Below are positions 1 through 64,000 of a stretch of DNA of 64,000 nucleotides, one piece after another. Within the stretch, counting starts at the first letter, position 1. Every line of letters begins with the position of its first letter. This stretch comes from Candidatus Saccharimonadota bacterium. Its GTDB lineage: Bacteria; Patescibacteriota; Saccharimonadia; Saccharimonadales; Saccharimonadaceae. The notes beneath the pieces were generated by a model. The model was not told the origin of the DNA, ran no database searches, and saw only the letters and a list, made by a program, of their open reading frames with translations. The position numbers and the translations under genes are program-made. Where the stretch lies: assembly GCA_017536895.1 (NCBI GenBank), contig JAFWCN010000017.1:1-64000 (forward strand), in the 5' to 3' direction.

Positions 1-282
1 AACTCTACGACTTCAGCCTTAATAAAACTATTACCGCTAGAACTTTCAATGAATGACTTAAATGGCAATGAAAAATATGTATATTTAAATGAATCTCTAC
101 CAACAAATACTTATAGCCCGAAGCATATCGAAGCCGGTGACGTAATGTTATTTGGTGATAACTGTCTCGTAATCTTCTATGAATCATTCGACACAAGTTA
201 TAGTTACTCAAAGATTGGCCATATCGATAACCTGCCAGAACTAAACAGTGAGAGCATTTCTGCGAAACTAAGCCTAGAATAA
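1..282 (+). CDS. Cyclophilin-like fold protein, 5' end outside window
   Basis: The frame is open from base 1 to a TAA at 280-282, giving 93 visible residues, so the true start lies left of the window. An in-frame ATG at 49 is probably internal. The visible C-terminal part (GDVMLFGDNCLVIFYESF, then SYSYSKIGHIDN) matches my memory of the small bacterial cyclophilin-like domain (Cyclophil_like2) found in secreted or cytoplasmic proteins of unknown activity. These usually lack proven prolyl isomerase function. No neighbour suggests a pathway. Confidence is good for the family and low for any activity. Confidence 0.7.
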   Translation, partial: NSTTSALIKLLPLELSMNDLNGNEKYVYLNESLPTNTYSPKHIEAGDVMLFGDNCLVIFYESFDTSYSYSKIGHIDNLPELNSESISAKLSLE

Positions 283-283
283 C

Positions 284-303
284 AAAAAACCGCCTCACGG
301 CGG
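284..303 (-). terminator. Rho-independent terminator of tRNA-Lys
   Basis: On the - strand a CCGCC/GGCGG stem (290-294 with 299-303, 4-nt loop) is followed directly by a run of six T (complement of the A run at 284-289). It lies 20 nt beyond the tRNA 3' end, so it fits as the tRNA transcript terminator. On the + strand there is no T tail, so it would serve the cyclophilin-like gene poorly. Confidence 0.7.
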
Positions 304-322
304 GTTCGATAATTCCTTCATT

Positions 323-399
323 TGGTGAGCCGGGTGGGACTCGAACCCACGACACCAAGCTTAAGAGGCTCGTGCTCTAACCAGCTGAGCTACCGGCCC
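323..399 (-). tRNA. tRNA-Lys (anticodon CTT)
   Basis: The reverse complement folds into a standard cloverleaf: acceptor GGGCCGG with CCGGCTC (one G-U), D stem GCTC/GAGC, anticodon stem CGAGC/GCTTG with loop CTCTTAA, T arm GTGGG-TTCGAGT-CCCAC, discriminator A and an encoded CCA. The anticodon in the loop is CTT, which reads the lysine codon AAG. The gene is 77 nt including CCA. Confidence 0.95.
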
Positions 400-495
400 G
401 CTCACTCAAATTATTATATCACAAAATCGCCAAAACCACAACACCTACCTAGCATATAACCCACGTACTAGATATAAACTATTCAGAAACAAATC

Positions 496-1380
496 CTAAA
501 CTTCAACTAATTCATATTCTCTTTTGCCAAGCCCCAACTTCTCCGCATACGGCAAAATCTCGCGCCCAAGTCTCGAGTCAATCCGTTCTTTCAAAGCCTC
601 CGCACCCGGATCCTTTGACGCCCACACCATATCAATAAACGCTTGATCATTTGCCACCGGATCAACCGACGCCACAATCCCCAAATCCTCCATCACTGGG
701 TCATCCTGCTCCGCATCACAATCGCACGATGTCGAAAGCGCATTCATCACAGTAATATAAACAATTGGTTTTCCCTTTTCTTTAAGATAATCCGCCACCG
801 CCGTCGCAGCTTCCGCCATCGACTCAATAAAATCAATCTGTTCGTTTTTCAAAACCCAACACATTTTTGGACTCTTAGTTTTCCCACATGAATGAATATA
901 TGCCTTACCATTTCGCGATGCAAACCCAATCGACTGATTCTTCAAATTCGCGCCAAATCCCCCCATCATATGCCCCTTACCATGCGCAAGATTCAAAAAC
1001 GAATCATAATTATCAAAATGCGAACCGAGCAAATCGTATTTCAAATGCTTCCCCTTCTCAAACGGAATCTTAATCTCCCCTTCCGCATCCATAATATCAA
1101 CCTCAGCAAACGACGTAAAACTATGCTCCTCCGCCACTTTCATATGATCCGACTCATTATTCCGTGCCCCCGGATAAGCAGTATTACATTCTACAATCGT
1201 TCCCTTCAAACCTTTAACAAACGGTCCAATGAGATCCGCCTTCAAATATCCTTTTGCCCCCTTTTCACCTGTCGATACTTTCACACCAACCTTGCCAGGT
1301 AATTCCACCTTCAAAGCATCAAATACTTTCTGTAATCCTTCAGGTGTAATCTCTTTTGTAAAATAAACTTTCGCCGTCAT
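496..1380 (-). CDS. DUF362 domain-containing protein
   Basis: The 294-residue product matches the DUF362 family, proteins of unresolved function often found near iron-sulfur or redox genes. Visible features are a cysteine/aspartate motif STSCDCD at about residues 216-222, a glycine-rich GGFGANLK near 140 and conserved HSCGK near 163. No CxxCxxC ferredoxin module is present, unlike longer DUF362 members, so this is the short form. The ATG is chosen because AGGAGG lies just upstream, overlapping the stop of the preceding TM2 gene. The 8-nt gap implies co-transcription with that gene. The function remains unknown. Confidence 0.8.
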   Translation of the reverse strand: MTAKVYFTKEITPEGLQKVFDALKVELPGKVGVKVSTGEKGAKGYLKADLIGPFVKGLKGTIVECNTAYPGARNNESDHMKVAEEHSFTSFAEVDIMDAEGEIKIPFEKGKHLKYDLLGSHFDNYDSFLNLAHGKGHMMGGFGANLKNQSIGFASRNGKAYIHSCGKTKSPKMCWVLKNEQIDFIESMAEAATAVADYLKEKGKPIVYITVMNALSTSCDCDAEQDDPVMEDLGIVASVDPVANDQAFIDMVWASKDPGAEALKERIDSRLGREILPYAEKLGLGKREYELVEV

Positions 1381-1388
1381 TTTTCCTC

Positions 1389-1835
1389 CTATTTAATATA
1401 ATTACCATTTGCATCAAAAGTGATATCTTCCACATTCCCATACGAAGAACCATAGGCCTTAGAAAGTGCGATAATCCAATCCGCCAGATACCAAATTCCA
1501 AGTGTCAACCAACCAAACAAAATTTTACAAATGCCAGTTCCAATCTGCCCACGCATAAATCTATCCAGCCCAATGTTTCCTAGCAAAAACGCACCAACCC
1601 ACACAAACACGTGCTTATTAATCTTCTTGTTCCCCTTCGCATCCGTTTCGTAAATTCCATCAATCGACGAACCACTTCGTGTTACGATATAATCCTTCCC
1701 GTCCTTATAAACTTTGACCTTGTCACCCTCCTTCGGGTTATCATAATTCACGGCCGATAAAGACACTGTCACGACCTTCCCATCGTCGTTGCCAATCTTC
1801 ACCTTATCTCCATCAATTTTCAAAATTTCCGCCAT
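1389..1835 (-). CDS. TM2 domain membrane protein
   Basis: 148 residues. Residues 1-55 form a small beta-rich, KOW/SH3-like stretch (ILKIDGDKVKIGNDDGKVV). Residues 75-125 are a TM2 module: two hydrophobic helices flanking GLDRFMRGQ, which corresponds to the G-x-HRFYLG-type turn of TM2 proteins. Function of TM2 proteins in bacteria is unknown. The start has a GAAGGAG ribosome site, and a TATAAT lies further upstream near 1855. It is the first gene of a two-gene unit with the DUF362 gene. Confidence 0.8.
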   Translation of the reverse strand: MAEILKIDGDKVKIGNDDGKVVTVSLSAVNYDNPKEGDKVKVYKDGKDYIVTRSGSSIDGIYETDAKGNKKINKHVFVWVGAFLLGNIGLDRFMRGQIGTGICKILFGWLTLGIWYLADWIIALSKAYGSSYGNVEDITFDANGNYIK

Positions 1836-1883
1836 ATTTCACTCCTTCAAATTATCTTATTATTATAATATCATAAAATAAAG

Positions 1884-1889
1884 TATAAT
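1884..1889 (+). promoter_or_regulatory. -10 box placed for a leaderless transcript
   Basis: TATAAT ends 6 nt before the ATG at 1896, with no Shine-Dalgarno between them. Transcription would start on or within a base or two of the A of the start codon. Confidence 0.6.
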
Positions 1890-1895
1890 ATACCT

Positions 1896-2186
1896 ATGGA
1901 CAGTACTAAAACAAAAGAGCTCGAAGAACGAATCGCAAAACTCGAATCAGAAATCAAACAAATCAAAGCTCGCAATCACAAAGTTGAAGGCGACAAAGCT
2001 TGGGAAACATCCTGGCTCCGCAGAATACTAATTATAATTTTCACTTATATCTTCGCGGTATTATGGCTCACACTTGCTGACACAGCAAATCCGTTTCTTG
2101 GCGCCATCGTCCCCTGCGCTGGTTTCCTGCTTTCAACTCTCACCATCTATTCAGTCAAGTCAATCTATATCAAGAATCGCAAATAA
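1896..2186 (+). CDS. Small coiled-coil two-helix membrane protein
   Basis: 96 residues. Residues about 5-30 are a charged heptad-like helix (KELEERIAKLESEIKQIKA). Two hydrophobic segments follow at about 42-62 and 68-88, joined by a short NPFLGAIVP loop, with a basic end. I do not recognise a named family, although the second half resembles small membrane proteins seen in many bacteria. Expression is probably leaderless. The gene converges with the hypothetical gene ending at 2232. Confidence 0.65.
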   Translation: MDSTKTKELEERIAKLESEIKQIKARNHKVEGDKAWETSWLRRILIIIFTYIFAVLWLTLADTANPFLGAIVPCAGFLLSTLTIYSVKSIYIKNRK

Positions 2187-2209
2187 TTACTTCTTTTGAG
2201 CCAATCATC

Positions 2210-2240
2210 GTAAATAATCGTAAATGATTATTTACTTTTT
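2210..2240. terminator. Bidirectional terminator hairpin
   Basis: A perfect 10-bp inverted repeat GTAAATAATC/GATTATTTAC (2210-2219 with 2226-2235, 6-nt loop) sits between two convergent genes and overlaps the stop codon of the - strand gene. A short T run follows on the + strand. The stem is AT-rich, so it may be weak. Confidence 0.55.
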
Positions 2241-2675
2241 GTCTTTCTTCTTCCCAAAGAGCTTACCGAGATGTCCAAGGTAGCTCGCCTTTTGTCCAAT
2301 ATCAATCGCATCTCCCACTACTGGAATATCACGCGCAATATCAGAAGCTTTTTGATGCACCGCCGCTCGCGTCGGCACTACGTTATTAACGGCTTGATCA
2401 ATTGCACTTTCAAGCGCACCTACCGCCGCACCTTTAGCTGCATTTGCTTTCGCACCCTTCGTTGCAATCTCCGTAAATAAATCCATGTATTTTTGGTTAA
2501 GCGGACTTTTTTGAAACTCTGTTTCAAACTCCCCCACATCTTTGCATTTCTTCCCTAACTTCTCGATGTCAGCAAACAGCGCATCAATCTTTTTCTGCAT
2601 TCCAGCGTCAATCTTAAAACTCGCAGCAAACGCATCCTTCCTAGCATCAATACTCTTTTTGATATTACTATCCAT
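2232..2675 (-). CDS. Hypothetical protein, helical, no recognised domain
   Basis: 147 residues, mainly helical, lysine- and alanine-rich, with no signal peptide. The middle (residues about 70-95) is an alanine/glycine-rich weakly hydrophobic stretch (KGAKANAAKGAAVGALESA) and the tail is very basic (GKKKDKK). A GGGAG ribosome site supports the ATG at 2675. I do not recognise the family. It stands alone between convergent and divergent neighbours. Confidence 0.55.
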   Translation of the reverse strand: MDSNIKKSIDARKDAFAASFKIDAGMQKKIDALFADIEKLGKKCKDVGEFETEFQKSPLNQKYMDLFTEIATKGAKANAAKGAAVGALESAIDQAVNNVVPTRAAVHQKASDIARDIPVVGDAIDIGQKASYLGHLGKLFGKKKDKK

Positions 2676-2787
2676 AATTAGCTCCCTTTTTATAATATAT
2701 ATTATATTATAAAACTATCAAACTCAAAATCTCTCATACGTAATTACCTCAAGTTCATCATGTTTAATAACTAAAACAGATTAACAT

Positions 2788-2816
2788 TTTACAAAATTGT
2801 CAAAGAATGATATAAT
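2788..2816 (+). promoter_or_regulatory. Sigma70-type promoter of the radical SAM gene
   Basis: TTTACA (2788-2793), a 17-bp spacer and TATAAT (2811-2816). A leader of about 30 nt follows, with GGAGGTG as ribosome site before the ATG at 2856. Unlike many promoters in this window it makes a conventional 5' leader. Confidence 0.7.
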
Positions 2817-2855
2817 ATTAAAAAGGGTAGTGCACATTAAAATGGAGGTGATTTT

Positions 2856-4193
2856 ATGCTCGTATCGGATTATTTTCAGTCCGTTCCTTATGATAAAGAA
2901 TTATCTACTATTTGGCATTCAATTTTCGGTAGACCAATGCTTGTCCCCGGCTTTCTAGTAGATCATCTACTAAAAGCCAGAGAACAAAAAATCGATCCAG
3001 ACATCATCACAGAATTTGATAAAGAAGTTTTTGACATTCTGGAAGAAGCACACATCATCGTGTCTTCTAAAAAGCAAGAAGAAACAGATATCCACAATCT
3101 TTTTTTGACACACAATAATCGCGGTCAAAACAAAGTCAAGTATCTGTCCCTCATCATGAGCGAAGAATGTCCTTTTCGCTGCACTTATTGCATCCATTTT
3201 GCAAATTCAAAACATTATTATAATCCAGAAAAAATGATGTCTGAAGAAACCGCAAAACGTAGTATTGACGAATATCTCAAAGCTATCACAAAAAACCACA
3301 CTGACGAAGCTTATATTAACTTTGGCGGTGGTGAACCATTGTTGAACTATAAAACCATCGAAAAGCTTCTTCCGTACATAAATGATTATCGGAAAAAGCT
3401 AAATATCCCCATCAAGATTGGCCTCAACACCAACCTTGCTCTGCTAACCAAAGAAATGGCAAAAACGTTCATCAAATACGATGTGATAGTCGCAGCCAGC
3501 TTAGACGGCACGAAACACGGAAATGATCAAGTCCGTCTCACAAAAAACCTGGCAGGCACCTATGATCAAATTATCCGTGGATTCAATATCCTTGAAGAAC
3601 TAGGGCGCCCATTAAAAAGCTTTGCGATGACAGTCACGGAAGCAAATTTTGCTGACGTTGATACCACGATTGTCGACTGGGCAAAATCCAAAAACATGGA
3701 TGAAATCCGCATCGATATTGATATCGTCGGCATGGTAGATGTACCAATCAGCAAAATCATAGAACAACTCAAAACAGTTCGTGCTTATGCCAAAACTAAA
3801 GGTATTTCTGTCATTGGCTTCTGGTCTAGACCAGCCGAGAATCTCGGACTTCTCCCAGAAAACGATGACATCGGTTTTTGTGGTGGAGAAAGAGGTAATT
3901 CGGTATGCGTTGCGCCAAGTGGTCAAGTATTCCCTTGCGGATACAGCAATTACCAAATGGGCAACTACGGCGACATCTCTCATATCGAAAACCAAGAATC
4001 CTACCAACAGCTTTTAAAACATCGAGATTTAAATAATCTCAAAGAATGCCGAAAATGTCCTATTTTAGGATTCTGCCGAGGTGGATGTCTCATCACCAAA
4101 GAGGCTAACGAGACCACCGAAAAACAATCATCGATGTGCCAACTCTATGTCGAGATGACAAAGGCAATTATTGCTGAATCAATCGAGGCATAA
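2856..4193 (+). CDS. Radical SAM/SPASM peptide maturase
   Basis: 445 residues. Residues 1-85 are an N-terminal segment that could act in peptide recognition. The radical SAM core begins with C105-x3-C109-x2-C112, which binds the SAM-cleaving 4Fe-4S cluster, and carries GGGEP at 157-161. The C-terminal SPASM region has Cys342, 351, 361, 398, 401, 407, 411 and 428, including the CX2CX5CX3C pattern, enough for two auxiliary Fe-S clusters. Such enzymes install thioether or carbon-carbon crosslinks in ribosomal peptides. A 30-codon peptide gene follows 34 bp downstream with a strong ribosome site and then a terminator, which supports a RiPP maturase role. The exact crosslink type is not predictable from sequence alone. 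Confidence 0.85.
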   Translation: MLVSDYFQSVPYDKELSTIWHSIFGRPMLVPGFLVDHLLKAREQKIDPDIITEFDKEVFDILEEAHIIVSSKKQEETDIHNLFLTHNNRGQNKVKYLSLIMSEECPFRCTYCIHFANSKHYYNPEKMMSEETAKRSIDEYLKAITKNHTDEAYINFGGGEPLLNYKTIEKLLPYINDYRKKLNIPIKIGLNTNLALLTKEMAKTFIKYDVIVAASLDGTKHGNDQVRLTKNLAGTYDQIIRGFNILEELGRPLKSFAMTVTEANFADVDTTIVDWAKSKNMDEIRIDIDIVGMVDVPISKIIEQLKTVRAYAKTKGISVIGFWSRPAENLGLLPENDDIGFCGGERGNSVCVAPSGQVFPCGYSNYQMGNYGDISHIENQESYQQLLKHRDLNNLKECRKCPILGFCRGGCLITKEANETTEKQSSMCQLYVEMTKAIIAESIEA

Positions 4194-4227
4194 GTTCAGC
4201 ATAAATCACACGAAAGGAGGATACGTC

Positions 4228-4320
4228 ATGAAAAAGACACTTAAAAAGCCTGTGATCATTAAAAAGATCAAGATGCCGGTCGTTTCAATGACCTGTCAGA
4301 GACCAAGCAACTGCCACTAG
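4228..4320 (+). CDS. Candidate RiPP precursor peptide
   Basis: A 30-residue ORF with an ideal AAAGGAGG site (4213-4220) 7 nt before its ATG. Residues 1-17 are strongly basic and leader-like (MKKTLKKPVIIKKIKM). The C-terminal part, residues 18-30 (VVSMTCQRPSNCH), holds the only two cysteines, C23 and C29, five residues apart. It lies 34 bp after a SPASM radical SAM gene and just before a terminator. Size, cysteine placement and context fit a substrate peptide for that enzyme. No peptidase or exporter is adjacent. The precursor role is inferred. Confidence 0.7.
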   Translation: MKKTLKKPVIIKKIKMPVVSMTCQRPSNCH

Positions 4321-4349
4321 TACTTAGGTCTTAGACAAATCCAACTTAT

Positions 4350-4376
4350 GGCGGTTCTTTACGAATCGCCATTTTT
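4350..4376 (+). terminator. Terminator of the RiPP unit
   Basis: A 7-bp stem GGCGGTT/AATCGCC (4350-4356 with 4364-4370, one G-U pair, 7-nt loop) is followed by ATTTTTATT. It closes the maturase-peptide transcript and lies before the next gene's own -10 box. Confidence 0.8.
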
Positions 4377-4380
4377 ATTG

Positions 4381-4386
4381 TATTAT
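4381..4386 (+). promoter_or_regulatory. -10 box of the nucleotidyltransferase gene
   Basis: TATTAT ends 6 nt before the ATG at 4393 and no ribosome site is present, matching the leaderless pattern seen elsewhere. It also argues against an upstream ATG at 4348, which lies inside the terminator. Confidence 0.5.
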
Positions 4387-4392
4387 ATTTAT

Positions 4393-5055
4393 ATGAATCC
4401 AAACGTTAAATCCATCCTAGAAATAATCAAATCACAATATAGCCATATCGACACCATTCTAGTTTTTGGCTCCGCAATTACACCAGAATGGACCGATAAG
4501 TCCGATATCGATATATTTCTAATCGACGATTCCTTTCAAGATTCTCGCTCCGAAAAAACTATCGATGACATAACCGTAGAGTTTCAAGAAGACAATCTTG
4601 AAAACATCAAAAACAACATCGAACTAGAACGCGGCAATCTTCTCCATCGCAATCTCTCCACAATGATTGCAACTTCCGAAATCGTCTCAACGAAATCTTT
4701 CGCCAAACTCAAAGAATTAAAAACACTAGCAAACGACGTTCTTTCTTCCGCACCTAATTACAATGATGAAGACATCAAGATGTGGCGCTATTCGATCACC
4801 GATTATCTAGAAAAAGCTGAAAAAGACATCGCCCGTGATGACAATATAGCTTTTTATATCGATGTCCATTACGTTCTTCAAAATGCACTTGAATTCTCTC
4901 TAGCCACCCATAACACCTACATGCCACAACCTAAACATCTAACCAAACTCCTCGCCGAAAAAGATCCAGAGCTACTAGAGATTTGGCAAAACTATCTCAA
5001 TGCCACAGACTTAAAATCCAAATTATCAATTCTCTCAAAGCTCAGTTCAAGATAA
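4393..5055 (+). CDS. Nucleotidyltransferase with helical C-terminal domain
   Basis: 220 residues from the ATG at 4393. The N-terminal half has the minimal nucleotidyltransferase signature: FGS at 25-27 followed by D38-x-D40 (KSDIDIF), the metal-binding pair that transfers a nucleotide to a small molecule, protein or RNA. The C-terminal half (about 115-220) is all helical and HEPN-like in appearance. Such two-domain proteins include antibiotic adenylyltransferases and MNT antitoxins; the substrate here cannot be told. The in-frame ATG 45 bp upstream overlaps the preceding terminator and was rejected. It converges with the DUF2268 gene across 46 bp. Confidence 0.7.
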   Translation: MNPNVKSILEIIKSQYSHIDTILVFGSAITPEWTDKSDIDIFLIDDSFQDSRSEKTIDDITVEFQEDNLENIKNNIELERGNLLHRNLSTMIATSEIVSTKSFAKLKELKTLANDVLSSAPNYNDEDIKMWRYSITDYLEKAEKDIARDDNIAFYIDVHYVLQNALEFSLATHNTYMPQPKHLTKLLAEKDPELLEIWQNYLNATDLKSKLSILSKLSSR

Positions 5056-5101
5056 TAAAGCTTGACTATTGCTAGCCAATCAAATAATGTGGCACTGCCT
5101 T

Positions 5102-5752
5102 TTACAAAACCACCCGAAACTCATCATACTTATCAGCAAAAACATCCTCAATCTTCTTCCCAGTCTTTTCAAGATATTTCTTCACCAAATAAAACCCTAA
5201 CGAATACCCAGACCAACGCGGGAGTTCTCCCACTCCTTTATAAAAAATATCATTATAATCAAAATCCTCAGCATCAAGTTGCCCTCGCAAAATACCAAGT
5301 ATCCTTTCAATTTCCTCATCACTTCTTTCAAGAATCGTCTTGATAAACAATGTTTTCTCTTCTCTATCTTTCACGAACTCCACCTCAAAACAAGTAGCAA
5401 TCCCCTCACTAATCATACATTTAAAAAGAGTGTTCGCCCATTCATCATTTTTACCCCACCTGCTAACATGACATATTTCATGCACAATTGTTTCAGAAAT
5501 ATAATTCTTCGTAGCATGATTCTCATCAATCGCAAATTCAATAAAATCAAAAGCCCTTGCTCTCCCACCAACTCCATCTTCCGGAATAACATATTCATTC
5601 AACCGATTCGTCACCAACAAATCAATATCCCAATCCACCTTAAGCAAAGGAAAAGCAAAACTCTCAGCCTCCTTCACCGCATCAACAATCATCTCCTTGC
5701 TCCCAACAAGATTCCCATTCGCCTCAGTCATTAATATATTAATCTCACTCAT
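5102..5752 (-). CDS. DUF2268-type putative zinc metallopeptidase
   Basis: 216 residues, consistent in length and layout with DUF2268, a predicted Zn-dependent protease family. The zincin motif HEICH lies at residues 91-95 and a downstream SEGIA at about 115-119 provides the likely third ligand glutamate (E116). No signal peptide or membrane segment is visible, so it is probably cytoplasmic. A TATAAT ends 10 nt before the ATG with no clear Shine-Dalgarno. It is a single gene convergent with the nucleotidyltransferase. Substrate unknown. Confidence 0.75.
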   Translation of the reverse strand: MSEINILMTEANGNLVGSKEMIVDAVKEAESFAFPLLKVDWDIDLLVTNRLNEYVIPEDGVGGRARAFDFIEFAIDENHATKNYISETIVHEICHVSRWGKNDEWANTLFKCMISEGIATCFEVEFVKDREEKTLFIKTILERSDEEIERILGILRGQLDAEDFDYNDIFYKGVGELPRWSGYSLGFYLVKKYLEKTGKKIEDVFADKYDEFRVVL

Positions 5753-5813
5753 ACTCTAAATAATTATACTATTAGAAAAAACTAAATGAAACCCATGCTC
5801 CATTATTTTCTTC

Positions 5814-6575
5814 TTATTTTTCGAAAATAAATAAATACTCATGCGCTAACAATAGAAAATTATATTTAATGCTATTCGTCTTCCAATAACCAGTAGCACG
5901 GCAGTTATGTTGTTCTTTTAAAATGATTTCTTTGAGTTTGAAGCCGGCTTCTTCAAAAACTTGCATAGTTTTAAAGCTTAAGGGGACTACATGACCTTTT
6001 TGCCGAGTGTCGCCCATTAGAATTGCACAGAATCTTTCAGGTTTTAATACTCGATAGCTTTCTGATGCTACGTCTCTCATTTCTTTAAGAAAGTCATCAA
6101 CTTTGAAGTTTGATAGGTCTTGTGGGATATCCTGATCTTCGCTGTAATGAATGATATTAGCATACGGAGGGTGCGTACATATCAAATCGATGCTTTCGTC
6201 TGGGATTGGCTTGAGCTTGCGAGCATCGCATTTAGAGATTTTAACTATTCCATTTGCGCCGTCATGTTTGAATTTGATTTTTTCGCGGCAACGTTTAAGT
6301 GCAACCGGATTAATATCCATTCCAATTATATTACGGTTTAATAGTTTTGCTTCTACTAAAGTAGTGCCACCGCCGGCAAATTGATCTAATACCCAATCAC
6401 CTTCTTTTGAATAGCGAAGCAGAATGTTTCGCGGAATATATGGCGACCAATTTCCGCGCCATTTTGCATCGTGTGTAGCCCAATTACCACGGTTAGGGAA
6501 ACTCCAAACGCTAGTCATTTCTAACTCGAAATCGTCTGGCCCCCACTTCTTTATTTCCTTCTTTTTATCGGGCAT
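5814..6575 (-). CDS. DNA methyltransferase, second methylase of the DpnII-like system
   Basis: 253 residues. The SAM-binding motif DQFAGGGTT is at 64-72, followed by IIGMDINP, and the catalytic THPPY motif is at 134-138. That motif is typical of N4-cytosine/N6-adenine methylases. The order (SAM motif first, then catalytic motif) differs from the classic DpnA methylase, which has DPPY first, so it is not a simple dpnA orthologue. It starts 5 bp after the stop of the DpnII-like nuclease gene, so the two are co-transcribed. It probably modifies the same or a related site to protect DNA. The third-gene position echoes the three-gene DpnII operon. Confidence 0.8.
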   Translation of the reverse strand: MPDKKKEIKKWGPDDFELEMTSVWSFPNRGNWATHDAKWRGNWSPYIPRNILLRYSKEGDWVLDQFAGGGTTLVEAKLLNRNIIGMDINPVALKRCREKIKFKHDGANGIVKISKCDARKLKPIPDESIDLICTHPPYANIIHYSEDQDIPQDLSNFKVDDFLKEMRDVASESYRVLKPERFCAILMGDTRQKGHVVPLSFKTMQVFEEAGFKLKEIILKEQHNCRATGYWKTNSIKYNFLLLAHEYLFIFEK

Positions 6576-6580
6576 ATAGG

Positions 6581-7435
6581 CTAAAACCTCTCAATTACGC
6601 CGTTCTCAAGGTCGTTTATATTATAGATGTCATCTAACACGTCAAAAGTCTCTTCTAGATTATTCTTAGCGCTATTCCAGCCCTTGCCATCAGTAAACCA
6701 AACAAACTTGAAGCCATCTATCATTTTAGCCTCAAGTGCAAGTGTCTTGTAGCTACGAGCCGTTTCATTAAGTTTAGAGCCGCCACTACCATAGAAATTG
6801 GTCTCAATTCCGTAAATGTTGCTACTAGTTTTAATTACGAAATCAAATCGTTTTTCAGTCTTACCTTGATTAGAAATAGCAGAGAGATTGATATCCCATA
6901 CTTTTTCAATTTCGCTAAGGTTCATTTCTTTAATGTAATTTTTGCCTTTGATGTAGCCAGCTTTCTGGATGTATCCTTCTACGAGATTTTCCATTAAGTG
7001 ACCGCCACGATTCTTGCGACCGTTAGAATCTAGGCCGGTTTCTACTCCAGTAGCATAATCGACTAGGTTGTTAATGATGTGGTTTGAAATAAGATCAAAA
7101 AGACCAGTTTTTCGCATGAAGGTTTTGTATTGTTCGATAGAATAATTTATCTTTTTAAAGTCATAGTTGTATTCGCCGTCTTCATCTATTGCGTAGATTT
7201 CGTTAGAACGGACCGCTAGTAGAATAGGAATGCATTTTAGTGTTTCTGGATAATCTTTGATTATTTTTTCGAAGTCATTTTCGATATCGTGTGAGCCTAC
7301 GAGTGAGTTCAATATATTAAGTTGAACTTTTATCGCGTCAACATTTTGATGCACTTTCTTAAAATCGATATAGTAGCCATAATTAGCAATACTCTCTCGA
7401 AACTCCCCCAACCATTCGTTAAAATTCCTTTTCAT
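6581..7435 (-). CDS. dpnII: Type II restriction endonuclease, DpnII family (GATC)
   Basis: 284 residues with strong collinear resemblance to R.DpnII: near-identical blocks include VDYATGVETGLDSNGRKNR (about 125-143), KRFDFVIK (195-202) and GSKLNETARSYK (219-230). D198 and E211, in RFDFVIK and the IETNFY strand, are in the right place for the catalytic acidic residues. The family cuts unmethylated GATC. The gene sits between two methylase genes with 15-bp and 5-bp gaps. The symbol follows the family name and is not a proven specificity. Confidence 0.9.
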   Translation of the reverse strand: MKRNFNEWLGEFRESIANYGYYIDFKKVHQNVDAIKVQLNILNSLVGSHDIENDFEKIIKDYPETLKCIPILLAVRSNEIYAIDEDGEYNYDFKKINYSIEQYKTFMRKTGLFDLISNHIINNLVDYATGVETGLDSNGRKNRGGHLMENLVEGYIQKAGYIKGKNYIKEMNLSEIEKVWDINLSAISNQGKTEKRFDFVIKTSSNIYGIETNFYGSGGSKLNETARSYKTLALEAKMIDGFKFVWFTDGKGWNSAKNNLEETFDVLDDIYNINDLENGVIERF

Positions 7436-7450
7436 TTTATTGTCCTTTCT

Positions 7451-8515
7451 TTAAAAGTTTGATATTAGTAATTCGCTGATTCTGCCACGTTTGTTACTAT
7501 TACGGTTTATCATGCGCATTGCAGAGACACGTTTAATGTTTTGATTTGCATACGCATTTTCAAAAAAGTTGTCTTCTTCGTTTGTGTTTTTTGGATCTGA
7601 ATTGCTAACCACTATCTTTGCTCCTTTATTATCTAAAAGTTGAACAAAATTTGCAAGCTCAAGCTGTTTGTCGTCGTCAAATAAATGCTCGGTGTATGAC
7701 GTAAAACTAGCTGTCTTCGTTAGTGGACGGTATGGTGGGTCGAGATAGACAAAGGTTCTGTCATCGATAAAACTTGCCGAGTCTTTGTAGTCACCGCATA
7801 CTATATTCGCATTTTGGAGTTTCTTGGAAACGAGCAGAAGGTTATTCGCATTACAGATTTGAGGGTTTTTATATGCACCCATTGGCACATTATATTCACC
7901 TTTGCGATTTACACGATATAAACCATTGAAACAGGTTTTATTTAGGAATATCATTAATGCAGCCAACTCTACGTTTTTGAAGCCGTCACGCTTTAGCTCA
8001 TTGAAGCATGCGCGTTTCGATATGTAGGCTTCTTTACGTTTTAGTGTGTCTAATGGTAAGTATTCATTCTCCATGCACTTTAGGAGAGAGATAAGCTCTT
8101 CTGGATTGTCGCGAATTGTGATGTAGGTATTAATAAGTTCTGCGTTGATGTCGCTAATATAGACTTCGTCTACATCGTATTTATTCAGTATATCAAAGAG
8201 TACTGCGCCGCCACCAACAAATGGTTCGGCATATTTTTTGATATGTTTCTTTTTTGTAAAAGGGTAGTATTTGCTTATTTCGTTTAATAATTGACCTTTG
8301 CCGCCAGCCCATTTAAGGAAAGGTTTTGCTTCATTTGTTTTATTTCTGGCTTTTATCGTTCTTGCATCGTTGGGTTTTTTTGATCTTCTTGGTATAACCC
8401 AAGAATTACCAACTATTTGAGCACCCGGGATTCTGCCTTCAGAACATAAAACTAAAACTCTACGTTGGGATATATCCCATTGTAATGCTGCTTCTTTTGC
8501 GGAAATTAGATCCAT
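7451..8515 (-). CDS. dam: Dam-type DNA adenine methylase with N-terminal helix-turn-helix
   Basis: 354 residues. From about residue 65 it is an alpha-class N6-adenine methylase: FLKWAGGKG at 66-74 (SAM binding), AEPFVGGGA at 96-104, and the catalytic DPPY at 259-262. Residues 1-50 form an additional excisionase/MerR-like helix-turn-helix (ISAKEAALQWDISQRRV, then GRIPGAQIVGNSWVIP) that classical Dam or DpnM lacks. The gene leads the restriction operon, so it protects GATC sites from the adjacent DpnII-like nuclease. The extra domain could autoregulate the operon. Upstream are a TATAAT and a GTGAGGT ribosome site. Confidence 0.9.
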   Translation of the reverse strand: MDLISAKEAALQWDISQRRVLVLCSEGRIPGAQIVGNSWVIPRRSKKPNDARTIKARNKTNEAKPFLKWAGGKGQLLNEISKYYPFTKKKHIKKYAEPFVGGGAVLFDILNKYDVDEVYISDINAELINTYITIRDNPEELISLLKCMENEYLPLDTLKRKEAYISKRACFNELKRDGFKNVELAALMIFLNKTCFNGLYRVNRKGEYNVPMGAYKNPQICNANNLLLVSKKLQNANIVCGDYKDSASFIDDRTFVYLDPPYRPLTKTASFTSYTEHLFDDDKQLELANFVQLLDNKGAKIVVSNSDPKNTNEEDNFFENAYANQNIKRVSAMRMINRNSNKRGRISELLISNF

Positions 8516-8606
8516 ATTACCTCACTTTAACACTTAAACTTAAGTAGTATTATATTCCAAAACGAGAATAATACAAGATCTCGATTAAAAAATATTGGCT
8601 ACATGC

Positions 8607-8612
8607 TATAAT
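8607..8612 (+). promoter_or_regulatory. -10 box of the zinc-ribbon microprotein gene
   Basis: TATAAT at 8607-8612 is followed by AAAGGA at 8621-8626, 9 nt before the ATG at 8636. This supports the short ORF as a real gene. Confidence 0.55.
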
Positions 8613-8635
8613 AATCCCATAAAGGAAAACACAAA

Positions 8636-8761
8636 ATGACCCAATCCACCCCCGCCACCTGCGACTCCTGTGGTGCACCACTCGACCCAGACGACCTTTC
8701 AGTTCATATCTGCAAAGTCTGTCAGGATATGCTTTTCGACGAATGGCAAAACAATAAATGA
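8636..8761 (+). CDS. Zinc-ribbon microprotein
   Basis: A 41-residue ORF with its own -10 box and AAAGGA ribosome site. It has two CxxC pairs (C9/C12 and C26/C29) separated by 13 residues, the spacing of a compact zinc ribbon, and an acidic, non-hydrophobic sequence. The third codon positions are C-rich like other + strand genes in this window, which supports coding. It fills most of the gap between the restriction operon and the LiaF-like gene. Function is unknown; it could be a nucleic-acid-binding or adaptor protein. Confidence 0.65.
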   Translation: MTQSTPATCDSCGAPLDPDDLSVHICKVCQDMLFDEWQNNK

Positions 8762-8836
8762 ACCCAAATTATTCATATACAAAACACCGCCCTCTTTTTT
8801 GTGCTATAATTGCCATAAGATAACAGGAGCAATCAA

Positions 8837-9541
8837 ATGAAACAAATCAAACCAATCATCTGGGGCATCGCTATCATCGCACTCGGCGTCATTTTCGGTG
8901 GCAACGCCATCGGCCTCTTTAATATCGACATTTTCTTTGACGGGTGGTGGACTCTATTCATCATCGTCCCCGGCGTCATCAGCTTCTTCACCGACAAAGA
9001 AAAGCTCTCAAGCCTCGTCATAATCGGCATCGGCATCATCCTTCTCCTCGCGGCTCAAGATGTCTTCTCTTACGACATCGCCTGGAAGGTTATCCTCGCC
9101 GTCGTTCTTATCGCCATCGGCCTCGGCATCGTCTTCCGTAGCGTCTTCCACACAAACAACGATAAAGAAATCGGCAAAAAAATCGAAGACCTCGAAAACG
9201 GCAAAATCATGGATTCCCAAACCGCCATCTTCTCCGGCAATGAACGCACCTATAATAAAGAATCCTTCCAAGGCTCCAACATCATTGCCATCTTTGGCGG
9301 AGTCGACCTAGATCTCATAAACGCCAAATTCGAAAAAGACACCGTCATCAAAGCCTTCTGCGCCTTCGGCGGTATCGACATCACCATCCCAGAAGACGTC
9401 CAAATCAAAGTCAGATCCGGCTTCATTTTCGGCGGCATCGACGACGAACGAAAAGATGTTACAGCAAAAGGCAAACACACTATTTACATCGACGCAGCTG
9501 GCGCCTTCGGAGGGGTCTCCATCAACTCCAAAAAGAAATAA
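8837..9541 (+). CDS. LiaF-like membrane protein (DUF5668 plus LiaF C-terminal domain)
   Basis: 234 residues. Four hydrophobic segments occupy about 1-105 (LiaI/LiaF-type transmembrane region with GWWTLFIIVPG). Residues about 135-230 are the beta-helical LiaF C-terminal domain with repeated FGGVDLDL, FGGIDITIP, FGGIDDERKDV and FGGVSIN turns. In Firmicutes LiaF restrains a cell-envelope stress two-component system; no LiaRS-like genes are adjacent here, so only the fold is supported. It has a conventional leader: TATAAT then AGGAGC before the ATG. Confidence 0.8.
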   Translation: MKQIKPIIWGIAIIALGVIFGGNAIGLFNIDIFFDGWWTLFIIVPGVISFFTDKEKLSSLVIIGIGIILLLAAQDVFSYDIAWKVILAVVLIAIGLGIVFRSVFHTNNDKEIGKKIEDLENGKIMDSQTAIFSGNERTYNKESFQGSNIIAIFGGVDLDLINAKFEKDTVIKAFCAFGGIDITIPEDVQIKVRSGFIFGGIDDERKDVTAKGKHTIYIDAAGAFGGVSINSKKK

Positions 9542-9556
9542 AACAAAACTCTAATA

Positions 9557-10072
9557 CTACAAATTCACAATTTGCTCTAGAGTCTTAGTTCGTCCATCAT
9601 AAGCCCGAATCACAACAGTGATCTTATGCTCGCCTCGGTTTAAGCCTTTCAATGAAAAATCTTCATCACAAGTACTCACCTTGTTTTGCACGTCTAAATC
9701 GTCTGTCTCGTGATGTCCTTGTCCACCATTAGTAGGCACCATAGAAATTTCACAAGTACCGCTTATCGCACCATTCGTTTGTGCCTCGATGTAGTAATCA
9801 TTGCCACGAATCTCGGAATAAATAATAGCTGCTTCAATCTCATCCTCCGCTGGCGCCGGCTCAGGTGTCGGAGTAACATCGGATGTATCATCCGATTGCG
9901 AATTATTCTTATTCGAATCATTCGAACTAGAATAATTATTCTGAGACGATTCAGCATCCTGATTTTTAGTAATATCTTTAATAACAAAGTATCCGCCCAC
10001 ACACAAAACCGCCACAATCAAAGCAATCAAAAGCCCGATAATGACCTTATTTGATGATTTATTCTTGTCCAT
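9557..10072 (-). CDS. Membrane-anchored protein with extracytoplasmic two-cysteine domain
   Basis: 171 residues from the ATG at 10072, which has GGAAGGG 7 nt upstream; an in-frame TTG 15 bp earlier is less likely. Residues about 10-32 are a single membrane anchor. A Ser/Asn/Asp-rich low-complexity linker runs to about 85. The C-terminal 85 residues form a beta-rich domain with cysteines in GTCEISM and VSTCDEDF and an ending GLNRGEHKITV. The same cysteine pattern occurs in the gene at 58650-59198, so the two are paralogues. A surface-exposed, possibly disulfide-bonded, Ig-like domain is inferred. Confidence 0.65.
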   Translation of the reverse strand: MDKNKSSNKVIIGLLIALIVAVLCVGGYFVIKDITKNQDAESSQNNYSSSNDSNKNNSQSDDTSDVTPTPEPAPAEDEIEAAIIYSEIRGNDYYIEAQTNGAISGTCEISMVPTNGGQGHHETDDLDVQNKVSTCDEDFSLKGLNRGEHKITVVIRAYDGRTKTLEQIVNL

Positions 10073-10163
10073 AACAAGCCCTTCCAATTATTATATTATT
10101 TTTATTCTATCATAAACCAAAATATAATAATATATAGTAGTCTATACTCTTTTATACCTACCG

Positions 10164-10721
10164 TTACACCGTTTTTACTTTATCAGAAATCCCCGTTTCT
10201 TTGCAAAGTTTCAAAAACTCATCCACCGTCGCAATTTCCGGATAACCAGAATTAACAGTCCGATAATGCATCGGAATTATACATTTCGGCCGACACGCTT
10301 TACAAATCCTCACCGCCATCTTCGCATCAATCGTATAATAACCACCCACCGGAATCAACAAATAATCCGCATCCGAAATCTCCGCCATTTGCTCCTCATT
10401 CGGAAAATGTCCCAAATCTCCAAGATGCACCAGTTTCTCACCATCAGGGCTAGTAATCACAAAAATCGTATTCGGACCACGTAGCGCTCCTTCAACGTCA
10501 TCATGAAAACTCGGCACTTCTTTAATCTCAAATTCACATTCACCAGGCTGAATCTCCACGCATTCCACTCCACTATGATCCGGATGCCCATGCGTGCAAA
10601 TCACTTTCACACCCGAAGTACGTAAATTATCAAGTCCTGGCACCGACCCATCCTTATATGGATCAATCACGAGCTTCTCATTCAACCTAAAACACGCGTG
10701 TCCCAAATACTCAATCTTCAT
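10164..10721 (-). CDS. MBL-fold metal-dependent hydrolase
   Basis: 185 residues of the short beta-lactamase-like superfamily (UlaG/YycJ-like layout). The zinc motif THGHPDHSG lies at 43-51 (H44, H46, D48, H49). FHDD, HLGDLGH and the final PMHYRT supply the remaining metal ligands expected of the fold. No membrane or export signal is present. It is separated by only 7 bp from the upstream zinc-ribbon gene, so they are co-transcribed. The substrate cannot be inferred. Confidence 0.85.
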   Translation of the reverse strand: MKIEYLGHACFRLNEKLVIDPYKDGSVPGLDNLRTSGVKVICTHGHPDHSGVECVEIQPGECEFEIKEVPSFHDDVEGALRGPNTIFVITSPDGEKLVHLGDLGHFPNEEQMAEISDADYLLIPVGGYYTIDAKMAVRICKACRPKCIIPMHYRTVNSGYPEIATVDEFLKLCKETGISDKVKTV

Positions 10722-10728
10722 ATAATAA

Positions 10729-10989
10729 TTACTCCACAGTTTTCCATCTCTTTAAAGTCGGGAAAATCTTCGTACAATACTCACGCATCTCTTCATTTGT
10801 CATTCCCGCTTGTTCACCAAACTGCGAACATTTTTCAATATACTCTTCCATCGTGCACTCATCAATAAAATTACCGTCCTTGTAGCACCACTTACAATAA
10901 TCCTCGTTTACGCTCCCATCCGCATTTGTCGCAAACATGTCTTTCGATGTTAACGGCATTGCACAACTTTGACAAATTTTTCCTTCCAT
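10729..10989 (-). CDS. Putative zinc-ribbon domain protein
   Basis: 86 residues. It begins with CQSCAMPL (C6, C9) and has CKWCYKDG (C32, C35), the paired cysteine knuckles of the small family annotated as putative zinc ribbon domain proteins. Helical NEEMREYC and FPTLKRW complete the family pattern. The ATG has an AAGGAG site. It leads a two-gene unit with the MBL hydrolase. Function unknown. Confidence 0.75.
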   Translation of the reverse strand: MEGKICQSCAMPLTSKDMFATNADGSVNEDYCKWCYKDGNFIDECTMEEYIEKCSQFGEQAGMTNEEMREYCTKIFPTLKRWKTVE

Positions 10990-11096
10990 TTTTTCTCCTT
11001 GTTAATCCCTTATTATTATATCAAATATACTACACCATCATCTGAAACTATAAATACGTCTCCTACCTCCTCATTAATCATTCATTTTTAATTATA

Positions 11097-11339
11097 TCAC
11101 TCCTGTTTCATCTCCACTAGCTCAAACCGATACTTCTGCTTCACATCCGGATATTTTTTATGATCCACTTCACTAATAAACATTTCAAGTGGCCTCACCC
11201 ATAACATCCCGTTACCATAAAGCGCCCGATAAATCACCACCAACTCTTCCGTCTCCGAATCTCTCCCAATATCCTCCACGATATACATTCCACCTTTAAA
11301 ATGCCGATACACTCCATGCACTACTAATTCTCTTTTCAT
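11097..11339 (-). CDS. DUF1653 domain protein
   Basis: 80 residues matching DUF1653: starts with VVHGVYRHFKGGMYIVEDIGRDSET and has VVIYRALYG followed by WVRPLEMF, the usual blocks of this SH3-like small domain. Family function is not established. Its ATG overlaps the TGA of the AlkD-like gene (ATGA), so translation is coupled to that gene in the same operon. Confidence 0.8.
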   Translation of the reverse strand: MKRELVVHGVYRHFKGGMYIVEDIGRDSETEELVVIYRALYGNGMLWVRPLEMFISEVDHKKYPDVKQKYRFELVEMKQE

Positions 11340-12037
11340 TTTTTCCTCATCCTTTTTAATATTTCCTTTTCCTCCGGCTCCACCCGGTACGAATCACAAA
11401 CTTTCGAAATTGTTTTATTAAAAGTCCACTTTGGCAAACTTGACGCCACCAAATATCCAGTAGTTGCAGCTGGGAACTTAATAAAACACTCCGCAAGCAG
11501 CCACGCCATCGCCATCCGTATATAATACTCTTTCCGGCTCGCCAAACTTTCCACTCTATCAAATATCACATTCAAATAATCAGAGTCAATATATGAAGCC
11601 TTCAAAAGCACTAGCCCCACCCGCACCGGAAACTCTTCATTACTATTAATCAACTCATCAATCTTCTGATCCAAAAATTCCGCCCGGTGTTGTTTAATAA
11701 GTTTCGAAACTCCCGCACAAAATATATCACACGTGCACCAGTTATCAATATAAGAAACTTGTGAATCAAATCGCGCAAGCATCTCGTCATAATTCAACCG
11801 GCAAATCAACATCCCCCGCGCCAACACTTCTTCAATCGCCACCGGCTCCACTTTAATGAATTCCGAAATCTTTTCTTTCGGCACTTGGCTTACAATTTCC
11901 CGAACCTTCGGAATCCTCACGCCAATAAACGGCCTGTCACTCGGCACCCCCTTCATCGTGAAATCACGATATTTTTCATCCGCATTAAAAACTGACTGAC
12001 TTCTTAACTCTTTATAATTATCAATTGCTTTTGTCAT
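11336..12037 (-). CDS. AlkD-like DNA alkylation repair protein
   Basis: 233 residues of the HEAT-like repeat fold of AlkC/AlkD proteins. Recognisable blocks are the N-terminal PFIGVRIPKVREIV, DNWCTCDIFC (about 97-106), the site of the family's key aspartate and tryptophan, and EYYIRMAMAWLLAE. AlkD enzymes excise bulky cationic lesions such as N7-alkylguanine. The stop overlaps the DUF1653 start by 4 nt. Several CPR genomes carry such short members; lesion specificity here is not shown. Confidence 0.8.
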   Translation of the reverse strand: MTKAIDNYKELRSQSVFNADEKYRDFTMKGVPSDRPFIGVRIPKVREIVSQVPKEKISEFIKVEPVAIEEVLARGMLICRLNYDEMLARFDSQVSYIDNWCTCDIFCAGVSKLIKQHRAEFLDQKIDELINSNEEFPVRVGLVLLKASYIDSDYLNVIFDRVESLASRKEYYIRMAMAWLLAECFIKFPAATTGYLVASSLPKWTFNKTISKVCDSYRVEPEEKEILKRMRKK

Positions 12038-12052
12038 CTAAATCACTGAACA

Positions 12053-13570
12053 TTATTTCGCGTACTCAACCGCACGAGTTTCTCGAATCACATTCACCTT
12101 AATGATTCCAGGATAACTCATCGTCGCTTCAATCTTGTTTGCAATATCACGTGCTAGCTTCAAAGCCGACAAATCATCAATCTGCTTTGGCTCCACGATT
12201 ACACGGATTTCACGTCCAGCCGAAATTGCATAGGCCTTATCAATACCAGGAAATGACGTCGCGATGTTTTCAAGATCACGCATTCTTTCCGCAAAGTTCT
12301 CCGCCGAAATATTTCTCGCACCAGGACGAGCCGCACTCATCGCATCACAAATCTTCACGATAATTGCTTCTGGTGTCGTTGGCTCAATATCATCGTGATG
12401 TGCCGCAATCGCGTGTACTACTTCATCGCTCATGCCATATTTCTTAGCAAGTTCAGCACCAATATCAGCGTGCTTTCCTTCTATTTTATGAGTCACAGCT
12501 TTACCCATATCGTGAAGAAGAGCCGCAGTTTTAGCGATTCTCTTGTCAGCGCCAATTTCTTCCGCAATCATACCAGCCACATGTGCCATTTCAATCGAAT
12601 GGAGTAGCACATTCTGACCATACGAAGTTCTAAATTTTAGCTCACCAAGTAAATGCAAAATTTCGCGTGGTATCCCTACAATTCCAACTTCGCGCGCTGC
12701 ATCTTCACCAGCTCGCACCACTTCTTTTTCAATCTCACGCTCAGCCTTAGCCACGGCATCCTCAATCGACGACGGATTGATGCGCCCATCCTTCATCAAT
12801 CGTTCCAAAGCATATCTTGCTACCTGACGACGAATCGGATCAAACGAAGAAAGCACCACCATACCAGGCGTATCGTCAACTAAAATATCTACACCAGTTG
12901 CACGCTGCAACGCCTGAATATTACGACCTTCCTTACCAATAATTCGTCCCTTCATATCATCATCCGGAAGCTTCAAAGCCGTCACCGTACGATCAGCCGT
13001 CACCTCAGAAGACATTCTCTCCATTGCGGTTAAAAGCATTGCTTGCGCCGCTTCATCAACCCCGTGTTTAATTTCTTTTTGTTCCTTTGTCACAAGTCCA
13101 ACTAAATCCTGCTTGATATCATTCTCCGTCATTTTCATCAACTTCTCACGCGCATCCGTCTTTGACAAGCCCGCAATCTTTTCCAATTTCTCGTGTTGTT
13201 TAGTCCTAATATCACGCACTTCTTGTTTAAGCTCATCGAGCTCCTTCTCTTCCTTCGCTAGCTTCTCTGCCTTCTTTTCCAGTTGATCTAACTTCGAATC
13301 AAGCGTCGTCTCACGTTCTGCCAAACGATTCTCCGTCTTCTTCCATTCCTTGCGTCGTTCATTTTCCTCTGCTTGATTCTTCTCAGTGATAGCAGAGGCC
13401 TCTTTCTTCGCAGATAACACAATATCTTGCGCCTCACGCTTCGCCTTTCTCACTAAATCATCCGCTTTATCTTTACCACCCTTCTCATTTTTCTTATTGT
13501 AAGCAAAAATACCTCCCGCCCCAGCAGCAACTCCTACCACGGCGGCAATTATTGGAATAACAATCTCCAT
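12053..13570 (-). CDS. rny: Ribonuclease Y
   Basis: 505 residues with the full RNase Y layout. Residues 1-24 are the N-terminal membrane anchor and about 28-150 a long charged coiled coil. A KH domain follows (about 200-265, with GRIIGKEGRNIQAL), then an HD hydrolase domain with HDMGKA and HHDDIEP around 355-395. RNase Y starts bulk mRNA decay at the membrane. Length matches the family. Upstream on the - strand is a TATAAT and an AAAGGGA ribosome site. It stands as its own unit, 15 bp before the AlkD-like gene. Confidence 0.95.
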   Translation of the reverse strand: MEIVIPIIAAVVGVAAGAGGIFAYNKKNEKGGKDKADDLVRKAKREAQDIVLSAKKEASAITEKNQAEENERRKEWKKTENRLAERETTLDSKLDQLEKKAEKLAKEEKELDELKQEVRDIRTKQHEKLEKIAGLSKTDAREKLMKMTENDIKQDLVGLVTKEQKEIKHGVDEAAQAMLLTAMERMSSEVTADRTVTALKLPDDDMKGRIIGKEGRNIQALQRATGVDILVDDTPGMVVLSSFDPIRRQVARYALERLMKDGRINPSSIEDAVAKAEREIEKEVVRAGEDAAREVGIVGIPREILHLLGELKFRTSYGQNVLLHSIEMAHVAGMIAEEIGADKRIAKTAALLHDMGKAVTHKIEGKHADIGAELAKKYGMSDEVVHAIAAHHDDIEPTTPEAIIVKICDAMSAARPGARNISAENFAERMRDLENIATSFPGIDKAYAISAGREIRVIVEPKQIDDLSALKLARDIANKIEATMSYPGIIKVNVIRETRAVEYAK

Positions 13571-13702
13571 AATTCCCTTTCTAATTGTTTTTGTCGATAT
13601 TTTTCTTATATCAACGGGTTAACAAATAACATCAATTTATAATATTCCACTTCTATTATACCACAAAAATCACAAAAACGCACCCGCCACCAAGCAAATT
13701 AG

Positions 13703-14620
13703 TTATCCCCAAAATCCTCGTTTTTTAGTTTTTTTAAACTCTTCCAGAAGTTCTTTTTGTTTACGAGATAAATTCTTCGGCGTTTCTACAATCACCGTCA
13801 CAATATGTGGTCCACGATCCCCATCTGCTCTAAACGGCACTCCATGTCCTGACAGTTTAAACGGTGTTCCACTCTGCGTTCCAGCCGGTACCTTCATCGT
13901 AATAGAACCGTCTACCGTTTCCACTTCAATTTCACATCCAAGCGCCGCATCCACCATACTAATTCGTTGTTCTGATAGGATAATTGCACCTTCTCTAGTT
14001 AAATGCTTGTGCGGTTTCACCCTCACCCTCACATATAGATCGCCTTTTTCACCACCTTCTGGCGCCGGACCACCTTTACCACTCAATCTAATACTCATTC
14101 CGTCATCAATCCCTGCCGGTATCTTTACCTTCAAATCCTTTCCGTCTACCGTCACCTTCTTTGTCGTGCCAAAGATTGCTTCTTCAAAAGTCAAGGTCAC
14201 ATTAGTTTGATAATCCGCTCCCCTTCTCGGTCGCCTAGCTCCTCCAGCACCAAATCCAAAAATACTCCCCAAAATGTCATCAAAAGGAGACCCTCCTCCA
14301 AAATCAAAATTAAATGTCTGTCCGTTAAAGTTAAATGCTCCACTTTGACCAAATGGATTTCCAGCTCCACCCCCAAACGGATTACCCGACGCCCCACCTA
14401 CACCAGCATGTCCAAACTGATCATATCGTGCTCGTTTCTGCTTATCCGACAACACATCATGCGCTTCATTAATTTCCTTGAATCTAGCCTCTGCCTCTTT
14501 ATCGCCAGGATTTTTATCCGGATGATACTTCACCGCTAACTTACGGTATGCTTTCTTAATTTCATCATCCGACGCTGTTCTCGAAACGCCCAAAACTTCA
14601 TAATAATCTTTTTTAGCCAT
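13703..14620 (-). CDS. dnaJ: DnaJ-family co-chaperone lacking the zinc finger
   Basis: 305 residues: J domain at 1-70 with HPD at 33-35, a Gly/Phe-rich linker to about 130, then two beta-sandwich substrate-binding domains. The CxxCxGxG zinc-finger repeats of canonical DnaJ are absent, so it is a type II or CbpA-like member. It stimulates the ATPase of DnaK and delivers clients. A CIRCE operator lies 18 bp upstream of the start, so heat-shock control by HrcA is expected. A TATAAT is placed 7 nt before the ATG. No dnaK, grpE or hrcA lies in the window. Confidence 0.9.
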
Positions 14621-14627
14621 ATTATAT

Positions 14628-14633
14628 ATTATA
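14628..14633 (-). promoter_or_regulatory. -10 box of dnaJ
   Basis: TATAAT on the - strand ends 7 nt before the ATG at 14620, with no ribosome site in between, so the transcript is probably leaderless. The CIRCE element lies just upstream, where the -35 region would be. Confidence 0.6.
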
Positions 14634-14638
14634 TATCA

Positions 14639-14665
14639 TTAGCACTCTAAATGCAAGAGTGCCAA
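14639..14665 (-). promoter_or_regulatory. CIRCE operator of dnaJ
   Basis: TTAGCACTC, a 9-nt spacer and GAGTGCCAA form the HrcA-binding inverted repeat with one departure from the consensus GAGTGCTAA. It overlaps the expected -35 region of dnaJ, so bound HrcA would block transcription. Confidence 0.93.
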
Positions 14666-14678
14666 CAAATCACTTCTT

Positions 14679-16520
14679 TTAGCCCTCTTGTCCAGGTATC
14701 TTTGTTTTTGCCGCCGGATTTGTCGTAATCAATCCTTCTTCAGTTTCCGATGCAATCACTTGAATATGTACGTGGTTTGAACCTGCAAAGAATAATCCCT
14801 GCCCAACCGGGAAATTAGATAAACGACGTTTCTCTTCCTCAGTTAGCTTAAATACATCCGACAAAACATCTACTGCCGAAACATTCTGCTTCAAAAGTAG
14901 CTGCAACGATGAGTTCCCCACAATTGCCCGACCCATTTTAGTACTCATAAAGTCTTCCACATCCTGCGTCACTGTAGTAAGCCCTAGATAATACTTACGT
15001 GCACGCTTCGCCAGTGAAAACAAGAAATTCGCCGAGTCTTCGTGTTGCATTAATTGCCATGCCTCATCTACAATCAGTAATCTCTTCTTTTGTTCCGCCC
15101 GAATAATATTCCAAATATGAGACAAAACTATGTACATCGCTACTGGCCGAAGCTCATCCTCAAGGTCTCGGATATTAAATACTACCATCTGGTTATTGAT
15201 ATCAATATTTGACTGCTGCGAGAAAATACCAGCAAATGTACCAGTCGTATATTTACGAAGCCTCTGTGCTAATTGTGGACCAGTACCCTCCATATGAAGC
15301 AAAGTATCATACAAATTCAAAATTGTTGGCGGCGTTGATTGATGTGTCAACGGATCCGATGTGATACCTGCCCTTGCATAAGTATCAATCAAAGCCTGAT
15401 CGAGATCTGCTTCTTCCGCAGCAGTAAGAGCTGGAACTACCTGCCCACCAGAAGAAACCTGATTCCCTCCAAGCATTAATCGGAACAACCCGTGCAAAGT
15501 CACTAAATTAGCGCGTAATGCATCGTTTGCATCTTCTGAATCAATTACCTTTGGTAAATCAAACGGATTAATCCTCACATCCGAATTAAGTGATAATCGA
15601 ATATATGAACCGCCCACTGCATCTGATAGCTTCTGATACTCGTTCTCAGGATCGATAATCACCACTTCTGCCCCAATCATCATCGAACGAAGTGCTTCAA
15701 GTTTTACCGTAAACGACTTACCAGCACCAGACTTTGCAAATACCACCATATTAGCGTTTTCCAATGAAAACCTATCAAATATCACGAGGCCGTTATTGTG
15801 CATGTTCACACCGTATAGTATCCCTTTATCCTGCGTCAAATCTGCTGACGTAAACGGGAATGAAGTCGAAATCGCGCCAGTATTCATATTTCGTCGAATC
15901 TGCAATTGGTCCGTACATTGTGGCGTAATCGAGTTTAGACCTTGCTCTTGTTGTGAATTCGCCACCTTCGAAAATATCATCTGCTGACCCAAAATTGTTT
16001 CAATCTTCTGTTGAACAAACTTCATTTCATCCAAAGAGTCCGCCCACAAAGTAATATAAAGTCCAAATCGGAAGAATTGTTCTGCCCCCACCTGAAGTTG
16101 ATCACGTAGCTCTTCCGCATCAGTAATCGCTGCCTCAAGCTCCGGATCACGCACTTTCCCTTTTTCCATATTAACATTCATCGATGCTTCAAGCTGCGTC
16201 ACCTTCGTTCGCAAGTTCTTCATCACCACCGCCGATTCTACTGGATAAATATACATCGATACATCAAGTACTTCATCGATATTAATTATCGGCGACAACC
16301 AACCCGTATAAAGCATCCGCGGATAACCATATACATACATTGTCCGACCATATTTATTACCTAGTCTAAAATAATCTGAGTGAATCTCGATTGCAGACGG
16401 AGAAATCAAATCTCTAAGTGTATTTGTACCCTGTTCAAAAGCTTGCTGTATTTCTGCTGCTTCCATTGCCTCGTTCTGTGCCGCAATCTCTGCTGCAGTA
16501 AGCTGTCTCTTCTTAGCCAT
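14679..16520 (-). CDS. VirB4/TraC-type conjugation ATPase, C-terminal part
   Basis: 613 residues. The ATPase core has Walker A AKSGAGKSF at 262-270, VVIIDPENEY at about 286-295, and Walker B LLIVDEAW near 480, all typical of VirB4/TraC, the motor of type IV secretion and conjugative pili. The N-terminal 250 residues carry only part of the usual VirB4 N-terminal domain; the rest seems to reside in the separate protein encoded just upstream (8-bp overlap). It forms an operon with that gene and the PrgI gene. dnaJ follows 58 bp downstream under its own control. Confidence 0.9.
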   Translation of the reverse strand: MAKKRQLTAAEIAAQNEAMEAAEIQQAFEQGTNTLRDLISPSAIEIHSDYFRLGNKYGRTMYVYGYPRMLYTGWLSPIINIDEVLDVSMYIYPVESAVVMKNLRTKVTQLEASMNVNMEKGKVRDPELEAAITDAEELRDQLQVGAEQFFRFGLYITLWADSLDEMKFVQQKIETILGQQMIFSKVANSQQEQGLNSITPQCTDQLQIRRNMNTGAISTSFPFTSADLTQDKGILYGVNMHNNGLVIFDRFSLENANMVVFAKSGAGKSFTVKLEALRSMMIGAEVVIIDPENEYQKLSDAVGGSYIRLSLNSDVRINPFDLPKVIDSEDANDALRANLVTLHGLFRLMLGGNQVSSGGQVVPALTAAEEADLDQALIDTYARAGITSDPLTHQSTPPTILNLYDTLLHMEGTGPQLAQRLRKYTTGTFAGIFSQQSNIDINNQMVVFNIRDLEDELRPVAMYIVLSHIWNIIRAEQKKRLLIVDEAWQLMQHEDSANFLFSLAKRARKYYLGLTTVTQDVEDFMSTKMGRAIVGNSSLQLLLKQNVSAVDVLSDVFKLTEEEKRRLSNFPVGQGLFFAGSNHVHIQVIASETEEGLITTNPAAKTKIPGQEG

Positions 16521-17535
16521 TTACCTGCCCTCCATTTACATTGCCATTAGTCGGCTTTTCACCTTTTCTCACATACATCGTCGCAAGTCTCGAAAAATCA
16601 ACCAATGGCTCCCGCACTGCCGTATCCGGGTTGTTAAAGTTATAATAAAGCTCTGCCAACTCCTTAGTGTTTAGTCTCACCGATTGAATCCCAATCTGGA
16701 ACAAACCTGCTGTCACCGAATCGACTCGGTTATTTAGTTCAGTCAAAGCCTTATCGTAAGTTGCCCGATCGATTCGCGTCACGTCTGGACCCTTCGCACG
16801 CGAGAACGACTTAAAGAAATTCTTTGTTTGCTGCAATGTTTTTTCCATATCTGCTGATGGATAATACGGAATAATGATAAAGAATGATTTATCCATAATA
16901 TTTGCTTCTTGCGACAAAACATCCACGAAATTAATATAATCATCCATCAACACACCAAGCAACATATTATCATTATTGCGTCGAATTTCGCTTAAACGCT
17001 CAAGATACGGTCCAATATCTACTCGTTGCGACCTAATCAAAATCTGTGTCGTAAATTTCAATGAATTTAGGAAATTCTGATATGAATATTCTACACCTTC
17101 GCGCTCCATGTCGCTCATCAAATCAAAATTAATTGATTTACAAGCCACCACTGCCCTGAACGAACCATCCTTCATAATTACCACATTATCACGCAATTCT
17201 GAAATCAACAGTGTCGCCTGTGTCGAAGTAGGCACATCCTTCTTCGATGTCGTCGCCTGCTGCTGAGCTTGTATAGCTGCCGAGCCCATCATCGCCGCAT
17301 TCGGATTTTGCATTTGAGGTTGTCCAGGCATCATCACCTGTGGCTGCGCCATCGGTTGAGCCGTTGGCATTTGCTGTTGCGGCATCGCCGGTTGCTGTTG
17401 CATCACCGGTTGCTGTTGCATTACCGGCTGTTGTTGCGGCATTTGTTGTTGCATCACAGCAGGTTGCGCTACCGGTTGTTGCGGCATCTGTGGCTGATTT
17501 GGCATAATCATTTGTGATTGTTGCTGTGGGTTCAT
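16513..17535 (-). CDS. TraC-like N-terminal domain protein with Gln/Pro/Met-rich tail
   Basis: 340 residues. Residues 1-95 are a low-complexity Gln/Pro/Met segment built from short QQQP-V/A-MQ units. From about 100 a folded domain (TQATLLISELRDNVVIMKDGS, later DIGPYLERLSEI and FFIIIPYYPS) resembles the N-terminal domain of VirB4/TraC ATPases. The ATPase itself is the next gene, overlapping by 8 bp, so the canonical VirB4 appears split into two chains. It lies 3 bp after the PrgI gene. Partnering with the ATPase at the membrane is inferred. Confidence 0.75.
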   Translation of the reverse strand: MNPQQQSQMIMPNQPQMPQQPVAQPAVMQQQMPQQQPVMQQQPVMQQQPAMPQQQMPTAQPMAQPQVMMPGQPQMQNPNAAMMGSAAIQAQQQATTSKKDVPTSTQATLLISELRDNVVIMKDGSFRAVVACKSINFDLMSDMEREGVEYSYQNFLNSLKFTTQILIRSQRVDIGPYLERLSEIRRNNDNMLLGVLMDDYINFVDVLSQEANIMDKSFFIIIPYYPSADMEKTLQQTKNFFKSFSRAKGPDVTRIDRATYDKALTELNNRVDSVTAGLFQIGIQSVRLNTKELAELYYNFNNPDTAVREPLVDFSRLATMYVRKGEKPTNGNVNGGQVNG

Positions 17536-17538
17536 ACT

Positions 17539-18471
17539 TTAGTGTAGCGATATAAAAACTTCGCCCTCATCCTTTCTATTTATTCGGTTAGCTTCTTTTG
17601 CAATCGTCGCAACAGAAAAATCAGTATTATTTGCTAATTCTATTATACTAGGTTTTGGCGGAGTTTTCTCAACATTTTCGTCAGTTTTTTGTTCGCGCAT
17701 GTTAGATTTTTCCACAGGCTCACTCAGAGCTGCTGCCCCTGGTTGGACAACAGAAGCCGACTCAAAATTAGGACCCTTATCATCAAATTTTGCCACCGTT
17801 TCCGCCATCGCGGGTTTTTCCTCGACATTACTAACCGCATGTTCCGCACTCTTCTGAATCGTCGCGCCAGACATGTTCTCGCTTTTTTCAATCGCCTCTC
17901 GCATCTCACGCATTACCTCCTCATGCCTTGCATTTTCGTCTTTGGCAATCGTGTTTTCCAAATTATCAAAGTGTCCTGCCTCAAACATATCATTTGCAGC
18001 ATTAGCCTCTCTAACGATTTCCTCATTGACTGGACTGCTCCCACCCATTCCCTTAATTGCCTGTCCTTCAGTATCAACAATATTTGCCAAAAACGACAAT
18101 CGATGCGTTGCTTCTTCTCCAGTAATATCTCGCGCCCTAGTATCATCTTCTACTTTTGGCGCTGAAATGGCAATTGTAGACTCTCTCTGCCCTGGCATCC
18201 ATTTTCTTGTATGCGGTTTCAAATAGTACGATACAATTGCCGCAAGATAAGTTTCCATTGGCTGATCCTTCTTCAATGGTAAAGCTAAAACAACGAAAAA
18301 CAACGCCGGTAAAACCGGTATTATCGCAAGAACCGGAAATAACTGGAACAATGCCACTGCAAGCCCAATACATGCAGCCGCTACCAAAAGATAAACAAAC
18401 TGCCGAAAACTAAACGGCCCAAGAAGCTTATCATCCGCCTCAACATCCTGCGGTACTTTATACTGCGCCAT
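17539..18471 (-). CDS. PrgI-family membrane protein of the T4SS
   Basis: 310 residues from the ATG at 18471 (MAQYKVPQDVEADDKLLGPF). The first 100 residues match the PrgI domain: a short conserved amphipathic start, then two hydrophobic helices separated by a few residues (about 25-65). The C-terminal 200 residues are polar, acidic and probably disordered. PrgI proteins occupy the VirB3 position next to VirB4 genes. A frame extension 75 bp upstream was rejected because TATAAT sits 6 nt before this ATG and lies within the extension. It is first in the PrgI-TraC-VirB4 operon. Confidence 0.85.
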   Translation of the reverse strand: MAQYKVPQDVEADDKLLGPFSFRQFVYLLVAAACIGLAVALFQLFPVLAIIPVLPALFFVVLALPLKKDQPMETYLAAIVSYYLKPHTRKWMPGQRESTIAISAPKVEDDTRARDITGEEATHRLSFLANIVDTEGQAIKGMGGSSPVNEEIVREANAANDMFEAGHFDNLENTIAKDENARHEEVMREMREAIEKSENMSGATIQKSAEHAVSNVEEKPAMAETVAKFDDKGPNFESASVVQPGAAALSEPVEKSNMREQKTDENVEKTPPKPSIIELANNTDFSVATIAKEANRINRKDEGEVFISLH

Positions 18472-18477
18472 AATAAC

Positions 18478-18483
18478 ATTATA
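18478..18483 (-). promoter_or_regulatory. -10 box of the PrgI-VirB4 operon
   Basis: TATAAT on the - strand is separated from the ATG at 18471 by 6 nt and there is no ribosome site. This is another leaderless start and it sets the start codon choice. Confidence 0.6.
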
Positions 18484-18535
18484 ACATATTTTTCCACTTA
18501 ACCATAAACATTTATCCTCATAAAAACCAATAAAA

Positions 18536-18562
18536 AAAACCGCCAAGTCTAGCCTGACGGTT
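18536..18562 (-). terminator. Terminator of the orphan gene
   Basis: On the - strand a stem of CCGTCA with TGGCGG (one G-U pair) is followed by a long T run (complement of the A run near 18533-18540). It follows the stop at 18570 directly. Confidence 0.75.
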
Positions 18563-18569
18563 GTCTATA

Positions 18570-19151
18570 TCATTTGTTTTCGTCAATGATTCGTTCCACT
18601 TTATTGAGCCAATCACCTTCTCTGAAAAACCAGTGCTCAGTTGCTAAAACAGTTTTTTCTTTACGTGTTTTCTTCAAAAAATTCCTCTCGTAATAAACTC
18701 TGTATACATCTAATTCACCATCGTGATAAACTATTTTTATTTCATTATCTTCATAACTCTTTTTAACATACTTGCCCCAATCAGATTTTAACTCTATCGT
18801 CTTCTTTATTCTCAAATACTCTCTAACCAATATTTTCTCCCATTCTCCGTGACAACGAAAAGGTCTTCTTCCTGGGGATAAAGCATGCCGGTAAGAAAAT
18901 ACTATATTATTTACATCAACAACCTTCCTCTTCAAAGAATCAATATAATAACTTGGCCCCCAGGTGATATGAATCGAACCGCAAATCGTCATTATATCTA
19001 ATATATCGTGTTCAGCCTCTCCATAACATGAATGCATTTTATCATAATATATTCCCTCTTCATAACTACCACGTGTATACCAAATGTGTCCAGCATTTTC
19101 CAATATATAATCTACCATATCAACCACTTGTTCTTCGGTCAGCCCCATCAT
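18570..19151 (-). CDS. Hypothetical protein between T4SS genes
   Basis: 193 residues from the ATG at 19151, chosen because GGAGG lies 8 nt upstream; a GTG three codons earlier is possible. The protein is soluble and rich in Tyr, Trp, Lys and Glu, and has several Cys and His. It has no signal peptide. I do not recognise any family. It has its own strong ribosome site and terminator while its neighbours belong to the secretion locus, so it looks like an inserted, independently expressed gene. No function is proposed. Confidence 0.6.
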   Translation of the reverse strand: MMGLTEEQVVDMVDYILENAGHIWYTRGSYEEGIYYDKMHSCYGEAEHDILDIMTICGSIHITWGPSYYIDSLKRKVVDVNNIVFSYRHALSPGRRPFRCHGEWEKILVREYLRIKKTIELKSDWGKYVKKSYEDNEIKIVYHDGELDVYRVYYERNFLKKTRKEKTVLATEHWFFREGDWLNKVERIIDENK

Positions 19152-19254
19152 GACAAACACCTCCTTTTTAATGTACTAATCAAATGGTAAAAACTCTCTC
19201 CTCCTCATTATTATGTCAAATAATTACAATTTTGTCAAATAGTGTATTTAGCTT

Positions 19255-22200
19255 TTAGTCCTCAATCATGAACATATGAATTAATTCTTCCATTTTGTCC
19301 TTTAAGTCCTCCGTAGTTGGATAACGTCCATTCATTTCCTCGTTTCTAATATAATCATCGAAATTGTCCTTAATCATATCGATAGAAGTCTTTTTGTCAG
19401 GATGTTCTTTTGAGACGTCATCGCAGTATTCCACGAAGCTTCTTGCAAACTCATCGGAGTCCGCTCCGCTCGATATAAACATATCTTCAATTTCCGCAAG
19501 AAATACAGAACTATCAAAATACGTTTTTCCTTCATGTAGGCTTTCACGTACCTCCCTAGCAATTTTACGCATATCACCTTTCTGCTCATACGGATCAACC
19601 TCAATCATCTTACCCTTACCCCACTTGGTATCAAATATATCTTTGAGCAATTTCCACTCCTCAATTGTACCCGCTTTCTGGTTATCAGCCGTATTTGGTG
19701 TTTGTCGCGACATCATCAATGTAATTTTACGTGCCGCCGGAATAATATACTTATCCTTCACGCAAGCCATTAACTCATTATAACTTGCTTTATCATTAGC
19801 CACTTTCACCGGCTTTCTTTTACCATCGCTACTAATCGCAGTCACAACCCTACCATCATCATCAAGCTTATATCCACTAATCAACTCACCATTCACATTT
19901 CTAAAACCTCTAATTAACTCTTCTGGAAATATTTCTGGCCATTCTTCAGGGTCCATCATCTTCTGGAGCATCTTAATTGCATCCGCATCTTGCACATTGA
20001 ATGATCCTGGTTTCGTTGCTTTATTCAAGCTGTCAAGATATGCAAGAAACTCCTGTGCATAGTTCTGGATATACCCTTTTTTAATCATCTCTGCTACCAT
20101 TGGGCTAAATGCCGCATTTTTATCTTTAAATGGTGCTGCTAGCAAGCCTCTACCAATCGTCGTTCTAAACTTCTTCAGCCCAATATGCTCAGGCACCCCA
20201 TCTTTTCCAGGCTCCATACCAGCTAACATCCCATATAAGTTGTTGATAGGATCGTTAATGATTACGTCATGATTAGAAAACAGTTCTTTAAATGCCGAAC
20301 TATCGGTTTCATATATTCTCGTCACAAACTGATCGCCATCATACCAATCATAATACTTACGACCTGAATCATCTATTTTATCCCATTTCACTAATTTATC
20401 CGGCTCGTGCTGCAATAAGTATCCACGATATTTCTCATCTTTCAATCTATTACCTTCTTTATCAGTAGCATATCCATCATCATCCACATAATATCCCACA
20501 AACATACTTCTGAATTTTGTCTTATCATGCGGATACTTAGCTGCAATGATATTCATGTCATGTCTTTGACTGCTCTCAACCGTGGCTGCCCTTGCAATAA
20601 TTTTACCAAGTACTCTTGTTTGACCAGCATCACCTAAACCACCGGCCGATGATGCAATATAATGTTTATACTTACTGAATGCGCCGCTCTTATCATCCGG
20701 ATTATATCCATCCAAACTATCCAAATACTGTTTTACCATGAAATTAAAATCAGATTCACTATCATTCTCTGCTGTCATCTGGGCACGACTATACTCTAGA
20801 AATGCATTTGCCGAAGCAGTATTTCTGCGTGACTCAACATCATTAGCACGAATACGTTCCGCCAAAGGTTTATTCCCAGCTCGCTCAGCCGCCTTAATTC
20901 TATCTCTTACATCTTTAGATACAAAGTAATCACCATAGTTCGAAATCGTGTGGGCCGTATCCATTGTAGCTGTTTCGCTTTGCAACATCGAAGTTGAAGC
21001 TTCCTTTGCTGTCTTTGTATATTTATTTGGCTTCAAATAAGCCGAAGTACCTTGTGCCCTTGTTCCATCATAGCCGGCAGCAATCTTCTTCTGCACATAC
21101 ACATTTGCCTGATTTCTACGAATTGTCTGCAGGTTTTCCATATGTTTTTCCTCTAACGCCTTCCTATTGTCCACAAACCTTCTCAAATGGCTCATTGGGG
21201 TTCGTCCATTTACAAAATTATTCAAACTTGTCTTTTGTCTTCTCGAATCTGCAAAATTTCGACTAGCCCCTATTGGTTTATCTGCAAGACCACGCAGCTT
21301 CGCATTAATACCACCAAGGAATGTACCGCTCATCTGCATTAATTTCCATGCAAAGAACAATGGGAATATTTGTACTGCTACCCCAAGTATTAATCCAAAC
21401 CCATCTTTAGCACTCATAATTATCGCAAATCCAGCCAAAGATGAAGCTCCAAAAAGCAATGAGAATACAGGATAAAACACCAACATCTTCGTCAATAAAT
21501 CCTTCCATTTTTTAAACCACTGCTCAGTATTTGGCAACATATACGCCACCATCGCAAGTGGTGAAATCATAATCAAAAGCGCTACCACCGCCTGACGCAA
21601 CGCAATTGTAATTAATCCCGTTACTACCGCTACAATCGCACCAAGAGCAACCGGAATTAGCATCCAAATCATTCCAAATTCAAATGCAATTGCTCCAGCA
21701 CCCAATGCCAATGTTCCACCACTCACCAATGTAGTAAAGATATTTGAAAGCGTCACTTGTTTTGCTATATCAGATGTACTCGTCGCCAAAGTTGCTTCTT
21801 CAACCGACGTAAACACCCCTCTTAAACTGTTCCCTACGATATTCGACACATCCACCGCCAAAGAACAAATCAAGAAGCTAAGGTTCACTAAAACCGCTGT
21901 AATAATCAGCTTCGGCAAAGCCTTTTTAAGTCCATAGTTCGAAATCCCTAATCCTGTCAATTGCGAATAAATAACTATTAACAAGAAGATAATAAACACA
22001 ATATTCGTAATTCCCCGACAATATTTCCAAATTTCATAAATTGGCGATCCGTCATCTGTAGAAATCGGACTCACTACCAAGAATTCTTCTATTTTATTGT
22101 AGAGCCAATCTACCGCTTCTGATATTTTCCCAGTCGATGGACAAACTACCCACCCTAGAGCTCCCAAACTATCCTTGCAGCTATTTCCTGTTGTTTTATT

Positions 22201-22446
22201 CCCTTGATTACTCGTAGTATTACTTGCTTCCACAGTCGTTGAAGAATTACTATCTTCATTATTTTCAGTATTGTTGTTATTGTCAGTGACTTCTTCAGTT
22301 GTTGTTTCATTCTCATCAGGTACGGCATAAGCATTCCCTGAATCAAGAACTGTCATTCCTACCCCTGTTATTAAACCGATAAGCACCAAAAAACCGGCAA
22401 AAATTGCCCTTACCCTTTCAATTTTTGAGGTTTTTTTACTGCTCAT
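19255..22446 (-). CDS. Large VirB6/TrbL-like T4SS membrane protein
   Basis: 1063 residues from the ATG at 22446. A signal-peptide-like segment (about 10-40, ending NAYA) is followed by an Asn/Thr/Glu-rich linker. About seven hydrophobic helices span residues 135-410, including YGLKKALPKLIITAVLVNL and ALRQAVVALLIMISPLAMVAY, the pattern of VirB6/TrbL channel proteins. A long soluble region of about 640 residues follows, unlike short VirB6 proteins; its function is unknown. A longer start at 22491 would use TTG. A consensus promoter lies upstream at 22503-22531. Divergent from the pilin genes. Confidence 0.8.
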   Translation of the reverse strand: MSSKKTSKIERVRAIFAGFLVLIGLITGVGMTVLDSGNAYAVPDENETTTEEVTDNNNNTENNEDSNSSTTVEASNTTSNQGNKTTGNSCKDSLGALGWVVCPSTGKISEAVDWLYNKIEEFLVVSPISTDDGSPIYEIWKYCRGITNIVFIIFLLIVIYSQLTGLGISNYGLKKALPKLIITAVLVNLSFLICSLAVDVSNIVGNSLRGVFTSVEEATLATSTSDIAKQVTLSNIFTTLVSGGTLALGAGAIAFEFGMIWMLIPVALGAIVAVVTGLITIALRQAVVALLIMISPLAMVAYMLPNTEQWFKKWKDLLTKMLVFYPVFSLLFGASSLAGFAIIMSAKDGFGLILGVAVQIFPLFFAWKLMQMSGTFLGGINAKLRGLADKPIGASRNFADSRRQKTSLNNFVNGRTPMSHLRRFVDNRKALEEKHMENLQTIRRNQANVYVQKKIAAGYDGTRAQGTSAYLKPNKYTKTAKEASTSMLQSETATMDTAHTISNYGDYFVSKDVRDRIKAAERAGNKPLAERIRANDVESRRNTASANAFLEYSRAQMTAENDSESDFNFMVKQYLDSLDGYNPDDKSGAFSKYKHYIASSAGGLGDAGQTRVLGKIIARAATVESSQRHDMNIIAAKYPHDKTKFRSMFVGYYVDDDGYATDKEGNRLKDEKYRGYLLQHEPDKLVKWDKIDDSGRKYYDWYDGDQFVTRIYETDSSAFKELFSNHDVIINDPINNLYGMLAGMEPGKDGVPEHIGLKKFRTTIGRGLLAAPFKDKNAAFSPMVAEMIKKGYIQNYAQEFLAYLDSLNKATKPGSFNVQDADAIKMLQKMMDPEEWPEIFPEELIRGFRNVNGELISGYKLDDDGRVVTAISSDGKRKPVKVANDKASYNELMACVKDKYIIPAARKITLMMSRQTPNTADNQKAGTIEEWKLLKDIFDTKWGKGKMIEVDPYEQKGDMRKIAREVRESLHEGKTYFDSSVFLAEIEDMFISSGADSDEFARSFVEYCDDVSKEHPDKKTSIDMIKDNFDDYIRNEEMNGRYPTTEDLKDKMEELIHMFMIED

Positions 22447-22502
22447 ACTTTTCTTCGCCTCCCTATTAAAGCCTAGTTTAGCCCACTTCAAGGCGTATCA
22501 TA

Positions 22503-22531
22503 ATTATATCACGCATAAGCGTTTCTGTCAA
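22503..22531 (-). promoter_or_regulatory. Consensus sigma70 promoter of the VirB6-like gene
   Basis: TTGACA (22526-22531 on the - strand), a 17-bp spacer and TATAAT (22503-22508). It is the best match to the E. coli-type consensus that I saw in the window and gives a leader of about 50 nt. Confidence 0.85.
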
Positions 22532-22620
22532 GAGGTAAACCAGCTATTTCACTTAATCGTCAAGAATATTTTATAACCATAAAAACTATCAAAAAATCTA
22601 GACTTTTTTTAAATATATGC

Positions 22621-22626
22621 TAAGAT
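22621..22626 (+). promoter_or_regulatory. -10 box of the pilin operon
   Basis: TAAGAT ends 6 nt before the ATG at 22633, with no ribosome site between. Its position matches the leaderless spacing seen at other genes. Confidence 0.5.
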
Positions 22627-22632
22627 AAAAAT

Positions 22633-23373
22633 ATGATTAAAAAGTTCTTGTTATCTCTTTTTATAACCCTTACCGCTGTTTCAGCTACCTCCCTCATCGT
22701 AGCTCAGCCGACCTACGCCGACGCAGCATTTACTGGCAATTGCCGTGATTTTCTTGGCCTTACATCTTGGGATTGTGGCGTAAATATCTCTGATCAAAAT
22801 TCGCTTAAAAGTGGTATTTGGACCATTGCCGCAAACGTTCTCACCGACATCATAGTAGTTGCCGCCTATCTAGTTATCGGTTATGTCATATATGGAGGCT
22901 ATAAATACACTTTTTCCGCTGGAGAATCCGCCAAAGTAGCTGAAGCTAAAAAAACCCTCGCTCACGCCTTCATCGGTCTTGCCATAGTTATGTCAGCTAG
23001 TGCAATTATGGGATCCATTCGCATCGCCCTAGTTGGTGGTAGTGGTAATATTGGCAATTGTGTCTCTCAAAGCTGCGTAAACCCTAACGATATGGTTATT
23101 AACCTCATTCATTGGATAGTTGGTATTGCAGGTATAGTTTCGGCTGTATTCGTTGTTTATGGAGGCATAACCTACGCCACCTCCTCCGGTGATGCCATGA
23201 AGCTTCAAAAAGCCAAGAATATGATTTTATACGCCCTAATCGGCCTCGCTATTGTTGCACTTGCCGAAGTCATCACTGCCTTTGTTTCCAATATGATCCG
23301 TGACGCCAATAAAAACGCTTACACTAACAATGGTATAATTTCAAAGGAGGTTCATGAAATCAATTTTAGCTAA
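22633..23373 (+). CDS. Tandem T4SS pilin-like protein
   Basis: 246 residues. An N-terminal signal peptide (1-29, ending PTYA) is followed by two copies of the T4SS pilin module. Each copy has a hydrophobic helix, a G-G-x-x-Y turn (YGGYKYTFSAGES and YGGITYATSSGDA), an AK-rich basic segment and a second hydrophobic helix. These are VirB2/TrbC-like subunits of surface filaments common in Patescibacteria. The doubled module is unusual compared with the single-module genes downstream. Its 3' end overlaps the next pilin start by 20 bp. Confidence 0.8.
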   Translation: MIKKFLLSLFITLTAVSATSLIVAQPTYADAAFTGNCRDFLGLTSWDCGVNISDQNSLKSGIWTIAANVLTDIIVVAAYLVIGYVIYGGYKYTFSAGESAKVAEAKKTLAHAFIGLAIVMSASAIMGSIRIALVGGSGNIGNCVSQSCVNPNDMVINLIHWIVGIAGIVSAVFVVYGGITYATSSGDAMKLQKAKNMILYALIGLAIVALAEVITAFVSNMIRDANKNAYTNNGIISKEVHEINFS

Positions 23374-23740
23374 AATTTATACGCCTATACCTGTCATGAT
23401 AGCCAGCATACTAAACATTGATTCCGCATTCGCTGCAAATGATGTTTGCAGTTCCAGTGCTTCAAGCGAAGTCAAAAAAGCAGCCGGTTGTAGTGGTAGT
23501 TCAGACGCCCTCCCTAACATCATCATCAATATTCTAAACGCCATTATCGGTATCGCTGGTATAATTTCTGTAATCTGGATTATCATCGGCGGAATCAACT
23601 ATATGACTTCCTCAGGCGATTCTACCAAAACAAAAAAGGCTCGCGATACTATCCTCTATGCCTGTATCGGCCTTATCATCTGCGTTCTTTCCTTTGCAAT
23701 TGTTAACTTTGTCATAATTAACATTCTAAAAGCTAATTAA
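23354..23740 (+). CDS. T4SS pilin-like protein
   Basis: 128 residues with a signal-like N-terminus (1-27, ending AFA), a Ser/Cys-rich mature start with two cysteines, and one pilin module: helix, IGGINYMTSSGDSTKTKKA turn, helix. A TATAAT (23334-23339) and AAAGGAGG (23343-23350) lie inside the end of the preceding pilin gene, so this gene can be expressed separately from it. Part of the three-gene pilin run. Confidence 0.85.
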   Translation: MKSILAKIYTPIPVMIASILNIDSAFAANDVCSSSASSEVKKAAGCSGSSDALPNIIINILNAIIGIAGIISVIWIIIGGINYMTSSGDSTKTKKARDTILYACIGLIICVLSFAIVNFVIINILKAN

Positions 23741-23810
23741 CCACAAAACTTATTGCTTTTTTCAAAAAAACGTTATAAAATAAACCTAAAATAAGTATAA
23801 AGGATTAAAA

Positions 23811-24107
23811 ATGAAAGATATAATTACAAAATTTGGTATCCCCGTAGTAGAACCAGTCGACGAAGCAAACAATAACGATTTGCAAGGCAATGTTATTGCC
23901 ATTCTCAACGCTGTTATCGGCGTACTTAGCTTTGTCTGCGTAGTCGTCATCATTATCGGTGGCGTCACCTATATGACCTCTTCTGGCGACACTACCAAAG
24001 TCAAGAAAGCCAAAGACACTATTCTCTACGGCGTTATCGGCCTCGTAGTCTGTGTACTCGCTTTCGCTATCGTCAACTTCGTCATTTCTAACATTCTCGG
24101 CCAATAA
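23811..24107 (+). CDS. Small T4SS pilin-like protein without obvious signal peptide
   Basis: 98 residues with one pilin module: hydrophobic helix (about 27-50), GGVTYMTSSGDTTKVKKAKD turn, second helix (72-95). It is closely similar to the C-terminal half of the preceding pilin but lacks the signal peptide and cysteines. A possible alternative is a core membrane subunit of the T4SS. An AAAGGA site precedes the ATG. A strong terminator follows. Confidence 0.8.
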   Translation: MKDIITKFGIPVVEPVDEANNNDLQGNVIAILNAVIGVLSFVCVVVIIIGGVTYMTSSGDTTKVKKAKDTILYGVIGLVVCVLAFAIVNFVISNILGQ

Positions 24108-24116
24108 TAGTTTTTT

Positions 24117-24147
24117 AAATATCTCCCGTGCAAGGGAGATATTTTTT
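24117..24147. terminator. Bidirectional terminator after the pilin genes
   Basis: An 11-bp inverted repeat (24117-24127 with 24134-24144) around a 6-nt loop, flanked by A and T runs so it can work on both strands. It ends the pilin transcript. Confidence 0.9.
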
Positions 24148-24155
24148 ATTCACTC

Positions 24156-24184
24156 AAAAAATGCTCCGTCACCGGAGCATTTTT
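24156..24184 (-). terminator. Terminator of hsp20
   Basis: GCTCCG with CGGAGC (24163-24168 with 24173-24178, 4-nt loop) between A and T runs. It lies 17 bp after the stop of the Hsp20 gene on the - strand and could also back up pilin termination. Confidence 0.85.
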
Positions 24185-24200
24185 AAAACACTATCACATA

Positions 24201-24707
24201 TTACTGAATCGCAATTTTCTTCGGAGCCTCGGTCTTCTCCTTATCAAACATGATAGTAAGAACACCGTCTTTGAGCTCTGCCTTTACACTATTCTCATCT
24301 TCCCTTACCTGCACTGGAAGCGCAATTGTCCTAGAAAATTCTCCCCAATAACATTCTTGAATATGCCATCTGGTTGTTTGTTCATCCTCGCCACCAGAAA
24401 GCACGCCAGAAATTGTCAAAATATTGTCCGAAATACTAACATCGAGATCAGATTTTGAGATGCCAGCGGTGCGAGCCTTTACTACTAATTTGTCGGCGGT
24501 TTCATAGACATCTACAGCTAATTGTCCAGGAAACTCGTCTGTCTCCACCCAATCATCTTCGACGACTTCTTCGCTAATTTCTTCTTGAGGAACTTCCTCT
24601 ACAACCGCTTCCTCAGTCTCAACTGGAGCGACATTGTCATCTTCGTTGAGAAACGCCGCAGCGAGGTCATCCTCCATCAGCAAATCGTCACTGTTTGTAC
24701 GAGCCAT
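24201..24707 (-). CDS. Hsp20/alpha-crystallin small heat-shock protein
   Basis: 168 residues from the ATG at 24707 (GGAGG five bases upstream). Residues about 65-155 are the alpha-crystallin domain with DVYETADKLVVKARTAGISKSDL, SDNILTISG and the ending ELKDGVLTIMF. Residues 1-60 are strikingly acidic (many Glu/Asp) with few aromatics, unlike the hydrophobic N-termini that drive oligomerisation in most Hsp20s. It ends KKIAIQ, retaining the I-x-I tail motif. No CIRCE is seen, so control differs from dnaJ and groESL. Divergent from comF. Confidence 0.9.
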   Translation of the reverse strand: MARTNSDDLLMEDDLAAAFLNEDDNVAPVETEEAVVEEVPQEEISEEVVEDDWVETDEFPGQLAVDVYETADKLVVKARTAGISKSDLDVSISDNILTISGVLSGGEDEQTTRWHIQECYWGEFSRTIALPVQVREDENSVKAELKDGVLTIMFDKEKTEAPKKIAIQ

Positions 24708-24771
24708 ATTTCCTCCACTTATATTGTTATGCTTTATTATACACCAAGTCTGTAGTAAAATCAAGAGAAAT

Positions 24772-25467
24772 ATGCCAATTATTGTAAAAAATACAACATT
24801 CCCTGGACTATTAGACCTTCTTGCGCCTCACTCCTGTAGGGGTTGTGGCCGCATTGGGAGCGTTCTTTGTGATTGTTGTAAAAATAACATAATCAAAACG
24901 CATGTGGATATTTGTCCAAAATGCAAAGCCAAAAAAACAAAAGCGAAATGTTCAAACTGTCCTAATCTTCCATCAACTTACATCGTCGGCGAACGTTCCG
25001 GACCGCTTGGCAATCTAATACATAATCTAAAATACCAAAGTGTCCGAGCCGCCGCTAAACCTCTTGCTGAGCTACTAGATGCTACTCTCCCTGCAATTAA
25101 AGATAAGGTTGTCATTGTTCCCCTTCCTACTATCACAAAACATATTCGTACTCGTGGTCTCGATCATACCTATCTCATTGCCAAGAACCTCGCCAAACTT
25201 CGCGGCAAAAATTATCAAGTCAAACCCATTTTACTTCGCAACCAAAACACCGTCCAAGTTGGCACTGACCAAAAAACTCGTCTAAAACAAGCCGACTCTG
25301 CCTACAAAATCAACCCAAGAATCATAATTGACAAAAACACCACATATTTACTCTTGGATGATGTTTGGACTACAGGCGCATCTTTACGTGCTAGCGAAAA
25401 AAAGCTCCGGGAAGCCGGAGCCAAGAAAATCAAACTCGCCGTCTTAGCACTCAGTCGTATCGATTAG
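24772..25467 (+). CDS. comF: ComF-family phosphoribosyltransferase-like protein
   Basis: 231 residues from the ATG at 24772. An N-terminal zinc-binding region has SCRGCGR (C22, C25), LCDCC (about 33-36) and further CPKC and CSNC pairs. The C-terminal part has the PRPP-binding motif LLLDDVWTTGAS of type I phosphoribosyltransferases. ComF proteins assist natural DNA uptake in several bacteria. A much longer upstream frame overlaps hsp20 and was rejected. Its 3' end overlaps the convergent pilin gene by 24 bp. Confidence 0.9.
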   Translation: MPIIVKNTTFPGLLDLLAPHSCRGCGRIGSVLCDCCKNNIIKTHVDICPKCKAKKTKAKCSNCPNLPSTYIVGERSGPLGNLIHNLKYQSVRAAAKPLAELLDATLPAIKDKVVIVPLPTITKHIRTRGLDHTYLIAKNLAKLRGKNYQVKPILLRNQNTVQVGTDQKTRLKQADSAYKINPRIIIDKNTTYLLLDDVWTTGASLRASEKKLREAGAKKIKLAVLALSRID

Positions 25468-25881
25468 AAGTGAAGTCTGAGTGCTCTCATCATCTTCATC
25501 ATCTCCACCAGGTAGAGAAGTAATCACGAAGTTCACAATCGCATAAGCAAACACCGCAATCACCAAACCAATAATCGCATAAAGCACCGTGTTTTTTGCA
25601 TCCGTTACTTTCTTCGAATCTCCACCAGAAACCACATAACGAATACCACCAATAATCAACATGATTACCGCAATCACACCGACAACATAAAGAATCGTAT
25701 TCGTAATCTGGCGAAAAGCTCCCTTTTCACCAAATAAATCCGATGGACATCCATCGCATTTAGCTGCCTCTGCTCCCTGTTGCAACGTCAATGCTGACAC
25801 TTCTGGTACCATTGCCAAGCCTATCAACCCAGCCATTAATATCATTGGTAAAACTATTTTTAAAATCTTTCCCATACCCAC
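25444..25881 (-). CDS. T4SS pilin-like protein, fourth copy
   Basis: 145 residues. Signal peptide about 1-31 (ending VSA), two cysteines in KCDGCPSD, then the pilin module with IGGIRYVVSGGDSKKVTDAKN between two hydrophobic helices. The C-terminal tail is acidic (GGDDEDDES). It lies on the opposite strand from the other pilins, beyond hsp20 and comF, and overlaps comF convergently by 24 bp. Its initiator could be M1 or M3. Probably part of the same surface system. Confidence 0.8.
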   Translation of the reverse strand: MGMGKILKIVLPMILMAGLIGLAMVPEVSALTLQQGAEAAKCDGCPSDLFGEKGAFRQITNTILYVVGVIAVIMLIIGGIRYVVSGGDSKKVTDAKNTVLYAIIGLVIAVFAYAIVNFVITSLPGGDDEDDESTQTSLLIDTTEC

Positions 25882-25914
25882 ATTATATCATAAAAACAAT
25901 TATTTATAAAAAAA

Positions 25915-25991
25915 TGGTCTGGGATAGGAGATTTGAACTCCTGACCTCACGCACCCCATGCGTGCGCGCTACCGGGCTGCGCCAATCCCAG
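25915..25991 (-). tRNA. tRNA-Pro (anticodon GGG)
   Basis: The cloverleaf reads: acceptor CTGGGAT/ATCCCAG, D stem GCGC/GCGC with the AGCCCGGTA loop, anticodon stem CACGC/GCGTG with loop ATGGGGT, T arm AGGAG-TTCAAAT-CTCCT, then A and encoded CCA. The anticodon GGG and overall sequence are typical of bacterial tRNA-Pro. Length is 77 nt including CCA. Confidence 0.95.
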
Positions 25992-26043
25992 ATTCTTGGC
26001 GGAGGGTGGGAGATATTCATCTCTGCCCCTCCTTCAAGAATCT
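25990..26043. repeat. Long imperfect hairpin carrying a copy of the tRNA-Ser 3' end
   Basis: Two 25-nt arms (25990-26014 and 26019-26043) around a 4-nt loop pair at 20 Watson-Crick plus 2 G-U positions. The left arm is an exact direct copy of 26072-26096, that is, 18 bp of the 3' end of the tRNA-Ser gene plus 7 bp of downstream flank. The structure fills most of the spacer between tRNA-Ser and tRNA-Pro. It could be a remnant of integration at the tRNA, or a processing or termination signal. Confidence 0.75.
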
Positions 26044-26071
26044 CCATCGACGTCACAAGTGACATCACTGT

Positions 26072-26096
26072 AGATTCTTGGCGGAGGGTGGGAGAT
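26072..26096. repeat. Second copy of the 25-bp direct repeat at the tRNA-Ser 3' end
   Basis: Identical over 25 bp to 25990-26014. It covers the CCA end and T-arm side of the tRNA-Ser gene and 7 bp of flank. The copies are separated by 57 bp. Confidence 0.85.
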
Positions 26097-26171
26097 TCGA
26101 ACTCCCGCTCCAGATTGCTCCGGACTAACTCGTTAGCAATGAGTCCCCTTCAACCACTTGGGTAACCCTCC
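26079..26171 (-). tRNA. tRNA-Ser (anticodon GCT)
   Basis: The reverse complement forms a class II tRNA: acceptor GGAGGGT/ACCCTCC, an anticodon loop TTGCTAA giving anticodon GCT (AGC/AGU serine codons), a long variable arm as in serine tRNAs, T arm with TTCGAAT, discriminator G and encoded CCA. Length is 93 nt including CCA. Confidence 0.93.
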
Positions 26172-26217
26172 ATTCCCTCAATTTTATCACATTTTCTTCT
26201 TTTTTTCCAAACTGTGT

Positions 26218-26223
26218 TATAAT
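26218..26223 (+). promoter_or_regulatory. -10 box for a leaderless transcript
   Basis: TATAAT ends 6 nt before the ATG at 26230 and no ribosome site is present. It excludes the longer frame that would begin inside tRNA-Ser. Confidence 0.6.
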
Positions 26224-26229
26224 AAAAAC

Positions 26230-26694
26230 ATGACAAAAACACAACCAATTTCTTGGCAAGCCGAAGAATATGTTGTTCGCGAGCATAATGCGGGCTGGTA
26301 TTTTGGCCTCATCATCATCACCGCTGGGTTAATTGCCCTTTCAGTTTGGCTAAAGTGGTGGACTTTTCTTGTCCTTGTCGTTCTCAGCGTTATTACGATT
26401 TTAATTTCTAATCTTCGCCCTCCCCGCAAGATTCAATACAGCCTAGACAACGACGGTCTCAAAGAAGGCGATCGTCTCCATAAATTTGAAGACTTCAAAG
26501 CCTTCGGAATTCTAAAAGAAGGTAACAATTTCTCCGCCATCCTCATCCCCAAGAAACGCTTCGGTCTCAGTGTCAAAATTTATTTCCCTGGCGATTCCGG
26601 CGAAGCAATTGTTGATGCCTTAGGCGCTAGGCTACCCATGGAACAAGTCAAACTCGATTTTCTCGACAAAATTGTAAATTTCTTGCGCATTTAA
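26230..26694 (+). CDS. Conserved-looking two-helix membrane protein
   Basis: 154 residues. The N-terminus is soluble and aromatic (ISWQAEEYVVREHNAGWYF). Two adjacent hydrophobic helices (about 24-62) follow, then a C-terminal beta-rich domain of about 90 residues (PRKIQYSLDNDGLKEGDRLHKFEDFKAF) suggestive of a PH-like domain on the cytoplasmic face. I have seen this architecture in Patescibacteria but cannot name a family. The start is fixed by the adjacent -10 box and by the tRNA-Ser gene just upstream. Confidence 0.65.
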   Translation: MTKTQPISWQAEEYVVREHNAGWYFGLIIITAGLIALSVWLKWWTFLVLVVLSVITILISNLRPPRKIQYSLDNDGLKEGDRLHKFEDFKAFGILKEGNNFSAILIPKKRFGLSVKIYFPGDSGEAIVDALGARLPMEQVKLDFLDKIVNFLRI

Positions 26695-26743
26695 TTAAAC
26701 TGTGCTAATATTAACATAAGTATAATATAAGAAGGTGGGTAAA

Positions 26744-27340
26744 ATGGACCAAAATCAAGTAACAGATCAAACAACTCAGTCCAGCGTGGACAATGATTTA
26801 CAAAAAGCAATCGACGATATTGCTAACAATACTAACGTAGATCCGGTATTCTCTGACCCGGTAGCTGCACCATCATCAGTTCCTGAAGGTGATACTGGTG
26901 AACTCGGCGAACCGGTTGGACCATTCCCAGAACCAAAAGTCGAAATGCCAGCTGCTCCAGCTACTGAACCAATCGCTCCACTCGAATCAATGAATATTCC
27001 AGAAATCAACAACTTCAATGCCGATTCTGAGCCCAACAAAGAAGAAGTTCCAGCTACAGAGCAGCCAGCAGCAGAAGCTGAACAACCTACAACGGAAACT
27101 ACCACCGAACCAACCAACGCCGCCGAAGTCAAAAAAGCCGCTCTCCGCGATCTCTTCCCACTCATCGGCAAAATCAATATCAACAAATCTCAAAAATTCA
27201 ATATCTACAAAGATATTTTCGAAGAACTCAAGGATTATTCAGTATTAGAGCCAGCTTATCAAGCTGCTCGCGAGCTCGACGATGAAACCGAACGTGCCGA
27301 AGCTCTCCTTTATCTCGTCGAAGCTATCGACAAAATGTAA
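26744..27340 (+). CDS. Acidic low-complexity protein with helical C-terminal domain
   Basis: 198 residues from the ATG at 26744 with AAGGTGG upstream; GTG at 26735 is an alternative. Residues 1-125 are disordered, rich in Pro, Ala, Glu and Thr (for example PAAEAEQPTTETTTEPT). The last 70 residues form a helical domain (KAALRDLFPLIGKININKSQKF, then YQAARELDDETERAEALLYLVEAI). No membrane segment. I do not recognise the family. A TATAAT lies near 26722. A strong bidirectional terminator follows. Confidence 0.65.
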   Translation: MDQNQVTDQTTQSSVDNDLQKAIDDIANNTNVDPVFSDPVAAPSSVPEGDTGELGEPVGPFPEPKVEMPAAPATEPIAPLESMNIPEINNFNADSEPNKEEVPATEQPAAEAEQPTTETTTEPTNAAEVKKAALRDLFPLIGKININKSQKFNIYKDIFEELKDYSVLEPAYQAARELDDETERAEALLYLVEAIDKM

Positions 27341-27358
27341 ACTTGTTCCCACCTCACA

Positions 27359-27388
27359 CAAAAAAGAGCCCCTAAGGGGCTCTTTTTT
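27359..27388. terminator. Bidirectional terminator
   Basis: GAGCCCC with GGGGCTC (27366-27372 with 27376-27382, 3-nt loop), bracketed by A5 and T6 runs so it acts in both directions. It separates the acidic protein gene from groEL and overlaps the groEL stop. Confidence 0.95.
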
Positions 27389-29003
27389 AATATCCCATCC
27401 CACTCATATCTGAAGCAGCAGGTTTTTCTTCCGGTATCTCGCAAATCAGTGCCCCCATTGTAATTGCTGTCGCTGCAATCGAGGTTGCATTCTTCACCGC
27501 TTCTTTCGTCACTTTTGCCGGATCAATCACACCATCCTTCTTCAAATCTACTAATCCCTTTTCTGGTTTCATCACATTCACGCCAAAGCCTGTTTTAGCC
27601 GATTCTACTTCCGCAAGCAGAGCTTGAGCATTTAGTCCAGCATTATCCATAATGTGTACAAACGGAGCCTTCAAAGCTTCACTCACAATTCTTGCACCAT
27701 CATCAGTCTTATCTAGTTTCGCAGCCATATTGACCAAAGTCACGCCACCACCAGTCACAATCCCCTCAGCCAGTGCCGCCTTAGTCGCTGCAACTGCATC
27801 ATCAACTCTAAATTTCTTCTCGTCAATCTCAGTTTCAGTCGCACCACCTACCTTAATCACTGCCACTTTCCCAGAAAGCGCTGCTGCACGTTTCTCAAAT
27901 TCCTCTCTCTCATAATCACTCTTCGCATTTTCCGCAAAAGTGTTAATGAGAGCAATTCGCTTAGAAACCTCTTTGCTATCTCCCGCTCCTTTGATGATTG
28001 TCGTTTCATCCTTTGTCGCAATTACCTTTGCGGCCGAGCCTAATACTTCAAGCCCAACTTCCTCTAACTTCAACCCTTTATCCGCCGACACTACCGTCGC
28101 ATCAGTCAATATTGCAATATCTTCCATTATTTCTTTTCGTCTCTCACCAAATGCCGGTGCCTTCAATACCAAAGAGTTAAACACACCCTTTAGTTTGTTC
28201 AAAACTAGAAGACTCAGTGCCTCACCTTCAACTTCTTCTGCAATAATCACTAAATCCTTCTTGCCGGCTTGCGCACATTTCTCAAGTAACGGCAAAATGT
28301 CCGAAGCTGCCGAAATCTTATTTGTCGTCACCAGCACCAAAGGTTTCTCAAACACTGCCTCTTGCCGATTCACATCGGTTACGAAAAACGGTGAAGAATA
28401 ACCTTTATCATATGAAAATCCTTCCACGATTTCGGATTCCATTTCAAGTCCTTGCCCAGCCTCAACTGTCACAATGCCATCCTTGCCAATCTTAGAAATA
28501 ACATCAGCTATCAGTTTGCCAATTTCCGCATCACCAGCCGAAATCGTCGCAACATTAGCAACCTTCGCTGAGTCACCCTCAATCTTCTCCGATATCTTAT
28601 CGATTTCCTTTACAATATCTTGTCCAGCTTTCTCAATCCCACGTCGAAGTTCCATCGGATTCACTCCGGCTGCAATCAACTTATTAGCCTCAGATAATAT
28701 ATTATAAGTCAAAACTGTCACAGTCGTCGTACCATCACCTGCCACCTTGTTTAATTTCTGTGCGGCAGTCTTAATTAGCTTTGCTCCCACTGCTTCACCT
28801 AAAGTCTCATCCTTAGAAGGAAGATCCACTGCTTCAGCCACTGTTACTCCATCATGTGTGATAACTGGAGAACCATATTCCTTCTCAATAATAACGTTTT
28901 TGCCCTTCGGACCAAAAGTCACCTTTACCGCATCATAGAGCTGCTTAGCCCCTGATAATACCTTTTCTCTTGCTTCAGTTTCATAAAAGATTTTTTTTGC
29001 CAT
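27387..29003 (-). CDS. groL: Chaperonin GroEL
   Basis: 538 residues, the usual length. Signature blocks are DGVTVAEAVDLPSKDETLGEA, AGDGTTTVTVLTY (ATP site with the catalytic aspartate), GVNPMELRRGI and GGGVTLVN. The C-terminal tail is SDMSGMGY, much shorter in Gly-Gly-Met repeats than in E. coli GroEL. It forms the 14-mer folding chamber with GroES. It lies 50 bp downstream of groES in one operon under a CIRCE element. A purine-rich AAGGAG ribosome site precedes the ATG. Confidence 0.98.
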   Translation of the reverse strand: MAKKIFYETEAREKVLSGAKQLYDAVKVTFGPKGKNVIIEKEYGSPVITHDGVTVAEAVDLPSKDETLGEAVGAKLIKTAAQKLNKVAGDGTTTVTVLTYNILSEANKLIAAGVNPMELRRGIEKAGQDIVKEIDKISEKIEGDSAKVANVATISAGDAEIGKLIADVISKIGKDGIVTVEAGQGLEMESEIVEGFSYDKGYSSPFFVTDVNRQEAVFEKPLVLVTTNKISAASDILPLLEKCAQAGKKDLVIIAEEVEGEALSLLVLNKLKGVFNSLVLKAPAFGERRKEIMEDIAILTDATVVSADKGLKLEEVGLEVLGSAAKVIATKDETTIIKGAGDSKEVSKRIALINTFAENAKSDYEREEFEKRAAALSGKVAVIKVGGATETEIDEKKFRVDDAVAATKAALAEGIVTGGGVTLVNMAAKLDKTDDGARIVSEALKAPFVHIMDNAGLNAQALLAEVESAKTGFGVNVMKPEKGLVDLKKDGVIDPAKVTKEAVKNATSIAATAITMGALICEIPEEKPAASDMSGMGY

Positions 29004-29053
29004 TTTTGCTCCTTATCTTAAAGTTTTTCCACAACTTTTCCACAGGTTTATCC

Positions 29054-29308
29054 CTATAAAGTCGCTAGAACATCTTCTTCCTTTAGAATAATATAATCCT
29101 TATCTTCTACCTTAATTTCAGTAGTCGAATATTCCTTGTATACAATCTTATCCCCTTTCTTCACCGCTTTTACTTCTGGACCAACCGATTCTACTACTGC
29201 GTAAGCTGGTTTTTCTTTTGCTTCCCCCAGCAAAATTCCAGATTTAGTCTTTTCTAGCGGCTTTTCAACTACCGCCACAACTCGATCTTTCAATGGTTTC
29301 AGTGCCAT
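29054..29308 (-). CDS. groS: Co-chaperonin GroES
   Basis: 84 residues, somewhat shorter than the 94-97 typical of bacteria. Conserved blocks are the N-terminal LKPLKDRVVAVVEKPLEKTKSG, the mobile loop region SGILLGEAKEKP, and the C-terminal YIILKEEDVLA. The shortening falls in the mobile-loop to roof region. First gene of the groES-groEL operon. AAGGAG precedes the ATG and a CIRCE lies 37 bp upstream. Confidence 0.97.
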   Translation of the reverse strand: MALKPLKDRVVAVVEKPLEKTKSGILLGEAKEKPAYAVVESVGPEVKAVKKGDKIVYKEYSTTEIKVEDKDYIILKEEDVLATL

Positions 29309-29345
29309 ATTTTTATAACTCCTTTTCTGTCACCATTATAACAAA

Positions 29346-29372
29346 CTAGCACTCATAATGCAAGAGTGCCAA
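29346..29372 (-). promoter_or_regulatory. CIRCE operator of groES-groEL
   Basis: CTAGCACTC, a 9-nt spacer and GAGTGCCAA, nearly the consensus HrcA site. It sits just upstream of a - strand TATAAT at 29335-29340, so it overlaps the -35 region. The right half matches that of the dnaJ CIRCE exactly, so both units form one regulon. Confidence 0.93.
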
Positions 29373-29374
29373 TA

Positions 29375-29938
29375 TCACAATAATACTATCTTAAAATCAA
29401 GCTTTTTACCGGCTACAAATTCATCTACCGCTTTGCTCACTCCAGGTAGAGCCGGATTGCTATAATCATGTACCACCAATACTCCACCACTAGCCATCTT
29501 CGGTGCCACCAACCTCAGAGAATCCTTAATTGATTCATAAAAATCTCCATCAAGAAATGAAAAGGCTATTTTCTCTGGCAAATCTTCTGGTTTCAAATCC
29601 TTAAACCATGCCTTCTTAATTACTGGCACCGGCAGTCCTGCTTTCAAAAATCTCTGTTTCACTTCCCTCTTTGTTATCACTAACTCTCCTTTTTTAAAAT
29701 CCACGCCTAATGCTGATTCATCTGATTCCGTTTTCTCCGGCAACCCTTCAAACGAATCATAAATATAAAGCCTCGGACGACGCGGCCCAGAAAAGAGGAT
29801 GTCGGCTAAAATAAGAGAAGTATCACCTTTATAACATCCCATTTCCACATAATCCCCTTCCAAATCCAGGCACAACGAAGCCAACTCAATTATTTTTGCA
29901 GTTTCCTTCTCCGAAACCTGATCATTTTTCCAAGCCAT
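29375..29938 (-). CDS. TylF/MycF-type class I methyltransferase
   Basis: 187 residues. VEMGCYKGDTS (about 31-41) is the SAM-binding loop, YIYDSFEGLPEKTE follows, and FSFLDGDFYESIKDSL with GGVLVVHDY carry the acidic metal-binding residues of the TylF family. These act as sugar or macrolide O-methyltransferases or capsule-type methylases. It is shorter than antibiotic members (about 250), lacking part of the N-terminus. Its ATG overlaps the amidohydrolase stop by 1 bp, so the two are translated from one mRNA. Substrate unknown. Confidence 0.75.
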   Translation of the reverse strand: MAWKNDQVSEKETAKIIELASLCLDLEGDYVEMGCYKGDTSLILADILFSGPRRPRLYIYDSFEGLPEKTESDESALGVDFKKGELVITKREVKQRFLKAGLPVPVIKKAWFKDLKPEDLPEKIAFSFLDGDFYESIKDSLRLVAPKMASGGVLVVHDYSNPALPGVSKAVDEFVAGKKLDFKIVLL

Positions 29939-31278
29939 TATTCAATTGACATTCCTAGTCTATTTACAATTCCATTGCACTTTTCATATATTTCTTTTTC
30001 ATCAAGAGTCAGAATAATCCTATCTTCCATTACCACCTCGCCATCTATTAACACCGTCTTCACTTCCGAACCATTCGCGCTATAACAAAGCGCACTCACC
30101 AAATCATTTTGCGGCACAAACTCCGGTACATTTAAATCCAAAATCACAATATCTGCTAGAGCCCCCTCTTTAAGCTCTCCCAAATGACCTTCCATCTTCA
30201 GAGCCTTAGCCCCGTTAATCGTTGCAGCTTCTAATACGCCCTCAGCATCCATACATTTGGCTCTTTTGGCACTCCCCTTATATACCAAACTCGCAAACTG
30301 CATTTCCTGGAACATATTTTGAGTATTGTTACTTCCACTACCATCCGTCCCAAGACAAATATTAATTCCCGCATCAAGCAGTTTTTGTACGTTGGCAAAA
30401 CCATTCCCAAGTTTCATATTACTCCGCGGATTAATCGCCACACTCACATTTTTCTCTTTCAAAATTTTCACATCCTTATCGGTCAAATTCACTGCATGTG
30501 CTATTACTACCGGATTATCAAATAACCTCGTATCATCAACATATTTAACTGGCGTAACACCAAACTCAGTTTTAATATTCTTTACTTCCGTTTCACTTTC
30601 AGCCACATGAATCGTAGCCAGCATATTGTTTTCAGACGCAACTTTACTAATCTCTCCCAAATATTCGTGAGAGCAAGAGTACGGTGCATGTGGTGCCAAA
30701 ATATAATTAATCCGCTCATTATCAACATTTAATTTCATGTCTTCCAAAAATTCATTCAACCTTCTTTTTGCTCCTTCTTCGCCTACAATATCAACTAGTC
30801 CCCTTCCGATAAACGCCCGCATCCCACTATCGTTCACCGCTCCTGACACTACGCTCTTCGGGCCATTCTTAACCCCATCAATACTACTTTTCATGCACAT
30901 GTCCACAAAACAAGTTGTGCCAGTTTTAATCATTTCAATAATTGATAATAATGACGTCCAATAGCAATCCTCACCGGTCATTTTATCCTCAACCACTTCC
31001 ACACTATTCAGCCAATCAAAAAACTCCAAATCATCCGCATAGTTTCTAAAAATACTCATATAGGCATGCGTGTGTGCATTAATCAATCCCGGCATCACCA
31101 ATGTGTCCGATGCATCAATCACTTTATCAAAATGCTCTACATTATTCTTTGTTTTCGCTCCATCTTCAAGTATTATTTTGTCTATCAATTTATCTTTTAC
31201 AATTACATCGCCCCTAGTTACTTTAAATTGCTCTTCTTCCCGTAAAAGGACCTTTCCACCTTTTATTAATATGCGCAT
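29938..31278 (-). CDS. Amidohydrolase, MTA/SAH deaminase-like
   Basis: 446 residues of the amidohydrolase superfamily. LVMPGLINAHTHAYMS carries the first metal histidines, followed by APHAPYSCS, HVAESETEV, VIAHAVNL and CLGTDGSGSNN (the last metal aspartate). The arrangement fits 5-methylthioadenosine/S-adenosylhomocysteine deaminases and related N-ethylammeline-type enzymes, which release ammonia from adenine-containing nucleosides. The overlapping methyltransferase gene would produce SAH, a possible link. Specificity is uncertain. Confidence 0.8.
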   Translation of the reverse strand: MRILIKGGKVLLREEEQFKVTRGDVIVKDKLIDKIILEDGAKTKNNVEHFDKVIDASDTLVMPGLINAHTHAYMSIFRNYADDLEFFDWLNSVEVVEDKMTGEDCYWTSLLSIIEMIKTGTTCFVDMCMKSSIDGVKNGPKSVVSGAVNDSGMRAFIGRGLVDIVGEEGAKRRLNEFLEDMKLNVDNERINYILAPHAPYSCSHEYLGEISKVASENNMLATIHVAESETEVKNIKTEFGVTPVKYVDDTRLFDNPVVIAHAVNLTDKDVKILKEKNVSVAINPRSNMKLGNGFANVQKLLDAGINICLGTDGSGSNNTQNMFQEMQFASLVYKGSAKRAKCMDAEGVLEAATINGAKALKMEGHLGELKEGALADIVILDLNVPEFVPQNDLVSALCYSANGSEVKTVLIDGEVVMEDRIILTLDEKEIYEKCNGIVNRLGMSIE

Positions 31279-31290
31279 ATTACCTCCTCC

Positions 31291-34191
31291 TTATTTTAAA
31301 TACTTTCTTAAATACTCCCCAGTTGGTGTCTTCGCAGATTTCGCCAACTCTTCTGGTGTTCCCGAAGCCACTACTTGTCCACCCTTCAAGCCACCCTCTA
31401 GTCCCATATCAATAATATGGTCCGCTGACTTTATTACGTGCAAATTATGTTCAATCACAATCATCGTATTTCCTCCATCTACTAATTTATTCAAAATCGC
31501 AAGTAGTCTCTTCACGTCATCCGAATGAAGTCCCGTCGTCGGCTCATCAAGAATATACAAAGTTTTACCAGTCGAACGTCGTGACAATTCAGTCGCCAAT
31601 TTAATTCTCTGTGCTTCCCCACCCGAGAAAGTCGTTGCTGGCTGACCAAGTCGAATATATCCTAACCCTACTTCCTGAATCGTACGAAGTTTATTCGCAA
31701 TTGAAGGAATCGAACCAAAGAACTCTACCGCCTCATCAATCGTCATATCAAGCACTTGCGAAATATCTTTACCTTTATACTTCACTTCTAATGCTTCAGC
31801 ATTATATCGTCGTCCGTGACACTTCGGACAAGTCACATATACATCCGGCAAAAAATGCATTTCAATCTTATTCACCCCATCACCCTGACAATGTTCACAG
31901 CGTCCACCCTTCACATTAAATGAAAACCTTCCAGCCTTATATCCTCGCACTTCCGCTTCTGGTTGTGAAGCAAACAAATCTCGTATCGCCGTAAACACAC
32001 CAGTATAAGTCGCTGGGTTAGAACGCGGTGTCCGTCCAATTGGCGACTGATCAATTACAATTACCTTATTAATATTTTCAATTCCGTCAATTCTTTCATG
32101 CAAGCCTGATACTGTCTGCGCACGATGCAAACGCGCTAGTAGCTCGTTCGCCAAAATCGAATTCACCAAAGTTGACTTCCCTGAGCCTGACACACCCGAC
32201 ACCACATTCAGTACTCCAAGTGGAAAATGTACATCAATATTCTTAAGATTATTCTCCCTCGCTCCCACTACTACTAGTTCCTGGCCTCGCTTTGCTTTTC
32301 GTCTCTTCTTTGGCACCGGAATCGTCATTTCACCTGATAAATATCTTCCCGTAATCGAATCTGGGTTTTTCATAATATCAGAAGGCGTGCCCGAAGCCAC
32401 TAGCCGTCCACCTTGAAGCCCCGCCCCTGGCCCAATATCAATAATCCAATCTGACTGCAACATCGTATCTTCATCATGCTCTACCACCAGCACTGTATTT
32501 TTCAAATCACGTAGATGTTTCAAAGTCGCAATCAATTTGTCATTATCACGCTGATGCAACCCAATCGATGGCTCATCCAGTACATATAATACCCCTTGTA
32601 GCCCCGACCCAATCTGTGTCGCAAGTCTAATTCTCTGCGCTTCCCCACCAGATAAAGTATTGGCCGCTCGCCCTAGATCCAAATATCCAAGCCCCACATC
32701 TTTCATAAATTGCACTCGTTCCCGAATCTCCTTTAAAATCGGCCCTGCAATCATTTCTTCCTCTTCCGAAAAACCTAAATCTTGTGACAACACTTCAAGC
32801 GTCGCATCCACATCTAGATTACACATGTCTACAATATTCAAATCATGCACCGTCACTGCAAGTACCGCCGGTTTAAGTCTCGCTCCATTACAAGTCTGGC
32901 ATTTTCGCACTCTCATAAATCGTTCAATATCATGTTTCGTAAAATCTGACACCTTTGGGTCATGATAACGTCTTTCCAACATTGGAATCACACCCTCATA
33001 TGTTGTTTCATAAATCGTTCCATCTGCAAATCTACCCGACCCACTGATTCTCATCTGATACTTCTCGTCTCCTGTTCCATACAGTATTAAATGCTTAACT
33101 TCTTCAGACAATTCACCAATCGGCGTTTGAACATTAAAATCATGTTTCATCCCTACCGCCATCAATCGCTTCAACCACCAGGAATCCTGCCCCACTCGGT
33201 TAAATGGCCGAATTCCACCTTCTGCAATCGTCAAATTATTATTAAAGACTAGCGCTGGATCAATTTCCATCCTCGTACCAAGTCCCGTACAAGTTGGACA
33301 AGCCCCTTCTGGCGCATTAAACGAGAACAACCTTGGCGAAAGTTCCGGAATTAATTCGTCTGGATGGTCCGGACAAGCATACCTTTGTGAAAACACAAAC
33401 GATTCCGTATCGTCCGCCGTAATTCTAGTCTCACCAATCGCTGTTGCATTATCCGTTACTCTAAGAACTTCGATAATCCCCTGCCCCATCTCAAGCGCTT
33501 GTTCAATAGAACCACTAATTCTCGAATGTAATTCCGGATTCAATACAAATCTATCCACCACTATTTCGATATTATGTCGTTCATTTTTATTTAATTCCGG
33601 AAATTCGTCTAGCGCATACACAATTCCGTCTACCCTTACGCGCGAAAATCCTTTCGCCGAATACTGCTCTGGAATGTGTTGGAATTCACCTTTCTTCGCT
33701 GCCACAATCGGTGCAAGCAAAATACATTTCGAACCAAGCGGCAACTTCATCACCTCATTCACAATATCTTCAACGGACCGCCTTGACACCTCCTTGTGGC
33801 AAATCGGACAATGCGGCACCCCAACTCTAGCAAATAAAAGTCTTAAATAATCATAAACCTCTGTCACTGTTGCCACCGTCGAACGCGGATTCCTAGAAGT
33901 CGATTTTTGGTCAATCGAAATTGCTGGCGAAAGCCCTGTAATAGAATCCACATCAGGTTTATCCATAATCCCAAGAAACATCCTAGCATAAGAAGACAGT
34001 GATTCTACATAGCGCCTCTGCCCTTCTGCATAAACCGTATCGAAAGCAAGCGACGATTTACCAGAGCCCGACAGCCCAGTAATAATCACTAATTTATCAC
34101 GCGGAATATCAACGTCAAGGTCGCGCAGATTATTCTGTCTAGCTCCTCGCACTCTAATACAGTTATCACTTCCAAATATCTCTTTACTCAT
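31291..34191 (-). CDS. uvrA: Excinuclease ABC subunit A
   Basis: 966 residues, near the usual 940-970. Two ABC ATPase modules are present: Walker [15 protein letters not shown] near the N-terminus and [12 protein letters not shown] near residue 655. LSGGEAQRI and FSGGEAQRI are the signature motifs, and [15 protein letters not shown] and [15 protein letters not shown] the Walker B regions. Zinc modules with CPTC and CEHC...CPKC are intact. UvrA scans for DNA damage with UvrB. It is followed 12 bp later by the amidohydrolase gene. Confidence 0.98.
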
Positions 34192-34251
34192 ATTTTCCCA
34201 TCATTTTAAACGCATATATTATACTACAGATTGCAATATTTGTCCATATGC

Positions 34252-34257
34252 TATAAT
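34252..34257 (+). promoter_or_regulatory. -10 box of the gtrA-galE unit
   Basis: TATAAT ends 7 nt before the ATG at 34265. TTGCAA lies 15 bp further upstream as a possible -35. No ribosome site is present. Confidence 0.6.
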
Positions 34258-34264
34258 AGATACT

Positions 34265-34798
34265 ATGAGAAAAGAGACCAAAAAAACCGAAAAACATCCC
34301 GAAAAAACCACTCAAAAAGACGTCAAAACTAGCGAACATGCTGTTAGATACTTTTTCGTCGGTATCGGTATCACTCTATTTAATTACATTCTATATACAA
34401 TTCTCTCTAATGTGATTATTAATAATAACGACTTTCTCTGGCTTTCTACTCTCATTTCTACTGTAATCACTACCATAGTCGCATACATCGCCCACTCAAA
34501 AATCACCTGGAAAGAGCGTAGTATTACTAAACATTCTATCATTAGGTTCTTTATCTGGAATGCTATCCTGGCTTTCGCAATTGGCCCATGGATTACTCAA
34601 TTATTTAGTCTCATCACTCCGCTTTACGATTTCGCTTATCAAATCATAGAAGCTCTTCATATCCCATTCACCTACGAATTCACACTCACCACCGGAGCTT
34701 TCGTTCTCACATCTGTCGTAGTAATGATTTTAAACTTCTTCTTTTATGACAAATTCGTCTTTGGCAAAACAAAAGAACCTAAAAAGGAGACAACATGA
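34265..34798 (+). CDS. GtrA-family membrane protein
   Basis: 177 residues. A charged Lys/Thr-rich N-terminus (1-25) precedes four hydrophobic helices. The family blocks are [30 protein letters not shown] and [26 protein letters not shown]. GtrA-type proteins are thought to flip or present polyprenyl-linked sugars made by GtrB-like transferases; a GtrB-like gene lies at 54274. Overlaps galE by 4 bp (ATGA). Confidence 0.85.
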
Positions 34799-35802
34799 AA
34801 GTATTAATTACTGGCGGCACCGGCTATATCGGTTCACACGTAGTAGTCGAACTACTAGAACAAGGCCACGAAGTCGAAATCATCGATAACCTCATTAACA
34901 GCAAAATCACCGTTCTCGACCAAATCGAAAAAATTACCGGCAAAAAACCCACCTTCCACCAAGTTGATCTCCTCGACCAACCAGCCCTTGAAGAAGTCCT
35001 TACAAACACTCATTTTGACCTAGTTATGCACTTTGCCGGTTTAAAATCCGTTGCTGAGTCAGTCGAACAACCTCTAAAATATTACAGCAACAATATCACC
35101 GGTACCATCAACTTACTAAGCGTAATGCAAAAAACTGAAGTCTATAATTTCATTTTTTCATCTTCTGCCACTGTTTATGGAGATCAAGGAACTGGCGAAT
35201 GTGTCGAAACTATGCCCACCGGTACAGGAATCACCAATCCCTACGGCAAAACCAAATATATGATCGAGGAAATTCTAAAAGACCTCGCGGTTGCAAATCC
35301 CAATTTCAACATTGTCGCACTTCGTTATTTCAACCCTATCGGCAATCACTCGTCTGGGCTCATCGGTGAAGATCCAAATGGTATCCCTAATAATTTAATG
35401 CCTTACATCATGAAAGTGGCCAAAGGTGAGCTAAAAGAACTCTCAATTTTCGGTAATGACTACGATACCGACGACGGCACCTGCCTTCGTGACTTTATCC
35501 ACGTAGTCGATCTAGCCAAGGGCCACCTTGCAGCTATCAATGGATTAAAGCCCGGCTTCACCACCTATAATCTTGGCACTGGAATGCCAACCTCAGTTCT
35601 ACAAATGGTCAATGCTTTTGAAAAAATCTCTGGCAAATCTCTCCCTCACAAATTCGCCGAACGCCGCCCTGGAGATCTCGCTATACTCTATGCTAATCCA
35701 TCAAAAGCCAAAACAGAGTTAAATTGGCAAACTGAGCTTACCGTCGAAGACGCCATCAAAGACACCCTTACTTTTCTAGCTCAACCCCAAAATAATCCTT
35801 AA
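34795..35802 (+). CDS. galE: UDP-glucose 4-epimerase
   Basis: 335 residues, the usual length. The NAD-binding GGTGYIGS is at 7-14, FSSSATVYG at about 121-129 provides the catalytic serine, and Y150-x3-K154 (NPYGKTK) is the SDR catalytic pair. [10 protein letters not shown] is also characteristic of GalE. It interconverts UDP-glucose and UDP-galactose for surface glycans. Overlaps gtrA by 4 bp. Its last 35 bp overlap the convergent CotH gene. Confidence 0.95.
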
Positions 35803-37372
35803 TATCTTCCTTCACTTGTTCTTCCCTCTTTGAAGCTGCCTCTTTTAGTATTCCAATCTGTTTTGCCCATTCTTCATACTCTTCATCAGAATAAAATAAT
35901 CTCATCTGGTGTTCGATTTTTGTTACTTCTTCATCAACAATCTTCAAAACATTCTCTGTATCAAAAGGCCCCTCAATCAAACTACGTATCAATTCAATAA
36001 ACCGTTGCCTATAGTATTCTGATTTCATTACTTTCCGAAAAGAAGAGCCAGCTCCACGATATTTATTATCCATAATTGCCCGAAAAGTATCCCCGGTCGC
36101 CCCCTCAAACCATACTGTATCGCCATCTGTATGATATACTATATCGGTATCACGAATCAAAAATCTTATCCTTCCATCCTCATATTTATTATTCTCATTC
36201 TCTCCTCTGACATATCGCCATGCTGCAAAATTATTCATCGGCCAATCCGTATTGTTGGTCATTATTAAAATCGCATAGTATTTCAAATAATCATCCATAT
36301 CAACTAATCCTTCTATCCTATCCCTATTTTCCACTGAATCTAAATTATTCCAATAGCTCTCTTCTATTCCAAATATCCTAAAAACATCTGTTTCTGTCCC
36401 ATTCCCAGTAACTTTTTCTACATTCTTCTTTTTACTAAGTTTAAATCTCTGTAATAGATTCTGTTCCGAAAAAGTATCTTGCATATCAAATATTCCATAA
36501 TAATCACCATTCAAAAACACTACTACGCGTTTAGTCCCGGTTCTCCCATCAAATCCACTTTCTTCAGCTAACCTATCGACTACGCTTGATCGTATATTTC
36601 CAAAACTACGATCTTGGCTACCAGAGCGCAATCTAAACGTTTTCGAACTACCATTTTGCAGTTCCATAGATATTTTTATAGATTTCACATCATATGCAGA
36701 AGAAGTCCCTCCAGATATTCCAATCTGTGCATCCTGCGCCCACACAGTCCCCCCATTAGTATCAAACCTCGTTATAAATGCATCCCTCATCCAAGCCTTG
36801 CCACGATTATTATAATTCCCAGGCGCAAATTGCTCACCTGCCGCCATATTCTCATCGAAAGTCCTCCCCCCTACCATTATTCCAATATCATAATCATATA
36901 AACTTCTTTGCGAACTATTAATATTAATTATATCTAAAGTCACATCCTCATCTAAATTCTTTCCCAACACATATGTTGCTACTTGTGGCTTCGTACACTC
37001 ATCATTCTCCTTGCAAGCTATGGCTGTAATCGTATACAATGTATATCCATCTTCTGGCACTTCTAGCCTAATTGCACCAACATATTCTTCACTCGTACTC
37101 GCTAAATCATCTCCGTTCATATTATATCTAATCTTAATCGCTCGCGTCAAAAACCCATCTGGTTCTATCTGCACATTAATACTGTCATTATATAATCCGC
37201 TCTCATTACTAAAAACAACTCCTCGAAGCCCTAGGGAATTATACCAAAAAACAGCTATCAGAATTCCAATAATCAACACAGTAAATAAAATCATCAACAT
37301 AGCAATCCACCACAAACACCCTTGCCGCCTTTCTCTTGTTTCTCCCTCTTGACTATCATTCTGTTTTTCCAT
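35768..37372 (-). CDS. CotH-kinase family protein, membrane-anchored
   Basis: 534 residues from the ATG at 37372 (an ATG at 37381 gives 537; a TATAAT lies just upstream of both). After a basic N-terminus comes one membrane helix (about 23-46), then a beta-rich region and a CotH kinase-like domain: RVVVFLNGDYYGIFDMQDTF, then DDYLKYYAILIMTNNTDWPMNN and RIRFLIRDTDIVY. Those blocks match CotH kinases, which phosphorylate spore coat proteins in Bacillus; here the domain would be extracytoplasmic. The C-terminal 80 residues are helical. Target unknown. Confidence 0.85.
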   Translation of the reverse strand: MEKQNDSQEGETRERRQGCLWWIAMLMILFTVLIIGILIAVFWYNSLGLRGVVFSNESGLYNDSINVQIEPDGFLTRAIKIRYNMNGDDLASTSEEYVGAIRLEVPEDGYTLYTITAIACKENDECTKPQVATYVLGKNLDEDVTLDIININSSQRSLYDYDIGIMVGGRTFDENMAAGEQFAPGNYNNRGKAWMRDAFITRFDTNGGTVWAQDAQIGISGGTSSAYDVKSIKISMELQNGSSKTFRLRSGSQDRSFGNIRSSVVDRLAEESGFDGRTGTKRVVVFLNGDYYGIFDMQDTFSEQNLLQRFKLSKKKNVEKVTGNGTETDVFRIFGIEESYWNNLDSVENRDRIEGLVDMDDYLKYYAILIMTNNTDWPMNNFAAWRYVRGENENNKYEDGRIRFLIRDTDIVYHTDGDTVWFEGATGDTFRAIMDNKYRGAGSSFRKVMKSEYYRQRFIELIRSLIEGPFDTENVLKIVDEEVTKIEHQMRLFYSDEEYEEWAKQIGILKEAASKREEQVKEDIKDYFGVELEK

Positions 37373-37402
37373 ATAACACATATTATTATACCAAAAACAT
37401 GT

Positions 37403-37408
37403 TATAAT
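37403..37408 (+). promoter_or_regulatory. -10 box of the ABC export unit
   Basis: TATAAT ends 7 nt before the ATG at 37416, with no ribosome site. The divergent CotH gene has its own TATAAT on the opposite strand in the same short gap. Confidence 0.6.
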
Positions 37409-37415
37409 TAAACAT

Positions 37416-38234
37416 ATGGCAATCCCAAACTTTACCTACAAAGGCAATCGAGTTTTATTAAAAGAGTTAACCAAAACGGACTTTAAACTCCGCTACCAAG
37501 GTTCAGTTCTGGGTTATCTTTGGGCCTTACTCCGCCCTCTTATGATGTTCGCTATATTATATGTAGTCTTTGGTAAATTACTACGGTTCGGTGGTGATAT
37601 CCCTCATTACTCCGTCTATCTCCTCGCCGGTACTACCTTCTGGAGTTTCTTCACCGAATGTACCAACCAAGGTATCCAAGCTATCGTCCAACGTGGCGAG
37701 CTTATTCGCAAAATCTGTTTTCCTAAATACATAGTAGTAGTATCAGCTACTCTTACTGCAGTAATAAATCTACTAATCAACCTCGTCGTCGTTGTTATTT
37801 TTGCCCTCTTAGACGGTATCACTCCTAGTTGGACCTGGCTACTAATGCCACTCATACTTCTCGAGTTTTATTGTCTAGCCCTCGGCATTTCATTTCTACT
37901 CGGCGCTATCAATGTTAAATACCGCGATATCACTTCTATCTGGGACGTACTAACTCAAGCCTTATTTTACGCTGTTCCAATTATCTATCCAATCTCCATG
38001 ATTGCCACCACTAGCGATATTGCCGCGAAAATCATCCTTCTTAACCCCATTGCCCAAATTATCCAAGACATCCGCTATTGTCTTATCACACCCGAAACCG
38101 TCACTACCTGGAACTACGTCGGTACCAGTAATTTCGCCATCAAACTTATTCCAATTCTCATCACTGTCATAATTCTCATATGGGGTTCCTGGTATTTCCG
38201 TAAGAAATCTAAAAAATTCGCGGAGGAAATCTAA
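37416..38234 (+). CDS. wzm: ABC-2 type polysaccharide export permease (Wzm/TagG-like)
   Basis: 272 residues. A soluble amphipathic start (LLKELTKTDFKLRYQGSVLGYLWALLRPL) typical of Wzm/TagG/RfbA-type permeases is followed by six hydrophobic helices with QALFYAVPIIYPISM and LNPIAQIIQDIRYCLI. It exports lipid-linked O-antigen, teichoic acid or capsule chains. The ATPase gene begins at the next base after the stop (38235), giving a two-gene exporter. The gene symbol is by family. Confidence 0.9.
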   Translation: MAIPNFTYKGNRVLLKELTKTDFKLRYQGSVLGYLWALLRPLMMFAILYVVFGKLLRFGGDIPHYSVYLLAGTTFWSFFTECTNQGIQAIVQRGELIRKICFPKYIVVVSATLTAVINLLINLVVVVIFALLDGITPSWTWLLMPLILLEFYCLALGISFLLGAINVKYRDITSIWDVLTQALFYAVPIIYPISMIATTSDIAAKIILLNPIAQIIQDIRYCLITPETVTTWNYVGTSNFAIKLIPILITVIILIWGSWYFRKKSKKFAEEI

Positions 38235-38972
38235 ATGGAAAACGATATTGCCATCTCAGTCAAAAACCTCCACAAAAGTTTCAAACTTCCCACCGAACGT
38301 GCTTGGGGCCTGAAACAGGCTATCTTTAATCGCCTCAAAGGCGTCAAAGGATACAAGGAGCAAAAGGTTCTAAACGGCATCAGTTTCGACATTCATCGCA
38401 ACGAATTCGTCGGCATCATCGGCCGTAACGGCTCCGGCAAATCCACTCTTTTAAAAACTCTCGCCAAAATTTACTTCCCTGAAAAAGGTTCAATTGATGT
38501 TAACGGCAACCTCATCCCCTTCATTGAACTCGGTGTCGGGTTTAACTATGAACTTTCCGGACGCGAAAACATTTATCTCAACGGCGCCCTTCTAGGTTTT
38601 TCCAACAAGGAAATGGACACCATGTATGACGAAATCGTTGATTTTGCTGAACTCCGCGACTTCATGGACCAAAAACTCAAAAACTATTCCTCTGGCATGC
38701 AAGTTCGCCTTGCCTTTTCAATCGCTATTCGCGCCAAAGGTGACATCTTGCTCCTAGACGAAGTCCTCGCCGTCGGCGACGCCGCTTTTCAACAAAAATG
38801 TAACAACTATTTTGCCGAAATTAAAGGCAAACAAACTGTCATTCTCGTTACGCACTCCATGGAAAACGTTCGAAAATATTGCACACGCGCAATACTAATA
38901 GAAAACGGCAAAATCGCCCTAGACGATAGCCCCGAGAAAGTTGCAAAAGCCTATGAAAACCTTTGGAAATAG
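38235..38972 (+). CDS. wzt: ABC polysaccharide export ATPase (Wzt/TagH-like)
   Basis: 245 residues. Walker A GRNGSGKST is at 63-71, signature YSSGMQVRL near 153, Walker B ILLLDEVLAVGD near 172 and the switch VTHSM. It ends soon after the nucleotide-binding domain, so it lacks the C-terminal carbohydrate-recognition domain of full Wzt proteins. Export would then not depend on reading a chain-terminal cap. It pairs with the permease gene. AGGAGG-like bases lie before its ATG. Confidence 0.92.
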   Translation: MENDIAISVKNLHKSFKLPTERAWGLKQAIFNRLKGVKGYKEQKVLNGISFDIHRNEFVGIIGRNGSGKSTLLKTLAKIYFPEKGSIDVNGNLIPFIELGVGFNYELSGRENIYLNGALLGFSNKEMDTMYDEIVDFAELRDFMDQKLKNYSSGMQVRLAFSIAIRAKGDILLLDEVLAVGDAAFQQKCNNYFAEIKGKQTVILVTHSMENVRKYCTRAILIENGKIALDDSPEKVAKAYENLWK

Positions 38973-40512
38973 AGTAAAAATCTTCATCCATAACAACTAT
39001 AAGTTACTTATATTATTCTTTGCACTATCCTTATTAAATATATTTTTCCTCTGCTGGATTTTCTCTTCAAACGGTTTATCCTTAAAAAGCAAAACTTTCG
39101 TCCTGGCAATCTCAGCTTCTATCATCACCGAAATAGTCCTATGTATTATTCTTTTCGTCGCAAAACGAAAAAACTGGAAAATCGAAAAACTCTTTCTAAT
39201 TCTCGGTCTCATCATTGGGGTGCTATACGTCTTCATTATGCCACCCGGGCGTGCCCCAGACGAAAGCTCACATTTTTTCCGCATCTACGAGATTACCAAT
39301 GGTAAATTTGTTTCTGACCTTACCGAAGACGGCAACCACCACGGTAGCATGCAAGCATCAAACATCTACCTAGTTCATGACTTTGAAAAAAACAATGTCA
39401 AGTATTCCGACATCTTAAATGAACTGTCACTTTACCCAAACGATAGCGACCAGTCTTTTATCATTACGTCAGCTGGAAATTACAATCCGATTGAATATAC
39501 CCCACAAATAGCAGGAATGTTCATCGGCAAATTACTCCACCTTCCACTCCTAATCTGTATTTACCTCGCCAAATTATTCAACTGCATCACTTGCATCATA
39601 ATTCTTTATTTCTGTATCAAATACATCCCATTCCTTAAAGAAACTATCTTCTTTATTGCATTTTTACCCATCACCATGCAATCAATGTCTTCGCTTTCTG
39701 CCGATGGCTTTATCACGGTCATCGCAACTGCACTAATCAGTTTCATCATTTACGCAAACTACGCAATGAAAAGCAGGCTTACCAAAAAACATATTGCTTT
39801 ACTTTCAATTCTCTGTTTAGTCTTGTCGTTAAGTAAGCTAGTTTATGCAATCCTATGCTTTCTATTATTTGCTATACCAAAAAGATGCTTCAAAAGCCAA
39901 AAACAAAAGCTTGCAATCATTTTTGCAATTGGTGGTGTCTGTTTTATTATCCTACTCGCGTGGATTATTGCGTCGTCAACTTTCGGCGCCGAGGTAGATC
40001 CATCTAATCGCGATACTCTCCTCCATAATCCTCTCTATTTCATCTCAATTCTATTTAGATCCTTCTCGACCAACTTCTCCTTATATCTCAATGGTACATT
40101 AGGAGGCTTTCTCGAATGGTTCAACGTATCCCTTTCACCACTTTATCTATTCCCATCATTGATAATCTTCATAATGTATTGTTACCAAAACCGAGAAAAA
40201 TACCATACTAACAAAACCATCCGTCTTCTCTCAATCGCTATATTGTCCACTATCACAGCCTTAATGTTTGTCGCAATGTATACCAGCTGGACTAAGCCAG
40301 GAGAAACTATCATAGACGGAGTTCAAGGTCGCTACTTCCTCCCTCTACTATTATTAATCCCCTTATCATTCATCTCTCATAAACCCGTTTACGGAAAACA
40401 ACTCAAGGCCCCAAACATAAACCTAGAAATTAAACAAAACTACTACATCTACGGATTCTTCATCTTTGAAAGCATCTATGCTATAACCGCAATAGCTTGC
40501 ACTCACATCTAA
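38953..40512 (+). CDS. DUF2142 multi-span membrane protein
   Basis: 519 residues from the ATG at 38953; an in-frame TTG at 38941 is also possible. About 11-12 hydrophobic helices are visible. The first periplasmic loop has PPGRAPDESSHFFRIYEI, the hallmark of DUF2142, which resembles GT-C glycosyltransferases with an acidic DES/DE motif. Such genes occur in teichoic acid and polysaccharide loci. It overlaps the ATPase gene by 20 bp. A polyprenyl-sugar-dependent transferase role is plausible but unproven. Confidence 0.8.
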   Translation: MKTFGNRVKIFIHNNYKLLILFFALSLLNIFFLCWIFSSNGLSLKSKTFVLAISASIITEIVLCIILFVAKRKNWKIEKLFLILGLIIGVLYVFIMPPGRAPDESSHFFRIYEITNGKFVSDLTEDGNHHGSMQASNIYLVHDFEKNNVKYSDILNELSLYPNDSDQSFIITSAGNYNPIEYTPQIAGMFIGKLLHLPLLICIYLAKLFNCITCIIILYFCIKYIPFLKETIFFIAFLPITMQSMSSLSADGFITVIATALISFIIYANYAMKSRLTKKHIALLSILCLVLSLSKLVYAILCFLLFAIPKRCFKSQKQKLAIIFAIGGVCFIILLAWIIASSTFGAEVDPSNRDTLLHNPLYFISILFRSFSTNFSLYLNGTLGGFLEWFNVSLSPLYLFPSLIIFIMYCYQNREKYHTNKTIRLLSIAILSTITALMFVAMYTSWTKPGETIIDGVQGRYFLPLLLLIPLSFISHKPVYGKQLKAPNINLEIKQNYYIYGFFIFESIYAITAIACTHI

Positions 40513-40532
40513 TATATGTTATTATAATACAA

Positions 40533-41243
40533 ATGAGCAATAAGGTTTTATTAATTATTCCAGCATACAATGAAGAGCTATCCCTAATCAAAACCATGCA
40601 ATCTATTACAGAGACAAAGTATGATTATATTATCATAAACGACGGTTCAACTGACAAAACCCCAGATATCATCAACGAACAGCATTATAATCATATTAAT
40701 CTAATCAATAATCTTGGCATCGGCGGCGCAGTCCAAACTGGTTATAAATATGCCTACGAAAACGACTATGACATTGCTATCCAGGTTGATGCTGATGGCC
40801 AACATGATATCTCTTATTTACAAGATCTTATCCAGCCAATCCTAGGCCAAAAAGCCGACCTCGTCATCGGTTCTTGTTTTGTCAGTAAAGACCCAAAAAA
40901 CCAACGCTCCTCTAAAATTCGTCGCTTAGGCATCCGCTTCCTGTCCGCTACCTTCAAACTATTCTCCGGCAAAAGGATCTATGACCCCACTTCCGGATTT
41001 CGCGCCGCCAACCGCAGAGTAATTGAACGCTTCGCTAATAACTATCCACTGGAATATCCCGAACCAATTTCTAATTATGAATTACTCCGTTCAAATGATT
41101 TCAAAATCAAAGAAGTTCCAGTCAAAATGAACAAGCGTACTGCTGGTAAATCCAGCATCCACTCATGGAAAAGTATTTACGCCGCCATCAATGTATTTTT
41201 ATCAATTATAATTATTAGCTTAGGAAGGAAAAAACATGACTAA
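40533..41243 (+). CDS. Family 2 glycosyltransferase (DPM-like)
   Basis: 236 residues from the ATG at 40533, 4 nt after a TATAAT; an ATG 36 bp earlier lies before that box. The GT-A fold shows IPAYNEE at the N-terminus, NDGSTDKT, and QVDADGQHD (the metal-binding D-x-D). The C-terminal IYDPTSGFRAANRRVIERF and SSIHSWKSIYAA fit polyprenyl-phosphate sugar transferases, but only one weak hydrophobic helix is present. It is followed by a DUF2304 gene, a common pairing. The donor sugar is unknown. Confidence 0.88.
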   Translation: MSNKVLLIIPAYNEELSLIKTMQSITETKYDYIIINDGSTDKTPDIINEQHYNHINLINNLGIGGAVQTGYKYAYENDYDIAIQVDADGQHDISYLQDLIQPILGQKADLVIGSCFVSKDPKNQRSSKIRRLGIRFLSATFKLFSGKRIYDPTSGFRAANRRVIERFANNYPLEYPEPISNYELLRSNDFKIKEVPVKMNKRTAGKSSIHSWKSIYAAINVFLSIIIISLGRKKHD

Positions 41244-41586
41244 TCTTCAAATCGAAATGGCCATTGCCTCAATACTATTACTTATTATAATTATCATCTC
41301 TCTCAAAAAGAACACTATCTCTATCAAAAACTCAATTGCTTGGCTATTACTCCCTGTTTTCTTCTTACTCATTGCAATCTTTCCAGAACCACTCACAACA
41401 CTCTCGTCTTGGCTCGGTTTCGAAACCCTTTCCAACTTTATTTTCCTCATTGCTATCGCACTCCTCATCATGCTATGTTTCTTCCATACCATCACTATTA
41501 GCCGTCAACAAAACCAAATCACCAAGCTCATCCAAGAAATGTCAATTCTAAAGCAAAAAGAAAACAAAAATGGCAAAACCAAATAA
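41236..41586 (+). CDS. DUF2304 small membrane protein
   Basis: 116 residues. Three hydrophobic segments (about 6-25, 33-52 with AWLLLPVFFLLIAIFPEPL, and 62-84) followed by a coiled C-terminal tail (SRQQNQITKLIQEMSILKQKE) match DUF2304. These small proteins commonly sit beside GT2 genes and may anchor the glycosyltransferase to the membrane. AGGAAGG precedes the ATG; it overlaps the preceding gene by 8 bp. Confidence 0.8.
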   Translation: MTNLQIEMAIASILLLIIIIISLKKNTISIKNSIAWLLLPVFFLLIAIFPEPLTTLSSWLGFETLSNFIFLIAIALLIMLCFFHTITISRQQNQITKLIQEMSILKQKENKNGKTK

Positions 41587-42376
41587 CATAGAACATACTT
41601 TCGTTGTTCTCGCTTATCAAGAGAGCCCACATTTAGAAGACTGCATTAAATCAGTCACAAATCAAACCAATCCCAGCCAAGTTATCATTACGACCACTAC
41701 TAAAAACTCTCGTATCTCTACACTCGCTCAAAAATACCATCTTAAAATCATTGAGGGCAAACACACTAATATCGGTGGAGATTTTGATTTCGCCATTCAT
41801 TCTGCTAACACTCCACTCGTTACTGTCGCTCACCAGGATGATATTTATGAAAAGGATTATTCTCAGAGAATTCTAAGTGCCTATCATAAGCACCCTAATT
41901 CATCCATCATTTTTACCGACTACTTCGAAATCCGTAGTAAAAAACGTGTTTATACGAACAAAAACTTAAAAATCAAGCGCTTTCTTCTCGCTCCTATCCA
42001 TATTAAAAAGACACTTAATACCAAGCCTGCAAAACGGTTAATACTTAGATTCGGCGATTCAATCTGCTGTCCTGCCGTAACATTCGTTATCAAAAACTGC
42101 CCAAAGGAAATATTTACCTCGCATTTTAAATGTGATTGCGACTGGCACGCCTGGGAAAAACTCAGTAAAAGAAAGGGCGCTTTTACCTTCATACCAAAAC
42201 CACTCATGGGGCATCGTATCTCTGAAGAATCCACCACTACCGACATCATTAACCAAGGTATTCGCACCAAAGAAGACTACGAAATCTTTAGTCGTTTCTG
42301 GCCAACACCTATTGCTAAAGTATTTACAAAACTCTACCAAAAAAGCGAAAAGTCTAATTCTCTAAAATCGAAATAA
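41570..42376 (+). CDS. Family 2 glycosyltransferase
   Basis: 268 residues. The N-terminus HTFVVLAYQESPHLEDCIKSV and the metal motif TVAHQDDIYE (in place of the usual D-x-D) fit a GT2 enzyme. IIEGKHTNIGGDFDFAI resembles rhamnosyl- or glucosyltransferases of cell-wall polysaccharide loci. No membrane segment. It overlaps the DUF2304 gene by 17 bp and its 3' end overlaps the convergent rmlD by 23 bp. Confidence 0.85.
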   Translation: MAKPNNIEHTFVVLAYQESPHLEDCIKSVTNQTNPSQVIITTTTKNSRISTLAQKYHLKIIEGKHTNIGGDFDFAIHSANTPLVTVAHQDDIYEKDYSQRILSAYHKHPNSSIIFTDYFEIRSKKRVYTNKNLKIKRFLLAPIHIKKTLNTKPAKRLILRFGDSICCPAVTFVIKNCPKEIFTSHFKCDCDWHAWEKLSKRKGAFTFIPKPLMGHRISEESTTTDIINQGIRTKEDYEIFSRFWPTPIAKVFTKLYQKSEKSNSLKSK

Positions 42377-43253
42377 ATCTTTTTGTCGCATCCTGCCACG
42401 TCGGCAAGGGCTCAAATCCGTTCTCTATCAACTTAGATTTATTTAGCCGTGAATTAAACGGCCTTTTTGCCACAGTTTTTCCTGCAATCTTTTCATACTC
42501 ATTAGTCGTGACATGCTCTACTTTCACATCCATCCCCGCATCCTTGTATATTTCCTCTGCAAAATCTGCCCATGAAATATATCCACCCTCGTTCGTCGCA
42601 TGATAATAACCATATTTATCCGTTTCAATCATATCAACTAGAAGCCTTGCTAAATCTACTGTATAAGTTGGTGTGCCAATCTGATCATCTACTACCTTAA
42701 CCACATCATGCTTCTTCCCCACTTCAATCATCGTCTTAATAAAGTTCTTCCCATTTCTGCCAAACACCCACGCAATTCTCACAATAAAGTATTTGTCCAG
42801 AATCTTCGACACTTCTAATTCTCCATCCAATTTAGATTGCCCATATACATTAATCGGTGCATAATTCTTATCATCTGGCTGCCATGGTTTATCACCTCCA
42901 CCATCAAACACATAATCCGTCGAAATATATACAAATTTTGCATCCACTTCTTTGGCAGCTTCCGCTAAATTCCTCGTACCATCCACATTCACCGCTCTCA
43001 CTACTTCCAATCTAGCAGGATCTTCTGCCCCATCCACATTTGTCCAAGCTGCACAATGCACAATCACATCAGGCTTTACCTCTCGTACTATTTCAAAAAC
43101 TCGATCCTTATCCGTAATGTCCATCTGTACATGCTCAAAATCCGCTTCCGCTTCCGACCTATCCGCACCAAATCCTTTATACCCCCGACGAGCTAGTTCT
43201 TCCATCACATCAAATCCGAGCTGTCCACTCGTACCAGTCACCAACACCTTCAT
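42354..43253 (-). CDS. rfbD: dTDP-4-dehydrorhamnose reductase
   Basis: 299 residues. GTSGQLG at 7-13 is the NAD(P)-binding loop, Y137-x3-K141 (YGQSK) the catalytic pair, and WVFGRNGKNF a family block. It makes dTDP-L-rhamnose by reducing dTDP-4-dehydrorhamnose, the last step of the pathway. Last gene of the rfbA-rfbC-rfbB-rfbD operon, 3 bp after rfbB. Its end overlaps the convergent GT2 gene. Confidence 0.95.
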   Translation of the reverse strand: MKVLVTGTSGQLGFDVMEELARRGYKGFGADRSEAEADFEHVQMDITDKDRVFEIVREVKPDVIVHCAAWTNVDGAEDPARLEVVRAVNVDGTRNLAEAAKEVDAKFVYISTDYVFDGGGDKPWQPDDKNYAPINVYGQSKLDGELEVSKILDKYFIVRIAWVFGRNGKNFIKTMIEVGKKHDVVKVVDDQIGTPTYTVDLARLLVDMIETDKYGYYHATNEGGYISWADFAEEIYKDAGMDVKVEHVTTNEYEKIAGKTVAKRPFNSRLNKSKLIENGFEPLPTWQDATKRFISILEN

Positions 43254-43256
43254 AAA

Positions 43257-44285
43257 CTATTTCCCTCCATACATTTTTTCGTAGTAATTTTGATAATCAC
43301 CCGAGATAATCTCTTCCCACCAATCTTTGTGGTCAAGATACCACTTTATCGTCTTCACAATTCCATTTTCAAACTTCGTCTCTGGCTCCCAGCCAAGTTG
43401 TGTCTTAATTTTAGTTGGATCAATTGCATAGCGCCTATCGTGACCTTTTCTATCTTCTACAAATTCAATCAATGATTCTGGTTTTCCTAATTCCTTCAAA
43501 ATTAGTTTCACAATATCAATATTCGCCATCTCATTATGACCCCCTACATTATACACTTCACCCACACAATCTGCATGCATAATCATATCAATCGCTTTAC
43601 AATGGTCTTCTACATATAACCAGTCTCGCACATTCTTGCCATCGCCATACACTGGCAACTTTTTATCATTAAGAGCATTAATAATCATCAACGGAATCAA
43701 TTTCTCCGGGAAATGATACGGTCCATAGTTATTCGAACAACGTGAAATCGTTGCCGGCAATCCATAAGTCCGATGATAAGCCATCGTCACAAGGTCAGCC
43801 GAAGCCTTTGAAGCCGAATACGGCGACGAAGCATGTAAATTCGTTTTTTCCGTAAAAAATAAATCTGGTCTGTCTAACGGCAAATCACCATATACCTCAT
43901 CCGTTGACACCTGATGATAACGCTTCGCTTTATGTTTCAAACACGCATCCATCAATACTTTTGGCCCCATAATATTAGTTTCCAAAAATACCTGCGGGTC
44001 TTCAATCGACCTATCCACATGCGACTCTGCCGCAAAGTTCACTACAATATCTGGTTTTTCTTCTTCAAATAGTTTATCCACTAATTCCGCATCCCGAATG
44101 TCACCCTTCACAAAACGAAAGTTCTTATTCTCCATCGCTTTCTTTAAGGTAGACAAATTTCCTGCATAGGTCAAAGAATCCAAACAAATAATCCTATAAT
44201 TCGGATATTTCTTTAACATATAATAAACAAAGTTCGAACCAATAAATCCCGCCCCGCCAGTTACAATAATCGTTTTCTTGTCCAT
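43257..44285 (-). CDS. rfbB: dTDP-glucose 4,6-dehydratase
   Basis: 342 residues. GGAGFIGSNF at the N-terminus binds NAD, STDEVYGDL carries the dehydratase acid residues and YSASKASAD the catalytic Tyr-Lys pair; SRCSNNYGPYHFPEKLIPL is diagnostic of RmlB. It converts dTDP-glucose to dTDP-4-dehydro-6-deoxyglucose. Third gene of the rhamnose operon, 7 bp after rfbC. Confidence 0.97.
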   Translation of the reverse strand: MDKKTIIVTGGAGFIGSNFVYYMLKKYPNYRIICLDSLTYAGNLSTLKKAMENKNFRFVKGDIRDAELVDKLFEEEKPDIVVNFAAESHVDRSIEDPQVFLETNIMGPKVLMDACLKHKAKRYHQVSTDEVYGDLPLDRPDLFFTEKTNLHASSPYSASKASADLVTMAYHRTYGLPATISRCSNNYGPYHFPEKLIPLMIINALNDKKLPVYGDGKNVRDWLYVEDHCKAIDMIMHADCVGEVYNVGGHNEMANIDIVKLILKELGKPESLIEFVEDRKGHDRRYAIDPTKIKTQLGWEPETKFENGIVKTIKWYLDHKDWWEEIISGDYQNYYEKMYGGK

Positions 44286-44292
44286 ATACCTC

Positions 44293-44847
44293 CTATAACT
44301 TAAATTTAAAATTCAACTCCGCTAATTTTGGATGTTTCAAATCCTTTTCTGATAGAATTAATTCGCCTTCAACCTCTGGCCAATCAATCCCTGCCGAATC
44401 ATACATTACTCCACCTTCATCTTCCGGGTGATAAAATTCATCACACTTATAAGCAAACTCTGCCTTTTCTGAAACCACCAAAAATCCATGCGCAAATCCT
44501 CTTGGAATCATTAATTGCTTATGATTATCTGCCGATAATAACTCGCCTACCCATTTACCAAAGGTTGGTGACCCTTCGCGAAGGTCCACTGCTACATCAA
44601 ACACTTCACCAGATAATACTCGCACTAACTTTGCCTGTGGATGTTCTTTCTGAAAATGTAAACCTCTTAAAACCCCTCGCCGAGAAGACGATTGATTATC
44701 CTGTACAAATTTATAATCCAGCCCTGCTTCTTTAAAATCTGACTCAGAATAAGTTTCCATAAAATACCCCCGCTCATCACCAAACAACGTTGGTTCAATC
44801 ACATACACCCCTTCAATTGCAGTCTTATTAAATACAAATTTTCCCAT
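44293..44847 (-). CDS. rfbC: dTDP-4-dehydrorhamnose 3,5-epimerase
   Basis: 184 residues of the RmlC cupin family. FGDERGYFMETY, QDNQSSSRRGVLRGLHFQ (with the catalytic His) and VDLREGSPTFGKW, MIPRGFAHGF are family blocks. It epimerises C3 and C5 of the dehydro sugar. One-base overlap with rfbA and 7 bp before rfbB place it firmly in the operon. Confidence 0.96.
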   Translation of the reverse strand: MGKFVFNKTAIEGVYVIEPTLFGDERGYFMETYSESDFKEAGLDYKFVQDNQSSSRRGVLRGLHFQKEHPQAKLVRVLSGEVFDVAVDLREGSPTFGKWVGELLSADNHKQLMIPRGFAHGFLVVSEKAEFAYKCDEFYHPEDEGGVMYDSAGIDWPEVEGELILSEKDLKHPKLAELNFKFKL

Positions 44848-45731
44848 TAATCTCGCATCTTCCCTTCTGCCACGTTAAATAAGTGCTGACCATATGAAGA
44901 TTTCTTATACTTCTTTGCCGATGCCAATAACTCATCCTTAGAAATCCACCCGTTCTTATAGGCCACTTCTTCCGGCGCCGCGATTTGAATACCCTGCCGC
45001 TTCTGCACTACTCTTACGAAGTCTGACGCATCAGCCAAAGAATCCATCGTTCCCGTATCAAGCCAGGCCGAACCTCTGCCCAAGAGTTGCACATCCAAAA
45101 GCCCATCCTTTAAGTACATTTCATTCAAAGTCGTAATTTCAAGTTCCCCTCTATCAGACGGTTTCACCTTTTTCGCCCTTTCCGACACTCCCGCCGGATA
45201 GAAATAAAGTCCCGTCACTGCATAATTACTCTTTGGTTCCTTTGGCTTTTCTTCAATTGAAATTGCCTTCCAATTCTTATCAAACTCCACCACACCAAAT
45301 CTCTCTGGGTCTGTCACATGGTAACCAAATACCGTCGCCCTACCCTTTTCTGCTTTCTTTGTTGACTCTTTTAGCATCTCCGAAAATCCTGACCCATAAA
45401 AGATATTATCCCCTAGCACCATCGCACAGGCTTCATCGCCAATAAAATCTTCACCCAGAATAAACGCCTGTGCCAAACCATCCGGCGAAGGCTGCACTGT
45501 ATAATATAGATCTAGCCCCATCGCCTTACCATCGCCAAGAAGCCTCTGGAAATTTGGCATGTCATCAGGTGTAGAAATAATCAAAATATCCCTAATACCT
45601 GCAATCATCAAAGTAGAAAGCGGATAATAAATCATTGGTTTATCATACACCGGCAACATCTGTTTAGATGTCCCAAGTGTCAGCGGATAAAGCCGCGTCC
45701 CAGATCCCCCCGCTAAGATAATTCCCTTCAT
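44847..45731 (-). CDS. rfbA: Glucose-1-phosphate thymidylyltransferase
   Basis: 294 residues. [11 protein letters not shown] at 8-18 with [17 protein letters not shown] is the RmlA nucleotide-binding signature. [11 protein letters not shown] and [21 protein letters not shown] follow in the right order. It makes dTDP-glucose, the first step toward dTDP-rhamnose. First gene of the four-gene operon. Upstream on the - strand is a TATAAT and a TTGGAG ribosome site. Confidence 0.97.
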
Positions 45732-45785
45732 AATAATAACTCCAATTACTTTACTTAATTATAACATATTGGGAGAAAAAAGTAT

Positions 45786-46643
45786 CTAGCCAAGCCGCGC
45801 TTTTACTCTGTTTTGCTCATTCTTCATCGCAATAATAACATCTTTAGATAAATCGTACTTCTTCTTAAAATAGCTGTGCATATCGACTATCTCATCAAAA
45901 TGACGCTCTGCTTTTTTGGAATCATCCGTAACACTCCCCTTATGAATTCGGAAATTATTTAAAGATCCACGATTATAACTAATCTTCCCACCTTCCAACA
46001 CCTTCGTATAAATATACCAGTCTCCTACTTGCATATACTTTAATGCTTCTTTCATTATCTTTAATAACTTCTTGTCATTTTTAAACACCGCCGCCGAAAC
46101 ATTTGGTATCGTACATCTTATCGCCATAATTTCCTCAATTTCATGAAATCCATCCTTAACATAACTCTTCTTGTAATGCCCTGTCTTTTCTCTATCTCGC
46201 GACCATCTAAAGCTTGGCGCTATCATTAAACCCCAACTATTAATCAGCTTTGACTCTGCATAAGACAGTACCACCTCCGGGTCGTCAAATCCTTTCATCA
46301 CCTCCTTCAAAAACCTCCGCGAGCAAGAATCATCCGCCTCCGCAATCCAAACATAATCTCCAGTAGCTAACTCAAAACCTTTCTTCCATTGTGCTATTGC
46401 CTTACCAGAATTCACCTCATTCTTCACAAAACTAACCTTTAACTCCGGAAACCTTTCACGCACTTCAGCCAATTTCATTTCAATCACCTCTACACTATTA
46501 TCAGTAGAGCAATCATCTAGCACGATTAACTCATAAATCGGATAGGTCTGCCCTACCACTGAATCAATTCGCCTATTAATATACTTACCATAATTATAGT
46601 TTGGTATCACTACCGAAACTTTTTTACCTTGCGAAATAGTCAT
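45786..46643 (-). CDS. Family 2 glycosyltransferase
   Basis: 285 residues. KVSVVIPNYNYGKYI, LDDCSTDNS and VWIAEADDSCSRRF (with the D-D-x metal site) define a GT-A GT2 enzyme. It is closely similar throughout to residues about 80-330 of the gene at 49872-52028, so the two arose by duplication. It overlaps the previous gene by 20 bp. Probable role: adding a sugar to the rhamnose-containing surface polymer. Confidence 0.88.
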   Translation of the reverse strand: MTISQGKKVSVVIPNYNYGKYINRRIDSVVGQTYPIYELIVLDDCSTDNSVEVIEMKLAEVRERFPELKVSFVKNEVNSGKAIAQWKKGFELATGDYVWIAEADDSCSRRFLKEVMKGFDDPEVVLSYAESKLINSWGLMIAPSFRWSRDREKTGHYKKSYVKDGFHEIEEIMAIRCTIPNVSAAVFKNDKKLLKIMKEALKYMQVGDWYIYTKVLEGGKISYNRGSLNNFRIHKGSVTDDSKKAERHFDEIVDMHSYFKKKYDLSKDVIIAMKNEQNRVKARLG

Positions 46644-47679
46644 ATGCTTCCTCCACCTCTTTCAAGAATTCCTTTCCATAATAATGCTTCAAGGCATATT
46701 CCTTGGCTCGCTTTGCAATTCTTTTATTCTCTTTAGGATGCCCATACAAGTATTCCAATTTACCATACCATTCACTAGTCTTTGCCAAAAACCCATTCTC
46801 CCCATCAGAAATAGCCTTTTTAAATGTATACGTCGGCGACGCAATTGTTGTCGTCTCCACCACCGCCGCCTCAAAAAATTTTAATTCAGATTTACAATTC
46901 GTAAAATCATTTATCACTAGGGGCGCAATATTCACATCAACTTCAGATATTAGCTTCTGTAGCTTCAAATAATCTACCAGCTGAACAACTTGTACTCTCC
47001 CTTTCTCAATCATCTCCTTTATTCTCGCTGAATAATCCATATATCCCACTATTTTTAGCGTCACATCATTATGCTCATTCAAAAACTCTACTAATTCCAA
47101 TTCTATTAGTCTAAAATCCTTCACATGCGTTGGAGAGCCAGAAAAATACCCTACCACAAAACCATCGTACTTCTTTTCCTTCAAACACTTTTCCGATACT
47201 TCTATCTGCTTCTCATTCAACGAATTCGGTATTACTTTATATGGTTTACTAAAGCTCCTTTTTAATTTTTTTCCCAAAAAATCATTTGTACATAAGAATC
47301 CGTCCACCTTCTTCGCAATCCTCCGAATACCCCAAAAATAACCCATCCAATAAACAACATTTCGGCTATTTGTTGATCGCATTAATATCGGCAAATCACG
47401 GTAATCAAAAACCAAATCATCTAAATCAAATAATACCCTCACATTTTTTCGCTTTGCGTCCTCAATTAGTTTCAGTACCGTATCATCTTTTGCCGTCTGT
47501 CTTTCTATCACCAAAATTTCAGCCGAGCCCAAAGCATCATAAATTTTATCGATATCCTTTTTCAAAAACCATTCAGTCTCCCACTTTTTGTTATTTTTCA
47601 ATGCCATCTCAACATTCATGCACCGATAGCGAAACTGAGCACTTTTCTGGTCTTCTACTAAATATATTACCTTCTTCAC
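46624..47679 (-). CDS. GT4-like glycosyltransferase
   Basis: 351 residues. YDGFVVGYFSGSPTHVKDF and the later KSELKFFEAAVVETTTIAS with DGENGFLAKTSEWYGKLE are hallmarks of GT-B (GT4-like) enzymes of rhamnan/polysaccharide loci. The N-terminal VRVLFDLDDLVFDYRDLP resembles the first half of the neighbouring 718-residue protein (47676-49832), marking a second duplication. Overlaps that gene by 4 bp and the next by 20 bp. Confidence 0.85.
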   Translation of the reverse strand: MKKVIYLVEDQKSAQFRYRCMNVEMALKNNKKWETEWFLKKDIDKIYDALGSAEILVIERQTAKDDTVLKLIEDAKRKNVRVLFDLDDLVFDYRDLPILMRSTNSRNVVYWMGYFWGIRRIAKKVDGFLCTNDFLGKKLKRSFSKPYKVIPNSLNEKQIEVSEKCLKEKKYDGFVVGYFSGSPTHVKDFRLIELELVEFLNEHNDVTLKIVGYMDYSARIKEMIEKGRVQVVQLVDYLKLQKLISEVDVNIAPLVINDFTNCKSELKFFEAAVVETTTIASPTYTFKKAISDGENGFLAKTSEWYGKLEYLYGHPKENKRIAKRAKEYALKHYYGKEFLKEVEEAYDYFAR

Positions 47680-49832
47680 TTATATAACCCCACTATCTTA
47701 TCTTCAATCTTTTTCCAATCTCGCGATTCCGCAACTTTTCTTCCATTTTTAGTCAGTTTATTCCTTAATTCTTCATCCTCTACTATTTTCTCAATCTTTT
47801 TTATTCCTCCATCAATATCCCCCTGCTCGTAAAACAAGCAGTTTTCTCCATCTTTCAAATATTCCTGGTTCCCACCATTTGGTACTGCTACCACATACCC
47901 GCCAGTCGCCATCATCTCAAGTGGCGGATAAGAAAAACTTTCTAGTATACTAGTTTTTAGTAAGATATCGCATTCTTCATAGATCTTCCCTACCTCATCA
48001 TGTGGCACCCGATTATAAAACTTGTCTACCCTGTACCAAGCTTTCGGTTTGCCTAAATACGACAAATACACAATTTCAAACTTCTCTTGGTCAAGCCTCT
48101 CAACAATCCGGAAACTCTCATCCACGTTCTTATAATAATCCTTCGAATTTCCTTCGACCAATATCTTTATCTTTCCTTTCAAATCTCTCTCTCGGTATTT
48201 AAACTTATCTAGATCAATCCCATTTGGTGCATATTTTACCTTTCTACCAAAATCTTTTTCCAACCATTCTTTACACCATTCCGAAATTGTTAAATACTTT
48301 ATCCCGTTCTCATGGTAAGTTGCGTTTGCTTCACGTTTCACCGGTGAACCATACTCATTAAAATCTGTCTCAAAATTCTGCACCAAATACATTTTTTCAC
48401 CCGCGTTAGGATACTCCTTCACATATTTCAACGTTGTGTATAGCGTAGCCACCATCCGATCAAATCTCGCATTCACATCATGTTTCACCCCGCTTACCAC
48501 ATTGACTTCTCCATCTTCACTAACAACATTCTTGTCGCTCTTATCCATATTAATTGCCATAACATCCCAACCATTACTTCGCAAAATCTCACAATGCTTA
48601 AAAACCACATTCACGCCGCCACTTATATTGGTAGACGGTAATACAAAAGCAATGTTTTTTGCTAATTTAGAGCTAATAAACTCTGCCAGCCCTCGGCCAG
48701 TATAAGTCGTTACATAGTTTTTTATTGCTTTTTTATGTGCATTCTCACCAATTTGCTCTCGTAATTTTTTATCTAATACCAATCTTTTTATTTTTTCATA
48801 CCATTCGTTACTTGTTTTGCAAAGCATGCCAGTCTCACCGTCATCAATCGCGTCTTTAAACGCCCCAAAATCACTCGCTACCGTCACAACTTTACATAAA
48901 GCCGCTTCCGTCCACTTATTCTCCGATTTCGCTTCATTAAATACTGTTTTTTCAATCGGTGCCAAATTAATGTCTAGTCCTGCAATCACCTTTGGCAATT
49001 CTTCCCAACTTCCGAATGGCTTCCTAATTACCCTATCTTCAAACCTTTCCAAATCCTTTGGTAAATTTAAATATCCCATCACGCACAATTTCGCTTGAGG
49101 AAACTCCTCAAGAATTTGTACAAGAGCCGGGGTTATTAACTCCAAATCCGGATTATGCGTAATGCTCCCACTCAAATACCCAATTACAACTTCGTTCGAA
49201 TCCTTCTTTACGTTTTTTATCGCATCAAGCGATAATTTCACCATTTTCTCACTAGCTACATTTTTATTTACATATACTTCTTTGCCATATTTTTCTAATT
49301 CACGCTTAAGCGCTGGCGTCGTTGTAATACAATAGTCACAAAGCTTCATCGTCTCCCCCATTCTTTTCACCCCATCATCATACAACGCTCGTTCTTCCTT
49401 GTTCATTTTTTGAACATGGTCAATCTTGTCTGTATACTTAGTATCAATCACAAGATCATCCACATCATAAAAAACCCTTTTATTGTAATAATGCGCTTTC
49501 TCAATCAGTTTTTGCACCTCTTCTGTAATCGGGCAACGGAAAATCACCACCGCCCTATAATATTTCAATTTCTCTACGTCTAAATTAGTATACAAAACTT
49601 TTTCCACGCTTAGCCCACAAGCCTCTAGCTGTTCCATTTGGTGATCGACTCTATATCTCTCCGGATGCGACAAAGTACAGCCATTGATAAACAATATGTC
49701 TCGCATTTCATCTGTTTTAAAGCCAGTTTGAGCCTTAAATACTAAATAGTTTTTAGTTTTTTTCGCAACAGAAACCACCCCCTCATCCGCAAGTGTCCGC
49801 CGCACCTTTCCAATTAAACTAGTTAAACTCAT
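47676..49832 (-). CDS. Two-domain GT4 glycosyltransferase
   Basis: 718 residues with two GT-B units. The first (about 40-390) has LSHPERYRVDHQMEQL, VFYDVDDLVID, VVIGYLSGSITHNPDL and DGETGMLCKTSNEWYEKI. The second (about 395-718) has IAFVLPSTNISGGVNVV, KYAPNGIDLDKF and SILESFSYPPLEMMATGG, the classic GT4 donor-binding glutamate region. Two active sites may add two sugars in turn. A TAGAAT box ends 6 nt before the ATG at 49832, suggesting a leaderless internal start for the downstream GT genes. Confidence 0.88.
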   Translation of the reverse strand: MSLTSLIGKVRRTLADEGVVSVAKKTKNYLVFKAQTGFKTDEMRDILFINGCTLSHPERYRVDHQMEQLEACGLSVEKVLYTNLDVEKLKYYRAVVIFRCPITEEVQKLIEKAHYYNKRVFYDVDDLVIDTKYTDKIDHVQKMNKEERALYDDGVKRMGETMKLCDYCITTTPALKRELEKYGKEVYVNKNVASEKMVKLSLDAIKNVKKDSNEVVIGYLSGSITHNPDLELITPALVQILEEFPQAKLCVMGYLNLPKDLERFEDRVIRKPFGSWEELPKVIAGLDINLAPIEKTVFNEAKSENKWTEAALCKVVTVASDFGAFKDAIDDGETGMLCKTSNEWYEKIKRLVLDKKLREQIGENAHKKAIKNYVTTYTGRGLAEFISSKLAKNIAFVLPSTNISGGVNVVFKHCEILRSNGWDVMAINMDKSDKNVVSEDGEVNVVSGVKHDVNARFDRMVATLYTTLKYVKEYPNAGEKMYLVQNFETDFNEYGSPVKREANATYHENGIKYLTISEWCKEWLEKDFGRKVKYAPNGIDLDKFKYRERDLKGKIKILVEGNSKDYYKNVDESFRIVERLDQEKFEIVYLSYLGKPKAWYRVDKFYNRVPHDEVGKIYEECDILLKTSILESFSYPPLEMMATGGYVVAVPNGGNQEYLKDGENCLFYEQGDIDGGIKKIEKIVEDEELRNKLTKNGRKVAESRDWKKIEDKIVGLYK

Positions 49833-49871
49833 ACATTTATTCTATCAAAAAACTCGCAAAAACGCCACCGG

Positions 49872-52028
49872 TTACTTCTTAAAGCCAAATGCTCTCTCAA
49901 TATAATCCACGAAACCCGCAATCTTATCTTCATGTTTTATATAGGCATAAACCTGCTCTGGGTTAGCAGTCATCAACAAATCAGGCAAATCTACTAAATC
50001 CATCTTCTTGCAATACTTTCGAACAAACTTATTATTTGAAACATCCATCATCCGATACTTGTCACAAAAAGTCCCAATAAACTTTTCCCTCTCATTCTTA
50101 TTCCCTATATTACATATCACATGTACCAATAAAGCAATCAGTTGATTACTGACCATTATTCCCTTAATATCTTCCGCTTCATTCGGAAGAATCTTTCTCA
50201 TCTCTTCAACAGCATAATTTACTGTATCAAAAATTGCAAAACGTTTTTCGCTAAACTCAGAGTTTTGGATAGATCCTTTTCTTTGATAGTATTTATAGAA
50301 CGAACTTGGAACATACTGTATATCATTTGCTAACGCCATCACCACTGGTGTAATTGCTACATCCTCATTATTCAATCCCTCAGGATATTTCCCCACTTTA
50401 TCATATAGTTCTCTCTTCACCATCTTATTGTTCGAAGATGCCATCAATCCGTCAATCAAGAAACCCTTCAGTCCACCCGGTTTCTTATGATACACCGGAC
50501 AATTAATAGTTGTCCCATCATCATAAATAAGTGCTATATCGCACACCACAATATCCGCGTCCTTCTCTAAAGCTACTTTTAACATTACCTGGTACCCATT
50601 CGGCTTTATCTCATCATCGGCATCCATAAATATCACATACCGACCACTAGCCTTGTCTAGCCCATAATTTTTCGCCGACGACAGCCCGCCATTCTTTTTA
50701 TAATAATATTTAATTTGCGGACACTCTTTTATATGTTTCTTTATAACACTTTTTGTCTCATCAGTAGACCCATCATCTATTACAATTATTTCCGATTTCT
50801 CCGGCAAAGCTTTCTCAGCAGAAGTTAAACATCCATCGATATAGTTTTCAGCATTATAAGCACACACTATCACACTTAACAAAACTTCATCTCTCACTTT
50901 ACTCTTACTTAATATTTTAGAAAAGGGTTTTTTCATATATTCAAACTCTTCTTCAGATAAGCCAAAGCTGTCTATCACCACCTTACGATACTTTTGAATC
51001 CTTTTCTTGTCACGAGGGCTTAACTCTACATCTTTCATAATACTGCCCTGCACCGCTTCAATCTCTAAAAATTGCTTGTACTTATCCGTTGTCAAAGTAA
51101 CACCTTTTTGCTGCATCCTATGGTAATTCAATGATTCACCACAATAGGCAATTTTACCATGCAAAAGGTACTTTGAATAAAAATACCAATCCCCTGCTAA
51201 TCTAAACTTTTGTGCTTCATGCAAATACTTTTTTATTGGAGCCTCAACCCTTCTAAAAACCACCCCGGAAGCATTAGCAATAGTATTATTAGTACAAAGG
51301 AACTGCTTCAGCTCGTTTTTGCCATCATTAACAAAACTTTTATCCCAATGACCTGTCCTAAATTCGTCAATCCATGGTCTCAAGTCCGCCATTATCTTAT
51401 TCCCGTCCTCATCAATAGTTTTAGACTCAGAATACGACAACACTACATCTTTATCTCTAAATGCTCGCATCACTGAATTTAAAAAGTATTTACTGCACGA
51501 ATCATCCGCTTCACAAATCCACACAAAATCGCCCGTACTTTCTGAAAAACATTTTTCCCATTGTTTAAATACATTGCCACTATTTTGCTCATTTGGCACA
51601 AATTTTACTTTTAAATCTGGTCTTCTTATTTTCAAATCCTCAATTATTTCCTCAATCACCTTACCACTATCATCTGTCGATTTGTCATCCAAAATAATCA
51701 ACTCATAAATTGGATATTTTTGCGAAAGTATTGACTCTACTCTCTCTTTTAAATACCTAGCGTAATTGTAGTTTGGTATTACTGCGCTAACTTTATAAAC
51801 CGGCTTCGGCGTAAAAAACTTTCTTACATCAAAACGGCTCTCCCTTAGGTATATACCAAGCTTACAAAACAATACTATTAAAAATGCAAAAAACATCCAT
51901 CCTACGGTGAACAACACTAATACTCCCCATGAAACATGAAAGATAACTCCTATCACACAGTCCACTATCAACGCTAAAAGAAGTGCTACAGCCAATGTCA
52001 TCTTCGGTCTATTATTTATTCTTTCCAT
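49872..52028 (-). CDS. Membrane-anchored double GT2 glycosyltransferase
   Basis: 718 residues. Two hydrophobic helices (about 10-60) anchor the protein. A first GT2 domain starts at about 78 (KVSAVIPNYNYARYL, LDDKSTDDS, VWICEADDSC) and a second near residue 382 (LLSVIVCAYNAENYI, IDDGSTDETKS, FMDADDEI). The first domain is paralogous to the GT2 at 45786. It overlaps the downstream end of the 52012 gene by 17 bp. A bifunctional polysaccharide-chain enzyme is likely. Confidence 0.88.
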   Translation of the reverse strand: MERINNRPKMTLAVALLLALIVDCVIGVIFHVSWGVLVLFTVGWMFFAFLIVLFCKLGIYLRESRFDVRKFFTPKPVYKVSAVIPNYNYARYLKERVESILSQKYPIYELIILDDKSTDDSGKVIEEIIEDLKIRRPDLKVKFVPNEQNSGNVFKQWEKCFSESTGDFVWICEADDSCSKYFLNSVMRAFRDKDVVLSYSESKTIDEDGNKIMADLRPWIDEFRTGHWDKSFVNDGKNELKQFLCTNNTIANASGVVFRRVEAPIKKYLHEAQKFRLAGDWYFYSKYLLHGKIAYCGESLNYHRMQQKGVTLTTDKYKQFLEIEAVQGSIMKDVELSPRDKKRIQKYRKVVIDSFGLSEEEFEYMKKPFSKILSKSKVRDEVLLSVIVCAYNAENYIDGCLTSAEKALPEKSEIIVIDDGSTDETKSVIKKHIKECPQIKYYYKKNGGLSSAKNYGLDKASGRYVIFMDADDEIKPNGYQVMLKVALEKDADIVVCDIALIYDDGTTINCPVYHKKPGGLKGFLIDGLMASSNNKMVKRELYDKVGKYPEGLNNEDVAITPVVMALANDIQYVPSSFYKYYQRKGSIQNSEFSEKRFAIFDTVNYAVEEMRKILPNEAEDIKGIMVSNQLIALLVHVICNIGNKNEREKFIGTFCDKYRMMDVSNNKFVRKYCKKMDLVDLPDLLMTANPEQVYAYIKHEDKIAGFVDYIERAFGFKK

Positions 52029-54192
52029 CTACCAAATCCTTTCTAACATTTTTTAAAAATGCATCCCAACTATGCCTAGTTTTTAATAATTTTTGAGCAT
52101 TTTCTACATACTTTCTCAGCTTTTGAATATCTTTTACTCCTTTTATTATTTCAATATAAGCATTCGGATTCACCATATCTTTAACTAGTAAACCCGTTTT
52201 ATCATCCTGAATAAACTCTCCTACACCCCCATCATCACTAGCTATAACTGGCAATCCTGCAGCCGTAGCCTCCAAAATAGTATTTGGCATTCCATCGTTC
52301 CAAGAAGTATATAATAATAAATCATATTTTTCCAAAGGCAAAGCATCAAAACTGTCATAACTCCCATGGTACTTTATCGTCCTTATGTTATCGAAAATAT
52401 GGTTATCTACCCCTCCACTTATTTCTCCATACACATCAATACTATACTTTTCAGGGTCTAGCCTTCTACCAATCTCCGCCACTATCTCCGGCATCTTCAC
52501 GGGCGCCACTCTCCCCGCCCACAAAATATGTAATTTACCGTCTTCCACAAATTCTTTCTTAGGCATCTTACATTCCATATCCAACATCGGTTGATAATGA
52601 ACTTTAAACTGTGCCTTATTATCAAACCCGTTTTGGGCAAACATTCTGTTTACCATCCTTTGATTATCTGTTGAAACCATCCGCGTTACTTCAATAATGT
52701 CACGCAGATACGGATCATCATACGCAAACACTCCTTCGCCATTGGATTCAGGAATTGGCTCTTCATTAAACAGCGTGACGTTCAGATCGTAATTATCGCC
52801 AATCAAATCTTTATGTCTTATCGCCCAATTATAACCATACATTGAGTTCACAATATGCAATCTCTTGCAGTCTAATTGCGTGATAATTAATGACATCAAC
52901 TTATCCAACTCTGCCATATTCAGTTTTGGAACATACTTCCCAAACTCAATAAAGTCAGCGCATCCAGGTAACCTATCAGCCCACGGGCTTTCCGCATTTG
53001 CCTCCGTGGCAATCACAGCAAAATGCCAATCCTTGTGTAATTCGTGTAATGCTTCAATATAGTTTAATACAACCTTATCTCCGCCACCTCTTACAAGCCA
53101 TGGTACGATAAATACATAATCTGGTTTTTTACTAATCATTTTAGAAACTTCGCAGTAGGCCTCTCCTATTCTTGTTTGCACATCATTAGGGCACATCTGA
53201 ATACACTCTAAATTCCTTTTGTAAGGATATAACTGAGTTTCTATTCTATTAATCTTTTTCCATTCCCTAACTACAAAATCAAAACTACTATCACCTTTAT
53301 CCTCTTCCGCTTGCTTTTTAACAAATAAACTTGCCATTGGCGTAATAAAGGAGTTTAACACCCTATTTTCCCTTATGGCCCTATACATTTTATTCTGTTT
53401 TATTCTATTTATTGAACGAACCGGTTCCGCATCATCCATTTTGCTATTGAGTTCTATCTTCTTAATCTTCTGATAGTTAAATAATTCCATGTACGGTATA
53501 ATCGCATGCTCCCTATCCTCACTAGAAAACAACGCACTCGATCGCCTATAAAACAAAACCGTACTATCCGCAATTTCATGCTTAATACCAGCATTTATAA
53601 TCTCAATATTAAAAACATAATCATCAAAACTATACCCCGGTGTTTTTTTGGTATATGGCACCTTCAGAAAAGTCTTCCTCCGAGCCATTACTGCTGAATA
53701 CCATAAGTTTGCATCAATTAAAGATAAAGTTGTACTGTCGCTCGGTGCCGCTGCTTTTTGATACATCAGGTATATTCCTTGGTCAAAACTATAAAAAGAC
53801 ATAACAGCTTCTGGATGAACTACAATTTCTTCATTTGATTTTTTAAGCTTCGCGAGAGCTCTCTCGTACCAATTATCTGATGTCAAATCTCCACCATCCA
53901 AAAAAGCTATATACTCCCCTCTCGCTTTTTGCACGGCAAAATTCCGCGAAAGCCCCGAGTCACCAAAGCCGTTTTCAAAAACTCTTATCTTTTTGTTGTT
54001 CTTATCGTCTTTATATCTCTTAAAATATTGTTTTGTCGCTTTATCACCATTATCTATATGTACCAATATCTCATAATTATATCCTGCCTCTTCTATTCTC
54101 TTCGTCCCCTCAAAAACACTCAGCATTGTTTTATGAGTAACTAAGCCCTCGCTATGTGTTGTCACCACCACAGTCAAATCTACTCTACTCAT
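52012..54192 (-). CDS. GT2-GT4 fusion glycosyltransferase
   Basis: 726 residues. The N-terminal third is a GT2 domain (DLTVVVTTHSEGLVTHKTM, later YIAFLDGGDLTSDNWYERAL as the metal-binding region). The C-terminal half is a GT4 domain with VPWLVRGGGDKVVLNYIEAL, LHILWAGRVAPVKMPEIV and SWNDGMPNTILEATAAGLPVIASDDGG. It leads the - strand GT series; a TATAAT and AAGGTG lie before its ATG. The fusion suggests one protein adds two linkages. Confidence 0.88.
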   Translation of the reverse strand: MSRVDLTVVVTTHSEGLVTHKTMLSVFEGTKRIEEAGYNYEILVHIDNGDKATKQYFKRYKDDKNNKKIRVFENGFGDSGLSRNFAVQKARGEYIAFLDGGDLTSDNWYERALAKLKKSNEEIVVHPEAVMSFYSFDQGIYLMYQKAAAPSDSTTLSLIDANLWYSAVMARRKTFLKVPYTKKTPGYSFDDYVFNIEIINAGIKHEIADSTVLFYRRSSALFSSEDREHAIIPYMELFNYQKIKKIELNSKMDDAEPVRSINRIKQNKMYRAIRENRVLNSFITPMASLFVKKQAEEDKGDSSFDFVVREWKKINRIETQLYPYKRNLECIQMCPNDVQTRIGEAYCEVSKMISKKPDYVFIVPWLVRGGGDKVVLNYIEALHELHKDWHFAVIATEANAESPWADRLPGCADFIEFGKYVPKLNMAELDKLMSLIITQLDCKRLHIVNSMYGYNWAIRHKDLIGDNYDLNVTLFNEEPIPESNGEGVFAYDDPYLRDIIEVTRMVSTDNQRMVNRMFAQNGFDNKAQFKVHYQPMLDMECKMPKKEFVEDGKLHILWAGRVAPVKMPEIVAEIGRRLDPEKYSIDVYGEISGGVDNHIFDNIRTIKYHGSYDSFDALPLEKYDLLLYTSWNDGMPNTILEATAAGLPVIASDDGGVGEFIQDDKTGLLVKDMVNPNAYIEIIKGVKDIQKLRKYVENAQKLLKTRHSWDAFLKNVRKDLVDGKNK

Positions 54193-54261
54193 ACTTCACC
54201 TTATTATACCATAATTATTAACTCTTATCATCCCCTACCATTCTCTATAACCAAAATGTGC

Positions 54262-54267
54262 TATAAT
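54262..54267 (+). promoter_or_regulatory. -10 box for a leaderless transcript
   Basis: TATAAT ends 6 nt before the ATG at 54274 with no ribosome site. It selects this ATG over an upstream in-frame one at 54154 that lies within the divergent gene. Confidence 0.6.
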
Positions 54268-54273
54268 ATTTCT

Positions 54274-55230
54274 ATGAAGAAATCTACTATTCTTTACACT
54301 GTTATCCCATGCTACAACGAATCTGAATGTCTTTCTAAAACCACCGAACTCCTCTCTCAAAAAATCCACGACCTGATTTCCAAAAAACAAATATCAGAAA
54401 AAAGCCGCATCGTTTATATAGATGATGGTTCTAAAGACAATACCTGGTCGATTATCCAAAAACTTGGAAAAAATCACCCTCAAATCATCGGGATTAAGCT
54501 TTCTCGCAATTTTGGGCACCAAAATGCACTCCTAGCCGGGCTCATGTACGCCAAAGACCACTGCGACGCCGCCATTTCAATGGACGCTGACCTCCAGGAT
54601 GACATCAACGCCATCGATAAATTCATCGAAAAATTCAACAACAGCGCTGAAATTGTCTATGGAGTACGCTCTGAACGCAAGAAAGATTCCTCCTTCAAAA
54701 AACATTCAGCTCTACTTTTTTATAAAATAATGAACAAATTAGGTGCTAATACTGTTTACAATCACGCAGACTACCGACTCATGAGCAAACGCGCATTGGA
54801 AGAACTATCTAAATTCCAAGAAGTTAATCTCTTTCTTCGTGGCATAGTACCAACCATCGGCCTAAAAACCGCTACAGTAAAATACAGCCGCGCAGAACGC
54901 TTTGCCGGTGAAAGCAAATACCCACTTAAAAAAATGATCAACTTTGCAGTAGATGGAATCACCTCATTCTCTATTAAACCTATCCGCCTAATATTCCTGC
55001 TTGGCATCATAGTCTCGTTTATTTCTTTTATCATTTTGTGCTATGCCGTTATTGTTAAGCTCATTGGCCAAGCCGTCTCCGGCTGGACTTTCACTATTTG
55101 CTCCATCTGGCTACTCGGTGGCGTTCAAATGATTGCTCTTGGTATTATAGGCGAATACATCGGCAAAATCTATTCCGAAGTCAAACATCGCCCACGTTAT
55201 ACAATCGAAGAAATAAGTAGCTCACAATAA
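54274..55230 (+). CDS. GtrB/DPM-like polyprenyl-phosphate glycosyltransferase
   Basis: 318 residues from the ATG at 54274. VIPCYNESECL, IDDGSKDNTW and SMDADLQDDI define the GT2 catalytic domain, with YRLMSKRALEEL and RFAGESKYPLKKM typical of GtrB/ArnC enzymes. Two C-terminal hydrophobic helices (about 235-300) anchor it. It probably makes a polyprenyl-phosphate sugar donor for GT-C enzymes. The adjacent convergent gene (55222) is such a GT-C candidate, and GtrA lies at 34265. Confidence 0.92.
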   Translation: MKKSTILYTVIPCYNESECLSKTTELLSQKIHDLISKKQISEKSRIVYIDDGSKDNTWSIIQKLGKNHPQIIGIKLSRNFGHQNALLAGLMYAKDHCDAAISMDADLQDDINAIDKFIEKFNNSAEIVYGVRSERKKDSSFKKHSALLFYKIMNKLGANTVYNHADYRLMSKRALEELSKFQEVNLFLRGIVPTIGLKTATVKYSRAERFAGESKYPLKKMINFAVDGITSFSIKPIRLIFLLGIIVSFISFIILCYAVIVKLIGQAVSGWTFTICSIWLLGGVQMIALGIIGEYIGKIYSEVKHRPRYTIEEISSSQ

Positions 55231-56436
55231 TCTATTTTTAATTCTGTTTCTAACAGTATTCTCCGTTGCACCACTTTTTATTTGCCTAGATAAATAAACA
55301 ATTACAGCTAATGGTACCAAGCCTAACAGTCGATAATCCGAAACAGGAAGCTCAAACAAATAAGCACAATATCCCAACAAAGAAATCCCTTCAATTCCCA
55401 CAAATATCAAAGCCGTACCATTACCAATAGCATAATAAATTACACCAAGTATCACAGCTACATAAGCATAGCGTTCATGCATTGACGGCAAGAAACATAT
55501 GCAAACCAACACTGAAAGTAGCATCATCGTAATTATCTGATGAGGCTCAACCTTCTTATAGAACCTTATAACATAATAGAATAATACACTAAATATAATT
55601 ACACATACACTATACCCTACCAAGGACATATATTCATAGGCACCATCAAACACCTGGTAAATATTGAACATGTTAAGGGTCAAGTATTTATACTCACCCA
55701 CTTGTAGAAAATAAGTTTCGAAAACCTTCATAAACGGCAACCCGCACATAAACGCTGGAATAGACAAAATGATTAACATCGCCGGAATCCATAAAAAGTT
55801 TAAAATAGAAAATTCCTTATTCTTTAGATAAATCAATAAATAAATTGGTAACACAAAAATAAACTGCAATTTGAACGCAAACGCACAACCCAACATTATA
55901 AACGACAGGCTATATTTTTTACCAAGCAAGAAATATATGCTAGTTATTACGAAAAATGCATATATCGCATCACATTGTGCCCACAAAGCACTATTAAACA
56001 TCACTGTGGGCAACAGTATTATTATTGAATATGTAATTATTGTTGCAAAAGATGTTTTCTTGCTGTCCTGTTTCTTCTCCTTCATAATCCTTTTAGCAAC
56101 CAAAGCCGCCATTATAGCCAAACCAAAATCAAAAATCACCGACACAATTTTTATTGCAAACAACGACGAAATGGGAAGTTTTGTTAATACCCACAACAAT
56201 ATAATATATGGGCAATTATAGTCGCCAATTCCTCCACCAGCAAATGTATTTCGTAAACCATTTGTCTTCAAATACTCATACCAGTTATTCAAACAATTAA
56301 TAAAATCATTAGTTTGAAAATCTCGCATCTTATATCTCAAAACCAACGCAATAATTGTTATACCTATTATCAAAATAACACCTAAATGCTTTTTAATAAA
56401 ATCAATCATTCGTTTTTCTAATCTAGTTACCGACAT
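55222..56436 (-). CDS. GT-C type membrane glycosyltransferase
   Basis: 404 residues with about ten hydrophobic helices. MRDFQTNDFINCLNNWYEYLK holds the acidic first-loop motif, ALWAQCDAIYAFFV the second, and LPSMHERYAYVAVILG the terminal histidine/arginine motif seen in Gpi18-like mannosyltransferases and similar polyprenyl-sugar-using GT-C enzymes. It would act on the outer face of the membrane with a donor from a GtrB-like enzyme. Its 3' end overlaps that gene by 9 bp. Its ATG overlaps the stop of the next upstream gene by 1 bp. Confidence 0.8.
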   Translation of the reverse strand: MSVTRLEKRMIDFIKKHLGVILIIGITIIALVLRYKMRDFQTNDFINCLNNWYEYLKTNGLRNTFAGGGIGDYNCPYIILLWVLTKLPISSLFAIKIVSVIFDFGLAIMAALVAKRIMKEKKQDSKKTSFATIITYSIIILLPTVMFNSALWAQCDAIYAFFVITSIYFLLGKKYSLSFIMLGCAFAFKLQFIFVLPIYLLIYLKNKEFSILNFLWIPAMLIILSIPAFMCGLPFMKVFETYFLQVGEYKYLTLNMFNIYQVFDGAYEYMSLVGYSVCVIIFSVLFYYVIRFYKKVEPHQIITMMLLSVLVCICFLPSMHERYAYVAVILGVIYYAIGNGTALIFVGIEGISLLGYCAYLFELPVSDYRLLGLVPLAVIVYLSRQIKSGATENTVRNRIKNRLL

Positions 56437-58649
56437 TAGTTCTCCGATGATGAAATTGCTTCTTCATTTATTAACTGCCATTTTTGATTATCTCCCCCAT
56501 GGCTACGAAAGATAATAAGCTTGTCTGATGAGGTAGCGTCTAACACCTTACTAGAACACCTAGACATTATCGTATAATAACCTTCATTATCCGATTCCAG
56601 CACCCAATCCTGGTTACAGCTCCCATGATGCTCCCACCAGCCTAATACTGGAGTTTCATTAGCCACCCTTCCACTACTTACATCAAATATCAAATCAGAT
56701 GTTGGGTTAGTTATTTTATAAAAACCAGTTTTTTCATCATATTTCACATCAAACAATTGGTTATCTATTTGTGTTGTTCTTCTATCAAACATTATAGTAT
56801 CTCCAGATTTCATACCTGCATATACTCCACCCGCTATATCAATAACCTTGTTTGAATTATACTTAGAGACAAACTGATATGTTCCGTCTTCTATAGTCCG
56901 TCCCTTACTTTCAGCGATTTTCCCTAAATACCATTTTTGATTACTTCCTCCATGGCTAATAAAAGCAACTAAATCATTTGCCGCAGTAGCATCCAATACT
57001 TTGCTAGAACATCTAGATATAATAGTGTACTCATCATTGCCAACCGGCATAATCACCCAATCCTGATTACATCCATCGTGCTGCGTCCACATCAAAACAG
57101 AAGCATCGTTTTTAATCCTTGCACTAGCAACATCAAAAGTAAGATTATTATTCAAATCGACAATACTATAATATCCATTACTTGAATCATACTTTATCTC
57201 AAATAATTGACCGTCCATACCTTTAGTGTCTCTCCTCTCGATATCTATTTCGCCTGACTCCATCCCGGGTCTCACTCCACCTTCGATATTGACCGCTTCG
57301 CCAGAATCCGCCGCCGAGATGAACTGATACACTCCATCGTCTATAGTTCTTCCTCTACTTTCAGCTATCCTTCCTAGAACCCATCGTTGATTAGCTCCGC
57401 CATGTCTTTCATAAGTCACTAAATCGTTCGCTGCAGTAGCATCCAACACCTTACTAGAACATCTAGAAATAATAGTATATTCCTCATTGCCAACCGGCAC
57501 AATCACCCAATCCTGATTACATCCATCATGCTGTGTCCACATTAATAGTTGTGCATTATTATTTAAACTAGCGTTCTCTACATCAAGTGCCAAGCCAGTA
57601 ATGGGGTTGGTTATACTATAATAGCCATTCCTCGCATCATATTTCACCTCAAAAGCCTGCCCTTTCATCTCTCTTGTGTCCCGACCACCAATATTGGTTC
57701 CCCCCGATGTTATTCCTTGATTTATCTCACCTTCAATATTAATCGCTTCACCAGAATCTGCCGCTGAAACAAATTGATATATTCCATCTTCAATCGTTCT
57801 TCCTACACTAACTGCTTCCGAAGACTTAATCCCTCCAAACCAATCTTCAAAATAGCTATAGAAATTCCGGTTTCCATACGCCGAACAACCATCGCCATAT
57901 CCATATGATGATGAAAGCGCCGCCGCATTTGGTTGATATGGCGTATAACGGTAAAGCGCCGACGTCGCTCTATTTTTAATATTCACTACGCTACCTCCGC
58001 ACGCTGCATTCGGGCTCCATTGCACATATACATTTCCTACCGGATATCCACTATAACCATTATCAAGCACTATTCTAAACAACTCTGCTGCTTTTCTCAC
58101 TTGGTTTTTAAATCCATAGTATTGTGAAGAACACGCTGCCGTATCCGGACATCCATATCCCGTAGCTCTCTGATAGTCCCAGCTATTCGGAATTGGATCA
58201 GTAATCAAGCCTGTTTCTTTTTGTAACAATACAATCAGTACCTGCGGGTTAATCCGGTAGTCTTGTGCCGCCTGCCATATAATGTGCGCTGCAGATTCTC
58301 CGTTCATATTTTCCTCTGCAAGACACACCGTGTGCCTATTCACCACATGCCAAGTAGTTGGCGGCGTCCTATCAGAAAAGTAATCTACTCTCGTCCCAAC
58401 ACCACTAAAATTAGTATTACCACACCTACCTTTTGAATTCAAAAAACTCTGAATCTGTCCTTCGTTCATCGAATTATAATTACTCATTTGGTAGTCCGAA
58501 ATAATATATCCCGGATCAAACGCTGCCATATTTGCAGCCCCTACTTTATCGTCTTGCACATATTTTTGTGCTAAAAATGAGAACAAAGCCACAGCCACAA
58601 ATACCCCCAACATCACAAACCAAATCCTATTACTTCGTCTTCCTCTCAT
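56436..58649 (-). CDS. Secreted lysozyme-like protein with three ricin-type lectin repeats
   Basis: 737 residues. A basic start and one hydrophobic helix (about 9-28) form a signal anchor. Residues about 44-275 are a domain with DPGYIISDYQM, INPQVLIVLLQKETGLI (E145 as candidate catalytic Glu) and ATGYGCPDTAACSSQYYGFKNQV, a module I know mainly from Actinobacteria and which has a lysozyme-like look. Three 150-residue lectin repeats start at about 283, 433 and 583, each with GRTI-D-DG-YQF, C-NQDWV and NQ-W. The ends of repeats 1 and 2 are nearly identical. Role in binding or cutting a neighbour's cell wall is inferred. Confidence 0.85.
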   Translation of the reverse strand: MRGRRSNRIWFVMLGVFVAVALFSFLAQKYVQDDKVGAANMAAFDPGYIISDYQMSNYNSMNEGQIQSFLNSKGRCGNTNFSGVGTRVDYFSDRTPPTTWHVVNRHTVCLAEENMNGESAAHIIWQAAQDYRINPQVLIVLLQKETGLITDPIPNSWDYQRATGYGCPDTAACSSQYYGFKNQVRKAAELFRIVLDNGYSGYPVGNVYVQWSPNAACGGSVVNIKNRATSALYRYTPYQPNAAALSSSYGYGDGCSAYGNRNFYSYFEDWFGGIKSSEAVSVGRTIEDGIYQFVSAADSGEAINIEGEINQGITSGGTNIGGRDTREMKGQAFEVKYDARNGYYSITNPITGLALDVENASLNNNAQLLMWTQHDGCNQDWVIVPVGNEEYTIISRCSSKVLDATAANDLVTYERHGGANQRWVLGRIAESRGRTIDDGVYQFISAADSGEAVNIEGGVRPGMESGEIDIERRDTKGMDGQLFEIKYDSSNGYYSIVDLNNNLTFDVASARIKNDASVLMWTQHDGCNQDWVIMPVGNDEYTIISRCSSKVLDATAANDLVAFISHGGSNQKWYLGKIAESKGRTIEDGTYQFVSKYNSNKVIDIAGGVYAGMKSGDTIMFDRRTTQIDNQLFDVKYDEKTGFYKITNPTSDLIFDVSSGRVANETPVLGWWEHHGSCNQDWVLESDNEGYYTIMSRCSSKVLDATSSDKLIIFRSHGGDNQKWQLINEEAISSSEN

Positions 58650-59198
58650 TTATATATCCACCTCCCCTCGAATCGTACCGGTTTTCCCACCGGCACTTAA
58701 TTTAATAACAATATCTGTAGCCCCACTACCCAAACCACTTATCGGTACACTAAATCCGTCACATGTCGATGTACTGACTTCTGCAATAATCTTAGCGTCA
58801 ACCGAGTAAATCACATCTCCATTTCGCATCAAACTCAAAGCACAATTTCCTTCACTCAAGAACTGATCGACATTCACTCTTATCATTAAAACACCTTCGT
58901 TTATCCCAGCATAGGTTATTACGCCTGTAAGTTCCTCTGCTTTATTTGGGTCTTCCCCTTCGTATTGTTTTATTCTTTTTTGTTCCGCCATTCTCTCAGA
59001 ATATTCTTCCTCCGTCTCGCCGTCATGCCTTTCAGTATCATCCTTCTTTTTATCTTCAGTTTTCTCCGTTTCGTTATTCTGTTCAGTTTCTTGGTGTTCA
59101 TTATTCCAAATTATCGCTGTTCCCACCCCAACAACAATTAATAACGCCAAAATCACTCCCCCGATTATCCATTTCCGATTATTTCGTCGTCTTGCCAT
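58650..59198 (-). CDS. Membrane-anchored protein with two-cysteine extracytoplasmic domain
   Basis: 182 residues from the ATG at 59198 (AGGAG upstream); a longer frame 57 bp earlier lacks a site. A basic N-terminus and one helix (about 9-30) are followed by a Glu/Lys/Asp-rich charged linker to about 90. The C-terminal domain has GNCALSL and STSTCDGFSVPISGLGSGATDIVIKL, the same cysteine layout as the protein at 9557-10072. It starts right before the lectin gene (stop and start adjacent) and is co-transcribed with it. A surface role is inferred. Confidence 0.65.
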   Translation of the reverse strand: MARRRNNRKWIIGGVILALLIVVGVGTAIIWNNEHQETEQNNETEKTEDKKKDDTERHDGETEEEYSERMAEQKRIKQYEGEDPNKAEELTGVITYAGINEGVLMIRVNVDQFLSEGNCALSLMRNGDVIYSVDAKIIAEVSTSTCDGFSVPISGLGSGATDIVIKLSAGGKTGTIRGEVDI

Positions 59199-59262
59199 AA
59201 TTCTCCTAATATATATTATAACAAGTTTATGGCAAGTTTCAACCCCTGATTTCAATCTGAAA

Positions 59263-59589
59263 CTATTCTAAATCCAACCCTAGAATCTCTGCTGCCTTAA
59301 GTAAAGCTTCCTTTTCAGTATCCGAACAATCCATCAGCTTCGCCTTAAACAATCCTACCGTCTCCTCATGCTTATAATCTAACACTTCCAAAGACCTCGC
59401 CGCCCCCGGCACCTTTCGCAAAACTCCCTTCGACACCAAATTGTCAATATGTTCCGCCACCGCCGATACCGAAGACAAACCTAACCCAGACATAATCTCC
59501 CGATAAGAGGGTGAATAACCATTTTCCTCCGTAAAATCTTCCAAGAAATTTAAAACCGCTAATTGTTTTTTCGTTAATTTTATAGCCAT
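59263..59589 (-). CDS. LexA-type DNA-binding domain protein without peptidase
   Basis: 108 residues from the ATG at 59589. Residues 1-65 match the LexA winged helix: LTKKQLAVLNFLEDFTEENG, YSPSYREIMSGLGLSSVSAVAEHIDNLVSKGVLRK and the ARSLEV end. The rest (65-108) is helical and there is no S24 autocleavage domain or Ser-Lys dyad, so RecA-triggered self-cleavage is impossible. It may be a standalone repressor of its own and the divergent LCP gene, with which it shares a palindromic promoter. An upstream extension of 66 bp overlaps the LCP gene and was rejected. Confidence 0.85.
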   Translation of the reverse strand: MAIKLTKKQLAVLNFLEDFTEENGYSPSYREIMSGLGLSSVSAVAEHIDNLVSKGVLRKVPGAARSLEVLDYKHEETVGLFKAKLMDCSDTEKEALLKAAEILGLDLE

Positions 59590-59594
59590 TATGT

Positions 59595-59604
59595 TATAAT
59601 TATA
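59595..59604. promoter_or_regulatory. Shared palindromic -10 element for two divergent genes
   Basis: TATAATTATA reads as TATAAT on both strands: 59595-59600 for the LCP gene (8 nt before its ATG at 59609) and 59599-59604 for the LexA-like gene (9 nt before its ATG at 59589). The two promoters physically overlap. Confidence 0.65.
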
Positions 59605-59608
59605 AACA

Positions 59609-61300
59609 ATGGACAAAAATAAATCAATCGATGGTCTAGCTCCGCGTCGCTCCAATAATCAAGCGACTACTGTTAAAGCTACCGCCAGACCAAAAACCAC
59701 CAAGAAGACCATCAAGGTCACTACCCCTAAATCTACACCTAAAATTGCCGCTAAGACCACTCCGAGACCAATAAAGAAAACCGTCGTCAAACCTGCCAAA
59801 ACTCCCGTTAAAAAACCTACCCCAAAACCAACCGATGTTACAGAAGAATTCTTAAAACCCGTCCAAACCTTCAATTTCGACGAAAAAACCGGCGAGCTCA
59901 AAGCTTCTGAGGACCAAACCATGAATAAAGAAAAAGAACTCTCCAAAAAAGAACAGAAAAAACTAGACAAAGAGTTAAAGAAAAAGAATAAAAAGCCAAT
60001 CAGCAAAAAACGCAAAATCATCACCGGCATCATTCTTGGTATTGTCCTATTACTACTCGCCGGTGTCATCTGGTTTATCATCTGGGGTAATGATCTTCTA
60101 GCGAGAATCGGTAACGGCGAAGGTAACATCTTCAGCCTCTTTTCTGAATACTACGAACCACTAAAAACCGACGCAAACGGCCGCACCAATATCTTAGCCT
60201 TCGGTACCAGCGGTTACAACATGAACGGCGATGAAGGAAATGGCATTCACGATGGTGCTCAACTTACCGACTCCATCATGGTCATTAGCCTAAATCAAGA
60301 TACCGGCGATGCCGCCATGCTCTCCCTTCCCCGCGACCTCAAAGTCTCACGCACCTGTACCGCGACAGGCAAAATCAACGAAATCTACTGGTGTAATAAT
60401 ATGGACGGCAGCAATGAACAGGCCGGCGCCGAAGCCCTTATGGCCGAGGTCAGCGATATTCTAGGTGTTGATTTCCAGTATTACGCCCATCTTAACTGGG
60501 GTTCACTCGTTTCCATCGTTGATATATTAGGTGGCATCACCGTCACATTAGACGAAGATATTAATGACTACTCCTATACCAAAGCCGTATTTGAAGCTGG
60601 TACGCCTTATACTATCAATGGAGAACAAGCCTTAGGTCTTGCTCGCGCCCGCCATGGCACTACTAGCGGAGATTTCTCTCGTGGTGCTTCTCAACAAAAG
60701 ATTCTCATCGGTATCAAGGAGAAAGTCCTCCAAAATAACCTTTCCCTTCCCGATCTCTTAAACCTTGCTAACACCTTAGGCGACAACCTTCGCACTAATT
60801 TCTCCGTTGACGAAATGAAAACCGCCGCTCATCTCCTTACCGACCTAGATTTCAACAGCATACGCCAAGTCTCTCTCATCGAACCCGAAAGACTCATGAC
60901 CACCGGCAGCATTAACGGCATTTCATATGTTCTCCCATCCGCTGGCAACGGCAATTACTCCGCTATCAAAGCCTACGTCGCCAAGATGTTCAGCAACAAC
61001 CCACAGGAGTATGAAAACAGTTCAATTCTAGTTCTAAATGGCACCGGGACACCAGGCATAGCAGGCAACGAGCAAGCCGCTCTTGAAGGAGAAGGTTACG
61101 TCAATATCTACGTCGACGATGCTCCAGAAGGCGAATACAACGAACACTACACCCTCTATGTCCTCCACGATGACAAGCCTGGCACCAAGAAACTCCTCGA
61201 AGAAAAGTACGGTCAAGAAGCCAAACCAGCCACCGACCTCCCAGCCGGCATCGTAACAGACTGTGACTTTGTCATTATCATCGGTAATACCGAAGAATAA
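59609..61300 (+). CDS. LytR-CpsA-Psr (LCP) cell-wall glycopolymer ligase
   Basis: 563 residues. Residues 1-130 are a cytoplasmic Lys/Pro/Thr-rich tail with repeated TTPKSTPK-like units and a Lys-rich end. One membrane helix (about 135-160) follows. The LCP domain has TNILAFGTSGYN, LTDSIMVISL, MLSLPRDLKV and ALGLARARHG with the conserved Arg and Asp residues. A C-terminal LytR_C domain (about 470-563, SSILVLNGTGTPGIAGN) is present. LCP enzymes link glycopolymers such as rhamnans or teichoic acids to peptidoglycan, fitting the upstream polysaccharide island. Confidence 0.95.
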   Translation: MDKNKSIDGLAPRRSNNQATTVKATARPKTTKKTIKVTTPKSTPKIAAKTTPRPIKKTVVKPAKTPVKKPTPKPTDVTEEFLKPVQTFNFDEKTGELKASEDQTMNKEKELSKKEQKKLDKELKKKNKKPISKKRKIITGIILGIVLLLLAGVIWFIIWGNDLLARIGNGEGNIFSLFSEYYEPLKTDANGRTNILAFGTSGYNMNGDEGNGIHDGAQLTDSIMVISLNQDTGDAAMLSLPRDLKVSRTCTATGKINEIYWCNNMDGSNEQAGAEALMAEVSDILGVDFQYYAHLNWGSLVSIVDILGGITVTLDEDINDYSYTKAVFEAGTPYTINGEQALGLARARHGTTSGDFSRGASQQKILIGIKEKVLQNNLSLPDLLNLANTLGDNLRTNFSVDEMKTAAHLLTDLDFNSIRQVSLIEPERLMTTGSINGISYVLPSAGNGNYSAIKAYVAKMFSNNPQEYENSSILVLNGTGTPGIAGNEQAALEGEGYVNIYVDDAPEGEYNEHYTLYVLHDDKPGTKKLLEEKYGQEAKPATDLPAGIVTDCDFVIIIGNTEE

Positions 61301-61303
61301 TGC

Positions 61304-61309
61304 TATAAT
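61304..61309 (+). promoter_or_regulatory. -10 box of rnpA
   Basis: TATAAT ends 7 nt before the ATG at 61317. A second TATAAT (61311-61316) abuts the ATG. No ribosome site is present. Confidence 0.6.
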
Positions 61310-61316
61310 ATATAAT

Positions 61317-61676
61317 ATGTTAAGTAAAAAATACCGTTTCCATTCCCGCGGCGGAGTAAAATATGTCTATCGACATGGCAAAACTCTCCGCACTCCTAAA
61401 ATGTCCCTCACTTTCACCGAGAACACCCGTGGATTTACTCGTATAGCCGTTGTTGTTTCAAAAAAAGTCGAGAAATCTGCCGTCAAAAGAAACCGTATTC
61501 GTCGTCGCATTTATGAAGCATTAAGGATAAACTTTGACCTCATTCCCAAAAAAACTGATTATATATTTATAGTTTTTTCCAAAGACATCCTCACTATGCC
61601 TTTCAACGAACTAGAGAAACTTCTCGGAGACCTAGTCGAGCAGAGCAAAGTGTGTTATAATAAAAAGAATGGATAA
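61317..61676 (+). CDS. rnpA: Ribonuclease P protein component
   Basis: 119 residues from the ATG at 61317; the frame extends upstream into the LCP gene without reason. FHSRGGVKYVYRHGKTLRT, RIAVVVSKKVEKSAVKRNRIRRRIYEAL (the RNR motif) and DYIFIVFSKDI are the family blocks. It binds RNase P RNA to mature tRNA 5' ends. It overlaps yidC by 8 bp. Unlike the common rpmH-rnpA order, rpmH lies on the other strand beyond jag. Confidence 0.97.
   Translation: MLSKKYRFHSRGGVKYVYRHGKTLRTPKMSLTFTENTRGFTRIAVVVSKKVEKSAVKRNRIRRRIYEALRINFDLIPKKTDYIFIVFSKDILTMPFNELEKLLGDLVEQSKVCYNKKNG
61656..61661 (+). promoter_or_regulatory. Internal -10 box before yidC
   Basis: TATAAT within the end of rnpA ends 7 nt before the yidC ATG at 61669. 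It would give yidC its own leaderless transcript besides read-through from rnpA. Confidence 0.5.
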
Positions 61677-62778
61677 AAAGAGTGTGAAAAAATACATCTA
61701 TTGGGGGCTATTTCTTGCATTCATTATCGGCTCCATCATTACTGGCGGTCCTTTTAATTTTATTGACCTCATTGTCGTTCGTCCTATAGTTAATATCCAA
61801 TTCATGATTTTCAACCTTGTTCACGATTTTGGTATAGCTATCATCATCTTTGCCGTCCTTGTTAAACTCGTCATGTGGCCACTAACCAAAAAGCAGCTCA
61901 ACCAAACTCGCCTCATCCGTAAAATTCAACCTGAACTCACCAAGATCAAGAAGAACTGCAAAGGCAACAAGCAAATGGAATCCCTCCAAACTATGGATCT
62001 CTATAAACGCTATAATGTTAAACCATTTGCTTCTATTATTACTCTACTAATTCAGCTCCCCATCTTTATTGCTATTTTTTCCGCTATTCGCGTCATCGCT
62101 ACCCCTCTTCCTCAAGATAATCTCATGAATCGCGCATATGATATCGTTGCCTATGAAGGCTCCGAAATCAAAACTCTCGAAGATAAACAATCGGCTTACC
62201 TCACCGACCTTACCAACCCAGACATCCCTGACGAAGAAAAGGCTCCTTATGATTTCTATCCTATGCTCTTTGGCACCATCAGATTAGATGTCAAAGCAAG
62301 CGATGTCCTTATGGGTAATTTCTCTTGGAGCGCACTCTTTATCCTTGCCTGTACAATTCTTGCTTCAGTTATCCAGTATTGGGCCACTAAACAACAAATG
62401 CCTTCCAAAAAATCCGAGAAGAAGAAGTCCTTCCGTGATATTCTAAAGGATGCCAAAGAAGGTAAAGAAGTTGACGAATCTGACATTAGTAGTATGACTA
62501 CCGGCCAAATGGCTTATATGATGACTATTATGATGTTTATCATTATGTTTAATCTCAACGGGGCCCTAGCTTTCTACTACTTCCTCAGCAACATCATTAC
62601 AGTCTTCCAACAAAGGATTATTCTCAAAAAAGTCGACGCCGAAATCGACGCCGCTACCGACAAAGCTATATTAAAAGAACTTAAAAACATCAAAGAGGCC
62701 GAAGTGGTCGAAAACAAAAAAACCGGAACAAAAATAACTCGCATCTCCGCTCGTGATACTAAAAAGAAAAGGAGATAA
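61669..62778 (+). CDS. yidC: YidC/Oxa1-family membrane insertase
   Basis: 369 residues. One N-terminal helix (about 10-30) is followed by the conserved core with AIIIFAVLVKLVMWPLTKKQL, PFASIITLLIQLPIFIAIF and late helices around GQMAYMMTIMMFIIMFNLNGALAFYYFLSN. The tail is Lys/Arg-rich, as in Gram-positive-type YidC that contact the ribosome. No lipoprotein signal cysteine is present. It inserts membrane proteins alone or with SecYEG. In operon with rnpA and jag. Confidence 0.95.
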   Translation: MDKKSVKKYIYWGLFLAFIIGSIITGGPFNFIDLIVVRPIVNIQFMIFNLVHDFGIAIIIFAVLVKLVMWPLTKKQLNQTRLIRKIQPELTKIKKNCKGNKQMESLQTMDLYKRYNVKPFASIITLLIQLPIFIAIFSAIRVIATPLPQDNLMNRAYDIVAYEGSEIKTLEDKQSAYLTDLTNPDIPDEEKAPYDFYPMLFGTIRLDVKASDVLMGNFSWSALFILACTILASVIQYWATKQQMPSKKSEKKKSFRDILKDAKEGKEVDESDISSMTTGQMAYMMTIMMFIIMFNLNGALAFYYFLSNIITVFQQRIILKKVDAEIDAATDKAILKELKNIKEAEVVENKKTGTKITRISARDTKKKRR

Positions 62779-62781
62779 ATT

Positions 62782-63237
62782 ATGAACAAAGACGAATCAA
62801 TCAGATTTGCTGCACGCTACCTCGAAGATTTGCTTAGCTTCTTCGGTGTCAACGTGGCAGTCACATCAACTATCGATGATGAGGTCATTCAACTATCAGT
62901 ACCATCTACCTCGCTTAATTCCCTACTCATCGGCCGCAACGCCGACAATCTACGCGCTCTTCAGCATGTCGTGTCAATGGCCTTGGTTTCAAAAGATGCT
63001 GAAATAACCCGCGTAAATGTTGACGTCGCTAGCTATAAGCGTCAACGTGCCGACCGTATCGCCGAAAAAGCCGAAGGTTGGATTGCCAAAGTCCGCCGCA
63101 CTGGCGAACCAATGGAAATCAACCTCAATGCTGCCGATCGTCGTGTCGTTCATAAAGTTGCGACAGATTACTCAGATATCGAGACTCACAGCGAAGGCGA
63201 AGGTCGTGACCGCAAACTCATCATCTCTAAAATCTAA
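62782..63237 (+). CDS. jag: Jag/KhpB-family RNA-binding protein (KH-R3H)
   Basis: 151 residues. No N-terminal Jag_N domain is seen. A KH domain holds SLNSLLIGRNADNLRALQHVV (about 45-65, the GxxG-type loop) and an R3H domain spans about 85-150 (GEPMEINLNAADRRVVHKVA, with the R-x3-H core). It binds RNA and links to cell elongation control in Firmicutes. AGGAG lies before the ATG. Third gene of rnpA-yidC-jag, ending at a bidirectional terminator. Confidence 0.93.
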   Translation: MNKDESIRFAARYLEDLLSFFGVNVAVTSTIDDEVIQLSVPSTSLNSLLIGRNADNLRALQHVVSMALVSKDAEITRVNVDVASYKRQRADRIAEKAEGWIAKVRRTGEPMEINLNAADRRVVHKVATDYSDIETHSEGEGRDRKLIISKI

Positions 63238-63243
63238 AAAATC

Positions 63244-63271
63244 AAAAAGGCTCCCCTTAGGGAGCTTTTTT
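63244..63271. terminator. Bidirectional terminator between jag and rpmH
   Basis: GCTCCC with GGGAGC (63250-63255 with 63260-63265, loop CTTA) between A5 and T7 runs. It serves the convergent jag and rpmH transcripts and overlaps the rpmH stop. Confidence 0.95.
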
Positions 63272-63407
63272 AAACAGATAATCGTGCACGACCTTTTAAC
63301 CGTCGTCGAGCCAATACCTTACGACCATTTTTCGAAGCATTTCGCTTCATAAAACCATGTTCTACCTTGCGCTGCTTTTTGTGCGGCTGATATGTCCTCT
63401 TTGGCAT
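63270..63407 (-). CDS. rpmH: Ribosomal protein L34
   Basis: 45 residues, too short for automatic ORF cut-offs. [20 protein letters not shown], then [19 protein letters not shown] and the SV end are unmistakably L34. It is a basic large-subunit protein. It diverges from dnaA across the origin region, as in many bacteria, but is separated from rnpA, which lies beyond jag on the other strand. Confidence 0.98.
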
Positions 63408-63637
63408 AATATTATTCCTTAAACTTTAAAATTTTTCAAATTCTTTTTATAGTATATCGCATTTTTCCACATTTTTCAAGCAGTTTTCCACAAATTTTTA
63501 GGGGAACCTCAAAAGTGTGGAAAACCTTCAGTCTGTTTTCAAAAACCAATATTATAACATAAAAATTCCCTCAAAAACCTGTGGAAAACTCCTTTTTTCG
63601 TGTTATAATTAATACACAAAGGAGGTTCAACAAAAAA
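63408..63637. other. Putative replication origin region (oriC) with DnaA boxes
   Basis: This 230-bp AT-rich gap between rpmH and dnaA holds four copies of TTTTCCACA, one base off the DnaA box TTATCCACA: 63463-63471 and 63484-63492 on +, and 63516-63524 and 63580-63588 on -. A TATAAT at 63604-63609 and AAAGGAGG at 63618-63625 serve dnaA. The inverted pairs and location beside dnaA fit an origin. The general G/C strand skew of the window agrees with a fork moving leftward from here. Confidence 0.8.
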
Positions 63638-64000
63638 ATGTATGACGTCTGGAAAAACGCCCTAGCTGAAATTGAGCAACAAATTTCCGCCGCTAATTTT
63701 TCAACTTGGTTCCAAGATACTTCACTAATATCAACCGCCAATGGCAATATAATCATCGGCGTCAAAAATTCTTTTTTCGTGAAACAACTCCGCAATCGTT
63801 ATCTAGACATCATCACAACTGCTCTCAAAAACAACAATATCACTATTAATACCATTGATTTTGAAGTCCAAGCCAAGGTCAAATCCAAAGTTCGTCCTCG
63901 CGAAGTTATTGCTGGCAAAGATCCCATCAAAGAACGCGTCAAAGCTATTCGTAATACTAATGACATGAAAAGCGTCTTATCTAACGGGCTAAATCAAAAA
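63638..64000 (+). CDS. dnaA: Chromosomal replication initiator DnaA, 3' end outside window
   Basis: 121 residues are visible up to the window edge. The start MYDVWKNALAEIEQQISAAN, FSTWFQDTSLIS, IIIGVKNSFFVKQLRNRY is the DnaA domain I (DnaB- and self-interaction) and the following charged stretch is the domain II linker. The AAA+ and DNA-binding domains are beyond the edge. The ATG has an excellent AAAGGAGG site and a TATAAT upstream, so this is a conventional-leader gene. Confidence 0.96.
   Translation, partial: MYDVWKNALAEIEQQISAANFSTWFQDTSLISTANGNIIIGVKNSFFVKQLRNRYLDIITTALKNNNITINTIDFEVQAKVKSKVRPREVIAGKDPIKERVKAIRNTNDMKSVLSNGLNQK

What the first reader, a model, noticed from the sequence alone, without database searches (positions are those of the whole stretch)
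2788..4376. A minimal RiPP locus: SPASM radical SAM enzyme plus a 30-residue two-cysteine peptide
The transcript unit has a consensus promoter, a radical SAM/SPASM gene with complete cluster cysteines, a 30-codon ORF with a near-perfect ribosome site and a terminator. The peptide has a basic leader-like half and a C-terminal half with C23 and C29 only. SPASM enzymes next to short Cys-containing peptides usually install thioether or C-C crosslinks. I do not recognise this peptide from the classes I know (SCIFF, subtilosin-type, StrA-type). There is no exporter or peptidase nearby. Such a product in an epibiont-type genome would be notable.
Basis: partly seen in the sequence, partly recalled or inferred. 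Interest (0 to 1): 0.85.

Follow-up and report, generated by a model that had tools for sequence, protein, structure and literature searches.

The report
Patescibacterial peptide cassette with swappable immunity-like gene
The tiny two-cysteine peptide beside a radical SAM enzyme is a real, strictly conserved peptide natural product of ultra-small parasitic-type bacteria (Patescibacteria), always followed by one of two interchangeable small-molecule-modifying enzymes that look like a self-protection gene.

Summary
In detail: a promoter, an SPASM radical SAM gene (2856-4193) and a 30-codon ORF (4228-4320) with ribosome sites and a hairpin. In 174 genomes of the genus, maturase and peptide occur in the same nine genomes only (p about 3e-15). 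Related maturases (about 40% identical) in many other Patescibacteria carry the same peptide: across 22 loci it ends in T-C-[QKR]-x-[PQS]-S-N-C-[HK]-stop, with synonymous changes at every fixed codon.

All 22 cassettes continue with either a nucleotidyltransferase (window 4393-5055; model closest to aminoglycoside nucleotidyltransferases) or, in six, a GNAT acetyltransferase. The two swap repeatedly, even beside maturases 90% identical. The third gene also survives alone, once next to a decapitated peptide remnant; orphan maturases were not seen.

I read this as a horizontally moving RiPP cassette: the maturase probably cross-links the core through its cysteines, and the third gene probably inactivates the product for self-protection, as MccE acetyltransferase does for microcin C. 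Cassette and substrate pairing are near certain; the immunity role is inference (about 0.5); chemistry, export and target are untested. No published description found.

The parts
2788..2816 (+). sigma-70-type promoter of the maturase-peptide unit (TTTACA-17-TATAAT)
   Evidence: sequence; -10 region largely kept in the nine same-genus loci
2844..2851 (+). ribosome site GGAGGTGA of the maturase
   Evidence: GGAGGTG invariant in nine loci
2856..4193 (+). radical SAM/SPASM peptide maturase, 445 aa; residues 1-86 predicted b-b-b-a-a-a (PqqD-like leader-binding domain), 105-112 SAM cluster cysteines, 342-428 SPASM with eight cysteines
4213..4220 (+). ribosome site AAAGGAGG of the peptide
   Evidence: equivalents in relatives
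4228..4320 (+). precursor peptide MKKTLKKPVIIKKIKMPVVSMTCQRPSNCH: leader with KKIKMP, core TCQRPSNCH
4350..4376 (+). conserved hairpin plus T-run (terminator-like) whose loop carries the -35 box of the next gene
4358..4386 (+). promoter of the third gene, TTTACG-17-TATTAT, ending 6 nt before its ATG (leaderless or nearly so)
   Evidence: arrangement kept in nine loci
4393..5055 (+). nucleotidyltransferase, 220 aa, GS...DxD plus third acidic residue; C-terminal HEPN-like helical bundle; proposed immunity (or tailoring) enzyme

Best explanation
A three-gene, horizontally moving RiPP cassette of Patescibacteria. (1) The maturase binds the basic leader (KKIKMP) through its N-terminal PqqD-like domain and uses radical SAM chemistry on the C-terminal core T-C-x-x-P-S-N-C-H; most likely it joins one or both cysteines to a nearby residue (thioether). 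(2) The leader is removed by a housekeeping or host peptidase, releasing a compact peptide of about 9-10 residues with a free C-terminal His/Lys. (3) The third gene, either an antibiotic-nucleotidyltransferase-like enzyme or a GNAT acetyltransferase, most likely attaches a nucleotidyl or acetyl group to the mature product inside the producer and inactivates it: self-immunity. Shown by computation: the gene set, its conservation, selection on the core, the swapping and the orphan third genes. Inferred: crosslink type, leader removal, export, toxicity, immunity.
For: Maturase and peptide in the same 9 of 174 genomes, nucleotidyltransferase in those nine plus one. Core pN/pS 0.066 against 0.37 for the leader; core T-C-[QKR]-x-[PQS]-S-N-C-[HK] in 22 loci with synonymous variation at the fixed codons. 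The N-terminal domain is covered by matches to TigE (Z 31.6) and CteB (Z 27.4). Third gene in 22 of 22: nucleotidyltransferase 16, GNAT 6. The swap needs 4-5 changes on the maturase tree (at least 2 forced by starred branches), e.g. L032 (GNAT) against L031/L035 (nucleotidyltransferase), maturases 91/90% identical. Nucleotidyltransferase model (pLDDT 95) matches ANT(4')/kanamycin nucleotidyltransferase at Z 12.9 and LinB at Z 11.4. Orphans: nucleotidyltransferase in G008 and G616, the latter just after a start-less peptide remnant ending CTCQRPSNCH with no maturase in a 100% complete genome; GNAT in G429 and G417. Precedent: MccE2, a GNAT, protects microcin C producers, and standalone immunity enzymes exist (PMC9239234).
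Against: No exporter or dedicated peptidase is conserved, which is unusual for a secreted antagonist. The core hardly varies, unlike many bacteriocins. The swap label alone is not more scattered or clustered than shuffled labels. Orphans are few (four) and fragmented assemblies could hide partners (not for G616). A fold shared with antibiotic-modifying enzymes does not show the substrate. PapB, the nearest NCBIfam family, needs Asp or Glu as acceptor (PMC9413430), and the core has none; only the C-terminal carboxylate is left.
Confidence: 0.55

Rival explanations
1. The third gene is a tailoring enzyme: the active product is the cross-linked peptide carrying a nucleotidyl or acetyl group, perhaps on the invariant Ser/Thr or the C-terminal residue.
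For: Third gene adjacent in all 22 loci; group transfer to a peptide is known in RiPPs, e.g. MccB nucleotidylation (PMC9239234).
Against: Two chemically different transferases exchange beside near-identical maturases and cores, and third genes persist without maturase. The third gene has its own promoter.
Confidence: 0.2
2. Toxin-antitoxin-like addiction module: the modified peptide stays in the cell as a toxin and the transferase is the enzymatic antitoxin, which would explain the lack of an exporter and the patchy, mobile distribution.
For: No exporter; patchy spread (9/174 in genus, 3/380 in phylum sample); weak similarity of the transferase to MntA antitoxin (18 bits) and Z 10.0 with MntA-HepT entry 7bxo.
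Against: MntA score is far below its cut-off (60) and there is no separate HEPN toxin gene; retention of the protective gene alone is equally expected under immunity.
Confidence: 0.12
3. A conserved small cofactor, metal ligand or signal (C-x5-C-H) rather than a weapon, with the transferase regulating it.
For: Near-invariant core with two Cys and a C-terminal His/Lys across candidate phyla.
Against: Sporadic presence in about 5% of species of the genus and signs of horizontal transfer; swap between two antibiotic-modifying enzyme types.
Confidence: 0.12
4. The small ORF is not translated or is unrelated to the maturase.
For: Short ORFs are common by chance.
Against: Perfect co-occurrence, ribosome sites, pN/pS 0.066, 22 loci.
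Confidence: 0.01

Closest known systems
PapB-family ranthipeptide maturases (NF047865)
   Same: Best NCBIfam match of the window maturase and matched by all 21 relatives; SPASM enzyme with a Cys-containing substrate
   Different: 150 bits against a cut-off of 340; PapB links Cys to Asp/Glu in CX3D/E motifs, six times; here one short core without Asp or Glu
TigE (PDB 8vpo)
   Same: Closest solved structure over the full length (Z 31.6, 25% identity), including the N-terminal domain
   Different: Low identity; substrate and chemistry of TigE not read here; nothing shows the same reaction
CteB / SCIFF maturases (PDB 5wgg; TIGR03974)
   Same: Thioether-forming SPASM enzymes with N-terminal leader-binding domain; Z 27.4
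   Different: 109 bits against a cut-off of 425; SCIFF substrate has six cysteines (family name and own knowledge)
Streptococcal SSH RaS-RiPP peptides (NF050043)
   Same: Short basic leader; only weak match found for the peptide
   Different: 11.1 bits against 45; match covers residues 1-22 only, and only in one of ten peptides scanned
Aminoglycoside nucleotidyltransferases ANT(4')/KNTase and LinB
   Same: Full-length fold match of the third protein (Z 12.9 and 11.4), GS...DxD active site
   Different: 11-15% identity; genomic context is a peptide cassette; substrate unknown
Microcin C self-immunity (MccE2 GNAT; PMC9239234)
   Same: Covalent modification of a peptide antibiotic by an acetyltransferase; analogous immunity enzymes interchange; standalone copies exist
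   Different: Maturation here is radical SAM, not MccB; immunity not tested
MNT-HEPN (MntA-HepT) type VII toxin-antitoxin
   Same: Nucleotidyltransferase plus HEPN-like helical domain
   Different: One fused protein, 18 bits against 60, no separate HEPN toxin gene in the cassette

Membership tests
RiPP biosynthetic locus (general) | genetically encoded short precursor adjacent to a dedicated maturase, co-inherited | tested here: met
RiPP biosynthetic locus (general) | leader recognition element (PqqD-like) on the maturase | tested here: inconclusive
   predicted b-b-b-a-a-a at residues 7-86, region covered by TigE and CteB alignments; not searched alone and binding not shown
RiPP biosynthetic locus (general) | post-translational modification of the core | not testable with these tools
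   needs mass spectrometry
Radical SAM/SPASM peptide maturase | CX3CX2C plus full SPASM cysteine set | tested here: met
   one of 21 relatives (L040) lacks the C351 equivalent
PapB ranthipeptide family NF047865 | score above curated cut-off 340 | tested here: not met
   149.8 bits
[quoted passage not shown]
   no Asp/Glu in the core of the 22 loci; motif from PMC9413430
SCIFF (TIGR03974) | maturase above cut-off 425, six-Cys precursor | tested here: not met
   109.4 bits; two cysteines
Sactipeptide or ranthipeptide by chemistry | thioether to alpha carbon, or to beta/gamma carbon | not testable with these tools
SSH RaS-RiPP peptide (NF050043) | precursor above cut-off 45 | tested here: not met
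   11.1 bits
Antibiotic nucleotidyltransferase (ANT/KNTase/LinB) | fold and GS...DxD active site | tested here: met
Antibiotic nucleotidyltransferase (ANT/KNTase/LinB) | nucleotidylates an antibiotic | not testable with these tools
   needs an enzyme assay
MntA antitoxin (NF047752) | score above cut-off 60 and a cognate HEPN toxin gene next door | tested here: not met
   18 bits; no such gene beside it in the window
RiPP self-immunity by covalent modification | third gene kept or swapped independently of the biosynthesis genes | tested here: inconclusive
   pattern as expected but only four orphans

The most novel reading that the evidence does not exclude
An antagonism (or addiction) system of Patescibacteria built on a radical SAM peptide: one near-invariant nine-residue, cross-linked core shared across candidate phyla by horizontal transfer, with self-protection by two interchangeable drug-modification-type enzymes (nucleotidyl or acetyl transfer), i.e. 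a natural setting in which antibiotic-nucleotidyltransferase-like enzymes act on a ribosomal peptide.
Probability: 0.35. Interest if true: 0.9.

Novelty: new variant of a known kind. Interest (0 to 1): 0.74.

Why it matters
Patescibacteria are mostly uncultured, gene-poor epibionts; I found no natural product like this described for them in the papers held. A three-gene, 2.3-kb cassette with a nine-residue core is easy to synthesise and test in a laboratory strain. If the third gene is immunity, it shows nucleotidyl- and acetyltransferases, known as drug-resistance enzymes, acting as exchangeable self-protection against a ribosomal peptide, and offers a handle on how epibionts compete with each other or affect hosts.

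Tried and rejected
Viral contigs (two scans), plasmids and phages: no close relative (under 28% identity in the rows listed), so no evidence that phages or known plasmids carry it. Spurious-ORF explanation rejected. PapB, SCIFF and SSH RaS-RiPP membership rejected on curated cut-offs. The nearby DUF2268 protease as leader peptidase was considered and dropped: it is convergent and was not seen beside the cassette in relatives. A chance third-gene neighbour rejected: 22 of 22 loci. The weak PADLOC viperin hit of the maturase (43 bits) reflects the shared radical SAM core. G417 carries a distant radical SAM gene 5-6 kb from its orphan GNAT; it is another family with its own Cys-rich small ORF, so G417 is the least clean orphan. 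In the maturase tree the long branches L051 and L040 are placed unsurely. PMC9062424 was opened for TigE and does not cover it. Literature searches for Saccharibacteria/Patescibacteria RiPPs and for the PSNCH string gave no description.

Full report
What is in the window. The window lies in an 836-kb, 99% complete genome in 17 contigs. Close relatives with named records are Candidatus Saccharibacteria MAGs, several from ruminant gut.

Is the small ORF real? Yes. Nine of 174 genomes of the genus (the window's own included) carry the maturase, at 58-68% identity to the window's copy; a degenerate DNA pattern for CxxPSNCH hits exactly once in each of the same nine and nowhere else, with no hit for the reversed-pattern control (hypergeometric p 3e-15, ignoring shared ancestry). 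Aligned peptides keep M1, K12, M16, P17, M21, T22, C23, P26, S27, N28, C29, H30. Core codons have pN/pS 0.066, the preceding leader codons 0.37.

Beyond the genus. A scan of one genome per species with the conserved maturase stretches found relatives 33-40% identical in records named Peregrinibacteria, Ryanbacteria, Portnoybacteria, Brennerbacteria, Magasanikbacteria, Staskawiczbacteria, other Patescibacteria, unnamed bacteria and one Omnitrophica MAG. Their downstream small ORFs mostly have different, longer leaders but the same end: in 22 loci (nine same-genus, twelve, one) T-C-[QKR]-x-[PQS]-S-N-C-[HK]-stop. The most divergent relative, L040, has a different Cys-rich peptide (...IVCDQYGSSCNGC). 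Distribution is sparse: 3 of 380 sampled genomes of the phylum and 5 of 295 of the class. Maturases of several candidate phyla are 80-92% identical, which I take as horizontal transfer; MAG binning errors could contribute.

The third gene. Immediately after the peptide, all 22 cassettes have either a nucleotidyltransferase (16) or a GNAT acetyltransferase of one family with a WWR(D/N)..L..LTSG motif (6). L039's GNAT is cut by the contig end, and in L032 a short methyltransferase-like ORF lies between. In the window it is 4393-5055; its promoter TTTACG-17-TATTAT sits partly in the loop of the peptide's terminator hairpin and ends six bases before the ATG, an arrangement kept in the nine same-genus loci. 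The AlphaFold2 model (pLDDT 95) matches ANT(4')/kanamycin nucleotidyltransferase over its whole length (Z 12.9, 4.2 A, 213 residues) and LinB (Z 11.4); GS..DxD and a third acidic residue are conserved.

Why immunity is favoured. First, nucleotidyltransferase and GNAT replace each other 4-5 times on the maturase tree (at least two forced by well-supported branches) while maturase and core stay the same: L032 (GNAT) has a maturase 90-91% identical to L031 and L035 (nucleotidyltransferase). Two different chemistries serving one product suggest blocking rather than building it. Second, third genes occur alone: nucleotidyltransferase in G008 (83% complete), nucleotidyltransferase in G616 (100% complete) directly after a start-less remnant of the peptide and with no maturase genome-wide, GNAT in G429 and G417. 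No orphan maturase was found in the genus. Third, both enzyme types include classic antibiotic-inactivating enzymes, and microcin C offers a direct precedent for GNAT self-immunity and for standalone immunity genes (PMC9239234). This is inference; tailoring or a toxin-antitoxin-like role cannot be excluded.

Chemistry. The maturase model (pLDDT 84.7) has an N-terminal b-b-b-a-a-a domain, a radical SAM domain and a SPASM domain, matching TigE (Z 31.6) and CteB (Z 27.4). Best NCBIfam match is PapB, but at 150 bits against a cut-off of 340. PapB joins Cys to Asp/Glu (PMC9413430); the core has none, so if a thioether forms, the acceptor is another residue (S27 stands at the PapB spacing, C-x3-S; N28 one further) or involves the C-terminal carboxylate, which is placed identically in the 22 loci. 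I give about 0.7 that a cysteine takes part in the modification; the site is speculation.

Limits. Most loci are MAGs; no organism with the cassette is known to me to be in culture; transcription, translation, modification, export and activity are not shown. No exporter or dedicated peptidase is conserved in the flanks read. Paper searches cover open-licence full texts only.

Noticed in passing
window 5814-8515 (-): DpnII-type restriction-modification system: two DNA methyltransferases and a DpnII endonuclease (PF04556, 368 bits) just downstream of the cassette; suggests an accessory-gene region.
   Followed up: partly
window 5102-5752 (-): DUF2268 predicted Zn-dependent protease convergent to the cassette; not seen beside it in relatives.
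   Followed up: partly
window 4350-4395: Promoter of the third gene overlapping the loop of the upstream terminator hairpin, giving a leaderless or near-leaderless mRNA; arrangement kept in nine species.
   Followed up: partly
L040 9422-9553: Divergent relative (Staskawiczbacteria) with a different Cys-rich peptide ending VCDQYGSSCNGC and no nucleotidyltransferase or GNAT: a possible second branch of the family.
   Followed up: no
L084 1321-2720: In G417, near an orphan GNAT, another SPASM-type radical SAM gene followed by a 29-aa Cys-rich ORF (MPELSTGESSAGCPADVSCGDDCSCTDDK): a second, unrelated candidate RiPP of Patescibacteria.
   Followed up: no
L081 around 2200-2350 (- strand): G616: remnant of the peptide (core intact, leader and start lost) directly upstream of an intact nucleotidyltransferase.
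   Followed up: yes
L029 3706-4409 (-): A separate two-gene nucleotidyltransferase/HEPN-like pair downstream of the GNAT in the Peregrinibacteria contig.
   Followed up: no
window 8837-9541 (+): LiaF-like cell-envelope stress protein; a look-alike sits directly upstream of the cassette in L023/L024 (7142-7858, - strand).
   Followed up: no
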